Below are positions 1 through 64,000 of a stretch of 64,000 bases of DNA, one piece after another. The position numbers and the translations under genes are program-made. The notes under the pieces were generated by a model. The model was not told the origin of the DNA. It saw only the letters and a list, made by a program, of their open reading frames with translations, and made no database searches. The stretch's first letter is position 1; each line of letters opens with the position of its first letter. The DNA comes from Cenococcum geophilum 1.58 (Eukaryota > Ascomycota > Dothideomycetes > Gloniales > Gloniaceae): assembly GCA_001692895.1 (NCBI GenBank), contig KV748226.1, forward strand, positions 808,329 to 872,328, read 5' to 3'.

Positions 1-142
1 GGTCTTTTAGAGGAGCCCGCAACATAGACATAGCCGTAGATTGTGCTACAAGTTGGGCCGCATCGCGAAGTTGAGTGGTGATTGTGGGTTCGGGAGTTCA
101 GTTAATGTACCTCAGCGAGCTCAGATTACCTCAGCAAACAAC

Positions 143-245
143 GCGGTCGGCATGGTTATGACGGTGGGGCCCCACCGCCTGTGTTTTTCGGCAGTATTAA
201 ACCGTCATAACTATGCCGACGGTCATAACCCTATCACCTACGTTA
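143..245. mobile_element. Foldback MITE, truncated copy
   Basis: This is a second copy of the inverted-repeat element at 938-1077. It has the same GGTCGGCAT...ATGACGGTGGGG left half and the same right terminal sequence ending CACCTACGTTA. About 20 bases of the outer left terminus are missing, so only the inner part of the left arm pairs with the right arm. It is too short to code. It is a non-autonomous DNA element, probably of the Tc1/mariner type judging by the TA at the ends of the complete copy. Confidence 0.6.
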
Positions 246-247
246 TT

Positions 248-340
248 ACCAATTTCAGCTCAACCAAGGGTTTCCCTAAGCACCAGGCCCTAAGAACCAG
301 GCCCAAAGGCTCCCTTCTTAACCTAAAGAGGCAACAGACT
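248..340. repeat. Direct repeat R1 (about 93 bp)
   Basis: A block starting ATTACCAATTTCAGCTCAACC and running through two ACCAGGCCC motifs recurs at 830-930 with about ten differences. The two copies lie on either side of the MITE at 342-824, so a tandem duplication seems to have been separated when the MITE landed at the junction. Confidence 0.65.
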
Positions 341-341
341 T

Positions 342-824
342 AGGGCTCGTTTGCTAACTTTTTTCACCTGTTCACGCCTGCCTGTTCGTCGCCCAAAAAA
401 CCCACCTGGAACGAATAGGCAACAGGTAGGAGCTGCTTGTTTACCTCACCTGTTCAATTTCCACCTGTTGGGCCGTCTTGGCGGCTGAAATTAATGTTCA
501 CCTGGCCTGTTCGACGTCCTCGCGCTTGCCGCGATTTATATAGTCAAAAGTAGTATAGATTGCGCGATTCCGCCCACCTGGGCCATCGAACAGGTGGAAT
601 TCCACCTGCACCCTCTGTAGAAAAGGGGGGGTCCTGTATGTTCACCTAGGCGGCCTATTCGGTCAATCCGACCTCGATTATGATGTTTTTTCGAAGGATT
701 GTGCGCATCACGTGGTTCTCACCAACTTCCTCTGGTAAATGAACCGCTCTCACCCCTACACGAGCGCTTAATTTGATCCACCGGTGAGCGCGAACAGGTG
801 AAAAATAGTTAGTAAACGAGCCCT
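342..824. mobile_element. MITE with 35-bp inverted termini (hAT-like)
   Basis: The left end reads AGGGCTCGTTTGCTAACTTT and the right end is its inverse with a few changes (AGGGCTCGTTTACTAACTAT when reverse-complemented). Similarity continues through CACCTGTTC. The CACCTG/CAGGTG hexamer recurs many times inside on both strands, like the subterminal transposase-binding repeats of hAT elements. Flanks share CAGAC on both sides, an imperfect remnant of a target duplication. No open frame of note is inside, so it depended on a transposase from elsewhere. The hAT assignment is inferred from end and subterminal structure only. Confidence 0.65.
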
Positions 825-829
825 CAGAC

Positions 830-930
830 AGCTATTACCAAATTTAACTCAACCAAGGGTTGCCCTAAGGACCAGGCCCTAAGAACCAGGCCCAAAGGCT
901 CCCTTCTTGACCCGAAGAGGCAAGGCATTC
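830..930. repeat. Direct repeat R2 (partner of 248-340)
   Basis: Second copy of the block at 248-340. It again carries CCAGGCCCTAAGAACCAGGC and CTCCCTTCTT, but reads GACCCGAAGAGG where the first copy reads AACCTAAAGAGG. Those differences are C/T and G/A transitions, the type made by RIP. Confidence 0.65.
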
Positions 931-937
931 GGACAGC

Positions 938-1077
938 TAACGTAGGTGATAGAGTTATGACGGTCGGCATAGTTGTGACAGTGGGGCCCCACCGCCTGCA
1001 ATCGGGCCTTCGTCAGCAATATGATATTCTAAACCATCATAACTACGCCGACGGTCATAACCCTATCACCTACGTTA
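938..1077. mobile_element. Foldback MITE, complete copy (140 bp)
   Basis: Nearly the whole element is a hairpin. Left arm TAACGTAGGTGATAGAGTTA and right arm inverse TAACGTAGGTGATAGGGTTA pair for about 44 bp with few mismatches. The loop holds CAATCGGGCCTTCGTCAGCA. The TA at each end fits a TA target duplication as used by Tc1/mariner transposases. There is no coding capacity. Confidence 0.75.
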
Positions 1078-1080
1078 TAC

Positions 1081-1691
1081 CACTTTTGACCAACTCTCAG
1101 TAGGCGGTCTGGTAGCGAGGTAAATTCCGAATGAACTTTCGCCAAATCCTACGGCGGCCTTGGTTGTTCCAGCTGTACTCCCGGTTTCTTAATTTGAAAG
1201 ACAATACCGAGAACATTGGCCTGCAGACCGATAATCTGGGCATCATGACTGGCTCGCCCTAGTGTTCGATCCCCCGCTTGTCTCGATTTCGTATTGATCG
1301 CCCTTCTGCGTCCTGAATAAATCATCTACCATGACCCCTTCATAGAGTCATGTGCACGACCAGCTTCACTCTTGGGGATCTGCTTGATTGCCACCAACTG
1401 CACATAGTAATTGTAGTGAAGCCGTATGCTTGGCTGCAAGAACCTTGCTTCCAACGAACTTAAGGCTAAGTGTCGTGATCTTTGTCAAATATCGTGAGGT
1501 CTCCACAGGTACGATATTGCCAAATTTCATCAGCAATTATAGATACAGCGTTATATTCGCGTTTTCGCGGAGGCAGGTAAAAGAGAGAAAGAGGATCCGT
1601 CAGGCAAGTTCTAAAGTTAGTTTAATTTAATTCTCCTAGCCAACCAGAATAATTCTCCAGGGTTAGTAGCAATCAAGCGAGATTAGATGCG
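1081..1691. other. Gene-poor stretch with a possible decayed coding fragment
   Basis: No intact gene is visible. On the minus strand at about 1240-1341 a short coherent reading (VMVDDLFRTQKGDQYEIETS and on) stands between stops, which could be a remnant of a decayed gene. I do not recognise the family. The stretch ends at the 13-bp target site (1692-1704) of the retroposon that follows. Confidence 0.3.
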
Positions 1692-2430
1692 AATTTGAAA
1701 TCTCTTTTTTTTTTTTTTTTTTTTTTTATATCCGTTGTATTATACTACGTACAATACTGCGTATGCAGCCTCTAGGCTATGGCGCTATAGTTCTATATAA
1801 CATGAATCCTTCCTAGGCAGCTTAACATGTACTAGTAGCTAAGTGGACACTCTGGCCCGTTTTTTAAAAATGCTAGGGGAGCTCTAGCGACTAGTGTTTT
1901 TTCGTTCTGGTATTTTGCTTACTATGGTCCAGTTTACACCAAGAAAAGGAATCCTGGCTCTTTTATCTATTTCTGCCGTATTCTGCCGTTCCTAGAGTAG
2001 AAAAAGCGCTCTAAAAGAAGATTTTTTATTAAAATAGTTTTGCACTTAAGAATAAGAGGCGTTACAATAGCTTGCTAGCTTGGAAGCAGCTACCAATTAC
2101 CCCTAAAGGCGACTTTTTATCCTGTACCTATCCTTCCTCCTGCTAAAGAAATGGGTAGGGAATTAGTAATTAATAGGTACTCTCCCAAAAATAACTACTA
2201 ATGGTATTTTATAGGGCGAACCTCGTACATAAACCCACCCCCATAGGAAATTTTCACGAAGTTGTCTTGTATAGGGTATAACACCAATTCGCCTATACAC
2301 TTAGATTTAACGTGCTAAAGTACACGGGCCCGGTCCTTCCCCTCCCCTACTATAGCCACCCCTATCTGCGCATCTGCGGTACGCCTATAGTGCGGTATTG
2401 TATGGTTATGTTGTGGCGGTGGTGGCGGTT

Positions 2431-3072
2431 GTGGTAGAGGTCGTCTGCAGCGCGATGGCCGTAGACAGGTTGTGGAGGTCGTCTGCAGCGCGATGGCTGT
2501 AGACAGGTTGTGGAGGTCGTCTGCAGCGCGATGGGCTGTAGACAGGTTGTGGAGAGGTCGTCTGCAGCGCGATGGCCGTAGACAGGTTGTGGAGGTCGTC
2601 TGCAGCGCGATGGCTGTAGACAGGTTGTGGGTCGTCTGCAGCGCGATGGCTGTAGACAGTTTGAGAGGTCGTCTGGCAGCGCGATGGCCGTAGGACAGGT
2701 TGTGGAGAGGTCGGTCTGCAGCGTGATGGCCGTAGACAAGGTTGGAGAGGTCTGCAGCGTGATGGCCGTAGACAGGTTGTGGAGAGGGTCGTCTGCAGCG
2801 TGATGGCCGTAGACAGGTTGGGAGGGGTCGTCTGCAGCGTGATGGCCGTAGAACAGGTTGGAGAGGGGTCGTCTGCAGCGTGGATGGCCGTAGACAGGTT
2901 GGAGAGGGGTCGTCTGCAGCGTGATGGCCGTAGACAGGTTGGAGAGGGGTCGTCTGCAGCGTGATGGCTGTAGACTAGTTGTGGTGGAGGTCGTCTGCAG
3001 CGTGATGGCTGTAGACTAGTGTGGTGGAGGTCGTCTGCAGCGTGATGGCTGTAGACTAGTTGTGGTGGAGGT
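2431..3072. repeat. Minisatellite 1: about 16 copies of a 36-41 bp unit
   Basis: The unit contains GTCGTCTGCAGCGYGATGG then CCGTAGACAGGTTGTGGAG. About 16 copies occur, with small length changes between copies. The first seven read GCGCGATGG and the later ones GCGTGATGG, so the array grew by stepwise duplication from at least two founder variants. Long overlapping open frames on both strands are by-products of the repeat and are not called as genes. The array sits in the 5' half of the minus-strand retroposon. Confidence 0.9.
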
Positions 3073-3120
3073 TGCGTCCGGTGACGTGTCTTTTAGGGGC
3101 TATATAGCCTGCGGCGCCAT

Positions 3121-3441
3121 AGCGACGACGACGGAGGAGCGAAGGGGGAGACGACGACGGAGGAGCGAAGGGGGGACGACGACGGAGGAGCGAGGGGGAG
3201 ACGACGACGGAGGAGCGAAGGGGACGACGACGGAGGAGCGAAGGGGGACGACGACACGGAGGAGCGAAGGGGGGGAGACGACGACGGAGGAGCGAAGGGG
3301 GAGACGACGACGGAGGAGCGAAGGGGGAGACGACGACGGGGGGGCGAAGGGGGAGACGACGACGGAGGAGCGAAGGGGGAGACGACGACGGAGGAGCGAA
3401 GGGGGAGACGACGACGGAGGAGCGAAGGGGGAGACGACGAC
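3121..3441. repeat. Minisatellite 2: about 12 copies of a 24-28 bp unit
   Basis: The unit is ACGACGACGGAGGAGCGAAG plus a run of 4-8 G. About 12 copies are present; length varies mainly in the G run. One strand is very purine-rich, so G-quadruplex or triplex folding is plausible. It ends exactly where the 13-bp target duplication of the retroposon begins, so it forms the extreme 5' end of the inserted copy. Ser/Pro/Arg-rich frames through it are artefacts of the repeat. Confidence 0.9.
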
Positions 3442-3454
3442 AATTTGAAATCTC

Positions 3455-3881
3455 GCAGCGCTCGCCAAAGAAGCTGGTCGTGCACATTACTGTGAGTTCC
3501 CGAGGCTGACACAAAGCGGAAATGTTTGTCATCGACTGTAGGCAACCAACCCGAAAACAAGAGCTTCAGTGCAACGGTGGAGTCCTTCGATATCTCCTTG
3601 CCATAGTGAAGGCACATGACAATGTGGATCAACTGTACAAACGCGAGGATGCAAGGCCTTTCCCCGCCGAAAACACCCAAGGCAACAACTTTGGCAACAC
3701 ATCTTTCCACTTCTAATCTCTTATTATGTAATATTGAAGTATACTGATTCCTCACCGAGCCAGTCAACCTGCTGTGCTGAGTAGTACAAGCTCGTATGAA
3801 CAGACTTTGATCACCATGCCACCTCATCGTAGGCTGCACAAAGACAATGTCGTTCTCATAGCTCATAGGATCAGAAATCAT
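3455..3881 (-). pseudogene. Coding remnant interrupted by the retroposon (unknown function)
   Basis: A minus-strand frame runs from an ATG at 3881 (MISDPMSYEND...) to the retroposon boundary with non-repetitive, protein-like content (GKEISKDSTVALKLLFSGW, LLWRALRDF). Before the insertion the frame would have run on past the 13-bp target site and stopped within a few codons near 1675-1691. I do not recognise any domain. It may be an exon or a decayed gene; the insertion replaced its last residues with minisatellite-derived sequence. Confidence 0.3.
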
Positions 3882-3896
3882 GCAGAGACCAAACAC

Positions 3897-6011
3897 TATC
3901 AGCCCGAAGTATCTTAATTTTCAGACTTCAAATACTAGTTACTCTCAAACGCGCTTGAGAAAATTCGAGCCAAGCGCAGACCCAGCGGCTGACTGAGGCC
4001 TTTGGCAGCCCTGGTTATATTCACGGCCTCTGGCTGAGATCAGGCAAAGTTCGGATCATTCGTAATCGAAACGAGGCTATACGAAGCCAATGTCCTTCTC
4101 CTTTTTCACAGGAGAACACGCGGAGAATAAGCACCTGCTATCACGCAGACTTTTAAAATATGAACTTCCAACACGAGCTCCACGGAGACCTCCAAGGTGG
4201 CTGAAAACACTGGAGCAGCATCCAGACCTCACAACTTATTTCCACTGAAGCCTGCAGAGAGTTGACTTTAATAGTGCTAGTCAAATTCACAGTTTCTGCT
4301 CGATACCTGGAAAATTTGGGACCATCTCTAATCAAGATAAAACACTCACGAACATTCAACTGCCGGCTGAGTAAAGAATTTTATGAGCAGACGCAATCCA
4401 AATTAGTAAAGACGACAGTGCAGAATGAAGCAATTAGACAACCAGTACGGTGTGAGTATACGTGCGCTCGCGTTGTAACAAGGCTGGGCGAAATAACTGA
4501 AAGGTAGGAAACGAATTTTCTTGCTACGTTAAGGCTGGGCGAGATCTGAGAGAGCCCTTCATTGAGAGACTAGGACAGACTCAACAGTCGACCGTCAGCA
4601 GAGACTTATACACCGTTTCCTTACATCTCGTTGTAAGTGTGTATTGATCGCGCTGGTCCAGCGATGCCGATTTATACCCTTTCTAGGCAGGACCATACCC
4701 GAAACAGATAGGGATACGCCGAAGTGGCCCTGCTTGTTATCCGAAAAGGTATGAATTTACGCTGTTTGATTAACAAGATAGCGGGCACTTACAACGAGAT
4801 GCAAAGAGGCGGTGTAGAAGCTTTCAGCAATGGTACAGTGCGACAAGTGCAGTATATTTACGGCAGCGCCCGGTCTCCATGTCGGGACCCTCCTCCGCTC
4901 CCCCAACCCAGTCAGCGGCTATTTTGAATACTAACTAGAATAGGTGGCCCCGCATCAGGGCGTTAGTGTTTGTCGGTTATCAGCACTGCAATTTTAGCAT
5001 ACTAGAGACGACTAAGTACCGAGTCTTGCACACTACAAGAAGATAGGTGTTGAACGGAGCAGTCAAGAAGAACTCTGTCGAATTAATGTAGGCTGTTAAG
5101 CCTCAATATATACAGTTAAGTCAAATAGCCAAGACACCCCTGGATTATACCCACAAAGGAAACAGGACGACGATCCCAATTAGCGCGTCGTTCGACAATA
5201 GGCAGCCATAAGAATCTTGATGCCCGAGGCTTCAGACAAGCCGAAAATGGATATGCACCAAGATTCGAGCCTCTTGATGTCCTCGCTGTGTTCAAAGACT
5301 TTAGATATAGGGAAGCCGAAAAGGCGGCACTCTTACAGTTCTCCAGGCCGAGGTCTGATCCAACAGGCCAGCTTCCTCCTCATCTAGGCTCATTGAATAT
5401 TAATGAACTGTGACTAATTTATCCACGCTGTTAGCAGAAGAGCATCTGAAAACCATGACAAAGAGTTGAATCCGCCTAGAAAACCCCATGAAACTGGCAC
5501 TTTCTAAACCCTGAGGCTGTCTTCATGATACTCGACTGGGGCTTGAAGGCCCTTTGTAAGCCTTTGCCTCATGAACTCGATTCACTGTTGGAATTGGGCA
5601 GATAAATCGGTAAAGAGAATGATGGAGATGTTCCACTCATCCAAGGTCGGACATCTTATGAGATTCTATTGATTAAGACGGTCCGTCAATGGTGAGGGAT
5701 GAAAACAGCACAACTGCCTAGCTGCATCCCGTAGGAGAAAGAGTTGCTCGGGTGCCGGTCACTGGAGATCATATGGTACACTAATGGGACACTCAAAGCG
5801 CTGCTAATGGTTTTGACAGCCGATGATGCCTACGTAGGCTTGGGGATCCATATTGAGGAGTTCGAGAATGTTGATGTTGATTCCTGCCCGGTTGGGCTTT
5901 TGGAATTAAATTTGCAATGGTGGAATTGAAGGCAAATCTGACAATGAAGGTGGTGTTGAAGACCTCATTTGGATGATATGCAGCTTGGGGTACCTTCACT
6001 GACTTTGTAAT
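3897..6011. other. Gene-poor decayed stretch
   Basis: Only short open frames in all six frames, without recognisable domains. Two segments (about 4450-4700 and 5000-5210) have a regulatory look (AGGCTGGGCGARAT occurs twice, at 4480 and 4531), but no target duplication or paired LTR was found. It probably contains old, diverged transposon fragments. Confidence 0.4.
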
Positions 6012-6239
6012 TGTCGATCCAGATCGGGTTTCCTTACCACCGTCTTACTACTGTCTTTGATGCCTAGTACCCTAGGTCTCACCACCCGTTTCTATTACCT
6101 ATTTTATCTCAGTTGTCTATGGTATTTGACTCAATTGCCTGGACCTACCTCATGTATAAATAGCTTCTTTTCTTCATAGTTTGAATAGACAGAGTCCTCA
6201 TTCTTTTCTTATAATCGGTGCACGGACTACCGATCGACA
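6012..6239 (+). mobile_element. Solo LTR of the Ty1/copia family seen at 14211-19477
   Basis: The segment begins TGTCGATCC and ends CGATCGACA and is flanked by the perfect 5-bp duplication GTAAT (6007-6011 and 6240-6244). It matches, in the opposite orientation, the 229-bp LTRs of the copia element at 14211-19477, including CCTAGTACCCTAGGTCTCAC and TATAAATAGCTTCTTTTCTT, a likely promoter TATA region. It differs by having one copy rather than three of an 11-bp CCGTCTTACTA repeat and by an extra segment near ATGGTATTTG. It arose by recombination between the two LTRs of a former full element. Confidence 0.9.
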
Positions 6240-6244
6240 GTAAT

Positions 6245-9200
6245 ACCATGGTTGGATGAAATCTCTTCCTGATACGCCTTGGCTACGTTAAGATGGAGCT
6301 AGTCAATATTGGAAGTAGAAATCTACCTATGTTGTTCACTAGGTCTTTGAGTGTGAGACGCTGTATTATCTTCAGGCTGGCGGAGGATGTCTGCTGCTGG
6401 AGTGTTTAGGGGACAGCCGTGTGTATGGCATCACATCTGGAAGGTGCCGAGATGGAGCTTCCGAAGAACATGCTCATAATTGTTTAGTGTCGGAATGCTA
6501 GTACTGAGCTTGAACTTCTAGCTGTGTTCTGGTAAGATGTATATCATACGGAGTCATTGTAGGATCAACAAAAGAATTCATAATTTATGTCGGGGATGCA
6601 GAATCAAGGTTTTATCGCAAGGTGTAAACTATTATTCGTCTCCCATCCGCCGGTGATAAAGGCGTATATGTGAAGGGTCATCCATTTAGTCCATGTTATA
6701 CTATGGACTTTGGATAAGTGTCTAAAATACTTCAGAAGTGAATATTCAAAGGGATCCATATTGTTTTCCTCTAAGTATCCGAAGCTATTCATGGAGGCAC
6801 AGCCGCAGACCGAATTAGGAGTACCCCCTCGGTGTCTCGGATGTAGTGCAGCATCTCCTTTCGGCTGACCAAGGCTGATCTGATAACTCACTCATTGCGG
6901 TGTCGCAAATGTGTTTTATCTCGACCGGTGTCTCGATAGAACTTCTTTGAACGGCGTTTGAGAAGAGACCGTACTACGATTAAGAGAGCACGTGATATTC
7001 TAGCGCATCGGTTGACATTCTTACCAATCTTCCTCCTACCGCATATCAGTTCTAAATTTGTCTCGCTAGAAATCTGAAAAATTGAAAATCTGGAAATCTG
7101 GAAATCTGGAAATCTTGGAATGTGTGTGATTATTAGGATCGTGATGCTGGCTTATGTTGGGCAGTTGGGTTCTAGATCTTGGTGATTGTTAAAGTTGCCA
7201 CACGAACACGTCACCGGCTTATCACAGGAGGAACGATGTATTTGATAAAATCTTATACGTGTGGTCGTACTACATATCATTGGGTATAAAACAACTATAA
7301 ATATCGGCTCCTATTTGTCGAATTTCTGTTGGCATAGATTGGAGCTGACGGTTTGCAGGAATCATCTGACCTGCAGTCTGCTTTATAAAGCCAATCAGGT
7401 CGCTGTTATTGCTGTGCATTAGCAAGGGAGCACTGCAGCAGCTATTTTTGATGCCATACACCTGCCCCAAAAGTACCCATCCCCGATGTGTGCTGAACGG
7501 TTTCGGCAGTCCCAACGATCTGAGTTGGGATCTAGAAAATAAGAGACCAGAAAGGAGTAGAGCTCATCACATTTACCATATTTCTCTAAATGCGACATAG
7601 TATGGCGGGAAGCGAAGCCGGTAACCCGATTCCATCGTCTCTGTAAAGTTGCACATCCTTCCGGATCGTCAGCGTTTACAATTCTCGCACTGGCTTCCAG
7701 CTTTGCAAGCGCGTTGAAGGGCTAGGAATATCTCACACCATGTTGAATCCGATTTATTGGGATGATGGCGTTTCGCTGGCTTGGTGCCTTTCTAGCCCAC
7801 GGTGCCGGTTGTGCTAGCTAGCCAGGTACGTGTGCAAGCGCTGGTGATCGGTAGGGCTAAATGTAGATGTATGAGCAAACTGTCTAAATAGAGTTACAGT
7901 TAACGTCGAGCGACCCTTGGACAGCAGGGCCACGGCGCGTGCGGCCTCTTTCGTGCAGTCGCAAAATGTGCTTGACATGCGAGTGTCTGTAGGGCTGGCG
8001 GTTCGAAAATGGGCCTAATGAATAGCCTGGTCGGATTTTGGGCCACGGCGCTTCGACGTACGGCCATCAGCTGCACTGATAAAGGGGGGGGGAGATGAGG
8101 GGTTAGTGGGAGCATTTCCACGAGACGGTTACAAAACCGGCCACGGCGGCTGGTGATGTGGGATGGAAGGTTTCTTGTCGCATGTATATCACAGAGCACG
8201 TCTTGGAGGTCGCGAAACGTGTGAAGTAATGCGCATATTCTAGAACGGTGGAGAGAAGCCATTGACGTACTGAGGCAGGCAATCGGCGGTGAGGGACCGC
8301 CTGCCAATGTCAGGGCCGGACCACTGATGGGCATCACCAAAGCTTATTTACACCTTCTAATCCGTAACAGGATGGCCGGCGCTAATATCAGCGAACGACA
8401 TCCACTCACAGGGCTTCGTCACTGGAGTCCCCGCAGCTGCTTTTGCTCATGCGGTGAAATGCACGGTCGGCAGCATCCCTCCTGCTCAATTCGCCCCAGG
8501 ACCTGCGAACGAAATATGTGCGACCTGCGCATTGGGCCTCTTGATTGAACCGCTCCACGAGGTGGCTTCGCTAATTTGGGCCCTTGTCTTATTCGGCGAT
8601 TTCACGCACATCCATCAATGATCGTGCAAGCTTACATCAGATACAGTGCGTGGACAGTTCGAAAACCTCCAGCTGACTTATTACTTTTTATCTTAGCAGA
8701 CGGCGATCAATGGGGGGCACCGGGGAGTAATCCTTCAGGCTCACTTTCGTTCTGTCGCACACGCAGCGACGCAATGGATCCCCCCGTGGACGCCTCTCGC
8801 TTCGTATGGGCGGTCCGGGTCAGTCGCAGGCGTCCCCTGTCAGCCGGACCTCCCCGTATCTAGCGCCATTATGTGTTCTCGCGAAATGGACAATCGCGTA
8901 CGCAAGCTTGGTCCACATCGTCGACGAGACTGGTGAGTCGCTTTATGGGCTAAGGTTTAGTTCTCCCCTGTTTGCGAAAGGGAGCTGGACAAAGTGGGCT
9001 GGCAGAGACCTCTTTCGGCATTGTAGATTTGTGACCCGGGCTTGTCAGTCGTCTCGGTGCTCTTCATCACATCTTGGCCCAATAGCGTGGGTAGGGTGGT
9101 GTGCGAGCGGTTGAATGCAAGCATCGGTTGGCTGTGTGACACGGAAGGCCCGGGACCCTTGCATCTTGCCTCTCCACCTCCGCAAGGGACATAAGGTATC

Positions 9201-9625
9201 GGCATCTCTCACCCGTTCTCATTTATATCTCCGAACTCTTGCTCTCTTTTTGTCCTGCATTGCGTTCGCTAATTGATTCTCTTTACCACGGGTCAAGAGC
9301 TGGATCTCTAGAGGAGCACGGTAAACATCCCATAAAGATTGCGATTCGCGAGCCCTCCTTGCTTGGATCACCCCTCGGCACCAATAGATTCAAGGCTCAT
9401 TCATACAGCGCACCAAAGCACACCGCAAAAGCTCCAATTTTGCGCACATGTAGAAGACTTCTACGAGCGACTTTGAGCGATCAAATGCGCATCGGACCTT
9501 CAACAGTCTGAACTGGACCTATCAACTCCGCTCTAGCTTCTGCCGGCAGAAGTTTGCGACAGATCTCAGTGTTGGAATCGATACACGCCTCCAGGAACCA
9601 GGAACTCATCTCAGATCTATCGACC
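6245..9625. other. Long stretch without a recognisable gene, upstream of the ferric reductase
   Basis: Many short open frames occur on both strands but none has a recognisable domain, good start context and length together. A short tandem repeat of AATCTGGAA (four units) lies at 7076-7116. The part from about 8300 on has a balanced composition and may hold the promoter and 5' leader of the ferric reductase gene. No other gene is called. Confidence 0.5.
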
Positions 9626-12128
9626 ATGCCGGCCATTCCGGAAGTTTTAGCGAGGCGGGCAGGTGTGGCCTTTGAACAGCTGGAATCGGTTGTGTCGATC
9701 GCGGAGCGGGAGGTTGCCGATGTTGTTTCAACTCTAGTGAAACGCATAAACATACCATACAACAGCACAAGTCCTCCCGGCCTGATCGAGGCAAATACAA
9801 GAGATCCGTGGTCGAAGAGTGGAAAATATGCGCTTGGAATGGTTTACTTTTGCATAATATTACTGGTCTTTGCATCTTTAATGAGATACTATCATCTCTT
9901 CACGGATAAGATCAGAACTGTTCTGCACCAAGAAGAGGTATTGAAGTCCTCGACAACCACTTCACCCGACACAGATTACGAGTTGTCAGTCCTCTATACT
10001 GACAAGTCCACCAATAAGTTTTTCCCTCGCCATGGCGAATTACCAGCGCTTCCAAAGACGCAATCTTCGGTTTCATCAATTGGGCCGATTAACAACTGCA
10101 TTGCGGCTTTCCGCTTTATATTTTACCATCCCATCCCACAAATCACTATCAAGAAGGGATGGATGCCGATTGTATTCCCTTCGCTGGGAGTGACGGTAAT
10201 CGTAATAGCAGCGCTTATCTTCGTTACGCTCTACTGCTTTGTCCCGCAGCCGCTCTTTTGGCAAAGCATAGCATTTGGATCACCTCCACTCGCAATTCGC
10301 GCTGGAATGCTTGCTGTTTCCTTGATGCCATGGATCGTCGGCCTTAGCATGAAAGCGAATATGATATCTCTGATGACAGGCATTGGCCATGAGCGGCTCA
10401 ATGTACTTCATCGATGGGGTGGCTATCTTTGCCTCTTCCTCAGCCTCATTCACACAATACCTTTTTATATTACGCCAATATGGGACAGGGGAGGATTGCA
10501 AGTGTTCAAATCATTCTTCGCTCAAACTGGTTTCTACGCCTATGGCACAGGTAAGGAACATCGCAGAATTCTAATCCCGAAAATGCTGATCAGTCTTAGG
10601 AGTTGCTGCTCTGGTTCCTCTGATCTTCCTCTGCGTTCATTCTCTCCCACAACTCCGCAATTGGATGTACGAGCTCTTCGTAACCCTGCATGTACCGGTG
10701 GCAATTGTCTACCTGGCTATGCTTTTCTGGCATTGCCACAACTACCTCACCTCCTGGGATTATCTCTTTGCAACGCTTGCAATCTGGGTAACTTCGTACA
10801 TCGTGCGCTTGTTTTTCTTGAATTGGACAAATCCGTTCCGGATGTCTTGGTTAATCGGCGATGAAGCAGCCGTCACCATTATGCCTGAAAACGCCATCAA
10901 AATTACCATTCCTACGCAGATGAAGTGGAGACCGGGCCAATACGTATATCTTCGTATGCCTGGCGTATCTGTCTTCGAAAATCACCCTTTCACTATCTCC
11001 TCGCTGTGCAGCGATGACTTCCCCTCCGGGTATGGAGAGGGCTACCGAGACATGGTCTTGGTTTTCCGACCATTTGGAGGTTTCACTAAGAAAGTTCTCA
11101 GGAGTGCCATCGAACACGGCCCCTGGCACACATACCGGGCTTTCATTGACGGCCCTTATGGAGGCATGCAAAGACGCATCGAAGCTTTTGACCATGTCGT
11201 CCTCATTGCTGGCGGTAGCGGTATTACTGCTATAGTAAGCCAGCTGCTGGATCTCATTAAACGAATGAGAGACGGCAAAGCAGTGACCAAGAGTGTCAAG
11301 GTTATCTGGGCTCTCAAGCGCCCAGAAACTATGGAGTGGTTCAAGGAGGAACTCCGGATATGCCGGGAGTACGCACCTCCAGACTCCGTCCAATGCCAGT
11401 TCTACATCACAGCTGCAAAGCGCATGACCCGAACTGGACAGCTCGTCAGCGCCCGAACTCCCACTCGCCCTGTCAGCTTGTTCTTCCATGACAAAGTCAA
11501 CGACGCCTTTCAGGATATCGCAGACAAGCGCGTTTCTGGGATCTCAACGAAGCGCCACTCCGCTTTGATTCGTGATGAGGCGGCCGGGGACCCCGAACGT
11601 GAGAAGGAGCTGCGCCGCGAAAACGAAGACGCCATCACTGCTCTTCCACAAGCTCACCTCATCCCTGTGGCTGGCAAGCACCTAGCGCCTCCTGAATCAG
11701 ACATTGCACAGCCCACACCTCACCGCCCACTTGTCGCCCGCCGTCAGGACCGAAATCTCTCCCTCGACATAAGCCAAGCCGTTGAAGCCGGTGCGGTCTC
11801 TCTCGACCCAACCACCACCGCACAAACTTTTGACTTCGGCTTCCCATCCACCCCAACCGAGTTCCAAAAGAACCTTATGCGTTTCGCATTCCTACCAGCC
11901 GCAGTCAAGAAGAAGGATGGCTGGAGCACTGAATACGGTCGCCCCGACATACCCTACACACTGCGGCAATTCAGCAAAGAATTTGGACGACGGACATGCG
12001 TGTTTGTCTGCGGTCCACCAAGCATGCGTGTTGATGTCAGCAACACCGTTGCTGAGCTGCAGAAGGGTATATGGCGAGACCCAACAAAGGACGAGCTATT
12101 TTTACATGCGGAGAACTACGCCATATAG
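9626..12128 (+). CDS. Ferric/cupric reductase, NADPH-oxidase-like (FRE family), two exons
   Basis: Exons 9626-10550 and 10600-12128 (intron 49 bp, GTAAGG...CTTAG) give 817 residues. The ATG at 9626 has good context (CGACCATGC); the frame is open for a short way upstream without another ATG. A first membrane span (GMVYFCIILLVFASLM) lies near residue 75. The ferric reductase core has the haem-ligand histidines in LHRWGGYLCLFLSLIH and in TLHVPVAIVYLAMLFWHCH. The FAD site is HPFTISS; NADPH motifs are GGSGITAI and CGPPSMRV near the C-terminus. The family moves electrons from cytosolic NADPH through FAD and two haems to extracellular or vacuolar ferric iron. A long hydrophilic linker (11450-11870) between the NADPH motifs is typical of fungal members. 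Exact substrate and membrane are not readable from sequence. Confidence 0.93.
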
Positions 12129-13470
12129 AGCGTTCACTCCCATTTTCATCATATCATCATTTTGGTTCAACAGCATCTCGGATTGGTCGTTAGGGGGTGT
12201 AAGGGGGCAAGTCATGAACGGGGTAAAGACGGCGTTGTTTTGTGCATATGATTCCTTTTCTTCCTCGCACTCATACCCAGCTCGCGCCTCGCTGCATACG
12301 CCGTGGCACTTTTCATTTTTATTTCTTTGTAATATTTGTTGGCTGTCTGCCCCCCATGATATCCCTGGTTTATGGCCTGGTGATGGCGTCACGAACTTTT
12401 TCAATTTCTTTAGTGTACATTCAATTTTGAAGAGAAGAACCGAGGCTCCATAGAGTCGGGTGTAAGGATGCATATACATAGCGTTTGTCCCGATTGCATC
12501 AGACCAATCAAGTAAATAAATATCAAATATTCAACATTTGAGCTCCTGCGCGCACAGGCTCTCCAGGGAGCTGGAACGACAATATGAAAGTGTCCCTCCA
12601 GGGTTTGCAAGTCGGGTCTGGGATCCCAGCGCCATGACTTAACCACTGCGGCATGCAAGTCATCTGTCGCGAAATTGGGGTTTCGACAGGAAGGGTGCCC
12701 CTTGAAGGGGCAAACTCGTCGGGAGCGTTTCCTGTCGCTGCTCGCGCGGAGCCTGAGCTGAATCGTGCACCTTTTGCAGAATTGGTACTAGCGTTCGCGG
12801 CGGGGTCATCGGAAAGCTGTGCCGCATGACTGCAGATTGTGCCTTAGGATTGCAGACTGTGCCTAAAGGATTGCGGACCGCGTACTAGCCCGAATCCTTT
12901 TCGGGTAGCTCGCCTCGAGCCGTTCCGTCTCTCCCCGCAAATAGAAAGCGCCACGTAAAAAAAAGAGGCACGGGCTGTGGGGCGCGAAGGGTCGGAGCTT
13001 AGTTGGGAGCTTCAAAATGGCTATTTGTAGTGTGATGAGTGTATTGGAAGTTCATCTAAGGGAGCTATTATAGGGACCTGGACTTAACGTCCTACTTTGG
13101 CTTGGACTAGCAGGATCACGACTTCTAGATATAGTCTAGGGTACATGCTCGAATCCCACGAGTGGGGCACAGCTAGCTTGAGACAAGATTCAGCAAGCCT
13201 CTGATTCGTTTTCTTCTATTTACGACCCCCATAGAAGCTGTCCGGCGCCCACGCAGAGACCGATGCGCTCTAAAAAAACTCGAATACGGGAGCTTTTAGA
13301 AACTTAGCGAGGAGTTAGCAAGTGCTGATGCCCCCATTAGAGTAGCCTTTCGAGAGCCGGTAAATGAGCCAGTAAGTGACAATTATATCCCTTTTGATTT
13401 TGGAAATGGCTTAGTTTCATCAATGTTTTAGGATGAATAATTGATACGGGTATATGACTTGTGAGGGCGG
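12129..13470. other. Intergenic, ferric reductase 3' side
   Basis: Holds the ferric reductase 3' UTR and then decayed sequence without a recognisable gene. On the minus strand at about 12590-12655, GCCGCAGTGGTTAAG resembles the A box of serine/leucine tRNA genes, but no cloverleaf follows. A second B-box-like GCTCGAATCC lies at 13150 on the plus strand. I call neither as a tRNA. Confidence 0.4.
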
Positions 13471-14205
13471 TTATTCGTTGTGCTCTGCTGCGCCTTCAGA
13501 CCTAGAAACGCCGACTACTCTTATGTATGAGGCGGTCTTGGTCAGGAAGCCGCTTGAATGACACCGTAGATGAGCAGTTGAGGGAAGAGTTTTCCAGCTT
13601 CTCCCATGAGAGCCATCGGAGGGCGCTAAAAGGGACGCAACTGTTGGCGAACTAGAGTGTGCAATATGTGTAGACCTCACTATTGACATCGCCGTTCTCA
13701 GTGAAGTCACTTTTAACTACACAACTTGAAGTGCTTAAGGCCAAAAGGTAGGACGATGGTTGCACTTATTCGAGCTTCATTGAATGCCAGCCCGATAGCT
13801 ATTCTTCGCCAGAGAAGAGTCGACGACTCCACCACCAGTACTGCTTGGCAATGCCTTAGAAAGACTGAATCTTTCACGATTTCTTTGCAGAGTCCTAGTT
13901 TGCCTATGCATTGCATTAGTCCCATTTTCTAATGAAACGCCCTGATTACCTGCATCCATCACTCGCATAATCTTCTCATAAACAATTGCCTTTAGATCTT
14001 GTGCAGCTTGATGTACAGGCTCTATAGCCTTCTGCTTTTGCTTGCGGTATTCAGGATGACGCTTAAGGAATCATCACGTCCATAAGACCTGGTGGAGGGG
14101 GCTCCGAGTCGTGCTCCATGTCTTGGGTAAGTTTGGCTTTTGACACGCGCGAAGCTCTGCTAGAGCACTCTAGATTCGGCTTTCAACCTGTAATTAAGTA
14201 CCTGA
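13470..14205 (-). pseudogene. Decayed gene remnant beside the copia insertion
   Basis: On the minus strand a coherent reading (RHPEYRKQKQKAIEPVHQ, then QDLKAIVYEKIMRVMDAG) runs from about 14070 to 13950 and can be followed upstream towards 14150 across two adjacent in-frame TGA codons. Further minus-strand frames continue to 13470. I do not recognise the family. The 3'-most part is out of frame with the 5' part, either through an intron or through decay. The copia element at 14211 lies immediately upstream, so the insertion probably separated this gene from its promoter or first exon. Confidence that it was once a gene is moderate; its function is unknown. Confidence 0.4.
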
Positions 14206-14210
14206 CATGG

Positions 14211-14439
14211 TGTCAATCGGTAGTCCGTGCACCGATGAGTAAGTAAAGAATGAGGACTCTGTCTATTCAAACTATGAAGAAAAGAAGCTATTTATACATG
14301 AGGTAGGTCCAGGCAACTGAGTCAAAATAGGTAATAGAAACGGGTGGTGAGACCTAGGGTACTAGGCATTAAAGACAGTAGTAAGACGGCAGTAAGACGG
14401 TAGTAAGACGGTGGTAAGAAAACCCAATCTGGATCGATA
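14211..14439 (-). repeat. 3' LTR of the copia element
   Basis: Begins TGTCAATCGG and ends GATCGATA. It contains three copies of an 11-bp GTAAGACGGYA motif (14383-14416) and the complement of TATAAATAGC. The sequence just inside (ACCCCCCCAGC) is the polypurine tract on the minus strand. Confidence 0.92.
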
Positions 14440-17400
14440 TACCCCCCCAGCTTTGAGCCCCTACGGGTTAAAGCTGTATCGCGGGTCTTGGCATAGTGTT
14501 GAGTCGAATATACCCTATATCTTCCTCCTTGCTTACCTTTTTTAATTTAGATCCTTTCCTTAATATTAACCAAATTTAATTAATAAACGAATATGTCGTG
14601 CTTCTGCCTTGGCAGAGCTTTCGTTAAGCCGTCTGCTACTATTGCGGCAGTAGGCGTCCAATTAATCCTAATTTAATCGTCACGTACTTCTTAACGTAAC
14701 CAGTAGTGGTGTATGTTGACGTGTTGGAGCTTCGTAGATAGCTCTGGTCCGTCTTTTGTGAGTAATTAAATCGTCTATAGATTGTTGCAGTTAATCGTCT
14801 GCCTGTTATCTAAGGTTAGTCTGATTTCTTTAAAGAAGCGACTCTACTAGATTAATTCCGTGCCTGTATATAACAGAGCCATAAGCTCTGCCTTAGTGCT
14901 TGACTTCGTTACTAACGTCTGCTTAGTAGAGCGCCAGTTGATTGGTCCCCCAAATAGGGTAAACAGATATCCTTCCGTACTACGTCTACTTATCAAGTCG
15001 TTTCCGAACGCTGCGTCACTTACTCCTATAAAGACTTAACTCCCTACATTATACCCTAAATATTTAATTGTGAGGGTCCTTGTTTGATACAAGTAGGTAA
15101 TCGCTCGATGGGCTGCGGCGTTGTATAGGGGTAAGGGGTTTCGCAGGAATTCCGATAGCTTGCTTAAAGCCCGAGCTGCATCAGGTCTCGTGATATAGGT
15201 CGCGTAGAGGAGTGATCCAATCATCCTCTGGTAGACGTAGGTGTCTTAATTTAAAGCTTCCTCTAGGTTCGGTAAGAGCCTGTTAGTGCTTATAGGTGTA
15301 CTAACTAAGCGCATGTTAGTTAAATAAAAGTTATTAGCGATTTTCTTAATATAGGAGTCTTAACAGAGCCACAGCTTCCTCTAACTTCTATCTCTTAAGA
15401 CTTAAATTCCTAGGAACCAGGATAGTTCTCCTAGGTCCTTTATCTCGTATTTCTTTATAAGCGCAGTTTTAAAGCTTAAAAGCTCTAACTAGTTCCCCTT
15501 AGTGCTTACGGCACAGATATCGTCTATATAGAAGAATATAATTAGCCGATTATTATAGTAAAGACACGGCTCTCCGCTAATAGGCTTTAACCCTAATTTG
15601 GTCAGTTCCTGACTTAAGTTGTTATACTAGAGACGCGGTAATCGTTGAAGTCCGTAGAGAGCTCTACGTAGTAATAGATATTTGCCCTTAATAGTGAATC
15701 CATCTAGACACTTAATATAGACTATTTCGTTAATTAAGCTATTCGCGAACGCGTTAATAGCGTTGCCCTACTAAACGTCTAAATCAAATGCTGTAATAAC
15801 TGCTGCTAGAGCTCTGAAGACCTTGGCTGCTAGAGTTGCCGCATAGGTATCCTTATAAATCGACTCTTGTAGATCGCCTCTCACATAGAGTTGTGCCTTA
15901 AACTTCGTTAGATATCCATTAGTGTCCATTTTATAGGTAAATCTCTAGGTAATAGGTACTGTTTTAACTAACAGAGTCTTATCTACAACCTTAAATATTC
16001 CATAACCTTCTAGGTTAGTATACTCTTTTATAGCAGCAGTAAGGAAATCTTCCCTATACTAGTATCTTATAAGCTCCTTCCAGTTCTTAGGCGGAGGTGG
16101 TAGCTTATCGCGATAGATTTTCCTATGATATTTTAGGCCTATATAGAAGGCTGCCCGAAGCGCTTTAAAGCTATCTACCTCTTTAAGGTAAGTTAAATAA
16201 GCTATATATCGTTTAGGTAGCCTCCTTAATCGTTTGCCTTTTATAATATTGTTTTCCTTAATAGCTGCGCCGTCTTTATCCTTTGAGTTATCCTCTATAG
16301 GTACATATTTATAATGTGGTCATTAACGGGTAGAGGGAGCTAAGGAGCTTAAGGATTCTTTAGTAGGAATTAACTAAGGTTCTAGTGTCTTGTCTGGGGT
16401 AGGAAGGGTAGGTAGAAAATTGTTCTTTAAGGTTTATAAGCTTACTACGTTATCATCTTAATCGGTTGCTTAGTCTTAATTTCCACTAAAATCTGCCTGT
16501 TGATTTCTACCGTCTTCTACTTAAATCTTATCTAAAGTCTTGTTGTCCTTATCTAACGTTTTATTAAGCTCTTCCTAAAGCGTTCTATTAATATATAACA
16601 CATTAATTACCTCTAAAATTTAATTAGCGCGTTTTTAGAGCAGATTTGTAAGATTTAGCTAATTATCGTTATAGAGTAATTACTTATTAAATGTGACGTC
16701 TCTTGTTTAAATTACCTTCTTTTTGCTGGGTATATAAACCCTAAAGATGTTCGTTAACTAGTATCCAACTAGGTATCTAATATAAGCTCTTGGCTCAAGT
16801 TTTTAAGTACGTAGGAGGTTGTATTTAAGTAGGTAAGCTCTATAGCCGTATATATATAGATAAGCTATATTTGGCTTTAATAGTAAGAGCCCTAGTGCTA
16901 ACTAAAGCTTCTTAAAAGGTGTTATCCATCTAAGCTAGGCGTTTGGTGTCCAATTAATTAAATACACTATAGCTCTAACGATCTCTAGCTAGAGCTCTTT
17001 TGGTAATTAAGCTTTAATTTGCATATAACAAGACTTAATAATAATTACCCCCCTAGAACGTTTAGCAGAACCGTTCTAAGACTTTATATATAGGGCCGAT
17101 TGCTCTACCGTGATTTCTTTTTAGTTTGTCTAACTATAGAAGTCGCCACCAAGGGAGGTCTCGCCATTAACTCGGATAACTACAATCTTCTGATTATATT
17201 GACGCTTCACCCTATTTAAATATCGTATAATTGCTTGCGTTAACAACAACTTTTAGGCAAAGGTCTCTACCTCGTTTATTTGTAGAAATTCGTCATAGAA
17301 ATATATCGTCTATTTATAACCGTTATACGCCACGATCTCTAGAAATAAGTTAATATGCACTTAGTAGAAGGGCCTTATTGCTTTATTAGTAGGTGCTCTT

Positions 17401-19248
17401 CTTAATACAATTTCGTGAGCCTTGCTGACAGCATAGGATTCATAGTCGATTGTTGCCGGTCCTTAAAGCTTCGCACCTCCTACCTCCTAAGGTAGATGCT
17501 TAATTGCCTTCGGTCCTGTATAGCCTAGTCTCTTATGCTAGAGCCTACCTACTACTTCCTAATTAAGAAGGGGGTCTTGCGATTAGATTGTAAATAAGGC
17601 TTTTGGCTTATTATATTTAAGCGTGTTTTGGTTACAATATCGCCCGCAATAGGCGAATATCTTATAATTGTCTTTATGATATAGTAGGTTCTTTTTATTG
17701 TCCCACCATATATTCTTATCGTTAAACCTGTTTAGATAGGCCAAATTTGTATAAAACGCTGGTATATATACTGCATTAGCTAGTAGGATCCTCTTAGGGC
17801 CTACTAGCGTCTAGATTGTGACTGCTGCCGTCCCTATGCCCTTAACTGGATCTAGGCCCGTTCCGGCGTATACGAAGTTATTGCTTAGCCAGAGCTTGTC
17901 GACGAACCTTAATTAATCGTTAATAACGTGTATTATGGTTTCGTTGTTAAGAATCACGTTATTACGCAGCTTGTAGTTAGAACCTATATTATAGGCGCCT
18001 ACTTAGTGTACAGTAAAGATACCGTGGTTGTCTTCCTTTTAACTTCTATCTGGGTTTTATGCGGCTTTTTTTTATAGAGCTTCCTTGCCTAAAGCCTCCT
18101 TCCTTATCTTTTTAATCTTTAACTTAGTCTAATCTAATACGCTTATAATCCTTTCCTTAACTTTTATAGCTATAGCTTTATTAGATTTTTAATCCTTTAA
18201 TTAAACTAATTTGTTAATATAAGGATAATCCGGAAACTAGTAAATATCTCTATAGTAGCACATTAGGGTATCCTTCTTCTTTAATATCCTAGACGGTATA
18301 GTAGGGGCCTTATCCTTAGAAGCCTTATCCTTAGGAGCCTTATCTTTATAAGATCCGTTAATTAACTCGCCCTAAAAGCCTACTATATTAGCGCTAAGTT
18401 AATCCCTTCTCTTTTAGGCAGTCTTTATTTATTAATAGTTCCAATATATTTTAACCAGTTAATCTATAGATATTATCTAGTTACTAGCCTAGTCGTATTT
18501 ATTAAATTTAACCCTCCACGTTAAAGCCTAGTTTGGTAATACTGGCTCTATAGCTAGTAGAAAGTCTCTAATTACTTAGTCGCCGTTTATATCTAGTAAT
18601 TTGATCTTTTTGCAGTCGTTATATATCTTCTCCTACTGCTATAGCTAGGCCTTAAAGTTCTGGTTCTTTAGGCCCTTTTTAACCTTAGTATATTAAGTAG
18701 ATAGGTACAGCTTACGTGCTATATTAGTAGGGGTAACCCTCTCCTTAAGAGCTACTAGGGTGTTGTATACTGAGTTAATACCCAGTATATAGGTGTTAAG
18801 GTTCCTAGTTACTACACCAGTAATATAGCTTTGTAAAGAGGTTAAAGCTGCCTTCTGCTTCTTATATTCCTTCTCTACTGTTTTATACCTCTTATAGAGA
18901 ATTTAAAGCTCGTCCTTCTTATCCTTAGAGAGAGCTGCATATAAGGTCGTTCCTATCTTTACATCTTAAGGCTTAGAAAAGACTGGTTTAAGTAAACGAG
19001 GCAACTAATCCTGTTTAGTTGAGGGGTCGACGTACTCCTATACGTCTCCTGTTCGAGCTTAAAGCCTAATAAGGTTAATCCATTCGTCCTAATTAGCTTA
19101 GTTCGATAATATCACCGTTATAATAACAGCTTAGGTAGCTTAAGAAGTTATATTAAAAGGTGCTTGTAAGAATAAATAAAGTATTTAATAAGGAATAGGG
19201 TCAATTAAATCAATAGGTGCAATATGGCAAGTCACCCGGGCTTATAAC

Positions 19249-19477
19249 TGTTAATTAGTAGTCCGTGCACTAATAAGTAAGTAAAGAATAAGGACTCTGT
19301 CTATTCAAACTATAAAGAAAAGAAGCTATTTATACATGAGGTAGGTCCAGGCAACTGAGTCAAAATAGGTAATAGAAACGGGTGGTGAGACCTAGGGTAC
19401 TAGGCATCAAAGACAGTAGTAAGACGGCAGTAAGACGGTAGTAAGACGGTGGTAAGAAAACCCGATCTGGATCGACA
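19249..19477 (-). repeat. 5' LTR of the copia element
   Basis: Begins TGTTAATTAG and ends GATCGACA. It is the partner of 14211-14439 and the promoter-bearing LTR in element orientation. The adjoining internal sequence, read on the minus strand (GTTATAAGCCCGGGTGAC), is where a tRNA-derived primer site is expected; I cannot assign the tRNA. Confidence 0.92.
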
Positions 19478-19482
19478 CATGG

Positions 19483-20011
19483 CGTTGTGGATATAATACG
19501 CATTTTAGAAGGCTTGTGATGAATTTAATCAAATCGGCGTTGTGCGGATATGGCATGTGATAAAGTTATTGCTTTTTATTGCTTTGCCTAAAATACCTAC
19601 AAAACTACACAGTGACCTTCCCCGCTCCTTCTACTCTTTATCTCACTTCATTATTACAGTAGAAGGCGGATTGGGTGTCGCTAGTTCTTTAATAAACTTT
19701 TTTAAAGACTGCGGGGTAGGCCTGTTGTGGCTTGTGTGGCTTTGCAGATACATGTACTAGGGAGGTACTGTACTAGGGAGGTACTGTACTAGGGAGGTAG
19801 TGTACTGAGGCAGAATCGGCGGCTTACCCCACTAATGGTCCCTGCCTACAGCACCCGAAACCGGCTTTCTTTGCAAACCCCCCACAGACAATACGAGCGA
19901 GGTCCTTTCGATTGTCGCTGCCTTTTTTGCAGCCATGCTGCCATTACGAGGATCGGTTTCGCCGCATCCACCGAAGGTGGATTCTGCCAGTAGCCAACGT
20001 TCCAGCGGCGT
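19483..20011. other. Spacer between copia fossil and inverted-repeat element
   Basis: No gene recognised. At 19749-19805 a 17-bp unit (GTACTAGGGAGGTACT core) is repeated three times in tandem. Short open frames on the plus strand at 19542 and 19935 have no recognisable domain; the second runs into the inverted repeat and is not credible. Confidence 0.45.
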
Positions 20012-20086
20012 GATACTGCAGTTTTCTTATCTTCTGCAAATTCGCTTGATAAGAGCCGCCCACATCACAATACGCATCAAAAAATA

Positions 20087-20795
20087 CACCCCCTATTGCC
20101 CTACTAAATATAGCTCTATATTTTATATATAGAGGCCTATTTTATAGCTCTATTCTAGGGCTATAAAATAAGCCCTTATTTATATAATTTAGGGCTGTTT
20201 TTGTGGAGTTATGGGGGGTGCTTATTGAGGAGAGNCGCGATCNCGCAGAGCCTCAATTCAAGTTTTACAGCTACCCCCTATAGCCCCACTAATACAGCTC
20301 TATATTTATAAACAGAGGCCTATTTTATAGCTCTATTCTAGAGCTATAAAACAAGCCCTTATTTATATAATTTAGAGCTATTTTAGTAGAGTTATAGGGG
20401 GTGCTTGTTTTGGGGCAAAGCGGTTCCTAGATTAGTCAGCGCAGAGCCTCAATTTAAGTTTTGTAGCTGTTGCAAAGCACCCCATATAATTCCACCAATA
20501 TTGGTCCAATTTATATAAATAATGGTTTATTTTATAGCCCTAAAATAGAGCTATAAAATAGGCATCTATTTATAAAATATAGAGCTGTATTAGTGGGGCT
20601 ATAGGGGGTAGCTATAAAACTTGAATTGAGGCTCTGCGCGATCGCGACTCTCCTCAATAAGCACCCCCCATAACTCCACAAAAACAGCCCTAAATTATAT
20701 AAATAAGGGCTTATTTTATAGCCCTAGAATAGAGCTATAAAATAGGCCTCTATATATAAAATATAGAGCTATATTTAGTAGGGCAATAGGGGGTG
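20087..20795. repeat. Array of four palindromic MITE-like units in two mirror-image pairs
   Basis: Units of about 135 bp lie at 20087-20221, 20270-20404, 20477-20612 and 20661-20795. Each starts near CACCCCCTAT and ends with its inverse (ATAGGGGGTG), with an inner palindrome around TTATAGCYCTA...TAGRGCTATAA. Spacers 1 and 3 are inverse copies of each other (GCAGAGCCTCAATTCAAG), so units 1-2 mirror units 3-4. The two N bases at 20235 and 20243 fall in spacer 1; the inverse spacer 3 reads GCGATCGCGACTCTCC, which suggests T and G respectively. Confidence 0.8.
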
Positions 20796-20804
20796 TATTT
20801 TTTA

Positions 20805-20924
20805 ATGTTACGTATCTATACATTGCTTGGCCGAAAAACCCTACAACTTAAGTATTCAACTAGATGTTTAACACGGTTAATAACATTATCGCTTGCAACT
20901 GCACTTAATAGGTCATTCTTTTTA
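20805..20924 (+). repeat. Split direct repeat A1
   Basis: ATGTTACGTATCTATACATT... to GGTCATTCTTTTTA; recurs as A2 at 25681-25800 with about a dozen differences, nearly all transitions. It marks the left end of the DIRS/PAT-like element. Confidence 0.85.
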
Positions 20925-22199
20925 TTATAGATTGCTTACGATTAGTGTTTCTAGTAGCAATAATTATTAAGGCCTATAACCAACTTTCTAGCCAATAGCA
21001 CCCGTTTAAAAACTCCTTACTTAACCGCCCTATTATCTACCTCCTTATCTACTATTATTCCATCTACCAAACATACTATAGTTTTATCTTTAAAAGAAGA
21101 AAGAGCTAGGAAATAAGATAAGAGGTCCTAATAACTCCATAACCTAGAGATCTAAAAGAAAGAGTAGGAGGAATAGGCACAGATCTAAAAGACGGAATAG
21201 GAAGAGGAGCTTTACTAGGCAAGGCTAGCCGCTCTAAAGCAGCCTGCTCCACTAAAGCACACCTCTACTACTAAGGCAGATAAACTAGGTAAGTCCTATA
21301 ACCTACTAGAAGGCTTAGGCACGCTTAAGCTTAACCTCCCTAGCCTAGCTAGAAGAGACCTCTATAATATATAGAAAGGATCCTTCCGCCTAGAGAACCT
21401 AGCCCGTTTATAGGTATACTCTAGCCGCCCAGACCTTTCTAATATGGCTACTATTAAAAACGGAAAGCTTATTTTAAAGAGACCTACTACTAGCCACAAG
21501 GTCTACGAAAATAAGGAGGTTTAGTTTACTGGATTTACGAACTACATAGTAATTATAAGCACTTTTTATATATGCCCAACTAACCTCTATATAAGAATAT
21601 TGCTCTAAATAAATAAGATCCGTGACTACTCTATAACCTATAACTGGACCTCTATCCTAGACCTTACGCTTAACTACTATAGGTATATTATAGATTGCAA
21701 TTAGCTTAAGCCTAGTAACTAGGACATACCTACCTAGTTTAAGGCCCTATACTGCCGGGCAGCTAATATAAAGGCATAGAGCTAGGGACTTAAAGTCTAT
21801 AGTATAGCATTAAAAAGATTACAAAAGAATACCTCCCCTTCCCTCCCCTTTAGTAAGCCCTATTACAGCTAGAATAACTAGCAGGCTTATAGAGAAGATC
21901 TATATTATTACCGCCACGCATGCTCTAAATACGATAAAAACTACCCATTAAAGTCGTGCCCTAGGTAGCTTACTACCGTAAATAGTTAAACCTAGGATTT
22001 AATAGTAAATAAAGACATCTTCCTAGGTTTAACTATCTAGATAAACCTGTTACAAACGCTAAGGCTCTAAGGCAGGCCTAATTTAGTACCTCTTTTTAAA
22101 ACTTATTTATAAACAACTTTCCTAGCTAACTTACTATTACCTTTAAGACCTCTCGCTTGGAGCACGCTCCTTTATAGGTACCCTAGAAATCTCCTAGCA

Positions 22200-23500
22200 A
22201 TTTTATAAAGTATTCTTACCTATAAGGCGGAGATAGGTCCCTTATTACCTATACTACCTAATATCTATAAAAACTACTTCTCCTTATACAATAACGAAGA
22301 CCTTATCTCTAAAAAGATCGTTACTAACCTAGCCCTAGGCCGTATATAGGCCACCAACTCTATAGTTACCTTACCCCTAGGCCTAGTGCCTAAGGCAAAT
22401 AGCGGCTTTTGCTATATTTACAACCTCTCTTTACCTAAGGGCTTCTTAGTTAATAACTCTATTAACCTAGCCTAGGCAGTACTACACTATACCTAAATAG
22501 AGACTATACTAGCACATATAATTATAGCTAGTAGAGGCTGCTACCTAGTTAAACAAGACATTAAAGATGCCTTCCAGATAGTGCCCGTTTTAGTGCAGTT
22601 ATATTACCTACTTAGCTTTATCTAGAAGGGAGTTATATATATTAAATGCTATCTGCTATTTAGCTTACAAATAGCCCTATTTCTTTTTAACTTATTCGCC
22701 GAAGGTCTCTACTAAATTCTAGTATAATAGATTAACTCCACTATTAAGCACTACCTTAATAATTTTATATTTATAGTTAAGTGTCTAACTATACTGCCAT
22801 TACTAAGGGAGGTATACCTCTTGGTTACTAACCAGCTAGGGGTACCCTAAAATAATACTAAGAATATTAAAGGTACGAAGGCTAAAGTATTAGGTTATAC
22901 TATTAACACTATAGCAATAGAGATAAAACTTTTACCAGCTAAGTAATAAAAAGCTATTAATTAGGTAACCGAAGCCCTCTAAAAAGGCTGGCTATTATTA
23001 CAGTAAGCTTAACAACTAGTGGGCCGCCTAGCATAATATACAAGAGTTATCCACCTTAGGCGCTCGTACTCTTACTCCTTATAGGACTTTATAACAAAAT
23101 GGCCTACTAGGTTATTAAGAAATATACCCTAATACCTCCCCTTAGAGCTAAAAGAAGACCTTAACCTCTGGCTTAAGGTTCTTATATTAAGTAATAGTAT
23201 ACTATTCTTTAATAATAAGGAGAGGCCGCAGTTTTACTTATTTACTAACGCCTTATTACTTAAAGGCTATAAAGGCTTTTACTTTAGCGGAGAGAATAGC
23301 CACTAGCCTAATTATACGGCTTCCCTACCCCAGGCCTAGGCCTTTAGCTATTATCCCCTACTAGACCAGGTAGATAACTATATTAACCTAAAAAAGATAT
23401 ATGCTATTACGAAGGCATTTAAAAAGTAGTTATTAGTCTAGCGGTATAGGTCTCTCTATATTTATATAGATAATATAGTTACTTATAGCAGCATCTAGAA
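22200..23500 (+). pseudogene. DIRS reverse transcriptase and RNase H region (fossil)
   Basis: Around 22550-22790 the plus strand reads KQDIKDAFQIVPV, LFLFNLFAEGLY and YLNNFIFIV, matching the conserved RT blocks of DIRS-type elements; the last corresponds to the YxDD catalytic box. Downstream, up to the solo LTR at 23505, lies the expected RNase H segment. It is broken in many places and cannot encode a working enzyme. Confidence 0.75.
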
Positions 23501-23504
23501 TAAT

Positions 23505-23678
23505 TGTTGGAATGTATATCACGTAGTCGCGTGTCTCTGATTAGTCACCCTTACGGTGACTTATCAGCCCCCTATTTAGGCACCGCGATCCTTACGATCC
23601 TTTGCTTTCGACACCTATTAGACAAGAATCAATTCAACAGTTAATAGGCCAATCAAGTGCACTTGGGTGATACCGACA
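23505..23678. mobile_element. Solo LTR inserted into the DIRS element
   Basis: Starts TGTTGGAATG, ends ATACCGACA, 174 bp, flanked by the perfect 5-bp duplication ATAAT (23500-23504, 23679-23683). It sits between the RNase H and recombinase regions, so it arrived after the DIRS element. A core of about 40 bp (CAGCCCCCTATTTAGGCACC then GCGATCCTTACGATCC) is shared, in inverse, with the LTRs of the small element at 60663-62557. The two LTR types are therefore relatives. Confidence 0.88.
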
Positions 23679-23844
23679 ATAATATTATAAAAGGTTTTGG
23701 AAACTAATTACTCCGAGAGATACTTATATCCTTAATAATAAATAATATTACTATAATAACTATATAGGTCTCTAGCGCCAATAATAGGCTTACTAATACT
23801 CTCTCGCGATTTAACTATAAGAAATTATTATTACTATACCCTAA

Positions 23845-23947
23845 ATAGCAAACGAATAACGGCTTCTTACTAAATAAATAACGGCTTTTTACTAAATAAA
23901 GGACAGCTTCTTACCGGATAAATAAAGGCTTCTTACTAGAAAAATAA
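23845..23947 (+). repeat. Short tandem repeat (four units of about 24 bp)
   Basis: The unit AATAACGGCTTCTTACTAAAT repeats four times with changes, inside the DIRS element just after the solo LTR. The following bases to about 24032 contain several N, so this part of the assembly is uncertain. Confidence 0.7.
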
Positions 23948-24079
23948 TATCTCTNCTCTANNTAGCTGCTAANTCTTATANTTAACCNAGAGTTNTTTAA
24001 TTAACCCCCCCNAACCTTCTAGAGTAAGATTNGTGGGTTTTATTACTTTTTACTACTTATATAGCATAGCTTAGCAGCC

Positions 24080-24960
24080 AATATAAGGAAAGGCTACTCC
24101 TCCGCTATTAAGAGCTGGGAGGCCTTCTTAGCCCTAAATAGTTTATTACCGTATCCGGCTAAAAGGATAAACTTAGGAAAATAGATTGCCTAATAAGCGT
24201 TCGGTACAGCCGCCCCTCTAATAGGTAGGATTAAGCTAAAAACCCTCTCTAACTATATCTCCGTAATTTAATCTCATTATATAGACCTAAGTTACTTAAT
24301 TACTACCTTTAAAAACTATACTATTAAAAAGGCCCTAGCGGGGGCTATATTACTATTCCCATCTACTAAAAAGACTAAACTACCGATTATAAAGGATATC
24401 TTAGATAAAATTATTACCTCTAGACCCTATAAGGCGGATATAAACGTAGACGCGGTATTTATAATAGCGTTTACGGGTTTCCTATGTATAGGAGAGATTA
24501 TATACCTAAATAGGAAAGCTAAGGACTTTAGCACTACAAGGGCCCTCTATAATAATATTAGAATCGCCCCTAATAGCTATTTAATAGTCTTCTACCTAAA
24601 ACAGAGTAAGATAGATAAAACCTATAGTAGCGTTAATATCTAGATCGCTACTATACTAGGAGATTGTCTATACCCCATAGCTATAATAATACGGTTATTT
24701 AACTGTAACCCCTAGCCTCTATTAAATCTATTATTTAGCGTTAATAATAAAGCATTTTCGGCGCTAGTAGTGCGTAAGATTCTATTAACCCGCTTAGCTG
24801 CCGGCAGTATTCTACCTAATAACTACTCTAACTACTCCTTCTATAGGGGTGTAGCGCAGTATATATATAATTATGGCTTTATAAAGTTATAAATGGCGTA
24901 GTTAGGTTAATGGACATTAGATACAGTAAAACTTTACTATAATACCTTAGAAACTAAACA
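24080..24960 (+). pseudogene. Tyrosine recombinase region of the DIRS-like element (fossil)
   Basis: Readable blocks include AFTGFLCIGEIIYLNR (24465-24510), a segment around YLKQSKIDKT that resembles the LPxSKTD block, and SNYSFYRGVAQYIYNYGF near 24830-24880. The last matches the HSFRRGAAQ box that carries the catalytic His and Arg in fungal DIRS-type tyrosine recombinases. This domain replaces the DDE integrase of LTR elements and explains the absence of a target duplication. It is broken and inactive. Confidence 0.8.
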
Positions 24961-25077
24961 ACTTTAATTAAACTCAAATTTTTAGTAGAGTATGCCTATA
25001 CTAGCTAGGGAAGCCTAAAATAGGGACTCTATACTTTCTATTACGGGACTACCCTATAATACCTTACACACGCTACC

Positions 25078-25352
25078 TGCCGCATTTTGCTATAATCTGC
25101 CATATTCTGCTATACTCTGCCTACTACCGCAAGATTATCCTATATTCGCAATACCCGCAATATTAGCAATATCCGTAACCTCTGTTAAGTTCTGTTAAGT
25201 CTACTAAATTCTGCTAAACTCTGCCAAATTCTGCTAAGTCTGCCAAATTCTGCTAAGTCTACTGAATTCTGCTAAGTCTACCAAATTCTATAAAATTCTG
25301 CTAAATCTGCTAAATTCTGCCAAATTCGGCCAAGTCTGCTAAATTCTACTAG
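25078..25352 (+). repeat. Degenerate tandem repeat (TCTGCYAAAT-type)
   Basis: ATTCTGCTAAGTCTGCCAA-like units of 8-17 bp repeat some twenty times between the recombinase region and B1 of the DIRS element. A short CCGCAATATTAGCAATATCC stretch is included at 25158-25177. Confidence 0.75.
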
Positions 25353-25523
25353 GACTATAGTAATATGTTAACCAAGCGACCAAGTTAATAATATATACCC
25401 ATTCTCCTTATTCCCTTACCTTCTTTCCTTATATAATATCTTAATTTTATTATATAGTTTATACTACGGAAATCGCTCCTATTTTAACTTAATTCTTTAT
25501 AGGTAGCAGGCGCTTTGCTAGTA

Positions 25524-26041
25524 GGTACTGGGTAGGATTTAGGCCAGATCTCCAAAGTTTAGGCCTAAAAAGCCTTATAAACGCTAGAATATCGCCTAGA
25601 TCCCGCCCTATAGGCCTACACCCCCTATAATCGATATATTTAAAATGGACTATAACCTATTCGTGCCATGCGAGAGATAGATGTCACGTATCTATACATT
25701 GCTTAGCCAAAAAACCCTATAACTTAAGTATTCAACCAGATATTCAATACAGTTAATAACATTATCGCTTGCAACTGCACTCAATAGGTCGTTCTTTTTA
25801 CCTACCTACCCCCCTTATAATATATATTAGATTAGTTACTTGCAGTCCTGTTTAGGTCTAGCGGCGGGCTATCCCATTAGGGGCACCGGGTAGGATTCAG
25901 GCCAGATCTCCGAAGTTTAGGCCTAAAAAGCCTTATAAACGCTAGGATATCGCCTGGATCCCGCCCTATAGGCCTGCACCCCCCACAATCGATATATTTG
26001 AAATGGACTATGACCTGTTCGTGCCGTGCGAGAGATAGATG
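25524..26041 (+). repeat. DIRS right end: split direct repeats B1-A2-B2
   Basis: B1 (25524-25683) and B2 (25882-26041) both run from GGYACYGGGTAGGATT to GCGAGAGATAGATG. Between them A2 (25681-25800) repeats the left end A1. B1 is more AT-rich than B2; the differences are transitions (GATCCCGC is retained in both), as RIP would make. In PAT-like elements this arrangement lets a circular DNA copy be made from a linear transcript. Confidence 0.85.
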
Positions 26042-26189
26042 CGTATTATAATGTGGGCGGCTCTTATCAAGCGAATTTGCAGAAGATAAGAAAACTGTAG
26101 TATCTGCGGTAGGCAGCGATGCCTTACACATTCACGACACAACCGCAATCAAGGAAGACCACGATGTTAAGACAACAACAGTGACGCCC

Positions 26190-28607
26190 ATGATTAAAGT
26201 CGACCTATACTTGCTCAGAAGGTGGGGATATGACGATCGCAAACATTGCAGCCATTGTAGCACTGACACAACTGTCACTGAAATGGGTGCAACACGCTAC
26301 AAGTGCTTGCGTTGCACTGATTTTTGGCTTTGTCATGTCTGCTTCACATCGGCAGAGTTCATTCATCCCGATCACCAATTTCAGATCATAAACCTACATG
26401 CTCGGTTCCCACTACTGTTGACCACTCCGGACTCAGCCGCAGACGCCTACGGATTGAAGTTGTTGGATAAAGGACGCAGAGAATTTGTGATGCTACCCAG
26501 AAATTGTTGTCCAACTTGTCTTAACCACCGGCCGGGCGAGATACGTCACCGACAAGCGATTAACAAGGACTTTCCGTACTCAGATGACGCTGAGTGGAAA
26601 TCCACCCACGAAATCCATGGAAGTGATTTGGAAAGGTCGGTATAAAGAGGTTGCGATTTGTGTTCGATTGTCTTGTGCGGCTTGACGAAAGTTGCTCCGA
26701 GGATGATCGCCGACGACCGGGAGATGGGTCTAATTATTTCGGCCAACGAAATCAGTATCTTTGATTGTGCATTTGTAGCCGGCAGCGAGGGACGCAACAA
26801 AGGACGTTACTCCATCCGCGGTCGCCCAGGATATAGCCAGCGCTGGCCTACTCTAAAACTTGCTGATGCTATAAGTCATTCACTGGGCAGCGATATATGT
26901 TTCGCAAAGATCAGATCCTGGATTAGTCTCTGCGAGCAGGAGCATGAGCATAGTGATTGTTTGAAGCCAGCAAGAAGCAGACTACCTGACAGGGTCATAG
27001 CACTCGACACGACGTTTGGTATGATATCTTTAAGACTTCTCATTACCAAGGGAGAGCCTGACCGATATATTGCCCTAAGCCATCGCTGGGGTTCCTCTCC
27101 ATGTATAACGACCACGTCCGAGAACTTGGCCACAATGTGCGAAAACATTGATTATACCAACTTGCCGCAAACCTTTGCCGATGCAGTAGTTTGCGCCAAG
27201 AATCTCGGGATCAAATATCTCTGGATAGACTCTATATGCGTTGTCCAGGATGACATACTAGACTGGCAGAGGCAGTCCGCCAAGATGGAGTCGTATTACT
27301 CTGGGGCTTTTGTCGTGATCGCAGCAGCTTCCGCTGATAGCGGCAATGCTGGTTTCCTCAAAGAGAGACCATCTGTCTACACAGGCATTCCGTTCGAGTC
27401 CGTACCTGATAGTGGGACTCACGACTTGGCTGTGCAGCGTATTATGCCTCACTGTGCAGATTCCCAGCTTACCGCCACGGTGGCTATGGAACGTGATTAT
27501 ATCGAGTCTCGGGCGTGGTGCATGCAGGAAACCATTCTTGCCCGGAGAGTCCTCTTCTTCCACCATAGCGAAATGCTCTGGCAGTGCCAGTCACTCACTG
27601 ATTGTGAGTGCGGCAGGAGCATGACGCGTGATGAGGAAGACCAGAGTTCCTCGGCTCGCCTTCAATCTTATGACGCCAGTCCAAGCATTCGAGAATTCCT
27701 TGGACCATGCAGTGGATTGCTAAGATATTTCGGCAAGCCGTTATCCACGCTCAACAGCGTCCACTTAGTATACGTGGAATGGAGACACGGTATCGTTCCG
27801 TTGTACACCTCCAAAGCCTTGACACATAGCGCCGACAGGCTTCCCGCATTGTCCGGCCTTGCTGCAAAGGTATGCCAATACCTTGAGTCTCAAAATCATG
27901 GAGATGAATATCTGGCTGGTATATGGCGGAGCGATCCCCTTGGTTTACTCTGGGCTGTGTCACGCGGCAGTGATCCTGAAAATGTATGGGAGCCCGATGA
28001 GTACCTGGGCCCCTCATTTTCCTGGGTATCGGTTGACCAGGAAGTCTGCTATAAGATTCCACCTGCGATGCAGTCGGCGCAGTATCCTCCTGTGTACGGT
28101 GACATAAAGTGCAGAATATTAGAAGCGCACGTTGTTGTCGATGGGATAAATCCTTTCGGAGCGGTAAAAGACGGTTTTATCAAAGTATCAGGGCTGGCTA
28201 GCGACATGATCATCCGCATCGGAACTTCGACAGAAGACAGATATTGGCTCGATTGCGGAGCTGGGGTTGACTATACGGATTTCTGGGTTGATACCCATCT
28301 TGGTGTGGTGAGGATACGTAAGAAAAAGGGCTTTACTTACTCCCTAAATCGTTTCGGCAAGGCCATCTTTGATGAACGCTACAGGGGTTGCACACCTCAG
28401 ATCCACGTTGATGGCCTCGTGGTCGCAAATCTGGATCCAGCACCTGACCAATACAAATATTCTGTTAATTACGCAATACTCGTCCTTGGCAAATCAGTGA
28501 AGCGACCAGGTACATACCAAAGACTTGGAATAGCCACGGTTGGGATTAGAAGCCATAGTCACCATTGGGTGGACAAGTTATCTCTCCGCGAGTTTACTAT
28601 TACCTAA
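26190..28607 (+). pseudogene. ZZ zinc finger + HET-domain protein, with one in-frame TAA
   Basis: From the ATG at 26190 the frame runs through a ZZ-type finger (HCSHC, YKCLRC, LCHVCF, HPDHQF; residues about 13-65), then a TAA at 26643-26645, and continues in the same frame to 28607 (805 codons besides the stop). Directly after the stop comes RGCDLCSIVLCGL, the GCxxC motif that precedes HET domains. The HET core follows: YIALSHRWG (27066), LPQTFADAVV, YLWIDSICVVQDD, then an AAASADSGNAGF block. HET proteins act in vegetative incompatibility and related cell-death responses; ZZ fingers bind protein tails or ubiquitin-like partners. TAA can derive from CAA by a CpA-to-TpA (RIP-type) change. No convincing intron removes it. 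Alternatives: two genes, a sequencing error, or read-through. The GTG at 26181 was not used as start. The remaining frame is intact over 650 codons, so inactivation is recent or incomplete. Confidence 0.8.
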
Positions 28608-29729
28608 CTCTGCGGAAATCTTCAGTATTTCGCAGTTCATTGTCCACTAGCGACTTGGCAAGGGCCGACTTCCCACACCCAGGGTCTGCTGAAATCCAGA
28701 GTAGATCGTCCTGGGCGCTTGTGCGCCATTGACGATACTAAGGGTGAGACAGCACCTACTGACAAGTACCTTCCACTCGATCGGGGCTGACGTCCTTGAA
28801 CTGCTCGCATGTACTTGTTTTGAATACTTTATGACAGCCACGATGCGAGGTATTCTGATATCGATTTTCTCTTTTCTTGTTTTCTTGTTTTCTTGTTTGA
28901 CCACTTGTAGGTGCTCTTCCATTAACCGGGTTGATCTATCTCCTAAGCTAACAGGGAGGTAAGCACTGACTTTATAGAGCTATGGCTTCAACATGACCAA
29001 ACAGATTCGAGGGTAGAAATGGTTTCGTAGCGCATGGGCTGGATTAACACGAGCCAAGTAACTAGGCACACAGATACGCCCGGAACGCAATGCGTTCCGG
29101 GTGGGATACTTAAGTGGTGTAGGACTGCCACTACGCTCATTCCCACGATGGACTGTCTCATCGCTGCGCTGAACAACGTCAGACGTAAGTGTTAAAAGAA
29201 GAAATAACTGCGCTTCAGGCGATAGCATACTTATGCCATCTAGCCTCATGGTCTCAGTCTATTCCATTTGCCTGCAAAACGCCCTTTCCTGAACCTCGAA
29301 GCCAACATTAGAAACGGCATTGTTAGGTTGTCTCATCTCTAGTTCCCTTATCACGTCTCTAAGTCCTTCATCCATCTTCTTTAATTCAGACGCTAGTGGG
29401 TCCTCAAGTTAGCCGAATCCGAATACCCGTACTCAGAAATATAAAGCTAGTAATATTCGCTAAGTCCTATATAAATTACAATATAAGCTTAATCTTTGGA
29501 GTTGGGTCGCTCGATATAGTTCAAAATTCCATTGACGTGATGTTGGCTCAATCTTAAGCATATACGCCCATCAATTACAGTCCTCAAAACCCCTGCTTCA
29601 GGAGCCTTTGACCAGGAAACTTTATCCCATTTCGGAATAGCCTACTGCAAACACTGCAAATTCCAGGCACACCTGACCGCCTTCAGGATTAAGGGTCCCA
29701 GATATCTTTTTCCCCAGCAATTGCCCGCC
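28608..29729. other. Intergenic, with a perfect 11-bp palindrome
   Basis: No gene recognised. At 29079-29101 CCCGGAACGCA and its exact inverse TGCGTTCCGGG flank one base. Either a transcription-factor palindrome or a small hairpin is possible; no terminator-like T run follows. The last 200 bases before 29730 are the probable promoter and leader of the aldehyde dehydrogenase. Confidence 0.45.
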
Positions 29730-31819
29730 ATGGACCGCATCTTAGACTACTCAAGCTATGCCATCGCCCTAGCCGCCCTCATCCCCCTCCTCTTGTTCCT
29801 CCTCTTCCTCCGCCCCGACCCCGAAGCCCCGGTCCCTTACACCGTCCCTCCGCCGCCAGAATGCCATCCCGACTGGAAAGGAGAGATCCTCGACTCGCCG
29901 TCCTTGAAGGTATGCTTCTCCTCCCTCTCAGATCGCGCTCCTGGCTAACCGCAAGTGTGAAACGGAAAGGTTCCCGGCTCCTCGGACATCCAATGCTACT
30001 GCCCGGCCACGGGAGCGTCGCTGGGCCAGATCACGCCAGCCACGGAAGCCGATATCGACGAAGCTGTGATGCGCGCGAAGGAGGCGCAGGTCGAGTGGGC
30101 CAAGACGACGCTCGCGCAGCGGCGGAAGGTGCTCAGGACAATGCTCAAGTGGGTCTCCTCGTGGGCCCCCTCCCCGCCATTCCCCCCAACCAAGTCTCAG
30201 TCAGCTATACGGGCGAGGAAAGTAATTGTGAACGTTGCGGTATTCTAGGTTCGTGCTGGAGAACCAAGAGATGATCGCGCGGGCCGCGTGTCTGGACTCG
30301 GGCAAAACGCGCATCGATGCCAGTTTCGGCGAGATCCTAGTTACGGCGGAGAAGCTGAAGTGGACGATTGATCATGGAGAGCAGGCGTTGAAGCCGGAGC
30401 GGCGGCCGACAAACTTCCTCATGATGTATAAGGTCAATGAGGTTAGATGGGAGCCGCTAGGAGTGGTGGCGGCTTGCGTGAGCTGGAAGTATGTTCTGCC
30501 TAGTTTCTCTATTGCTATCTATTCGCAGACAATGCTAACGCCGCTCTAGCTATCCTGTAAGCCCTCCTACCCTCCCCCCACTACATCCATACAACCATCT
30601 TCAACCCCACCACTCCTTCCCAAAACCAAACACATGCTAACCCCCCTAGTTCCACAACCTCCTGGGCCCGATAATATCCTCCCTCTTCGCCGGTAACGCC
30701 ATCGTCCTCAAAGGCTCCGAGAGCACCGCCTGGTCCCAACGCTACTTCACCTCGATCGCGCAATCCGCCCTCCGCGCCTGCGGGCACCCTTCCTCCCTAA
30801 TCCAGCCCCTAACCTGCTGGCCCACCACCGCCAACCACTTAACCTCGCACCCCGGAATCGCGCACCTCACCTTCATCGGCTCGCGCCCCGTCGCCCACGC
30901 CGTCGCGGCGTCTGCCGCCAAAGCCCTGACCCCGCTGTGCCTGGAGCTAGGCGGCAAAGACGCCGCGCTGGTGCTCGACGACCTGCCCGCCAGCGACCTC
31001 CCGCGCGTCGTCAGCATCCTCCTCCGCGGCACCTTCCAAGCCGCAGGCCAAAACTGCATCGGCATCGAGCGCATCATCGCCCTCCCGCGCATCTACCCCC
31101 AGCTGCTCGCGCAGCTCACCCCCCGCGTCCGCGCCCTGCGGCCCGGCTCCGCGCTCGACAGCCCCCCAGACCACAGCATCGACGTCGGCGCGTGCGTGTC
31201 GGCAGCCGGCTTCGACAGGCTAGAAGAGCTGATCGCGGAAGCAGTGTCGCAAGGCGCGCGGCTGCTGGCGGGCGGGACGCGGCTCGCGCACCCGCGCTGG
31301 CCGCGCGGGCACTACTTCGCGCCGACGCTGCTGGCGGACGTGACGCCGGAGATGCGCATCGCGCGCGCGGAGCTGTTCGCGCCCGTCATGCTCGTCCTGC
31401 GCGCCGCGTCGCTCCCCGCCGCCATCGACATCGCTAACGGGACCCCCTATGCGCTCGGCGCGTCCGTCTTCGGGTCCGACCCCGTGGCTCTCGAGACCGT
31501 CGTGCGCGACGTCCGGGCGGGAATGGTCGCCGTCAATGATTTCGCCGTCTACTATGCGGTGCAGTTGCCGTTTGGCGGGTTGAAGGGGAGTGGGTATGGG
31601 CGCTTTGCGGGGGAGGAGGGGCTGAGGGCGGTTTGTAATACGAAGGCGGTTTGTAGGGATCGTTGGCCGTGGGCGATCAAGACGGCGATTCCGAAGCCGT
31701 TGGATTTGCCGTTGGGCGAGGAGCGCAGGGCGTGGGAGGTTGCGAGGGGAGTGGTGGAGTTGGGGTATGGGGATTTGAGGGGAAGGGTTGGGGGGTTGAG
31801 GAGGGTGGTGGGGTTGTAA
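29730..31819 (+). CDS. Membrane-anchored aldehyde dehydrogenase (Msc7-like), five exons with a 7-nt microexon
   Basis: Exons 29730-29909, 29970-30148, 30249-30488, 30550-30556 and 30650-31819 give 591 residues; the frame is kept at every junction. The start has context GCCATGG. A membrane anchor (IALAALIPLLLFLLFL) occupies residues about 12-28, then a Pro-rich stretch and the ALDH fold. The 7-nt fourth exon (CTATCCT) is needed to make SWNYPFHNLLGP, the family's conserved substrate-channel motif. Catalytic Glu is in LELGGKD (residue 301) and catalytic Cys in QAAGQNC (338). The C-terminal GGLKGSGYGR motif is present. The family oxidises aldehydes with NAD(P)+; yeast Msc7 is an ER protein, so an ER-membrane site is inferred. 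The last exon is very GC-rich. It is convergent with the SDR gene. Confidence 0.92.
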
Positions 31820-32315
31820 GGTTGTGTGTTCGCGTGAGGAAAGGGGAATGAAGAGGGTGGGAGGAGTTGAGAGAGCTGGGGGCGCGGGGGCGGGGCGCGG
31901 GTGCTGGAGCCAGCCGGCATAGTGGGTGGGGTTGATGTGGGGTTGGCGGACGGAGCGGGGACGAGAGGTGGGAGGGCGATGGCGAGTATGGAGGCTGCAG
32001 GCGTCTGGATGCTGGATTCTGAGGGCTGGAGTCTGGGAAGGAAGAGCTGGAGTGGATGATAATGCTAATAATAATATACGGCTAACAACTCCAGTAATCT
32101 ATTATCTCGCGGATTCTAGAGAGCTACTTAGGTCTAATCTCAAACGACACGCTTTGCTACCACAACGACGCTGCAGAGAGATTCGCGCAACACCGAGCAA
32201 GCAAACGCCAAACCGGAAGAACGGTGAGTGAACGCCAGAGGGTTTGAAAGTCGTTATGTGCCGTGAAGCGGATGGTAGCTCGAGCAGGGACGAAGAATTA
32301 CAAAGACTGTACTGC
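31820..32315. other. Convergent intergenic region (aldehyde dehydrogenase / SDR)
   Basis: Holds the two 3' UTRs. The first 230 bases after the aldehyde dehydrogenase stop are G-rich on the plus strand. No gene or repeat recognised. Confidence 0.5.
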
Positions 32316-33623
32316 TCAACGGGCCAAGTTTGCCGGTGGCTGCGTGGGCGGGCCTTCAGGGGTCACGTAGGCCTGGTGGGCGCGAGTTAGCACTGCAGAA
32401 AATAGGCAGAGACGAAAGGACGAGGATACCTTTGTCATGCCGCCGTCGACGACAAAGTCAGTGCCGTTGACGAAGCTGCTCTCGTCGCTGGCGAGGAAGA
32501 GCACGGCCTGGGCTTGCTCAATGGCTTCGCCGAAGCGGCCGGTGGGGAAGTGGATCTCACGACGGTGGCGCTTGGCCACGTCATCTCCGAGCCAATCTTG
32601 AAGAAGGGGCGTGCTGGGAAAATTTAGTATAGAGTCCGCGCTTGGAAATTATGGGAGAAATGGTGCGGCTCGGGGATTAAAGGGTGTGGGTTGTGGGTAG
32701 CTGCGGTAGAGATGGAACGTACTTTAGTGGCGCCGGGCACAGTGCGTTGAACCTGAATCCCTCTCGTGCATGCACAATGGCGAGTTCTCGGGTCATGGCT
32801 AGTACCGCGCCCTTGCTTGCTGTGTATGCGAGCTGAGGAGTTGCGCTTCCCACAAGAGCTACTACGCTCGCAGTGTTGATGATACTGCCTTTCTTCTTCT
32901 CGAACTTTCTCATGCTCAGCACAGCATGCTTGCTGCCGTACCAAACACCCTTGACGTTGATATTATGCGTCAAGTCCCAGATCCTGTCTGGGGTATCAAC
33001 AGCATCTGCGTCGTCAGCATGCATGATTCCGGCGTTGTTGAAAATGACATCGACGCCGCCCCAGGAGTCGACGTGGGAGACCATTGCGGCGACGTCGGTT
33101 TCTTCCGAAACGTCGCAGATGATGGTATCTACCTTTTCGGCATGAGGAACCAGTTCTTTGACTTTGGTAATAGCATGCTGGAGTGCAGGCCCGGATATGT
33201 CGGCCATAAGGACACGGGCGCCTTCACGAGCGAAGAGGATGCAGGTCTCTAGGCCGATGCCGCTATGGTGGGTTATTGAGAAGTTTTAAAGGCAAATGAT
33301 GATGGGAGATGATATGAAAGTAAGAAGCAGACCAATTGACTCTAGGGAACTCGGTAAATATAAATATAAAGTTGAACGTATAAGAAAAGAGCCATTGTCA
33401 TGTTGGAGTTGGTGCAACTGTGAGTCAACTCGGAACATCATGTAAAGAGAGTGTGGATGATAACGTAGCATGTCATAGACGGGCAAATTTCATACAGAGG
33501 ATGATTCTCAAGATCTAGGAGTAGTGATAGGATGAAATGTAAATGTTCAGCCTACCCTGCTGCTCCGGTAACAATGGCATTCTTGCCACCAAGTCGACCA
33601 CGTGAGAAAACATTGCTGCCCAT
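32316..33623 (-). CDS. Short-chain dehydrogenase/reductase (cyclopentanol-dehydrogenase-like), four exons
   Basis: Minus-strand exons 33623-33556, 33262-32723, 32613-32430 and 32372-32316 join in frame to 282 residues, the usual classical SDR length. The first exon brings MGSNVFSRGRLGGKNAIVTG; the cofactor motif TGAAGGIG is completed across the first intron (293 bp, the longest in the window). NNAG is near residue 98 and the catalytic triad Ser155, Tyr169, Lys173 sits in NTASV and YTASK. The next junction gives CPAPLNTPLLQDW, and the last gives VDGGMTKAYVTPEGP, both typical for the fungal subgroup. It oxidises or reduces a secondary alcohol/ketone with NAD(H); the Asp in MADIS after the second strand favours NAD(H). 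No signal peptide. Substrate unknown. It points toward the aldehyde dehydrogenase and away from the glutamine-synthetase-like gene. Confidence 0.92.
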
Positions 33624-34612
33624 GTTGAATGATAGCAGCAGTAATTCAGTATAAGTTTATACGGATGGCTCTCTCCGTTGGATGCTGCCTCGAGTCAGAT
33701 GCAATTCTGAGGAAGAAAGGGCCAGAAAGATTTGCAGTTGTTGAAATCATGACTACGTCAACGCAGGTAATAGCCGTCAGATGAGTGAGGGTCCGGCGGT
33801 CCTTGCATAACCGCAAGAGGAAATGCGATTGCAACGAACAAAGAAAACTTACAGACGACAATAGCAGCAAGACTACTTCAGACTACTACAGAGGCATAAA
33901 GAGGAGGTTTACAGAGAGCGAGTTGTTGAGTTGAAAGAGAAAGAGAAAGGGAGAGAGAAGACTATACGGAATGATTCGGTGACAGGAGCCCGATTATCGG
34001 CCAGTCGAGATTGCTGTTAGATAAGAGGCCAAGCTGGTGGCAGACAACTGGCCCACCGTTGCCACCTGGCCAGTCCCTACTGTTGTGCTGCTTACTAGTC
34101 CGGCCATGACTCTGGATGCCATTGCATGAATGCTGGGGCTTTTGTACACTGTAACATCACGCGCCCTGTCTATCGGACCCTCGAGTCCGATTTCGATTCG
34201 ACGCCGCATCCTATGACGTCTGTGGAGGGGTGCGATAGTGTTGCAGAGGGGAAGAGAGATCCTCTCACTCTTCGAGCGGCTTCGAGTGAATGTTTCTATA
34301 GCAAAATAGCCCGGATAGAGGTTTAGTTGGCAGAGTCAACGAGAGCGCGATTTATGTAGCACAAAGCACAGTATTCGCCGAGATGCGAGATGATGCGGCG
34401 CAGGCTTCCCCATGCCCACGCGCAGTCTCGGCGGGCCTGCTCTACCCTCATTCGCCAAAGCTCACTCAACTTGCAGGAACCACCCATATCAGTGGCTTTG
34501 CCCTTGTCCCGAAAGCCTGTTCCACCCGAGCTTTGTTTAAAATTACTCAGTTACTGTCCCAACCCCAATTCGATTCCAACTTCTCCTTCTCTCCTCCCCC
34601 ACTAGCCCCGCC
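33624..34612. promoter_or_regulatory. Divergent promoter region (SDR / glutamine-synthetase-like)
   Basis: About 990 bp between two outward-pointing starts. Two GATA-factor motifs (HGATAR) lie close together: TTATCG at 33994-33999 (inverse) and AGATAAG at 34019-34025. AreA/NIT2-type nitrogen regulators bind such pairs, which would suit the ligase gene; this is inference from motif match only. No gene is seen within. Confidence 0.4.
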
Positions 34613-36335
34613 ATGGCCGACCAGAACCTCCCCGAGGTCACCGTCGAGACCCTCCCCGAGCTCCTTAAAGACGACAGGGCGGTCAAGGTGGCGGGCGTCG
34701 ACGTCGATGGCATCCTGCGAGGCAAGCTGATGGCGAAGAAGAAGTTCCTGTCCATCGCGCGCGAGGGCTTCGGCTTCTGCTCCGTCGTCTTCGGCTGGGA
34801 CATGCACGACCAGACCTACTTCCGCGAGCTCAAGATCAGCAACAAGGAGAACGGCTACCGCGATGTCATCGCCGTGCCCGACCTCTCCTCCTTTCGCAGG
34901 ATCCCCTGGGAGAACAACATGCCCTTCTTCCTTGTCAGCTTCCTCGACCCGGACACCCACGCCTCGCTGAGCGCGTGCCCGCGCTCGCTGCTGAAGCGCG
35001 CCGTCGACAAGCTGGCCGGGAATGGCTTGGCTGCTATGGCTGGAGGTGAGCTGCTATATAGGGACGATGGTTTCTCGCGGATGACGGCCGTGGGTGATGG
35101 GTGGTGCAATTGCGATGCCAGCAGCTAATTGTGCCATTTCATCTTCTTAGCGGAATACGAGTTTTACCAGTTCAGAGCGCCGCAGAGCCATGACGGCCCC
35201 GAACGGAATTCCTCCTCCACCGCCTCGTTTTTGCGAGACAATCCCGTCAATTCGCTTCCGTTCCTCACTGAAGGCATGTTTGGATATAGCCTGACACGGC
35301 CGGTGCATAATCAGGAGTACTATTATAGCATATTCGACACTTGCGCGCAGTTTAGGTGTGGTATAGAAGGTTGGCATACGGAGAGTGGGCCGGGTGTGTT
35401 CGAGGCTGTGAGCGGGAGATCGCAAGTCCCGAGATCTAAATGCTGACAGTATTTTCAGGCACTCGAATTCGGCGAGATAACACAAATGGCAGACAAAGCA
35501 GCACTGTTCAAGTCAGTCCATCCTGTTTTACTTGAAACTGTAACATACAGGTTGACTGTTGGCGCAGGCTAGTTGTCAAATCTTTAGGTAGCAAATTCGG
35601 CATCACACCCTGCTTCATGGCGAAGCCGCGGCAGGGGCTTCCAGGGAATTCAGGCCACATGCACGTCTCGCTCGTTGATAAGTCCGGCAAAAACCTCTTC
35701 TACCGGGAGGAAGAGGACAAAGAGCATGAATGGCAGGATCTCCGCCATCTTTCCGATATGGGCCGGCATTTCCTTGCTGGTCTCGTGGATGGATTAGCTG
35801 ACATCATGCCGATTGTTGCGCCAAATATCAACTCGTATAAGCGGCTGGTGGAGAATTTCTGGGCGCCCGTGACGGTCTCGTGGGGTTTGGAGCATCGTGC
35901 TGCTTCGATTCGATTGATTAGTCCGCCAACTTCAAGTCCGAAAGCCACGAGATTTGAAGTCAGAGTGCCTGGAGCGGACGCAAATCCTCATTTTGTGCTT
36001 GCTGCTATCCTAGCATTGGGTTGGAGAGGTATTGAGCGGAAGATGGACATCAGTATACCCCCTCTAGGCAAAGGAGAAGATGTGGGAGGAGCTGCCGATA
36101 AAGGTGAGAGACTCGCGAAGTCGTTGAAGGAAGCAACCGAGAGGTTTATGAGGAAGGAGAGTGTTGCTCGAGAGGTGTTTGGAGATGAGTTCGTGGATCA
36201 CTTCGGTGGGACAAGGCAGCACGAGATCAGGTTATGGGATGAGGCCGTTACGGATTGGTACGTTGAATATATTCATAAACTTGACTCTGACTAACAGCTA
36301 GTAGGGAAGTGAGACGCTATATCGAAACGGTTTAG
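34613..36335 (+). CDS. Glutamine-synthetase-like ligase (type I / GlnA-FluG-like), five exons
   Basis: Exons 34613-35045, 35151-35407, 35459-35511, 35568-36257 and 36305-36335 give 487 residues. The ATG at 34613 has context CGCCATGG. The N-terminal beta-grasp part (VKVAGVDVDGILRGK) is followed by the catalytic domain with MFGYSLTRP, VFEAALEFGEI and the ATP-binding signature KPRQGLPGNSGHMHVSL. The last short exon supplies the usual C-terminus DWEVRRYIETV. The family joins ammonia or an amine to glutamate with ATP. Fungal members of this long prokaryote-like type are not the main cytosolic glutamine synthetase (which is about 355 residues) and may act on polyamines or other amines. The protein should be cytosolic; no targeting signal is visible. 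Nitrogen control through the upstream GATA motifs is possible. Confidence 0.9.
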
Positions 36336-36991
36336 GCAAACGATTTTCCGAGGTCTCAAGGCATCGTGAGCATTTCACCTGAGATGAGTGTAGAACCACA
36401 TGTATAGAAGTTAGAAAGGACAATTATGACTAGAATACCTATAACAGCATCAAATTAACCCTTTAAAGTGTTACTAGGTCACTCCAGATGATATCTCCAG
36501 GTAAATTAAAGCTTCAATTGGTTATCGCTGCTCAATTAATACATATGCTCAATGCTCCAAGGTTTCCCATATCTCCAATATATAGACTTGGGCGGGGCTA
36601 TTCAATTGGTAGTAAAGAGGCAGAAAATATTTATGTGGGGTATTAAAGGCCCTACCAAAGCCCTGAAACAAAGCTATATAACACTAGCCATCTAGCTACA
36701 ATGCTTCGCACCTTGTAGTGTTTTTATTTTCCAGTTCCCCATGCTTTTCCTTCGGAACAAAACTTCCGATTGCCCCTCCATAGTAATGACGTCACGTGGA
36801 AATACCCCGCCGAACCACCACAAATTCAATGCGCGTGAACCAACCCCTCAGTCCCTTTCGGCATGCGCTGCTGTTTCAGAAGCCTCCACATCTCGCCACT
36901 CCTCCGCACTCCATATCGAACCTCAGTTCTTCCCCGAAATCCGCCAATTGCTCCAATTACTCGAATAACTCAAGCTCGAAAGCTCGCAACC
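36336..36991. promoter_or_regulatory. Intergenic region and promoter of the DLH gene, with overlapping CRE and E-box
   Basis: At 36787-36794 lies a perfect TGACGTCA (CREB/ATF site), overlapping CACGTG (36793-36798, bHLH site), about 195 bp upstream of the next start. Such sites bind bZIP and bHLH factors. The rest (36336-36700) is the 3' side of the ligase gene; no gene is seen. Confidence 0.45.
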
Positions 36992-38190
36992 ATGTCGACC
37001 GAATCTACCCAGTCAAAAGCCTGTTAGTAATTGCATGAGAGAGCTGAGAGAGCGCGAAACTGATCAATCGAATACAGGCTGCAACCTCCCAGTCGTCGTG
37101 TCCAAGGGCTACGAGCCCAAGGGCGAATACATCACCGTCGATGGCATGAAGACCTGTACGTCTCCCAAATTCACCTCACCATCCCCACCCAAACACCCAT
37201 TCCACTGCCTCTTCATATTCATTCCATCGAGTAAGGCAAGATGATAACCTCCAACTCTACAGATGCCACCGGCCCCCCCACCGCCACGCGCGCAATCCTC
37301 ATAATCTACGACGTCTTCGGCTTCTTCCCGCAGACCATCCAAGGCGCCGACATCCTCGCCCACAGCGACAAGGAGCACCCGCACCGCGTCTTCATGCCAG
37401 ACTTCTTCGAAGGCCAGCCGGCCGACATCAGCTGGTACCCGCCGGACAACGACGAGAAGCGCAAGAACCTGGGCGAGTTCTTCCAGACCAAGGCCGCGCC
37501 GCCGAAGACGCTGCCGCGCGTCCCGAAGGTCGTGCAGGAGATTTCGGCCAAGGAGAGCAAGCTCGAGAAGTGGGGCGTTGTGGGCTTCTGCTGGGGCGGG
37601 AAGGTGAGCGCTTGTCTCGTGTCTCGGATCCAGGACTCCTGGCCGGCTTCTGGCTACCCGTTACCTGTTGTCTGAAGCCACCAAGCGGGTGGAAGGGCTG
37701 AAGGGATCGATCGAGCGTATTTTGCTAACTCGCCGCTGTCGGGTCTCTAGATCGTGAACCTGTCCTCCCAGGAGGGCACTGTCTTCAAAGCCGCTGCCGC
37801 CTGTCACCCGGCCATGGTCGCGGCTGCTGACGCGCCGGGCGTTACGATCCCGTATGCCATGCTACCCAGCAAGGACGAGGATATGGCCGAGATCGAGAAG
37901 TGGCAGAAGGGGCTCAAGGTCCCGAATATCGTCGAGCACTTCCCGGATCAGATCCACGGCTGGATGGCTGCAAGGTGAGTCGAATATTCCTCGAACCAAA
38001 CCCCTCCCTTTCATCCACGTCTACTGTCTGCATTTTGCCGAGCTGGATGGGATGAAGGGAAGAGGTGGTAGGGCAAGGACAGTGCTGATGTGGTGGTTTG
38101 TGCAGATCGAACCTTGAGGACCCGAAAGTCAGGGCCGAGTACGAGCGCGGCTACCAGACTCTGCTCAACTTCTTCCACGAGCACTTGTAA
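36992..38190 (+). CDS. Dienelactone-hydrolase family alpha/beta hydrolase, five exons
   Basis: Exons 36992-37022, 37078-37155, 37263-37603, 37751-37974 and 38106-38190 give 252 residues, a normal length. The start lies in AACCATGTC. The N-terminus (SKACCNLPVV) and EPKGEYI lead into the hydrolase core with IIYDVFGFFPQT. The nucleophile is Cys146 in GFCWGGK, the motif of DLH enzymes, which use Cys in place of Ser. The catalytic His is in DQIHGW (near residue 219). The acid is probably in the LPSKDED region. Members hydrolyse lactones or esters and are cytosolic. Bacterial relatives open dienelactone in the chlorocatechol pathway; most fungal members (Aim2-like) have no proven substrate. It stands head-to-tail with the ligase gene and tail-to-tail with the BTB gene. 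Confidence 0.92.
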
Positions 38191-38574
38191 GTGCGCCCAT
38201 TAGCCTCCAGTATACAGAAGGGGAGAGAGCCGCAATAGCAAGATGAGACGAAGCAGCGTCGGGATGAACATAAATGCAGAAAAGGGAGCTGAGTGGGACT
38301 TTTTATCAGGCACATAGAAAACTCGAAGTCTAAGATCTAGTTTCTCTGAGGCGTGAACCAATTGCGCTGGATGGAGGCCGAGGTGGATGCGAGTACATAT
38401 CTTAAGGGTGCGCGGCCTAAGACTGAGATTTCCCATCATTGATGAGAATGTCTAATCCTATCCCTAAAAGTAAATACATCAAAATATATTAGTCTTGGTC
38501 ATGAAACCACCCCATTTCTACACGCCGCGAATGCTTTATCCATCCACCCAAAACATCAACCATGAACCCCCCTT
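38191..38574. terminator. Convergent 3' region between DLH and BTB genes
   Basis: Contains the two 3' ends. TAAATACATCAAAATATATT near 38470 is A-rich and may serve for polyadenylation. No gene or repeat. Confidence 0.35.
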
Positions 38575-40796
38575 CTAAGCATCCAACTTCAACCGCTCAA
38601 GCAACCTATCAACCTTCCCAAGCAAAATCTGATAATTAATCGCATCCTGCGCAAACTCGTCGCCCGCAAGCTCGCCGTCCAGCGTGCGCACCGCGCCGCC
38701 CAGCATGTCCGGCGCATAGGCGTCCGGCTCGCCGCCCAAAGGCGAGCCGGACGAGACGTCGACGCCTTCGTCTTCTTGGAGGGACAGGGCAGCAAAGGAG
38801 CGGTCCGAGACGTGCATAGGCTGGCCGGTGCCGCCGTCAGCGTCTTCGTCCATCATTTCGTCGATGCCGGAGTCTTCGAAGCGCAGGCGGAAGCGCTCGG
38901 AGAGGTAGTAGCGGATGCTGGTTTTGATCTGTTAGCAGGGTTCGAAGTTCGACATATTAGGGCTGTTAAAGTTCAAGAGAGACGGTGACGACCTCCACCA
39001 CCACCACCAAAAAAAGGTGATGTGTCGGTTTCAGGGTTTTAGGGATGAAAGAAGGGAAATGGAAGGGGAAACTAACTCATCGATCAGCTCAACGGTATCC
39101 GTCTCTTGCCTCCCAACAATCCTCGCCGCGCTCTCCCTAACCAGCTCCGCGAATTCCTCCTCGTCAATATACCGCTCGAGCCTGTACGCGATATATCTTG
39201 CGCCAAACTCCTCCAGCCGATGCACCCGCGTGTCCCACCCAGCCCGCACGACCTCGTACACATCCAGCACGTCCTCGGCATCCGTCTCTCCGCGCGGATT
39301 GACCGCCTCGACCGCGCTGGTGGACCCGTTGCCCAGCGTGCTGATGATGACGGCGGCGCGCTGCTTCAGCTTCTCGATGAAGAGCGCGTCGGCGGCGAAG
39401 AGCACCTCGATCGCGATGTCGAGCCCGAAGTCTGCGCGCTCCGTGTACAGGAACGTGAGCACGACTTCCAGCACTGCGGGCGTGCAGTCCAACGTGATGA
39501 TCTGCAGGTGCGGCGTTGGCTGCGCTTCGCGGAAGGCGGACGAGAACATGGTTAGGAAGTACTCGGAGCGCAGTAGCATTGCGCGGTGCGCAGGGTAGAG
39601 GGCCGATTTGCACGGGGAGCGGTGGCGGGAGGGAGAGCGTGATTTCGCGAGGGGCCCGATTGGGATACCGTTGAGGGGACCGGGGGTGCTGCGGACGGTA
39701 GGTTCGGCGGGTGCGTCGTCGTCGTCGTCGTCATCGGTGGGCTCATCGTCGGCGCGGAGGAGCACGTCGGCGAATATGCCGTTGCTGCGGCCCCAGCGTA
39801 CCGTGTTGGCTTTGTCGGTGTCAATGGTTACTTTGTTTGCGAGGATATTGTCTTGGAACCAGGTGTTGAGTTGGTCTCGGCCGCGGCTGACTTCTTCGTT
39901 GCGTCGCTGGCGGGTAAGTCGCCTGTCCCCGCCTTCTAATATGCTTTCAAAGAGACGGTCAATCTCTAGCTGTCTGCTGATCTTGTCGATGCCCGTAAGT
40001 ATGGCTTGTTCCTCCTCGCCATCACCTAGATCTGCTGAGACCTCTGAGAGGTACAGGTGTCGCAGTGCGATTTCCAAGGACTGAATAGGTATATTGTTCG
40101 AAAGTTTCCATGATGTCGTCTCTGGCGCTGCAGCCAGCTTCTTTGCGAAGTATGGAGACCGTACGGAGAGTAGGAACTTGTGTAGGTAGAAGGCCTCAGT
40201 GGATGTCATAAGCGTGATGTCTCCGGTCTTGGGGTGTTCCAGCGTTAATAATGACGTTATGTGCGCCGCGAGAGGCTGTAGAGGATCTGTCGATTTGGCA
40301 TAGTCGTATGAGAGGAGGAGGTTGCGTATGCGGTCGTTGAGGGCGTTATAGAGGCAACGTTCGCCTTGGAAGGTATCTCGTTCGCACAACGCGCCGGATT
40401 CAAGGAGTAACTGAACGACTTCGTAATGCCCGCAAAGGCTAGCCTTGTGGGAGTAGACATTAGCATGAGTTCTGAAAGATTTAGGCTAGCAGTAATTTCG
40501 GGATGTCATGCCTTGTAATTCCAACATGGTTTCCTCGCAGCGCTCTCAGGAAAGATAAAAAAAAATGTGTTTACCAGAATTAGAGGCGTATAATCAAACT
40601 TATCCCTCGCATTTATATTGACACCTTCTGTAATCTTCTCTTGGCAGATCTTCAAATCTCCTCTTCGACATGCTTCACAGAATGTTCTGAAGCTCTCGCT
40701 GAGGTCGAGCGGATTATCTTCTTTCAGTTTTCCAGCAGAGATGGCCTGTGCTTCGGCGTGAAGGGCGGCTTCAATCTCATGCTTCTTTAACACCAT
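38575..40796 (-). CDS. Ankyrin / double-BTB protein (ABTB1-like), three exons
   Basis: Minus-strand exons 40796-40575, 40443-39077 and 38917-38575 give 643 residues. Ankyrin-like helices occupy residues about 35-110 (ACRRGDLKICQEKITEGVNI; DYTPLILASLCGHYEVVQLL across the first intron). Two BTB/POZ domains follow: the first around GDITLMTSTEAFYLHKFLL, the second around GIFADVLLRADDE and ALYPAHRAMLLRSEYFLTMF. Between halves of the second lies an acidic run of Asp (GTC repeats at 39716-39733) and a Ser/Arg-rich insert. The last exon adds DDIRYYLSERFRLRFEDSG and an acidic tail. The family is thought to bring substrates to Cullin-3 ubiquitin ligases. Intron 1's acceptor (ACAAG) is the least certain junction; intron 2 is chosen because it restores the conserved IDDIRYYL reading. 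Confidence 0.88.
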
Positions 40797-41102
40797 GTTG
40801 GCGGATAAGAGGATGAATTAAAAACGAGAGGAGGGAGAGTGGGCAATTAATGATGTTGGAGTGGCGTAGGACTTAGCGGCGATAAGTTGGCGGTGAAATC
40901 TTATCAATCACGTGTATTTGCTGGTCGCGATGTCAAAATGTAGCTCGTGCGGTTGCTTAGCAACACATATGTGTGGTAAACACCCGGCCAGGTACCCAAA
41001 GTCACCCACCAATAATCCCGACTCTTCTGTAAGTACCTCTTGATGCAACAGTAAACCAATCCCAACATACAACTTTTCTTTCAATCATATTCCCTTCTCA
41101 AC
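40797..41102. promoter_or_regulatory. Compact divergent promoter (BTB gene / NIMA kinase)
   Basis: Only 306 bp separate the two outward starts. It contains CACGTG (40910-40915). So short a gap implies shared regulatory sites for both genes. Confidence 0.5.
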
Positions 41103-43477
41103 ATGACAGACGACGACAAGTACGAGGTTCTGGAAAAGATTGGTATGAGAGCTTCCTATCCAGCACAATGCTTCGCGCTTGCTGACAACCTCAAGGCCAT
41201 GGCTCCTTTGGAATTATTCGCAAAGTTAAGAGAAAGTCCGATGGATATGTACATCTGCCTCTTCATCCTACTCGCCTCCATTCTCTCTAACAATCCATAG
41301 GTCCTCTGTCGCAAAGAAATCAACTACCTCAAGATGTCGCCCAAAGAGCGGGAACAGCTCCAAGCTGAACTTTCAATCCTGAAAGAGCTCCGGCACCCAA
41401 ACATCGTCGCATATTATGAACGGGAACATCTCAAAGCTTCGCAAGACCTTCACTTGTATATGGAATACTGCGGCAATGGTGATCTCGGCAAGGTCATCAA
41501 AAGCTTGACCGCTAAGAACCAATACGCGGAAGAGGAGTTTGTCTGGAGCATCTTATCTCAAATCGTCAGCGCGTTGTACAGATGCCATTACGGGGAAGAC
41601 CCGCCGGAAGCTGGTCGCAATGTAATGGGACTTGGGAACAATGCGCGGCCATTGAAGTCCAAACAGGCGCAGGTGATGATCCTACACAGGGACTTGAAGC
41701 CTGAAAACAGTAAGTAAAATGCCATTTCCTATGTTGAATTTACTGACGCCCTCAAGTCTTCCTGGGTGCAGATAACTCTGTCAAACTCGGCGACTTCGGT
41801 CTCTCAAAAATAATGCAATCGCATGACTTTGCTTCCACATATGTCGGAACACCATTTTACATGTCTCCAGAAATCTGTGCGGCTGAGAAATACACTCTTT
41901 ACTCGGATATTTGGTCGTTAGGGTGCATTGTTTACGAGCTGTGTGCCAGGGCGCCGCCATTCAATGCGAAGACACATTGGGATCTCATACAGAAGATCAA
42001 GGCAGGAAGAGTTGCTCCGATACCATCTTGCTACTCTGCAGAACTGCAGAAGGTTATCAACAGCTGCCTGCAAACCGTTCCGGATCGACGACCAGATACG
42101 GCACAGCTGCTAAATCTACCTATAGTCAAGCTGATGCGGAAAGAGCAGGAGGTGGTCCAGTTAGGCCAGCATTTGAAGGCAGAGAAAGAGTTGGCGTCGC
42201 GAGCGGTGAAGGAGGCTCGGGATAAACTGGTTAAGCGGGAAGCCGAGCTAGAAGCAATGCGCGTTGAGATCGATAACACAGTCCGCCGTGAATGGGAACT
42301 CAAAGCCAGGCTAGAAATCGACCGTCAGGTTGCATTAGAGCTTGAGAAGCTTCGCAAGACTTTCGAAACTGAAGTAAGCAAGCGGGTTAATGAAGAGCTC
42401 ACCAAGCAGTTGTCTGGTAACACACTCAACTCACCTGAGATGCCTCCACGATCTTCTACGCCGACAATCCAACCAATGTTTCGGCCCATCTCAGCTCCCT
42501 CAGGGGAGTCGCAGAGCTCCTCAACAAGCACGCTAGGTACAGCGTCTGACTCCCCTAGTGGCACAGACCTTTCATCGCTGTCAATTGACTCGCCGGATGA
42601 AACCACCAAACCAGTGACATCAAAGCGGTCTAGCCGCACTCCCTTCACTCGAGCGAAGACTATGTTCGCTGGCAGCAATGCTGCTGCAGTAGCTTCACCA
42701 ATGGATGTCCAGATGGGAGAAACCAGTCCCATGTCTATCGCGTCACTATCGCTTTCTCCTCGACGGACAGCACCGCGGAAGAACATCTTCGCTGCCGCTA
42801 CCGCCGGAGAAAGGTGGGAACCCGAATTACCGTCATCACCTACCGAGGAGGAGTGGAATGGCGATTTCGAAGACGACGATGATGGACTCCCTGTACTCCC
42901 CTCTCCGACACGAGCCAAGAGCGCTGTCGGGCACAGGAATACGAACGAAGATCCCTTCAAAGTCCTCGTCGCAGCGCAGAAGCCGCTGTTGAAGCCATCC
43001 CAGCACCGCTTCGCAAGCGCGCCAAACCTCTTTGTGCCGAGTAACGCAGGGCCAGTAGTAAAGCCACAAAGTGCAGTGCCAATTGTTGCAACAAGCCCGA
43101 GCAGGAGGAAGAGTAAAATGCCAACTGAGACGCTGGGAAGCCCGGTCAGGAAAGCCGCACTTGCAAACGGCACTTCGGCTAAGGAGTCGAAGGAGAATGG
43201 GGGCTCGGGGGCATTGAAGAGCAAAAAGGGCAACGAGCAGATGCGCATACAAGCGATGCGAAATAACCAGCTCCAGGGCCGCACGCTAGTTGAGCTCCAA
43301 CAGGCAAGAGGTATCCCAGTTGCTGCACCTCATGCTGTCAGCGAGGATGAGGGCAAGAAAGCACTCAGTAGACCTCCCATGTCTCCAGTCAAAGTTGCCG
43401 AATGGGATCCTGAGATGGATGAAATGCCGAGTCCGTTTTTAGTGAAGACGAGGGGAAGGCCAGGGTTGACAAAGTAG
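41103..43477 (+). CDS. nimA: NIMA-related serine/threonine kinase, four exons
   Basis: Exons 41103-41142, 41196-41248, 41301-41709 and 41757-43477 give 740 residues. The Gly-rich loop KIGHGSFG (residues 12-19) is rebuilt across intron 1; the ATP-binding Lys is in LCRKEINYL (residue 36). HRDLKPEN (160-167) is followed by IFLGADNSVKLGDFGLS with DFG at 180-182, then VGTPFYMSPE. An insert after the YRCHYG segment of helix E is typical of fungal NIMA. Residues about 255-360 form a charged coiled coil for self-association. The long Ser/Pro-rich C-terminus has many SP/TP sites and acidic, PEST-like patches, matching the regulated destruction of NIMA at mitotic exit. In Aspergillus NIMA is needed to enter mitosis and open nuclear pores. 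Length is between the Aspergillus and Neurospora proteins as I recall them. Symbol given by family resemblance. Confidence 0.93.
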
Positions 43478-46460
43478 AAGGACGTCGTGTTCTAAACTCG
43501 GCGTGTCTTACATGATTGAAAAGCTTAATGGGGCGCGCGGAGTCCGGTGTTTGATAATAGCTGGGTGAGATGTTGCTGATCTGAACGTTGGCGCATGCGC
43601 TGCTTTGCTTGCTTTGCTTGCATGGAACGAACGGTGTCTATTTCATAAACCCACTTTGCACCTTAGCTTATTTCCTTTGTATTTTTTTCTCCTAGATTAT
43701 GGGATCATTGGTGCGAGATCCTTTTGGGCATGGACGGCAGCATTTTTGGGCAAGGTTTTGAAGCTAGTGGTGAAAAGGTGTTTGGGAGCCTTGCCTTGGA
43801 GGTGTATTTTAGGATTGATATGGGAATCTTTCACACTTACACTCATATTTATGTGCTATGCGAGACTTTCTGAAAGATTTTCAAGCCCATGCTTGAGCTG
43901 ATGGAGGATGGCTGGAACAATGGAGAGATGGCATGTGATGAAGTTCGAATTCGCAAAGTTTAAATTGTGCCAAGACATTCACTCCCTCACCGCAGTGAAT
44001 TGACATATCGGACTTTCTGACTTTAGCAATACATTACCTCTTTTGCAACCACGGCCCAATGAGCCCACATACTCCGTGATCGTGAGTGTACCAAAACATC
44101 TCTTCGAAAGGATCAGATCGGATACAAGGTCGGCCATCCTTAGCTTCAATGCAGTCTTCAAGCTTCTCTATGCTATTAATTGGCATAACTAGGTTCTACT
44201 GTTGAGAGGAGTACGTTGAGAACTGCTATAGAGATCATCAGGAAAGCTAGGTTTAATGTCTTTCTATCTTCCATTTAACATTTCCGCAATTTCCCATGAT
44301 AAGATATGATATTAATTATTCTCTTGAAATCCGAGCAGCTCTTAAAACCTTTCCAATCTAGAAAGATGAAACTGAAACCTAACGCAATTGAAAGGTGTTG
44401 ATTACAGGTGGGGCATTCATACATTCACCCTTCATGAGACTTTGAACATATGCTTCGCCAGCTAATTTAAAATCCTTAACCCGACCTCTCTGATGACATG
44501 CGGAACACGGGCTCCTAGGGATATGACAGTCAGATCACTTTTCCGCAAATTATCAAGCCTAACCCGGGCCTCCGATACCATCCTATCCTTTCACCCCTAT
44601 CCTCACACCCTACCCTCACCTCACCACTAGCAGTTGCCAAATTCTCTCCCACGCGCTCTCCCACTCACACTCTCATCCCGCCTCCCCGCCCGCCATCCTA
44701 GGCCCCTGAGACGTGCGACATAACTCCATTAATTCGCCTCGGCTCATGCAAGGCGGAAACCCTATATCAATGGCCGGGTTTCAGAGCCTTCACTGCCTAA
44801 GGCCTTCGCCGTGCCACGGACTACTGTACGGTACATGCACTACAAAATAAGATGTATCCAGCCTACCCAATCGCCTACCCGCCCTCGCTCCGCCGGTACG
44901 TCTGCCCGATGGTTAAACGGCCACCATGCAGAACTGCCGTGGATTGTTTTCCAGTCGAATAAACGAGGCTTTGACCGGTCCGACTCTAACAATACACTAC
45001 TTCACCCCGGGGCTGCCTTCACCACCTCCCGTACCCCCACCGTTGCAGGGTGCCTAGTCGCCTGAAACAACCTTCATGAGAAGTTCGTCCGGATGCTATA
45101 ACCGCTTCCTGTGCTCGTGCTCTGCGATACGACGGTTATGCTACGTAGCATCGTGATAGACCGAAGAGATACGTCAGGACACACAGCGGCAAGTAGCAGA
45201 CCCACAGCTACCGGCTCAGCTTAGCTCAGATCATGCGTTCCTCGAGGAGTCCGGCGGAGGCCTGCTCCTGCTCATTTCCTTCATCCTCCTCTCCCGTTTC
45301 TCTCCGGCAAAACAACCATTTATTCATCGGGACACTCTACACTAATACCTACTAGACATAGTATTTCATCCCAAACACGAAGAAAGTAGAGCCAATGCAA
45401 ATATCTATATAATCACGCCGCTAAACATTTCACACTTTCATACTCATCGTGTCCCCAGCAGCAGCTAGAATCGGCGGACGGGACCAGGCCACCCGAGAGT
45501 AGAACCGGATGATAATCTCGTTGCGAATTGCTAACTCTTACATCCGCTCATCCTCTTCCTTCCCCGCATTGCCACAGTGATGTTCTTAGCCGTGCTACTC
45601 TTCTACGGGGCTTTGCCAGCTTTTATCCTCTCTGTCCAGGACCCGCGCTTGTGCACTCATCTCGCTGTTCTGGCTCCCTGGCCTAAGAAGTCGGATGTCG
45701 TGTGAGCAGGACGGATACGCCTGTCGAGTCGGTTATGGTGGCTAGCATAGAAAAGCAACATCAACGACGTAGTCGCGAAAATATACATTCGCCCTTGACC
45801 GCTGAACAAGCACTCAATGCAATGCTTCCGGATGGTGATTAGACCCCAGACCACGCTCGCGCGCACAACAAGTTGGTCTAAAAGCCTCGGGCCGCTGAAG
45901 GCGAGGACTTTGGACTCGCAAGCCGTTCCAGAGGGCAATCCGCTGATTTGAAGGCAATCCAGGTTTCTAGATTGGATGCACGACGCTGGTATCCTCCGTC
46001 GCAGTGTGAGCGCGTGGATAGGAGTTCAGCTGTCACGAGCGGAAGGAGCGTTTGGGGTCGCTTTGTGTATAGGCTTGAGTTCCGTCACCGGGCATAAGAT
46101 AACGTTAATACACTGTTAAATATCGACTAGTTGGTCTTTACTCGTTACGTCAGTAACGGACACGGCGGGTTGTTGGATGTGTTGTTCGATATATGGAAGG
46201 GGATTTCTTTACCCCTCTGCTACGGAGTCGCATGTGGATATGTCAAACGTCAGAGGTGGGCGCTTTAGTAAGAGCTCGCGGACGACCAATTCAACACTGC
46301 TCCGAGTCTGCGCAGGGAGAGGTCGGGGGTAAGGACGAGCAAAAGACCTAGCTGGGCGCTTGAGCGTGTGCCAGGGGAGTTTCCCCGACTGGGCTGGGCT
46401 GGTCGAATGCTGCCGATGCTTCCACCGGGGGTCTCAATAGCCACAGTCGTCTCTAGGCGG
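43478..46460. other. Long gene-free stretch after the kinase
   Basis: The first 400 bp are the kinase 3' UTR. The rest keeps balanced composition with poly-pyrimidine patches (44570-44700, 45240-45300) as in fungal promoters or leaders, but no gene with recognisable domains follows before the AT-rich block begins at about 46460. A gene that this promoter-like DNA once served may have been lost when the transposon heap formed; this is inference. Confidence 0.45.
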
Positions 46461-46540
46461 TAGGCACGAGAAGGGCATATTTAATTTAATGAAAAAATAT
46501 ATAATAAAAAAAATACTTATTTTAATTAATGGTTTTATGT

Positions 46541-46911
46541 GAGGAGACTTTGTAGACAGGGGCTATAAGGCACGATTATAGGAATAGATAGATTGTGGAG
46601 GAGACGAATCCTTGAGGATATAAGGCCTTTGGGGTTGTGGAGACTATATACTACGGGCATATATCTAGTTATTATAAGATTTAAAAAAAAAAGGATAGTA
46701 GATTATAAATAAAAGATATAAATAAATAATCTAGTCTTTAAAGCCAACTACCCTTCTAAATAGAGTAGGAAGGATTTAAATATAAGGGGACTTTATAGAT
46801 AGGGGGCTATAAGGATATAATTATAGAATAGAATAGATTAGTAAAAAAAGATAAATCCTTAAGGAGGTAAGGCCTTTAGGATTGTTATATACTACGAGTA
46901 TATGCCTCTAG
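46541..46911. repeat. Pair of about 125-bp direct repeats in AT-rich DNA
   Basis: Copy 1 (about 46543-46668) and copy 2 (about 46786-46911) share GGGGCTATAAGG, ATCCTTGAGGATATAAGGCC (TCCTTAAGGAGGTAAGGCC in copy 2) and TATACTACGRGYATAT, and both end in CTAG. Copy 2 is more AT-rich by transitions. They may be ends of a small element or a duplicated SINE-like unit; no coding content. Confidence 0.6.
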
Positions 46912-49386
46912 TATGAATAAGGCAAGCGGTTGTCACGTGACGCCGCGGCACTAGCGTGGCGAGGAGCCCTAAGCTCCTCGCCCTTCCTTATTCCAATTAA
47001 AAAGCTTTATTAACCAACATCACTGTAACCCTACTCGAGTAGTCGTTATTGGTGAGTCACCCTGTGTAACTAACACTAATCAGTGGTTAAATACACAGTC
47101 AACTATAGAGCAGCTAGGTTTTTGAATAGAAGAGATAGTCTCGTATAGGGGTGCTATATGCGCTCATATGGAATGGATCCCGGTGATACTGTGCTACCTT
47201 AGACTTGCGGAAAACTAGTAACAGAAGTGTTACTAAGTACTAGGAGATACTAAGTTGCGTCTATTATACAGAATAACCACGTTTACAAAGATTTGGTCGA
47301 GTACTTTAGGTCAGAAGTATTACTAAACCTACGGTCCTAAGTTAACGTCCGAAACGCGTTAAACTACCTTAATTACCTACCTATTAATTAATGGCACCTT
47401 ATAAGAACATATAAACAAATTAGCAGTTCCGCTTCAACAACTACCTTAACACCCTCCGTATGCCTTCGCAGATTTAGTTATTATAGCGTTAACCTACCTA
47501 AAGAAGTACGAGAAAGATATCGACCTAAAGACATGGAATAGAGACATTGACCTTATAAACGCTAAACCACAAGACCTAAACGGATTCTTATTATACTATA
47601 TAGCACACTACAAAGACAGTAAATACGACGATACCGCGCTATGGGAATGTATAAGGGAGGACTTTATTAAATAGATAAAGGAAACATAAGCTCCCGCGAA
47701 CAAGAATATTATATAAAACTTCCGTAACTTTTTACGGGAGTATAGAGTATTCGTCCCTATAGACGGGGGCGTTATTAGAGATAATATTTAGGAGCATATT
47801 ATTAATACAAAAGAAGAGCACAAATGGACTCTATAAGAGATTAAGATTAAGCACCAAATACGCGCTATAAAGAAGTTTAACTCTTAAGGGAATTTTAATA
47901 ACGGACAGCCATAAGCTCCGTCTATACAAGCTCCGTCTATATAAGCTCCGTCTATATAAGCTTCATCTCCACAAGCTCCGTCTACACAAGCTCCGTCTCT
48001 ATAAGCTCCGTCCGCATAAGCTCCGTCCGCACAAGCTCCGTCCGCGTAAGCTCCGTCCCACTTAAGCGCCAAGACGTCTCCCCTAACCCCTACCACGCCT
48101 AGACAACCGGTATAATAAGCTAGATCTGTAAATAATATCCTAACCCACTAGTAACCTCCGTAAGAACCTCTATAGCAATCTCTACAGTAATATCCGCAGC
48201 AATATCCGCAGTAATATCCGTAGCAATCTCTGCAGTAATCTCCGTAATAAGCCTCTACTTCTCCATAAACATTTAATAAGCTTTAGAAGATCTAGCGTGG
48301 AGGGGAATTCTAAGACTCCTGTAGTTCCTAAGGCAGCTATAGAGGTAGCTACTAGCGTAATCCAGACAGGAAGTTCTCGTAGAGGGTACCATAAAGAGAG
48401 AGTGATATAAGGGGGGAGGGGGAGCGGTTGGAACGGCATAGTCACATAGGTAATCTATAAAAGAAAGAACTGCCAGTATCTATAATTCTATGCTGATCTG
48501 CCTACGGAACCGACTCTATACTGGCACCGCACTGCTATATACCATTAACAAACCAATAGCGCCGCTATGCCTGCTATTACGATACTAATCGCGCTAATAC
48601 GCCTGCGATCTACCGACCGAATAATCGTGCCTATACGCCTATAATTAACCAACTAACTAATAGACAAGCTCTATACTTAACCACTATTACTACCGCCGCT
48701 AGTACCGTACTACTACCCAAATAGACTTTTGCTGCTTCTACCTATAGCTAAACTAATACCTTACTGCCTTCCTGCAGCACTATATCTATAAAAAAAGAAT
48801 TGCTAAAAGCTTCTTATAGAACTTAGTAAGGTAGATAACGGTACTAAGGTATGCTACCTGTGATATTCTATAGACCCTAATTCCAACCAGCCAATTAGGA
48901 TTTTCTATCCCTGGAATGGAAAATCGCTATTGGCTCGCTTACTACTAGCGCCTTAGCGGCCTTTATAAGATATCCACCTACTTCTACTTCTAAACAATTC
49001 TTTCTCCTTTCTCTTCTTCTCCTTAGTTTAATATTTTCACTAAATAGCAATTTACAAGCTTTAGTTTGGAGGCATTTATACAAGCCGCTATAAGAGGCAA
49101 ATTTTAGGATAGCAAGACTTATATTACAATGGTAATAGTAAGTAAGGAGGATTTATATATGTTACGCTAGTTAAGCAGTATTTATATATAGATAGCAACT
49201 ATAAAAGAAGAGTTGCTAGTGTTGGGAATAAGGTAAGCGGTTGTTACGTAACGCCGCGGCACTAGCGTGGCGAGGAGCCCTAAGCTCCTCGCCCTTCCTT
49301 ATTCTAATTAAAAAGCTTTATTAACCAATATCACTGTAACCCTACTCGAGTAGTCGTTATTGGTGAGTTACCTTATGTGACCAACA
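46912..49386 (+). mobile_element. Short LTR retrotransposon fossil, gag-only (about 2.5 kb)
   Basis: LTRs lie at about 46912-47075 and 49220-49386; both contain GCCGCGGCACTAGCGTGGCG, the hairpin GAGGAGCCCTAAGCTCCTC and CTCGAGTAGTCGTTATTGGT. The interior (47360-48060) shows gag-like reading (LTYLKKYEKDIDLKTWNRDI) but no protease, integrase or reverse transcriptase. A 15-bp tandem repeat follows. The 3' segment 48890-48965 is shared with the larger copia element at 51217-57195, and the LTRs are related too, so it is probably a non-autonomous partner using that element's enzymes. The left LTR start is blurred and no matching target duplication was found. It is broken in many places. Confidence 0.75.
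47909..48062 (+). repeat. Tandem repeat, 15-bp unit, ten copies
   Basis: AAGCTCCGTCYRYAY repeats ten times without length change inside the gag-only element; the in-frame 15-bp unit would add five residues (APSxx) each time, so it expanded while the frame was still under selection. Confidence 0.85.
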
Positions 49387-51216
49387 ATAACTAATAGACG
49401 TTTAAGGGTATCTGGGGGTTATCTTAAGGGCAACCTAAGGTGACTATAATAATATCCCTTACACCTGTCTAGGAATAGAAAAAATGTTTCTCTTCCTTTC
49501 CTTATATAAAATAACTTCTTTAGAGAGAGGGAAGAGTCTAATTACCTTTACATTTTCTTCCTCTCTTCCCTATATAGGATGTAGTCTAATAGTAGGTGCT
49601 TAGGAGTCTATAAAGCATTACATTCCTTAAAATATCTACCTTTTTCGTCCTTCCCTATTGCTTTAGAGAAGGATTTAAAATAGCCTTTTCCTAGCTTTTT
49701 AGGGTATCTATCCTTAGAGGCTTTAAGAGAGAAAAAATAGCTCCTTTTATAAATCCTAGTATAGTATTTTCCTTTATTCTTATTCTATTACTAATTGTTT
49801 TTCCACTATTTTAGTATCTTTTCTCTTACTATTTTCCCTATATAGGTATAACGGGACTAGCCTAGTTATAGTAGGAATGTCTTAGTAAAACACTTAATAA
49901 ACGAATTCCAACGCTTTAACCAAATTCTACTAGATTAATTAAATTACCAAAGTCCGTTAAAGACCGCGTGTATATATACGCACGCATCAACCACTAAGCC
50001 CCTAACTATTTAATTATATAATTCTCTTATTATTTATTTCTCTTCTTTATATAACGTCTTATTCTTAGTAAGAACTATATACCCTTAGATTTAGATAGAA
50101 TTATATTATTTCTTTAAATCTTCCCCAAAGTCTCTTCGCGTCCTTATATTATGTTACGTTAATACTAATACCCTTAAAATAGCAAACGAACTTAAATCCG
50201 CTATAATAACTATTATAGCCCTAGTTAGGGAACAAATAACTATAATATAATAGTCCTTTATAGATGCCTTGGCCCAGTAATAAACTATACTAGAAGCTTA
50301 GTATTAGTAATTAATTAAAGCAATACGTAAAAAACTCTATAATGCTAAAGTACTTACGTTAAAGACCCTAATAGCAATACCTGCAAATAAAATTAAAATA
50401 ACTGTATATAAACCCGACCTATTAAATACAAACCCTAAACTAGTAATGGTAGCTTAACCTATACCTATAATAAACCTAGTACCTACTATAAAATCTAAAA
50501 AGCTCCCTAACTCTCTAATATTTAATAGAAATCGAAATAACCTACATCCCTTTGTAACTAAGCTCTGTCTTAAACTTTTAACAAACTATAACTAATACCC
50601 TATTAAAGCTAGCAAGATTAGCTATAGAATGTCTTATTTAAGCAAAGACGCTATATAAACTATAGACCCATTCTTCTATAACGGCACCTTTGTTAATTTT
50701 AAAATCTTTATCTCTCTATTAGAATAAATATATAATAACGCCAGCCGCGAACATACAGCTATTACTAAACTTAAAAACCTATAATAACGGAACTAAGACT
50801 TTACTAGCTTCTTTTCGGACTTTTTAGGCCTTATTAGTAAACTAGATTAAAATAAAGTCGCTAGAGTTACTGCTCTCTATTAAGCTATTTTAAATAAAAT
50901 TAGAGTATAGTTAGTAGGCAGAGAACTGCTAAAGGATTTACCCAAATTTGCTATAATATATTAATAAATTAATAAAAACCTCTAATATAATAAGTAGACC
51001 CGTTCTCTAAAGCTAACTATATCTCGCGTTTAAAACTCTATAAAACTAATATATACCCTAAAGCGCAATCCGTCTCTAAGACCTAAAAGCCCTATATATA
51101 ACCCTATAGACCTTAACGCCATTTAATCTTATATACCCTTAGGAACTAATAAATAAAGAACACGAGCTATAAATAGAGAATATTTTAGATATAGAAAAAA
51201 GGGATATATTTAAAGG
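49387..51216 (+). mobile_element. Ty3/gypsy fossil, 5' part (LTR-like leader and gag)
   Basis: 49387-50070 has the look of an LTR/leader (TATATATACGCACGCATCAA near 49972). From about 50640 the plus strand reads gag-like blocks (FYNGTFVNFKIFISLLE, FTSFFSDFLGLISKLD) that match the retrotransposon gag domain. At 51216 it is cut by the copia element and resumes at 57201. Heavily mutated, inactive. Subfamily not assigned. Confidence 0.6.
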
Positions 51217-54200
51217 TGTTGGGAATAGGGCAAATTGCCGCCATATGCGGCAAATTGCCGTCACGTGTTGCCGCGGCACTAGCGTGGTAAGGAACCTTAG
51301 GTTCCTTACCCTTCCCCTTTCTTAGAAGAATATACAATAACAACCATTATACTACCTACAACTTATAGATACGTAATATCACCTTATAAGTCTAACACTG
51401 ATTAGTGGTTAACTTCACTATTATACTATAGAACAGCTAGGTTTTCACCAAGAAGAGACAAGCCACTATACTAGTGCTACTTGTGCTAAAGGAAGCTATC
51501 TTTTAAGGTTAGAACTGGTCCTAAACCTTAAATAGAACTCTTCCACGAATCTAAGGATCTAAAGGCCAGAACTNGTCCTAAGCCTTCCCNAGATTANAGA
51601 TTCTTGCGTNTATTACGNAGAANAACACGCTTTATAAGTCTTCGCGATTTAAGGCCAGAACTAGTCCTAAGCCCTATAATCGTAAATATATGTTATAAAC
51701 GCGTACCAAATAATAATCCCTATACTACCAATATTCCCTTCCTCTAAAGATATAACTATAGCCACTCTAAATAACTAGAGAGACTCCTTACTACTAGAGG
51801 TAGCTATATACGCGAAACTCATTAATAAAGATTAGGACGTATTTACCTTTAATACAATAACCTATACCGTAAAACAAGTTAACGGCTTTCTCCTACACCA
51901 TATTCTATTCTATTAAGATAGCTACTACGCCGATTTACAGTTATGGAAATACTTTAGGGAGGATTTTGTAGGATAGACCGCCGACACTTAGGCACTTAGT
52001 AATATTAATATTATTTAGGATTTTTAAGACTCCCTCTAAAGGAATAGGGTGTATATTACTAAGGACAGTAACCCAATTACTAGTAATATTTACGCTGTTT
52101 TTACTAGTATAGAAGAACTAGTATAGACGAAAGCTAAGATTATACGTTAATTACGGAAACCTAAAACTAACCTATATTCTTTAGAAGGCAACTTTAATTC
52201 GGAACGAAACCCCTAGAACGCTACTCTTCTACCTAAAGGTGCTCTCCTACCTAGAGGTGCTTTTCCTCTACCTCTACTACCTCTAATTCCTCTATTCTAG
52301 CCAACCGATAAGCCTCTATCTTAAGAAGTCACGAATCTAATAAAGGTATATTTAGACGAAGAGAAGAAGTTTAGAGGAGAATTATATAATATACTTGGAG
52401 CAAAACTATAGGTCTTTTATAACTGCTGTAATAAGGTTAGAATTTAACGCCACTAGTTCCATTATGCTTTCTCTATTATATTAAAGGGACGGGCGGCGAC
52501 ATTCTATTACAACTATATTATAGGTAAAAACTATAGCTTTAATATAATGCTTTAGCTTACTAGAGCCTACTTTAAAACTAATAAAAACCGCTAACTCTAT
52601 ATATCTAAATAGCGGGAGACTACATTTTAAAGAGTTATTGCTTCTAACCCGATAACAACTTACCTAAAGTATCTTTAACTACTCTTTAATAAACTCTAGA
52701 AAATCTAATATAGTTTTACCGAAACCTACTAAAACAAGAACAGTTTAAGGGACTAGGTTATCTTAATATACTATAGCGTTCCTAAGTGTAACTTAGCGCT
52801 ATATAAACCTATAGATATATTTAAAGGAGTATATACCAAACTACGCTCTACTATAGGCACTGTAATACGAATATAAGAACCCTAATAATTCTATACTAAA
52901 AACCCTATTTAAACCGGGATTCTAGACTAATATAATTATAACTAAACTAATTAAATATATGGCGGCTGGAGTAGGGGATACGGTAGAGGGTATAATTAAT
53001 GTTAACTATAAAGTAATCGTAGAGGTCCTTATAGAGGTTCATTTTGGAACAACCGTTAGAAGAAGTACTATATTTATAAGAAGCTAAATTACTAGTTAAA
53101 TAGACACTCTCTTAATAAGCGAAAGGAGGTATATAATAAGTTCCAATAGAGTATAAGAAATGTCGGAAATTATAAGGTTACTACAGCCTACTTCTAAAGC
53201 TTTCTGGTCCAATATAAAGGTATAGAAGACCTTAAGGATAAGGTTAATAAGGCTAAATAGCTCCTTATGGATATAGATATTAAGGACTACTCTCCCAATT
53301 AATACTTTACTAAGTATAGTAAGGTAAATGGCATATAAACCGTCGCTATCCTTAATAACCAATCTATATTCCATTCTATTATAAAGTTAGATATCTTTAA
53401 TAAGCTAAAGGAAAGTTCCGCGTTCTCCTTTAACGACAGATACTCAGCGAACATCTTCTATAGTATTATACCAGATACTGGAGCCGCAGGAGTATCTATA
53501 ACAGGAGAACCTTAAGTTCGAGCTCTTTAGTAGCTTAATAGCTCTGTTTAAATTAACTAATTAACGGCAGGCCAATATACAATTCGCTTTGGTAAGGGTA
53601 CTATAATCTCTCTCGGCACAATTAAGGTCCAAACCCCGTTAGGATATATTACTTTCTACATTATCCCCGCGAACACCCTATTTCTATTCTACATCCAAAA
53701 TATAGATAGATTAGGTGTTAAGCTTAACAACCTTAAGAATATGCTCGTTTAGGGAGATAATTAGGTGCCTATTGTACGCAAGTAGGGTCACCCTTGGTTG
53801 CTCCTTTAACAGCTAGAAAGGAGCGTTGCTTAAAGTCACTTAACCGAGCCAGAGCTACGTTAACTACACCGTCGTTTTGGCCACCTATCTGTTTACTAAC
53901 TACTTAGGGTTCTTTAGTGAGTAGGTTATAAAGTCAAGGTTAAGACAATTAAGCATCTTATAAAGTACTACTATTACTACTAAATAAACTAGAAGTTCCC
54001 TAGCCGATTTAAGTTTACCCTTAAAAATAACTATAACTTTAACTTCTATATTATTATTAATATTATATATCTTAGCGGCAAGCCAGTACTTTAAGTTATT
54101 GACTTTTTAACCTCTTTCTAAGCCGCACGCTTCCTAAAGGATATGTTAGCTAGGAACGTATAGGATACTCTCTAATTATACTAGATTAATGTCTACCTAG

Positions 54201-57195
54201 GACTCCTAGATTAAGTCATTTATAATATAAAAAGGAACTTCTTATTTATAGAGTTTCGGTAATAAGTAAAAGTAATAGCAATTAAGGTTAAGGAAGTCCC
54301 TATTAAGGTATATAATAGCGTTAGAAAAGTAAAATAATATTATACGCTACTACGCTAAGCGTATAAGATTATTTCTTTAGAACTAGAGGACGCTAGTAAA
54401 GAGCTTATCTTATAGATGGCTGTTAAGGCTATTAACGACTCCGCTAGTCCAGATAGGCTTATACCCATGTTGCTAGTCTTTAGCGCCTACCCTTAAATAA
54501 CTAACAATTCTCTACTATCTCCCTCTATTATATAATAAGCTGAGGCTATTTGCAAAGCAACGAAAGAGGTATAACGTCTTTACGCTACGCGCTAGGTCAA
54601 TAACGCATTAGGAATAAGAAATGGCCTAAATACCTTAACTACGCTTAATCTGCCGCTTTAATCTGAGGTACGCGTATAGCGCGAAAAGGGAGGATAGTTA
54701 GGCCTATATAAACTTATTATAATTAATGGCCAAACTTATACTATTTAGATGCCTTACGGACCCACCTAATTCCGTTTAACTGTTATTAAGCCCTATTATA
54801 AAGATAACAGTTCTAAGCCTCTATAGGATGCCCTAGAAGATACCCTAAAAGATACCCCAGAAGATGCCCTAGAGGAGAACTATGATTAGCGTGCCCTAGA
54901 AGGCGACTACAATCCTAATATAATTGTAGTAGATGTACCGCAACTACGACGCGGTAGAGGCCGCCCGAAGGGATCATAAAATTACTAACATCTTATCGAT
55001 TTTAAAGAGCAGTTTATTGCCGCTATTAAGAGTAGAGCCGAGCTGTCGATGGCCTTTATGACAGCTAAAGAGAAGGCTAACTTTGAGCTCGTAAAACAGC
55101 TCTAAAAGAAAGGTTATATTATAACTCCAGGAGCCCCCTTCCAAGCATCCGACAAGCGGGAGATCGACAGTCTTATCGCGAGAGGAGTTTTTAAATTCAA
55201 GAAGTATGACCCTACTAAGTTCAATGGAATTCGCATCTTTAAGTTAAGAATGGTTAATAAGATTAAGGGTAAGGCTACTAACGCCCTATTTAAGAAATTA
55301 AGGCTTATTATTTAAGGTTATAACGATAATAGTAAAGAGATAATCCTTACGTAATCTTCTATAATTTAATAAGCTAGTTAGCAAGTTATTATTGCACTAG
55401 CTCCCTCCTTAATAAAGAACGGAATAGTAGTTTATTTACGAGATATTACTTAGGCCTATACCCAATTAGAGATATACCTTTAGCGCTTAATACTCGCATA
55501 TCTTCTAGAGCAAATTCGCCACTAATATCCCAAAGATATAATTATAGTTGTCCTTAAGCCATTATATGGAATTGCAGAGGCAGGAACTTATTAGTAGGCT
55601 ACTTACAGTAAGCACCATAAAGAGAAGCTTTTGATAACTACTTCTATATTTAATCCCTGCTTCCTTATTATAACTACAGGAACTCTATTTAGAATTATCA
55701 GCATATAAACTAACAATATAATTATCTTAGGAGACGACTAATTCTTAGCTCTTAAAGAAGATAAGCTAGTAAAGGCAAATCTTATAGCAAAGCTAAAGGA
55801 AAGACTTAATTTAATAACACCATTGCTCTTTAATAGATGTATCCTTTCCATAAATGAGGATTCTATTGCTTTACGCTAGAAGGGTTAAGGTAAGAAGATT
55901 GACGTTATTAATATTAATTCTCTAAAATAAGGATACGTGGAATAACGCGCTTATAGGGCTTATATTACTTTTATCTGTTAACCTAAGGCTTCCTTTAATC
56001 TCTTTATTGCCGCCTAACACCAGGAACTAACTAAGGATGACATTCTTGCTCTAAATAAGCGCCTTTTCTAGCAGATAAATCATCTCGACTAAGGGCTACT
56101 CTATATGCCTATTAATCTCCCTACCACTAAGATCTTTATGTTTATTAATAGATCATTCGCTAATAATAAAGATTTTAGCTCCTAGTTAGGATATAAGATC
56201 ATTATTACAAACAAATCTACTAGAGAGAATGACTTTATAATCTACGGCAACCTTATTTATTAGAGCTTAACTAAGAGTAAACGCGTTACTTAAAGCGTTC
56301 TAGCGTTAGAGATATATAGAATAGTTGGCGGAGTTAATATAGTAATTGCAATTGGAACTACCCTTAAGATAATTACGGATTAACTTAAAATTCCCGCTAT
56401 TCCTACAATCGTATGCACCGACTTATACTCCCTCTACAAGTGTTTAGTTAAGCTTAGCACTATAAAGAAGAAGCGTCTTATAATCGATATTATAGTACTT
56501 TAGCAATTCTATAAGCGTTAAAAACTTTTTAAAATTTAATAGATTAATGGCCAAGATAACCCAGTAGATGCGATAATAAAGGTAAACCTAAATAAGGTAC
56601 TAGAGATATTTATTAATATAAATACTCTACGTATACGAGTTAAAGGTTAGGTTAAGAGGGAAATTTAGAGAAGTTAAGATCTTATAGAACTTTAACCGCC
56701 GGTTAAAGTTGTCTAATTAGTTAGATTCTTGCTAAGAGCGCCACGCCTAATTAATTCGGGTGGCGGTGTGGAGTTCTGCCGACGCCATTTATTAATCTAG
56801 CCAATTAGGATTTTCTATACCCGGCATGAAAAATCGCTATTGGCTCGCTTACTACTAGCGCCTTAGCGGCCCACTCGTCTTCGCGTTAACCCCCTAATAC
56901 CCTTCCTCTTTTCCTTCCCCTTAGCTTTATACTTTTGTATAGTAGCAATCTATAGGTGTTTGTAGATGGCAACTATAAAAAGAAGAGTTGCCAGTGTTGG
57001 AAATAGGGTAAATTGCCGCCATATACGGCAAATTGCCGTCACGTGAGGCAAGTTGCCGTCACGTATTGCCGCGGCACTAGCGTGGTAAGGAACCTTAGGT
57101 TCCTTATCCTTCCCCTTTCTTGGAAGAATATATAACAACAACTATTATACTACCTACAACTTATAGATACGTAATATTACCTTATAAGTCCAACA
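51217..57195 (+). mobile_element. Ty1/copia LTR retrotransposon fossil, full length (5979 bp)
   Basis: LTRs 51217-51397 and 56995-57195 begin TGTTGG and end AACA; the 5-bp duplication AAAGG flanks the element (51212-51216, 57196-57200). The right LTR is 20 bp longer through a repeated GCAAGTTGCCGTCACGT segment. Interior order is gag with a cysteine-containing patch (about 52420), aspartic protease (IPDTGAAGV, 53470), integrase (about 53900-54500), reverse transcriptase (PLYGIAEAGT, 55560; ILGDD, 55725) and RNase H (about 56130-56600): the copia order. A purine-rich tract (AAAAAGAAGAG) precedes the right LTR. The element is whole in outline but has many dozens of RIP-type breaks. Confidence 0.88.
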
Positions 57196-57200
57196 AAAGG

Positions 57201-57617
57201 GATTGCCAAATTTACCCTTTTAAAAAGGTCCGCTGTAGCTTCTCTTAGTCCTTAAGTCGCACTTATTCTATAAATCGTACTTATTTTATAAATTATACTT
57301 AGTCATTATAAAGCGTCTTACCTTTAGTTAATTTAGAAAACAAATTATCCTAGGGCTAAGTCGCGCCTTAAGATAAGAAGTGGAAGAGTATAAGTATCTA
57401 GGTTTTTCTAGCGCTAATATATAACATAACTCCCTTAATATACTTAGTAAAATTTAAATACTTAGAAAATAGAAGAAAGTATAAATCCTTATAGACAGCG
57501 AAGCTATTAGCATAGGCTTTATTAATATAAACTACGCAAAAACTTAACGCTTAAATTTAAAGAAACTTAATAAGCCCTAAGGCCTATAAGGCTTTAATAG
57601 TAAGCCTTTAATATATA
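57201..57617 (+). mobile_element. Ty3/gypsy fossil, continuation (gag end and protease start)
   Basis: Continues the element interrupted at 51216. A patch at 57505-57600 (IDSEAISIGFININYAKT) corresponds to the aspartic protease active-site region of gypsy elements. It is cut again at 57618 by a second copia copy. The remaining pol should lie right of the window's end. Broken. Confidence 0.6.
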
Positions 57618-59909
57618 TGTTGGGAATATAGGCAAGTTGCCGTCACGCAAGGCAAGTTGCCGTCACGTAAGGCAAGTTACCGTTATGTGTTGCCGCGGCA
57701 CTAACGTGGCAAGGAGCCCTAAGCTCCTCGCCCTTCCTTAAGCAAGAAAAATATAGAATAACAATCATCATACTACCTACGACTTGTAGATATGTAATAT
57801 CACCTTATATTACTAACACTAATTAGTAGTTAACTTTACTATTATATTATAGAATAGCTAGGTATTCCACTAAGAAGAGATAAGCCACTATACTAGTATT
57901 ACTTATGCTAGAGGAAGCTGTCTTTTAAGGTTAGAACTGGTCCTAAACTTTAAATAGAACTCTTCCACGAATCTAAGGATTTAAAAGACTAAAACTAGTC
58001 CTAAGCCCTATAATTACAGATTTTTATCACAAACGCGTACTAAATAATAATCCCTATACTAACAACATATCCCTTCCTTTAAAAACATAGCTACTCTAAA
58101 TAACTAGAAAGACTCCTTACTACTAGGAGTAGCTAAGCACGCAAAACTTACTAATAAAGATTAGGACGAATTCGCCTTTAATATAATAACTTATACCGCA
58201 AAACAGGTTAATAGCTTTCTCCTATACTATATTATATTCTACTAAAATAAACACTATACTAATTTACAACTATAGGAGTATTTTAGGGAGGATTTTATAG
58301 GATAGACTGCTAATACCTAGGTACTTAGCAACGTTAATATTATTTAGGATTTTTAAGACTTTCTCTATAGAAATAGGGTATATATTACTAAGAACGGTAA
58401 CCTAATTACTAATAATATTTAGGCCGTTATTATTAGTATAGAAGAACTAGTATAGACGGAAGCTAAAATTATATATTAATTACGGAAACCCAAAACTAAC
58501 CTATATTCTTTAGAAGGCAACTTTAATTTATATTAAAACCCCTAGAACGCTAATCCCCTACCTAAAGGTACTTTCCTACTAGGAGGTGCCCTTTTACCTA
58601 GAGGTGCTCTTCCTTTACCTCCTTTACTGCCTCTAACTCCTCTATCCCAGCTAATAGTAAGCCTTTACTATAAGAAGTTATAAATCTAATAAAGGTATAT
58701 TTAGACAAAAGGAAAAAGTTTAGAGGAGAATTATATAATATACTTGGAATAAAACTATAGGTCTTTTATAACTGTTATAATAAGTTAGAATTTAAGGCCA
58801 CTAGTACTATTACGCTTTCTCTGTTATATTAAAGGGACAGGCAGTGATATTTTATTATAACTATATTACGGGTAGAAACTATAGCTTTAATATAATCCTT
58901 TAGCTTACTAAAGCCTACTTTAAAACTAATAAAAATCGCTAGCTTTATATATCTAAATGGCAGAAGACTATATTTTAAAGAGTTATTACTTCTAACTTAA
59001 TAAAGACTTATTTAGAGTACCTTTAACTACTCTTTAATAAACTCTAGAAAATCTAATATAGCCTTACCAAAACTTACTAAAATAAGAATAGCCTAAGGGA
59101 CTAGGTTATCTTAGCCTGCCGTAGCATTCCTAAGTGTAATTTAGCGCTATATAAACCTATAAATACGTTTAAAGGAGTATATACCGAGCTACGCTCCGCT
59201 ATAGGTATTATAATATAAATATAAGAATTTTAATAGTTTTATACTAAAAACCCTACCTAACTAAGTATTCCTAACTAATATAATTATAACTAGACTAACT
59301 AAACATATAGTGGCCGTAGTAAGGAATATAGTAAAGGGTATAATTAACGTTAACTATAAGGCAATTATAGAGGTCCTTATGGAGGTTTATTTCGAAGTAA
59401 TTACTAAAAGAAGTGCTACGTTTGTAAGAAACCNAATTGCTAGTTAANNAGGCATTCTCTTAATAAATAAAAGGAGGCATATAATAAGTTTCGCTAAAGT
59501 ATAAGAAATGTTAAAAATTATAAGGTTATTATAGCCTACTTCTAAAGCTTTCTAGTTTAATATAAAGGCGTAGAAGATCTTAAGGGTAAGGTTAATAAGG
59601 CCAAATAGCTCCTTATAAATATAGAAATTAAGGACTACTTACTTAACTAATACTTTACTAAGTATGGTAAGGTAAATAGTATATAAACCGTTGCTGTTCT
59701 TAATAACTAATTTACACTCCACTCTATTATAAAGTTAGATATCCTTAATAAGCTAAAGGAGAATTTTACGTTCTCCTTTAATAACAGATACTCGGCGAAT
59801 GTCTTCTATAGTATTATACCAGACACTAGAGCCGCAGAAGTATCTACAGTAAGAGGACCTTAAGTTTAAGCCCTTTAGCAGCTTAATAGCTCTGTTTAGA
59901 TTAACTATT

Positions 59910-60178
59910 ATTCGTACCAATTTAATGGCACGAGTGAGTCAGATCTAGGGGCACGAAATACGTATAGTATTGTATGCTCGTTTGGATGATGGTGACTATC
60001 TCTTGTATTCAAGTAGACTACGTAGTCTATATACTGATGCGACCTCCCCCTAATTAGTTAGTGCTTCAGGGGTGCACCAGACGCGTAAGCGGGTGGTTGG
60101 TGCACCGAACGCGTAAACGCGTAGTTGGTGTACCGAACGCGTAAGCACGCGGTTGGTATAACAGGTGCTGTAATTATA
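59910..60178. mobile_element. Unclassified insertion of about 270 bp with 8-bp duplication
   Basis: TAACTATT occurs at 59902-59909 and again at 60179-60186, bracketing 269 bp absent from the sister copy at 53550. It holds a 16-bp palindrome (TAGACTACGTAGTCTA, 60013-60028) and three tandem 28-bp units (60071-60154) rich in ACGCGTAA. The ends show neither TG...CA nor clear inverted repeats. An 8-bp duplication suits an hAT-type MITE; a damaged solo LTR is the alternative. Confidence 0.6.
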
Positions 60179-60662
60179 TAACTATTTAACAGTAGGCTAA
60201 TATACGATTAAGGCAATTAAGCATCTTATAAAGTACTACTATTACTACTAAATAAACCAGAAGTCCCCTAGCCAATTTAAGTTTACCCTTAAGGATAACT
60301 ATAACTTTAACTTCTATATCATTATTAACGTTATATATTTTAGCAGTAAGCCAGTACTCTAAGTTATTAACTTCTTAACCTCCTTCTAAGCCGCGTATTT
60401 CTTAAAAGATATATTAGCTAGAAATGTATAGGATACCCTTTAATTATACTAGATTAATATCTACCTAGAACCCCCTAATTAAATCGTCTATAATATAGGA
60501 AAGAACTTCTTATTTATAGAGTTTTAATAATAGATAAAGGTAATAGTAATTAAGGTTAAAGAAGTCCCTATTAAGGCATATAATAGTATTAAAAAAGTAG
60601 AGCGATATTATATACTATTACGCCGCGTATATAAGATTATCTCTTTAACTAGAGAATGCTAG

Positions 60663-62557
60663 TGTTCGGATCACGGTAGGGGGGGGGTTTTTGGTCTTAA
60701 TTGATTTCTTCTCCCTCCTTCGCAGAGGATCGTAAGGATCGCGGTGCCTAAATAGGGGGGGCTGAGGTCGGACTATTTATCGGGCCGTAGGTGGTTAGGT
60801 GACCTACGCTATGCTATACGGCCCCTGCCGTATACGCTCTGCGCGTAACACTATTTACAACCTCTACTTATACAGACACTGGCAACATTTACAAAAAGGG
60901 AAAGAAGGTAAAAAAAAAGTATAAAGGAGAAGTATATACGTTAATAGGTGCTTAGGGCAGTAATCGCGGATGTTTCGGGTATTGTAAATATTGCGGATAT
61001 TGCAGATATTGCGGATATTGTTATGGATATTGCGGATATTGCGGATGTCGTAAATATTTGGATATTGCGGTGGAAACAGGTAGGCGCGTATAAGGTGTTA
61101 CTAAGGTGTCCTGTAATAGAGCGTAGTAGTTAGAACCGAAGGTGTGGCGGCTTCGAAAGGTATAAAGTTGTTATAGAGCTGTTGTAGACTATAAGGGAAA
61201 ATAAGTGGAAGGGCTGATAACTAAGCGTTGTATAAGGCTGTTCCTCCTCCTCCTGGGTCTGGTTGTTGTTATCGGTTAGGTTGCCGAGGGTCGTACTGCT
61301 GCTGCTGGGTAGGCTGCTGAAAATTGTACTGTTGCTGGGGTACAAGTGCAACGGGTGTTTGAGGGTAGTGCTGCTATTGAATAGCAGTCAGTGCAGCTTG
61401 CTGGGGTATAGATATAACAGGTGGTTGAGGTGTCACAGGGGTAGGTGTCTGCGTTTTAGGCGGCGTTGTAACTATAGCTATGGGCTGAGGTATAAGTTTA
61501 ATAGGTAGTCAAGGTGTTGTAGGGGTAGGTGTTTGCGTTCCGGGTGGTGTTATAGCTGTAGGTGTAGGTGTAGGTGTAGCTATAGGCCGAGTAGTTTGAA
61601 CGGGGGCAGTCGATAGTAATGGTAGAGCTGGGGTAGGGTCGTCGGTAGGGTCGTCGGTATGGCCGTCGGTAGGGCCGTCGGTAGGGTCGTCAGTAGGGTC
61701 GTCAGTAGGGTCGTTGGTAGGGTCGTCGGTAGGCCATTTTGAGGGAGTTGGTTTGTGAATAGCTCCTAAAAGGCCGTCTGCAATTGACTTCCTTGCCTCC
61801 TTCCGTATATATACGCCATTTTTACGGAGGTAATCCCTGATCTTTTTTAATCGATCCTTGCTAAGGTCATTAAGTATATCCCTTGTAAATAACTTAAAGT
61901 CGTCGATAAAGCTCTCCTATAGGTCGAATCCCTTCCATCTATTCTCCTTATATATCGATAAACGCCAATTAACGAATGCTTTAACTTCCTTAATGTTGGT
62001 TACAGTCGCGTTAATTCCAGTCTCCTATTTTTCGGTATCCATTGCGGAGGTAGATTTTTCGGTATCTATCGCGGAGGTAAATTTTTCGGTATTTATCGCG
62101 GAGGTAGCCATCTTTTGGTTCCGCAGTTAATTTAACAGTTGGACTAGAAGCGTGGAAACAACTACAAACTAATCGTTCTGAAGGCGTGATGGACGCAGGT
62201 CAGAAGCGCGAGGAACCTCACAAACTGGCCTTTAGGCTTAGCAAGCAATAGCTTAATTCTTAGCCTTTAACGAGAGGTCTAGAGAATCAGATAGTGCCTC
62301 TCTTCGTTATACCTTGCTGATCTGTGCAGCACTGATCAGTGTTCGGATTACGGTAGGTGGGGGGGGTTTTTAGTCTCAATTGATTTCTTCTCCCTCCTTC
62401 GCAGAGGATCGTAAGGATCGCGGTGCCTAAATAGGGGGGGCTGAGGTCGGACTATTTATCGGGCCGTAGGTGGTCAGGTGACCTACGCTACGCTATACGG
62501 CCCCTGCCGTATACGCTCTGCGCGTAACACTATTTACAACCTCTACTTATACAGACA
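60663..62557 (-). mobile_element. Small LTR retrotransposon fossil with gag-like remnant (1895 bp)
   Basis: LTRs 60663-60878 and 62340-62557 start TGTTCGGAT and end ACAGACA; they are nearly identical, and GCTAG flanks the element (60658-60662, 62558-62562). It lies in the integrase region of the copia copy and so is younger than it. On the minus strand from about 62110 a gag-like reading begins (MATSAINTEKFTSAIDTEKS), with KEVKAFVNWRLSIYKENRWK, then Asp-Pro-Thr repeats (12-bp unit, 61640-61735) and a Gln/Pro-rich tail. No pol genes are present, so it needed enzymes from another element. Orientation rests on that reading; primer and polypurine sites are unclear. Broken, but with few differences between LTRs, thus recent. 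Confidence 0.8.
60971..61070. repeat. Tandem ATATTGCGG repeats
   Basis: Nine- to twelve-base units (GATATTGCGGATATTGC) repeat about eight times within the small LTR element. The same motif family occurs at 48181-48245 and 25145-25178. Confidence 0.8.
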
Positions 62558-64000
62558 GCTAGTAAAAAACTTACCTTATAAATAGCTATTAAAGCCGTTA
62601 ACAATTCCGCTGGCCTGGATAGACTTATACCTATATTACTAGTCTTTAGCGCCTACCCTTAAATAACTAACGATTCTCTACTATCTCCTTTTATTATATA
62701 ATAAGCTAAGGCTATTTATAAGGCAACGAAGAAAGTGCGACGTCTTTATACTATACGCTAGGTTAATAACGCACTAAAAATAAGAAATGGCCTAAATACC
62801 TTAACTACGCTTAATCTGCCACTCTAGTCTAAGGTACGCGTATAGCGTAAAAAGGGAGGGTAGTTAGGCCCATATTAACTTATTATAATTAATAGTTAAA
62901 CTTATACTATTTAAATGCCTTATAGACCTACTTAATTCCGTTTAACTATTATTAAGCTTTATTATAAAAATAACAGTTCTAAGCCTTTATAGGATACCCT
63001 AAAGGAGAACTATAATTAATATACTTTAGAAGGCGACTATAATTCTAATATAATTGTAGTAGAGGTTCCGCAACTATAACGCGGTAAAGGTTACCTAAAG
63101 GGATTATAAAATTACTAACATCTTATTAATTTTAAAGAGTAATTTGTTACCGCTATTAAGAATAGAGTTAAGTTATTAATAGCCTTTATAATAGCTAAGG
63201 AGAAGGCTAACTTTAAGCTTGCAAAACAGCTTTAAAAGGAAGGTCATATTATAACTCTTAAAGCTCCTTTCTAAGCATCTAATAAGTAGGAGATTAATAG
63301 TCTTATTATAAGAGGAGTCTTTAAATTTAAGAAGTATAACCCTACTAAGTTTAATAAAGTTTATATCTTTAAGTTAAGAATAGTTAATAAGATTAAAGGC
63401 ACAGCTACTAACGCCCCATTTAAGAAATTAAGGCTTATTATTTAAGGTTATAATAATAATAGTAAGGAGGTAATTCTTACGCAATCTTTTATAATTTAAC
63501 AAGCTAGTTAGCAAGTTATTATTACGCTAGCTTCCTCCTTAATAAAGAATAAAACAGTGGTTTATTTATAAGATATTACTTAAGCCTACACCTAATTAGA
63601 GACGCACCTTTAGCGCTTAATATTAGCATACCTTCCGGAGTAAATTCGCCACTAATATCCTAAAGATATAATTATAGTTATGCTTAAGCCATTATATAAA
63701 ATCGTAGAGGTAAAAACTTATTAATAGGCTACCTACAGCAAGCACCATAAAGAGAAGCTTTTAATAACTACTTTTATATTTAATCCCTGCTTCCTTATTA
63801 CAACTATAGGAACTCTATTTAGAATTATTAGTATATAAACTAATAATATAATTATCTTAGGAGACGACCAGTTCTTAGCTCTTAAAGAAGATAAGCTAGT
63901 AAAGGCAAATCTTATAGTAAAGCTAAAGGAAAAGCTTAATTTAATAACACTATTACTTTTTAATAAATATATCTTTGCCCTAAATAAGGATTCTATTACT

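Follow-up and report, generated by a model that had tools for sequence, protein, structure and literature searches.

A Ngaro-like tyrosine-recombinase retrotransposon family in Cenococcum geophilum and its integration as read from many copies and empty sites

Introduction

A stretch of 64,000 nucleotides from Cenococcum geophilum 1.58 (contig KV748226.1, positions 808,329 to 872,328; the window hereafter) holds a mobile element lodged inside another repeat. The locus raises the question of what kind of element this is, where it begins and ends, and how it entered its target. The integration of tyrosine-recombinase retrotransposons has so far been understood chiefly through models. The genome studied here contains dozens of insertions. 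Many of these interrupt repeats of which empty copies are also present, and so form natural before-and-after pairs. The initial annotation described a PAT-type element integrated at an ATG without target duplication. Comparison with the other copies indicates that the element is very probably a defunct Ngaro-like tyrosine-recombinase retrotransposon, with a life cycle that would pass through a circle.

The Window Copy and Its Host Repeat

The window copy is mutated, about 5.2 kb long and ordered A1-ORFs-B1-A2-B2, with no target duplication seen. The element, its repeats and its host lie as follows.

20016-20805, strand undefined: left part of the host repeat, palindromic and TA-flanked, with the retrotransposon inserted in it (inverted repeats I1 and I5; other copies L087-L091)
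26040-26100, strand undefined: right end of the host repeat (TA at 20014-20015 and 26101-26102)
20016-20307, minus strand: intact opposite arm of the host repeat, the empty-site control within the window (match to the joined flanks)
20806-26039, plus strand: whole retrotransposon, TG...GATAGA, 5,234 bp when the nested solo LTR is counted (ends common to 37 left and 39 right ends in the same genome)
20806-20924, plus strand: A1 repeat (repeat family D4, 91% identical to A2)
23505-23678, plus strand: nested solo LTR, TGTTGG...CCGACA (5-bp duplication ATAAT at 23500-23504 and 23679-23683)
25181-25351, plus strand: tandem array of degenerate 10/19-bp units, located between the recombinase and B1
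25524-25681, plus strand: B1 repeat (family D3, 92% identical to B2)
25682-25800, plus strand: A2 repeat (the B1/A2 junction GATAGA/TG is the right end fused to the left end)
25882-26039, plus strand: B2 repeat and right end (repeat comparison and ends of other copies)

The empty-site control noticed in the window is real. The inverted arm at 20012-20307 passes uninterrupted through the insertion point (...TGTATTTTTTG-ATG-CGTATTGTGATGTGG...) and agrees with the joined flanks, which match it at 94% over 396 bp; five unoccupied copies of the host repeat elsewhere (L087-L091) can also be aligned across the junction. Together these matches exclude chance. The ends had been given as 20805 and 26041, exact to the base. 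Since the target by chance carried ATG at this point, the window alone leaves an uncertainty of 3 bases in the ends, and the other copies give 20806 and 26039. Removal of 20805-26041 takes out both ATGs, and the join that had been described is restored only when 20805-26038 or 20806-26039 is removed. The first base of A1 (20806) was fixed through copies whose target base is not A.

The split repeats reported earlier are present. Twenty other loci were fetched whole, and 14 of them repeat the full A1-ORFs-B1-A2-B2 order, with an interruption in B1 of L013. Of the remaining six, the A1 start is absent from L009 and A2-B2 from L010 and L022, and L014, L017 and L025 extend beyond the stretch fetched. 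The B1/A2 junction reads GATAGA/TG in 6 and GATAGA/TA in 10 of 16 loci. The nested solo LTR is missing in all 18 other loci that align on both its sides.

Copies, Ends and Target Preference

The 177-Mb genome holds at least 38 copies, counted from 40 matches (40 of 62 candidates scored) less the second piece of one copy and a 109-bp fragment. L032, both of whose flanks match L020, and L068, whose right flank matches L009, were dropped before the counts; these pairs are taken for duplicated segments. As L009, L036 and L039 are without the A1 start and L048 is without the right end, the comparison covered 37 left and 39 right ends. Only one pair (L020/L032) shares its left flank among 38 copies, and two pairs (L020/L032 and L009/L068) share the right flank among 41. 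The flanks otherwise differ, and a search for family sequence running past the ends was negative.

Positions +2 and +3 of the left end are TG or its RIP product TA in 37/37 copies, and the right end is GATAG followed by A in 38/39. Integration at ATG is contradicted by the right boundary, which reads ATG in 4 of 39 copies, or in 19 of 39 when all ATA are taken for RIP-changed ATG; elsewhere it reads ACC, ACT, ATT, ACA, ATC, AGG and so on. The preferred target is instead TAWA^Y, with TAWA found at 23 of 37 sites against a background of 4.3% and A at target position +1 in 33 of 37. A base missing at the right end of L018 offsets its right flank by one position in this tabulation. The proposed lack of target duplication was borne out: among the 36 insertions that retain both ends, 24 are without any flush direct repeat, and the longest such repeat, 4 nt, occurs once.

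Empty sites were read for nine insertions, namely the window copy, L019 (in L014), L013, L015, L018, L030, L040, L043 and L045. Eight join without gain or loss of a base, and one, L018, lacks a single base at its right end. A dedicated search found empty sites for 7 of 12 insertions; for L016, L023, L025, L037 and L047 there was none among the 40 scored candidates per search (one 81% match for L025, spanning only 14 bases across the junction, was left out). The words at the right boundary already stood in the targets, ACC for L040, ATT for L015 and L043, and ACT for L045, so that ATG is not the target word.

In L013 (target C) and L030 (target T), both with empty sites, the target base before the cut is not A. 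This base is kept on the left and the element's A is seen on the right, and both ends place the crossover at the identical bond. The two other copies with a mismatch at +1, L016 and L046, without empty sites, resolve alike, and a single crossover position accounts for 37/37 left ends. The sequences thus show a crossover between target bases +1 and +2 at both ends.

Coding Regions

The coding regions are heavily damaged. They were placed by motif, partly by transfer from other copies.

22208-22849, plus strand: putative reverse transcriptase region, broken by stop codons (motifs KADGGF..YDLS, DIKDAF, LPFGL and YLN[DN]F; coordinates transferred from L015 and L018)
23370-23495, plus strand: putative RNase H region, motif YTDN (coordinates transferred; L015 piece)
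24065-24960, plus strand: putative tyrosine recombinase region, broken by stop codons (one frame of motifs; start transferred from L015)

Reverse transcriptase and recombinase motifs occur in most copies. YLNNF can be read directly in the window copy at 22752-22766, and YLN[DN]F is present in 20 of 21 loci, [LI]PF[GS]L in 10 of 21 and YTDN in 4 of 21; the window copy did not yield the YTDN pattern. The recombinase of the window shows the R motif at 24476 with R changed to C, SFxRG at 24830 in the place of HxxR with H changed to Y, and LGxW...KLYY with its end at 24940. The same in-frame order (place of HxxR, LGxW, K[LF]YY) is found in 18 of 21 loci, the other three being without this region in the stretch fetched. 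Of these 18, only three (L013, L019 and L020) keep HxxR intact, and GFLRI.EI is intact in four loci.

Profile searches gave no significant result. PF00589 had no match over the whole genome, probably as a result of RIP damage; the same profile matches in 14/14 control genomes. On stop-free pieces PF00589 matched 0/10 and 0/13, and Pfam as a whole returned no significant domain in sets of 10, 13 and 11 pieces, with RVT_1 below the cut-off in 3 of 11 (best E 0.02). Searches of PDB gave one irrelevant match with the recombinase profile and two weak reverse transcriptase chains (E 0.23 and 0.4) with the reverse transcriptase profile. Fold prediction for the recombinase (13 pieces) was unsuccessful, with a pLDDT of 35. 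Both proteins are assigned by motif. In L015 about 130-140 codons separate YTDN from the recombinase N-terminus; judged by spacing in this one copy, that leaves no room for a methyltransferase next to the remainder of RNase H, so the element probably encodes none.

RIP and the 357-bp Minis

The window copy was mutated by RIP after its insertion in the host repeat and was also hit by the solo LTR. Across the family, 16 A2-B2 blocks differ from the short copy L029 by 461 C>T/G>A, 3 T>C and 2 transversions. L029 is one of three 357-bp A-B (A2-B2) minis in the genome with ends identical to those of the full element. It is identical to a second mini, L030, apart from one N, and the flanks of the two differ. 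Both carry at most one RIP-type change, as against 5-43 C>T/G>A in the same block of 16 full copies. There are also two A1-ORFs-B copies. Recombination between A1 and A2 before RIP can also yield minis.

Integration and Proposed Life Cycle

Ends, B1/A2 fusion, target preference, absence of target duplication and crossover position can all be read off the aligned copies. The proposed cycle is as follows. RNA of the element would be copied by its own reverse transcriptase. The ends A1 and B2 would then meet on the internal B1-A2 segment, where the exact fusion GATAGA/TGTCACG is found, and the resulting circle would be recombined into a TAWA^Y site by the tyrosine recombinase. A circle with two B-A junctions might be split by the recombinase before integration, giving A2-B2 minis and A1-ORFs-B copies.

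The single crossover position hints at a one-strand exchange: all 37 left ends resolve at one bond, and a mixed outcome would be expected if both strands were exchanged across an overlap with a mismatch. A rather improbable scheme builds on this. One target strand would be exchanged with a circle, possibly single-stranded, and the reaction finished by replication, as in the insertion of integron cassettes; the recombinase would also split the circle at two B-A junctions, and the resulting 357-bp minis would insert alone and escape RIP. An ordinary two-strand exchange with a very short overlap of 0-1 bp, which would call for no special assumption about the strands, has about an even chance of being correct. 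A 1-bp overlap would suit nearly every insertion, A being the base at +1 in 33 of 37 targets, but known tyrosine recombinases use an overlap of about 5-8 bp, and the four copies mismatched at +1 (L013, L030, L016 and L046) all resolve alike, which would happen by chance once in 16 if both outcomes were even. As to the minis, it is conceivable, though somewhat doubtful, that they are solo repeats left by homologous recombination of A1 with A2 in full insertions, as the account of the isolated AB repeats of Cafeteria proposes (PMC8547959). The product would have the same structure, and no column separates A1 from A2 in half or more of the copies (three, all C/T, separate B1 from B2 at the threshold used). 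Against this, L029 and L030 lie at different sites, are identical bar one N and are nearly free of RIP, so that the deletion would have to precede RIP in both. From this near-identity and near absence of RIP, L029 and L030 were probably inserted directly. If minis insert alone, their shortness would let them escape RIP, and the ends of the element would be preserved in the genome almost without mutation.

Overall, these insertions pin the crossover to a single bond, establish which targets are preferred and open the choice between one- and two-strand exchange to testing. With the minis, nearly free of RIP, direct A-B insertion can in principle be distinguished from the formation of solo repeats.

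Classification and Comparison with Known Systems

A tyrosine-recombinase retrotransposon with split direct repeats, as first suggested, is supported, but the PAT label is not. PAT is set apart by a methyltransferase domain, as described in PMC4157794, and none would fit in the L015 spacing; by motifs and spacing Ngaro appears the better name. It is very unlikely that the family is a PAT-type element integrating at an ATG common to circle and target. The window copy alone fits that view, and A-B-A-B repeats also occur in PAT in the same account; it is opposed by the missing space for a methyltransferase, by the boundary counts and by the words that the empty sites of L040, L015, L043 and L045 place in the target. 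Still less probable is a Crypton-like DNA transposon or an LTR retrotransposon. The lack of a significant Pfam domain would agree with either, but reverse transcriptase motifs (a Crypton has a recombinase without reverse transcriptase) and the recombinase motif order stand in one element, with split direct repeats and no target duplication. The terminal repeats are direct, not inverted as in DIRS1-like elements, which also have internal complementary regions.

A complete Ngaro family is already known in an ascomycete, Zymoseptoria tritici, according to PMC4502367. Literature searches, whose scope did not extend to Repbase, found no report of the present family.

The fungal Ngaro elements presented by Muszewska (2013, PMC3783388) and in PMC4502367 resemble the window element in their A-pol-B-A-B order; their reverse transcriptase, RNase H and tyrosine recombinase have putative counterparts here, by motif, and the methyltransferase that they lack is probably absent here too. 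Unlike what those accounts set out, base-exact ends, a target preference and a crossover position are drawn here from many copies and empty sites, and the copies read here are RIP-mutated. PAT, as outlined in PMC4157794, shares the split direct repeats A1-B1-A2-B2. DIRS1-like elements, in the description of PMC3266345, share a circle intermediate (here a predicted one), the lack of target duplication and a short word common to ends and target, but differ in their inverted repeats and methyltransferase; the model given there has an identical 3-bp target word, whereas the present family prefers TA.A and has variable bases to the right of the cut. The Ngaro elements of Cafeteria burkhardae, as portrayed in PMC8547959, have the same A1-ORFs-B1A2B2 order and isolated AB repeats, and some of their insertions have likewise landed in terminal inverted repeats belonging to another mobile element. 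Their AB repeats are explained there by recombination of the solo-LTR kind, whereas the two identical, nearly RIP-free minis in C. geophilum favour direct insertion.

Structure and Genomic Distribution of the Element

The Ngaro-like element in the window has the split repeat order A1, ORF region, B1, A2, B2 described in the initial annotation and lies within a second, palindromic repeat, here called the host repeat.

Features of the element and its host repeat
20016-20805 plus 26040-26100: host repeat, palindromic, TA on both sides; element in its right arm
20806-26039, + strand: element, 5.2 kb
20806-20924, + strand: direct repeat A1
23505-23678: solo LTR TGTTGG...CCGACA, 174 bp, 5-bp duplication ATAAT, between RNase H and recombinase regions
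25181-25351: degenerate tandem array (TCTGCTAAAT), recombinase on its left and B1 on its right
25524-25681, + strand: direct repeat B1
25682-25800, + strand: direct repeat A2
25882-26039, + strand: direct repeat B2

The host repeat (~860 bp, CTGCAG-like ends, internal 117-bp repeats in both orientations), which resembles a mariner-type non-autonomous element, has at least 266 matches in the genome (40 of 231 candidates scored). The five copies compared (L087-L091) are uninterrupted and alignable through the insertion point. The solo LTR, possibly Copia-like, is missing from all 18 other loci alignable on both its sides and shows little effect of RIP by base ratios. Short tandem arrays of 11-bp and 16-bp units lie left of the host repeat at 19410-19457 and 19753-19806, and a HET-domain (heterokaryon incompatibility) gene adjoins the insertion at 26658-28607 (PF06985, E 5e-25).

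A 601-bp internal query gave 40 matches, with 40 of 62 candidates scored. Two of these are not separate copies, one being a 109-bp fragment and the other a second piece of a copy already matched, so the element occupies 38 or more sites of the 177.2-Mb genome, including the window. Twenty loci were taken whole, and the ends of further loci were taken separately. Loci L020 and L032/L049 lie ~24 kb apart on contig C26, L020 and L032 having both flanks in common, and L009 and L068 have a common right flank; both pairs are probably segmental duplications carrying the element.

Coding Evidence and Classification

The longest forward-strand stop-free stretch in 21 loci is 237 codons (L014, L017, and L025 covered in part only). 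Stop-free pieces retain the RT motifs KADGGF, DIKDAF, and LPFGL, with YLN[DN]F in 20 of the 21 loci. One frame holds the recombinase R motif, the place of HxxR (SFxRG), LGxW, and K[LF]YY. Motifs of these two kinds characterize RT and tyrosine recombinases, respectively. The R motif was found in 17/21 loci by a RIP-tolerant pattern and is intact in 4, while the place of HxxR, LGxW, and K[LF]YY was found in 18/21 loci by listing and 17/21 by a stricter pattern, HxxR being intact in only 3. HxxR and Tyr are named for Ngaro in PMC8547959. Profile searches for the recombinase in the genome, and for RT and recombinase in stop-free pieces and PDB, gave no significant match, and fold prediction of the recombinase gave no usable structure (pLDDT 35). 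The element had been called PAT-type. In L015, ~130-140 codons separate the RNase H motif from the recombinase start, a spacing too short for a methyltransferase, and the element is therefore assigned to Ngaro.

RIP and Element Ends

TpA/ApT is 1.75 in the element vs. 0.71 in the neighboring HET gene, and (CpA+TpG)/(ApC+GpT) is 0.52 vs. 1.31. Relative to the 357-bp A-B unit L029, C>T/G>A changes number 461 across the A2-B2 blocks of 16 copies, with 5-43 per copy; in 15 of these copies most lie in CpA/TpG. Together the blocks show just 3 T>C changes and 2 transversions. The CpA-type RIP and the HET gene indicate that the host is probably a filamentous ascomycete.

The left ends examined (n = 37; 20 whole loci including the window, 14 end-only, 3 short units) all start with TG (23) or its RIP product TA (14). 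The preceding base is variable (A 33, T 2, C 1, G 1). At right ends GATAG is followed by A in 38/39 and by T in one (L018), and the base beyond varies (T 22, C 11, A 2, G 1; 36 insertions with both ends). The B1-A2 junction reads GATAGA|TG in 6 and GATAGA|TA in 10 of 16 loci, and thus represents a right end fused to a left end with no bases between.

Empty Sites and Position of the Crossover

The proposal that the window holds its own empty-site control was borne out, as the left arm, in inverse, shows the site without the element and aligns with the joined flanks over 396 bp at 94%. Empty sites were read for nine insertions: the window (own arm plus L087-L091), L019 (inside L014), L013 and L030 (four sequences each), L040 and L043 (three each), L045 (two), and L015 and L018 (one each). 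In 8 of the 9, joining the flanks gives a junction of the same length as in the empty site, with 0 bases gained or lost, which upholds integration with no target duplication; in L018 one A is missing on the occupied side. Targets L013 (C) and L030 (T) are informative where most have A: the target's base is kept at the left end and the element's A stands at the right. L016 (G) and L046 (T), known from occupied sites alone, show the same left pattern. Where the target has C just beyond the cut, as in L040 and L045, the next base is the element's on the left and the target's on the right. Read from these end bases and C targets, the crossover is between +1, the base just before the element's TG, and +2, the next base, at both ends.

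Two-strand exchange over a mismatched overlap would be expected to give mixed insertions, as the strand descendants would resolve at different positions. None of the 37 left ends departs from the single crossover position, which suggests an overlap of 0-1 bp or inheritance of only one strand's crossover.

Target Preference

TAWA precedes the cut at 23/37 sites vs. 581/13,637 flank positions (4.3%; binomial p ~1e-22), with T at -3 in 31/37 and A at -2 in 29/37; a pyrimidine follows in 33/36. The circle junction is TAGA|TG, which the target resembles at TA.A|T. Integration at ATG, as initially annotated, is not required: right-boundary trinucleotides (n = 39) are ATA 15, ACT 6, ATT 4, ATG 4, ACA 3, plus seven further trinucleotides seen in one copy each. 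Some of the ATA will be ATG changed by RIP.

Short and Partial Copies

Among at least 39 places with long A2-B2 matches (40 of 78 candidates scored), three lack an adjacent B1. These units (L029, L030, L031) are 357 bp each, with ends as in full copies; L010 and L022 have A1-ORFs-B and lack the second A-B. The recombinase could produce both forms by splitting a circle with two B-A junctions. Recombination between direct repeats can also yield both. L029 and L030 differ by one N only and have different flanks, and L029 has at most one RIP-type change, at position 43, where L031 and 3/16 full copies have C; L031 has 7 further or ambiguous differences from L029, some of RIP type. Because two of the units are almost RIP-free, direct insertion is considered the likelier origin of the short units. 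In Neurospora, RIP has a length threshold of ~400 bp, and the short units were perhaps largely spared as below the length that RIP detects.

Comparison with Known Systems

One-strand exchange that is resolved by replication has been described before, for integron integrases (PMC4792948). Muszewska 2013 (PMC3783388) gives one truncated element as the sole ascomycete Ngaro found. A complete family has later been reported in Zymoseptoria tritici (PMC4502367), and further ascomycetes have Ngaro entries in annotation tables (PMC9281073, PMC7601665). Ngaro elements are already known in ascomycetes, and the value of the present copies is their base-exact record of integration.
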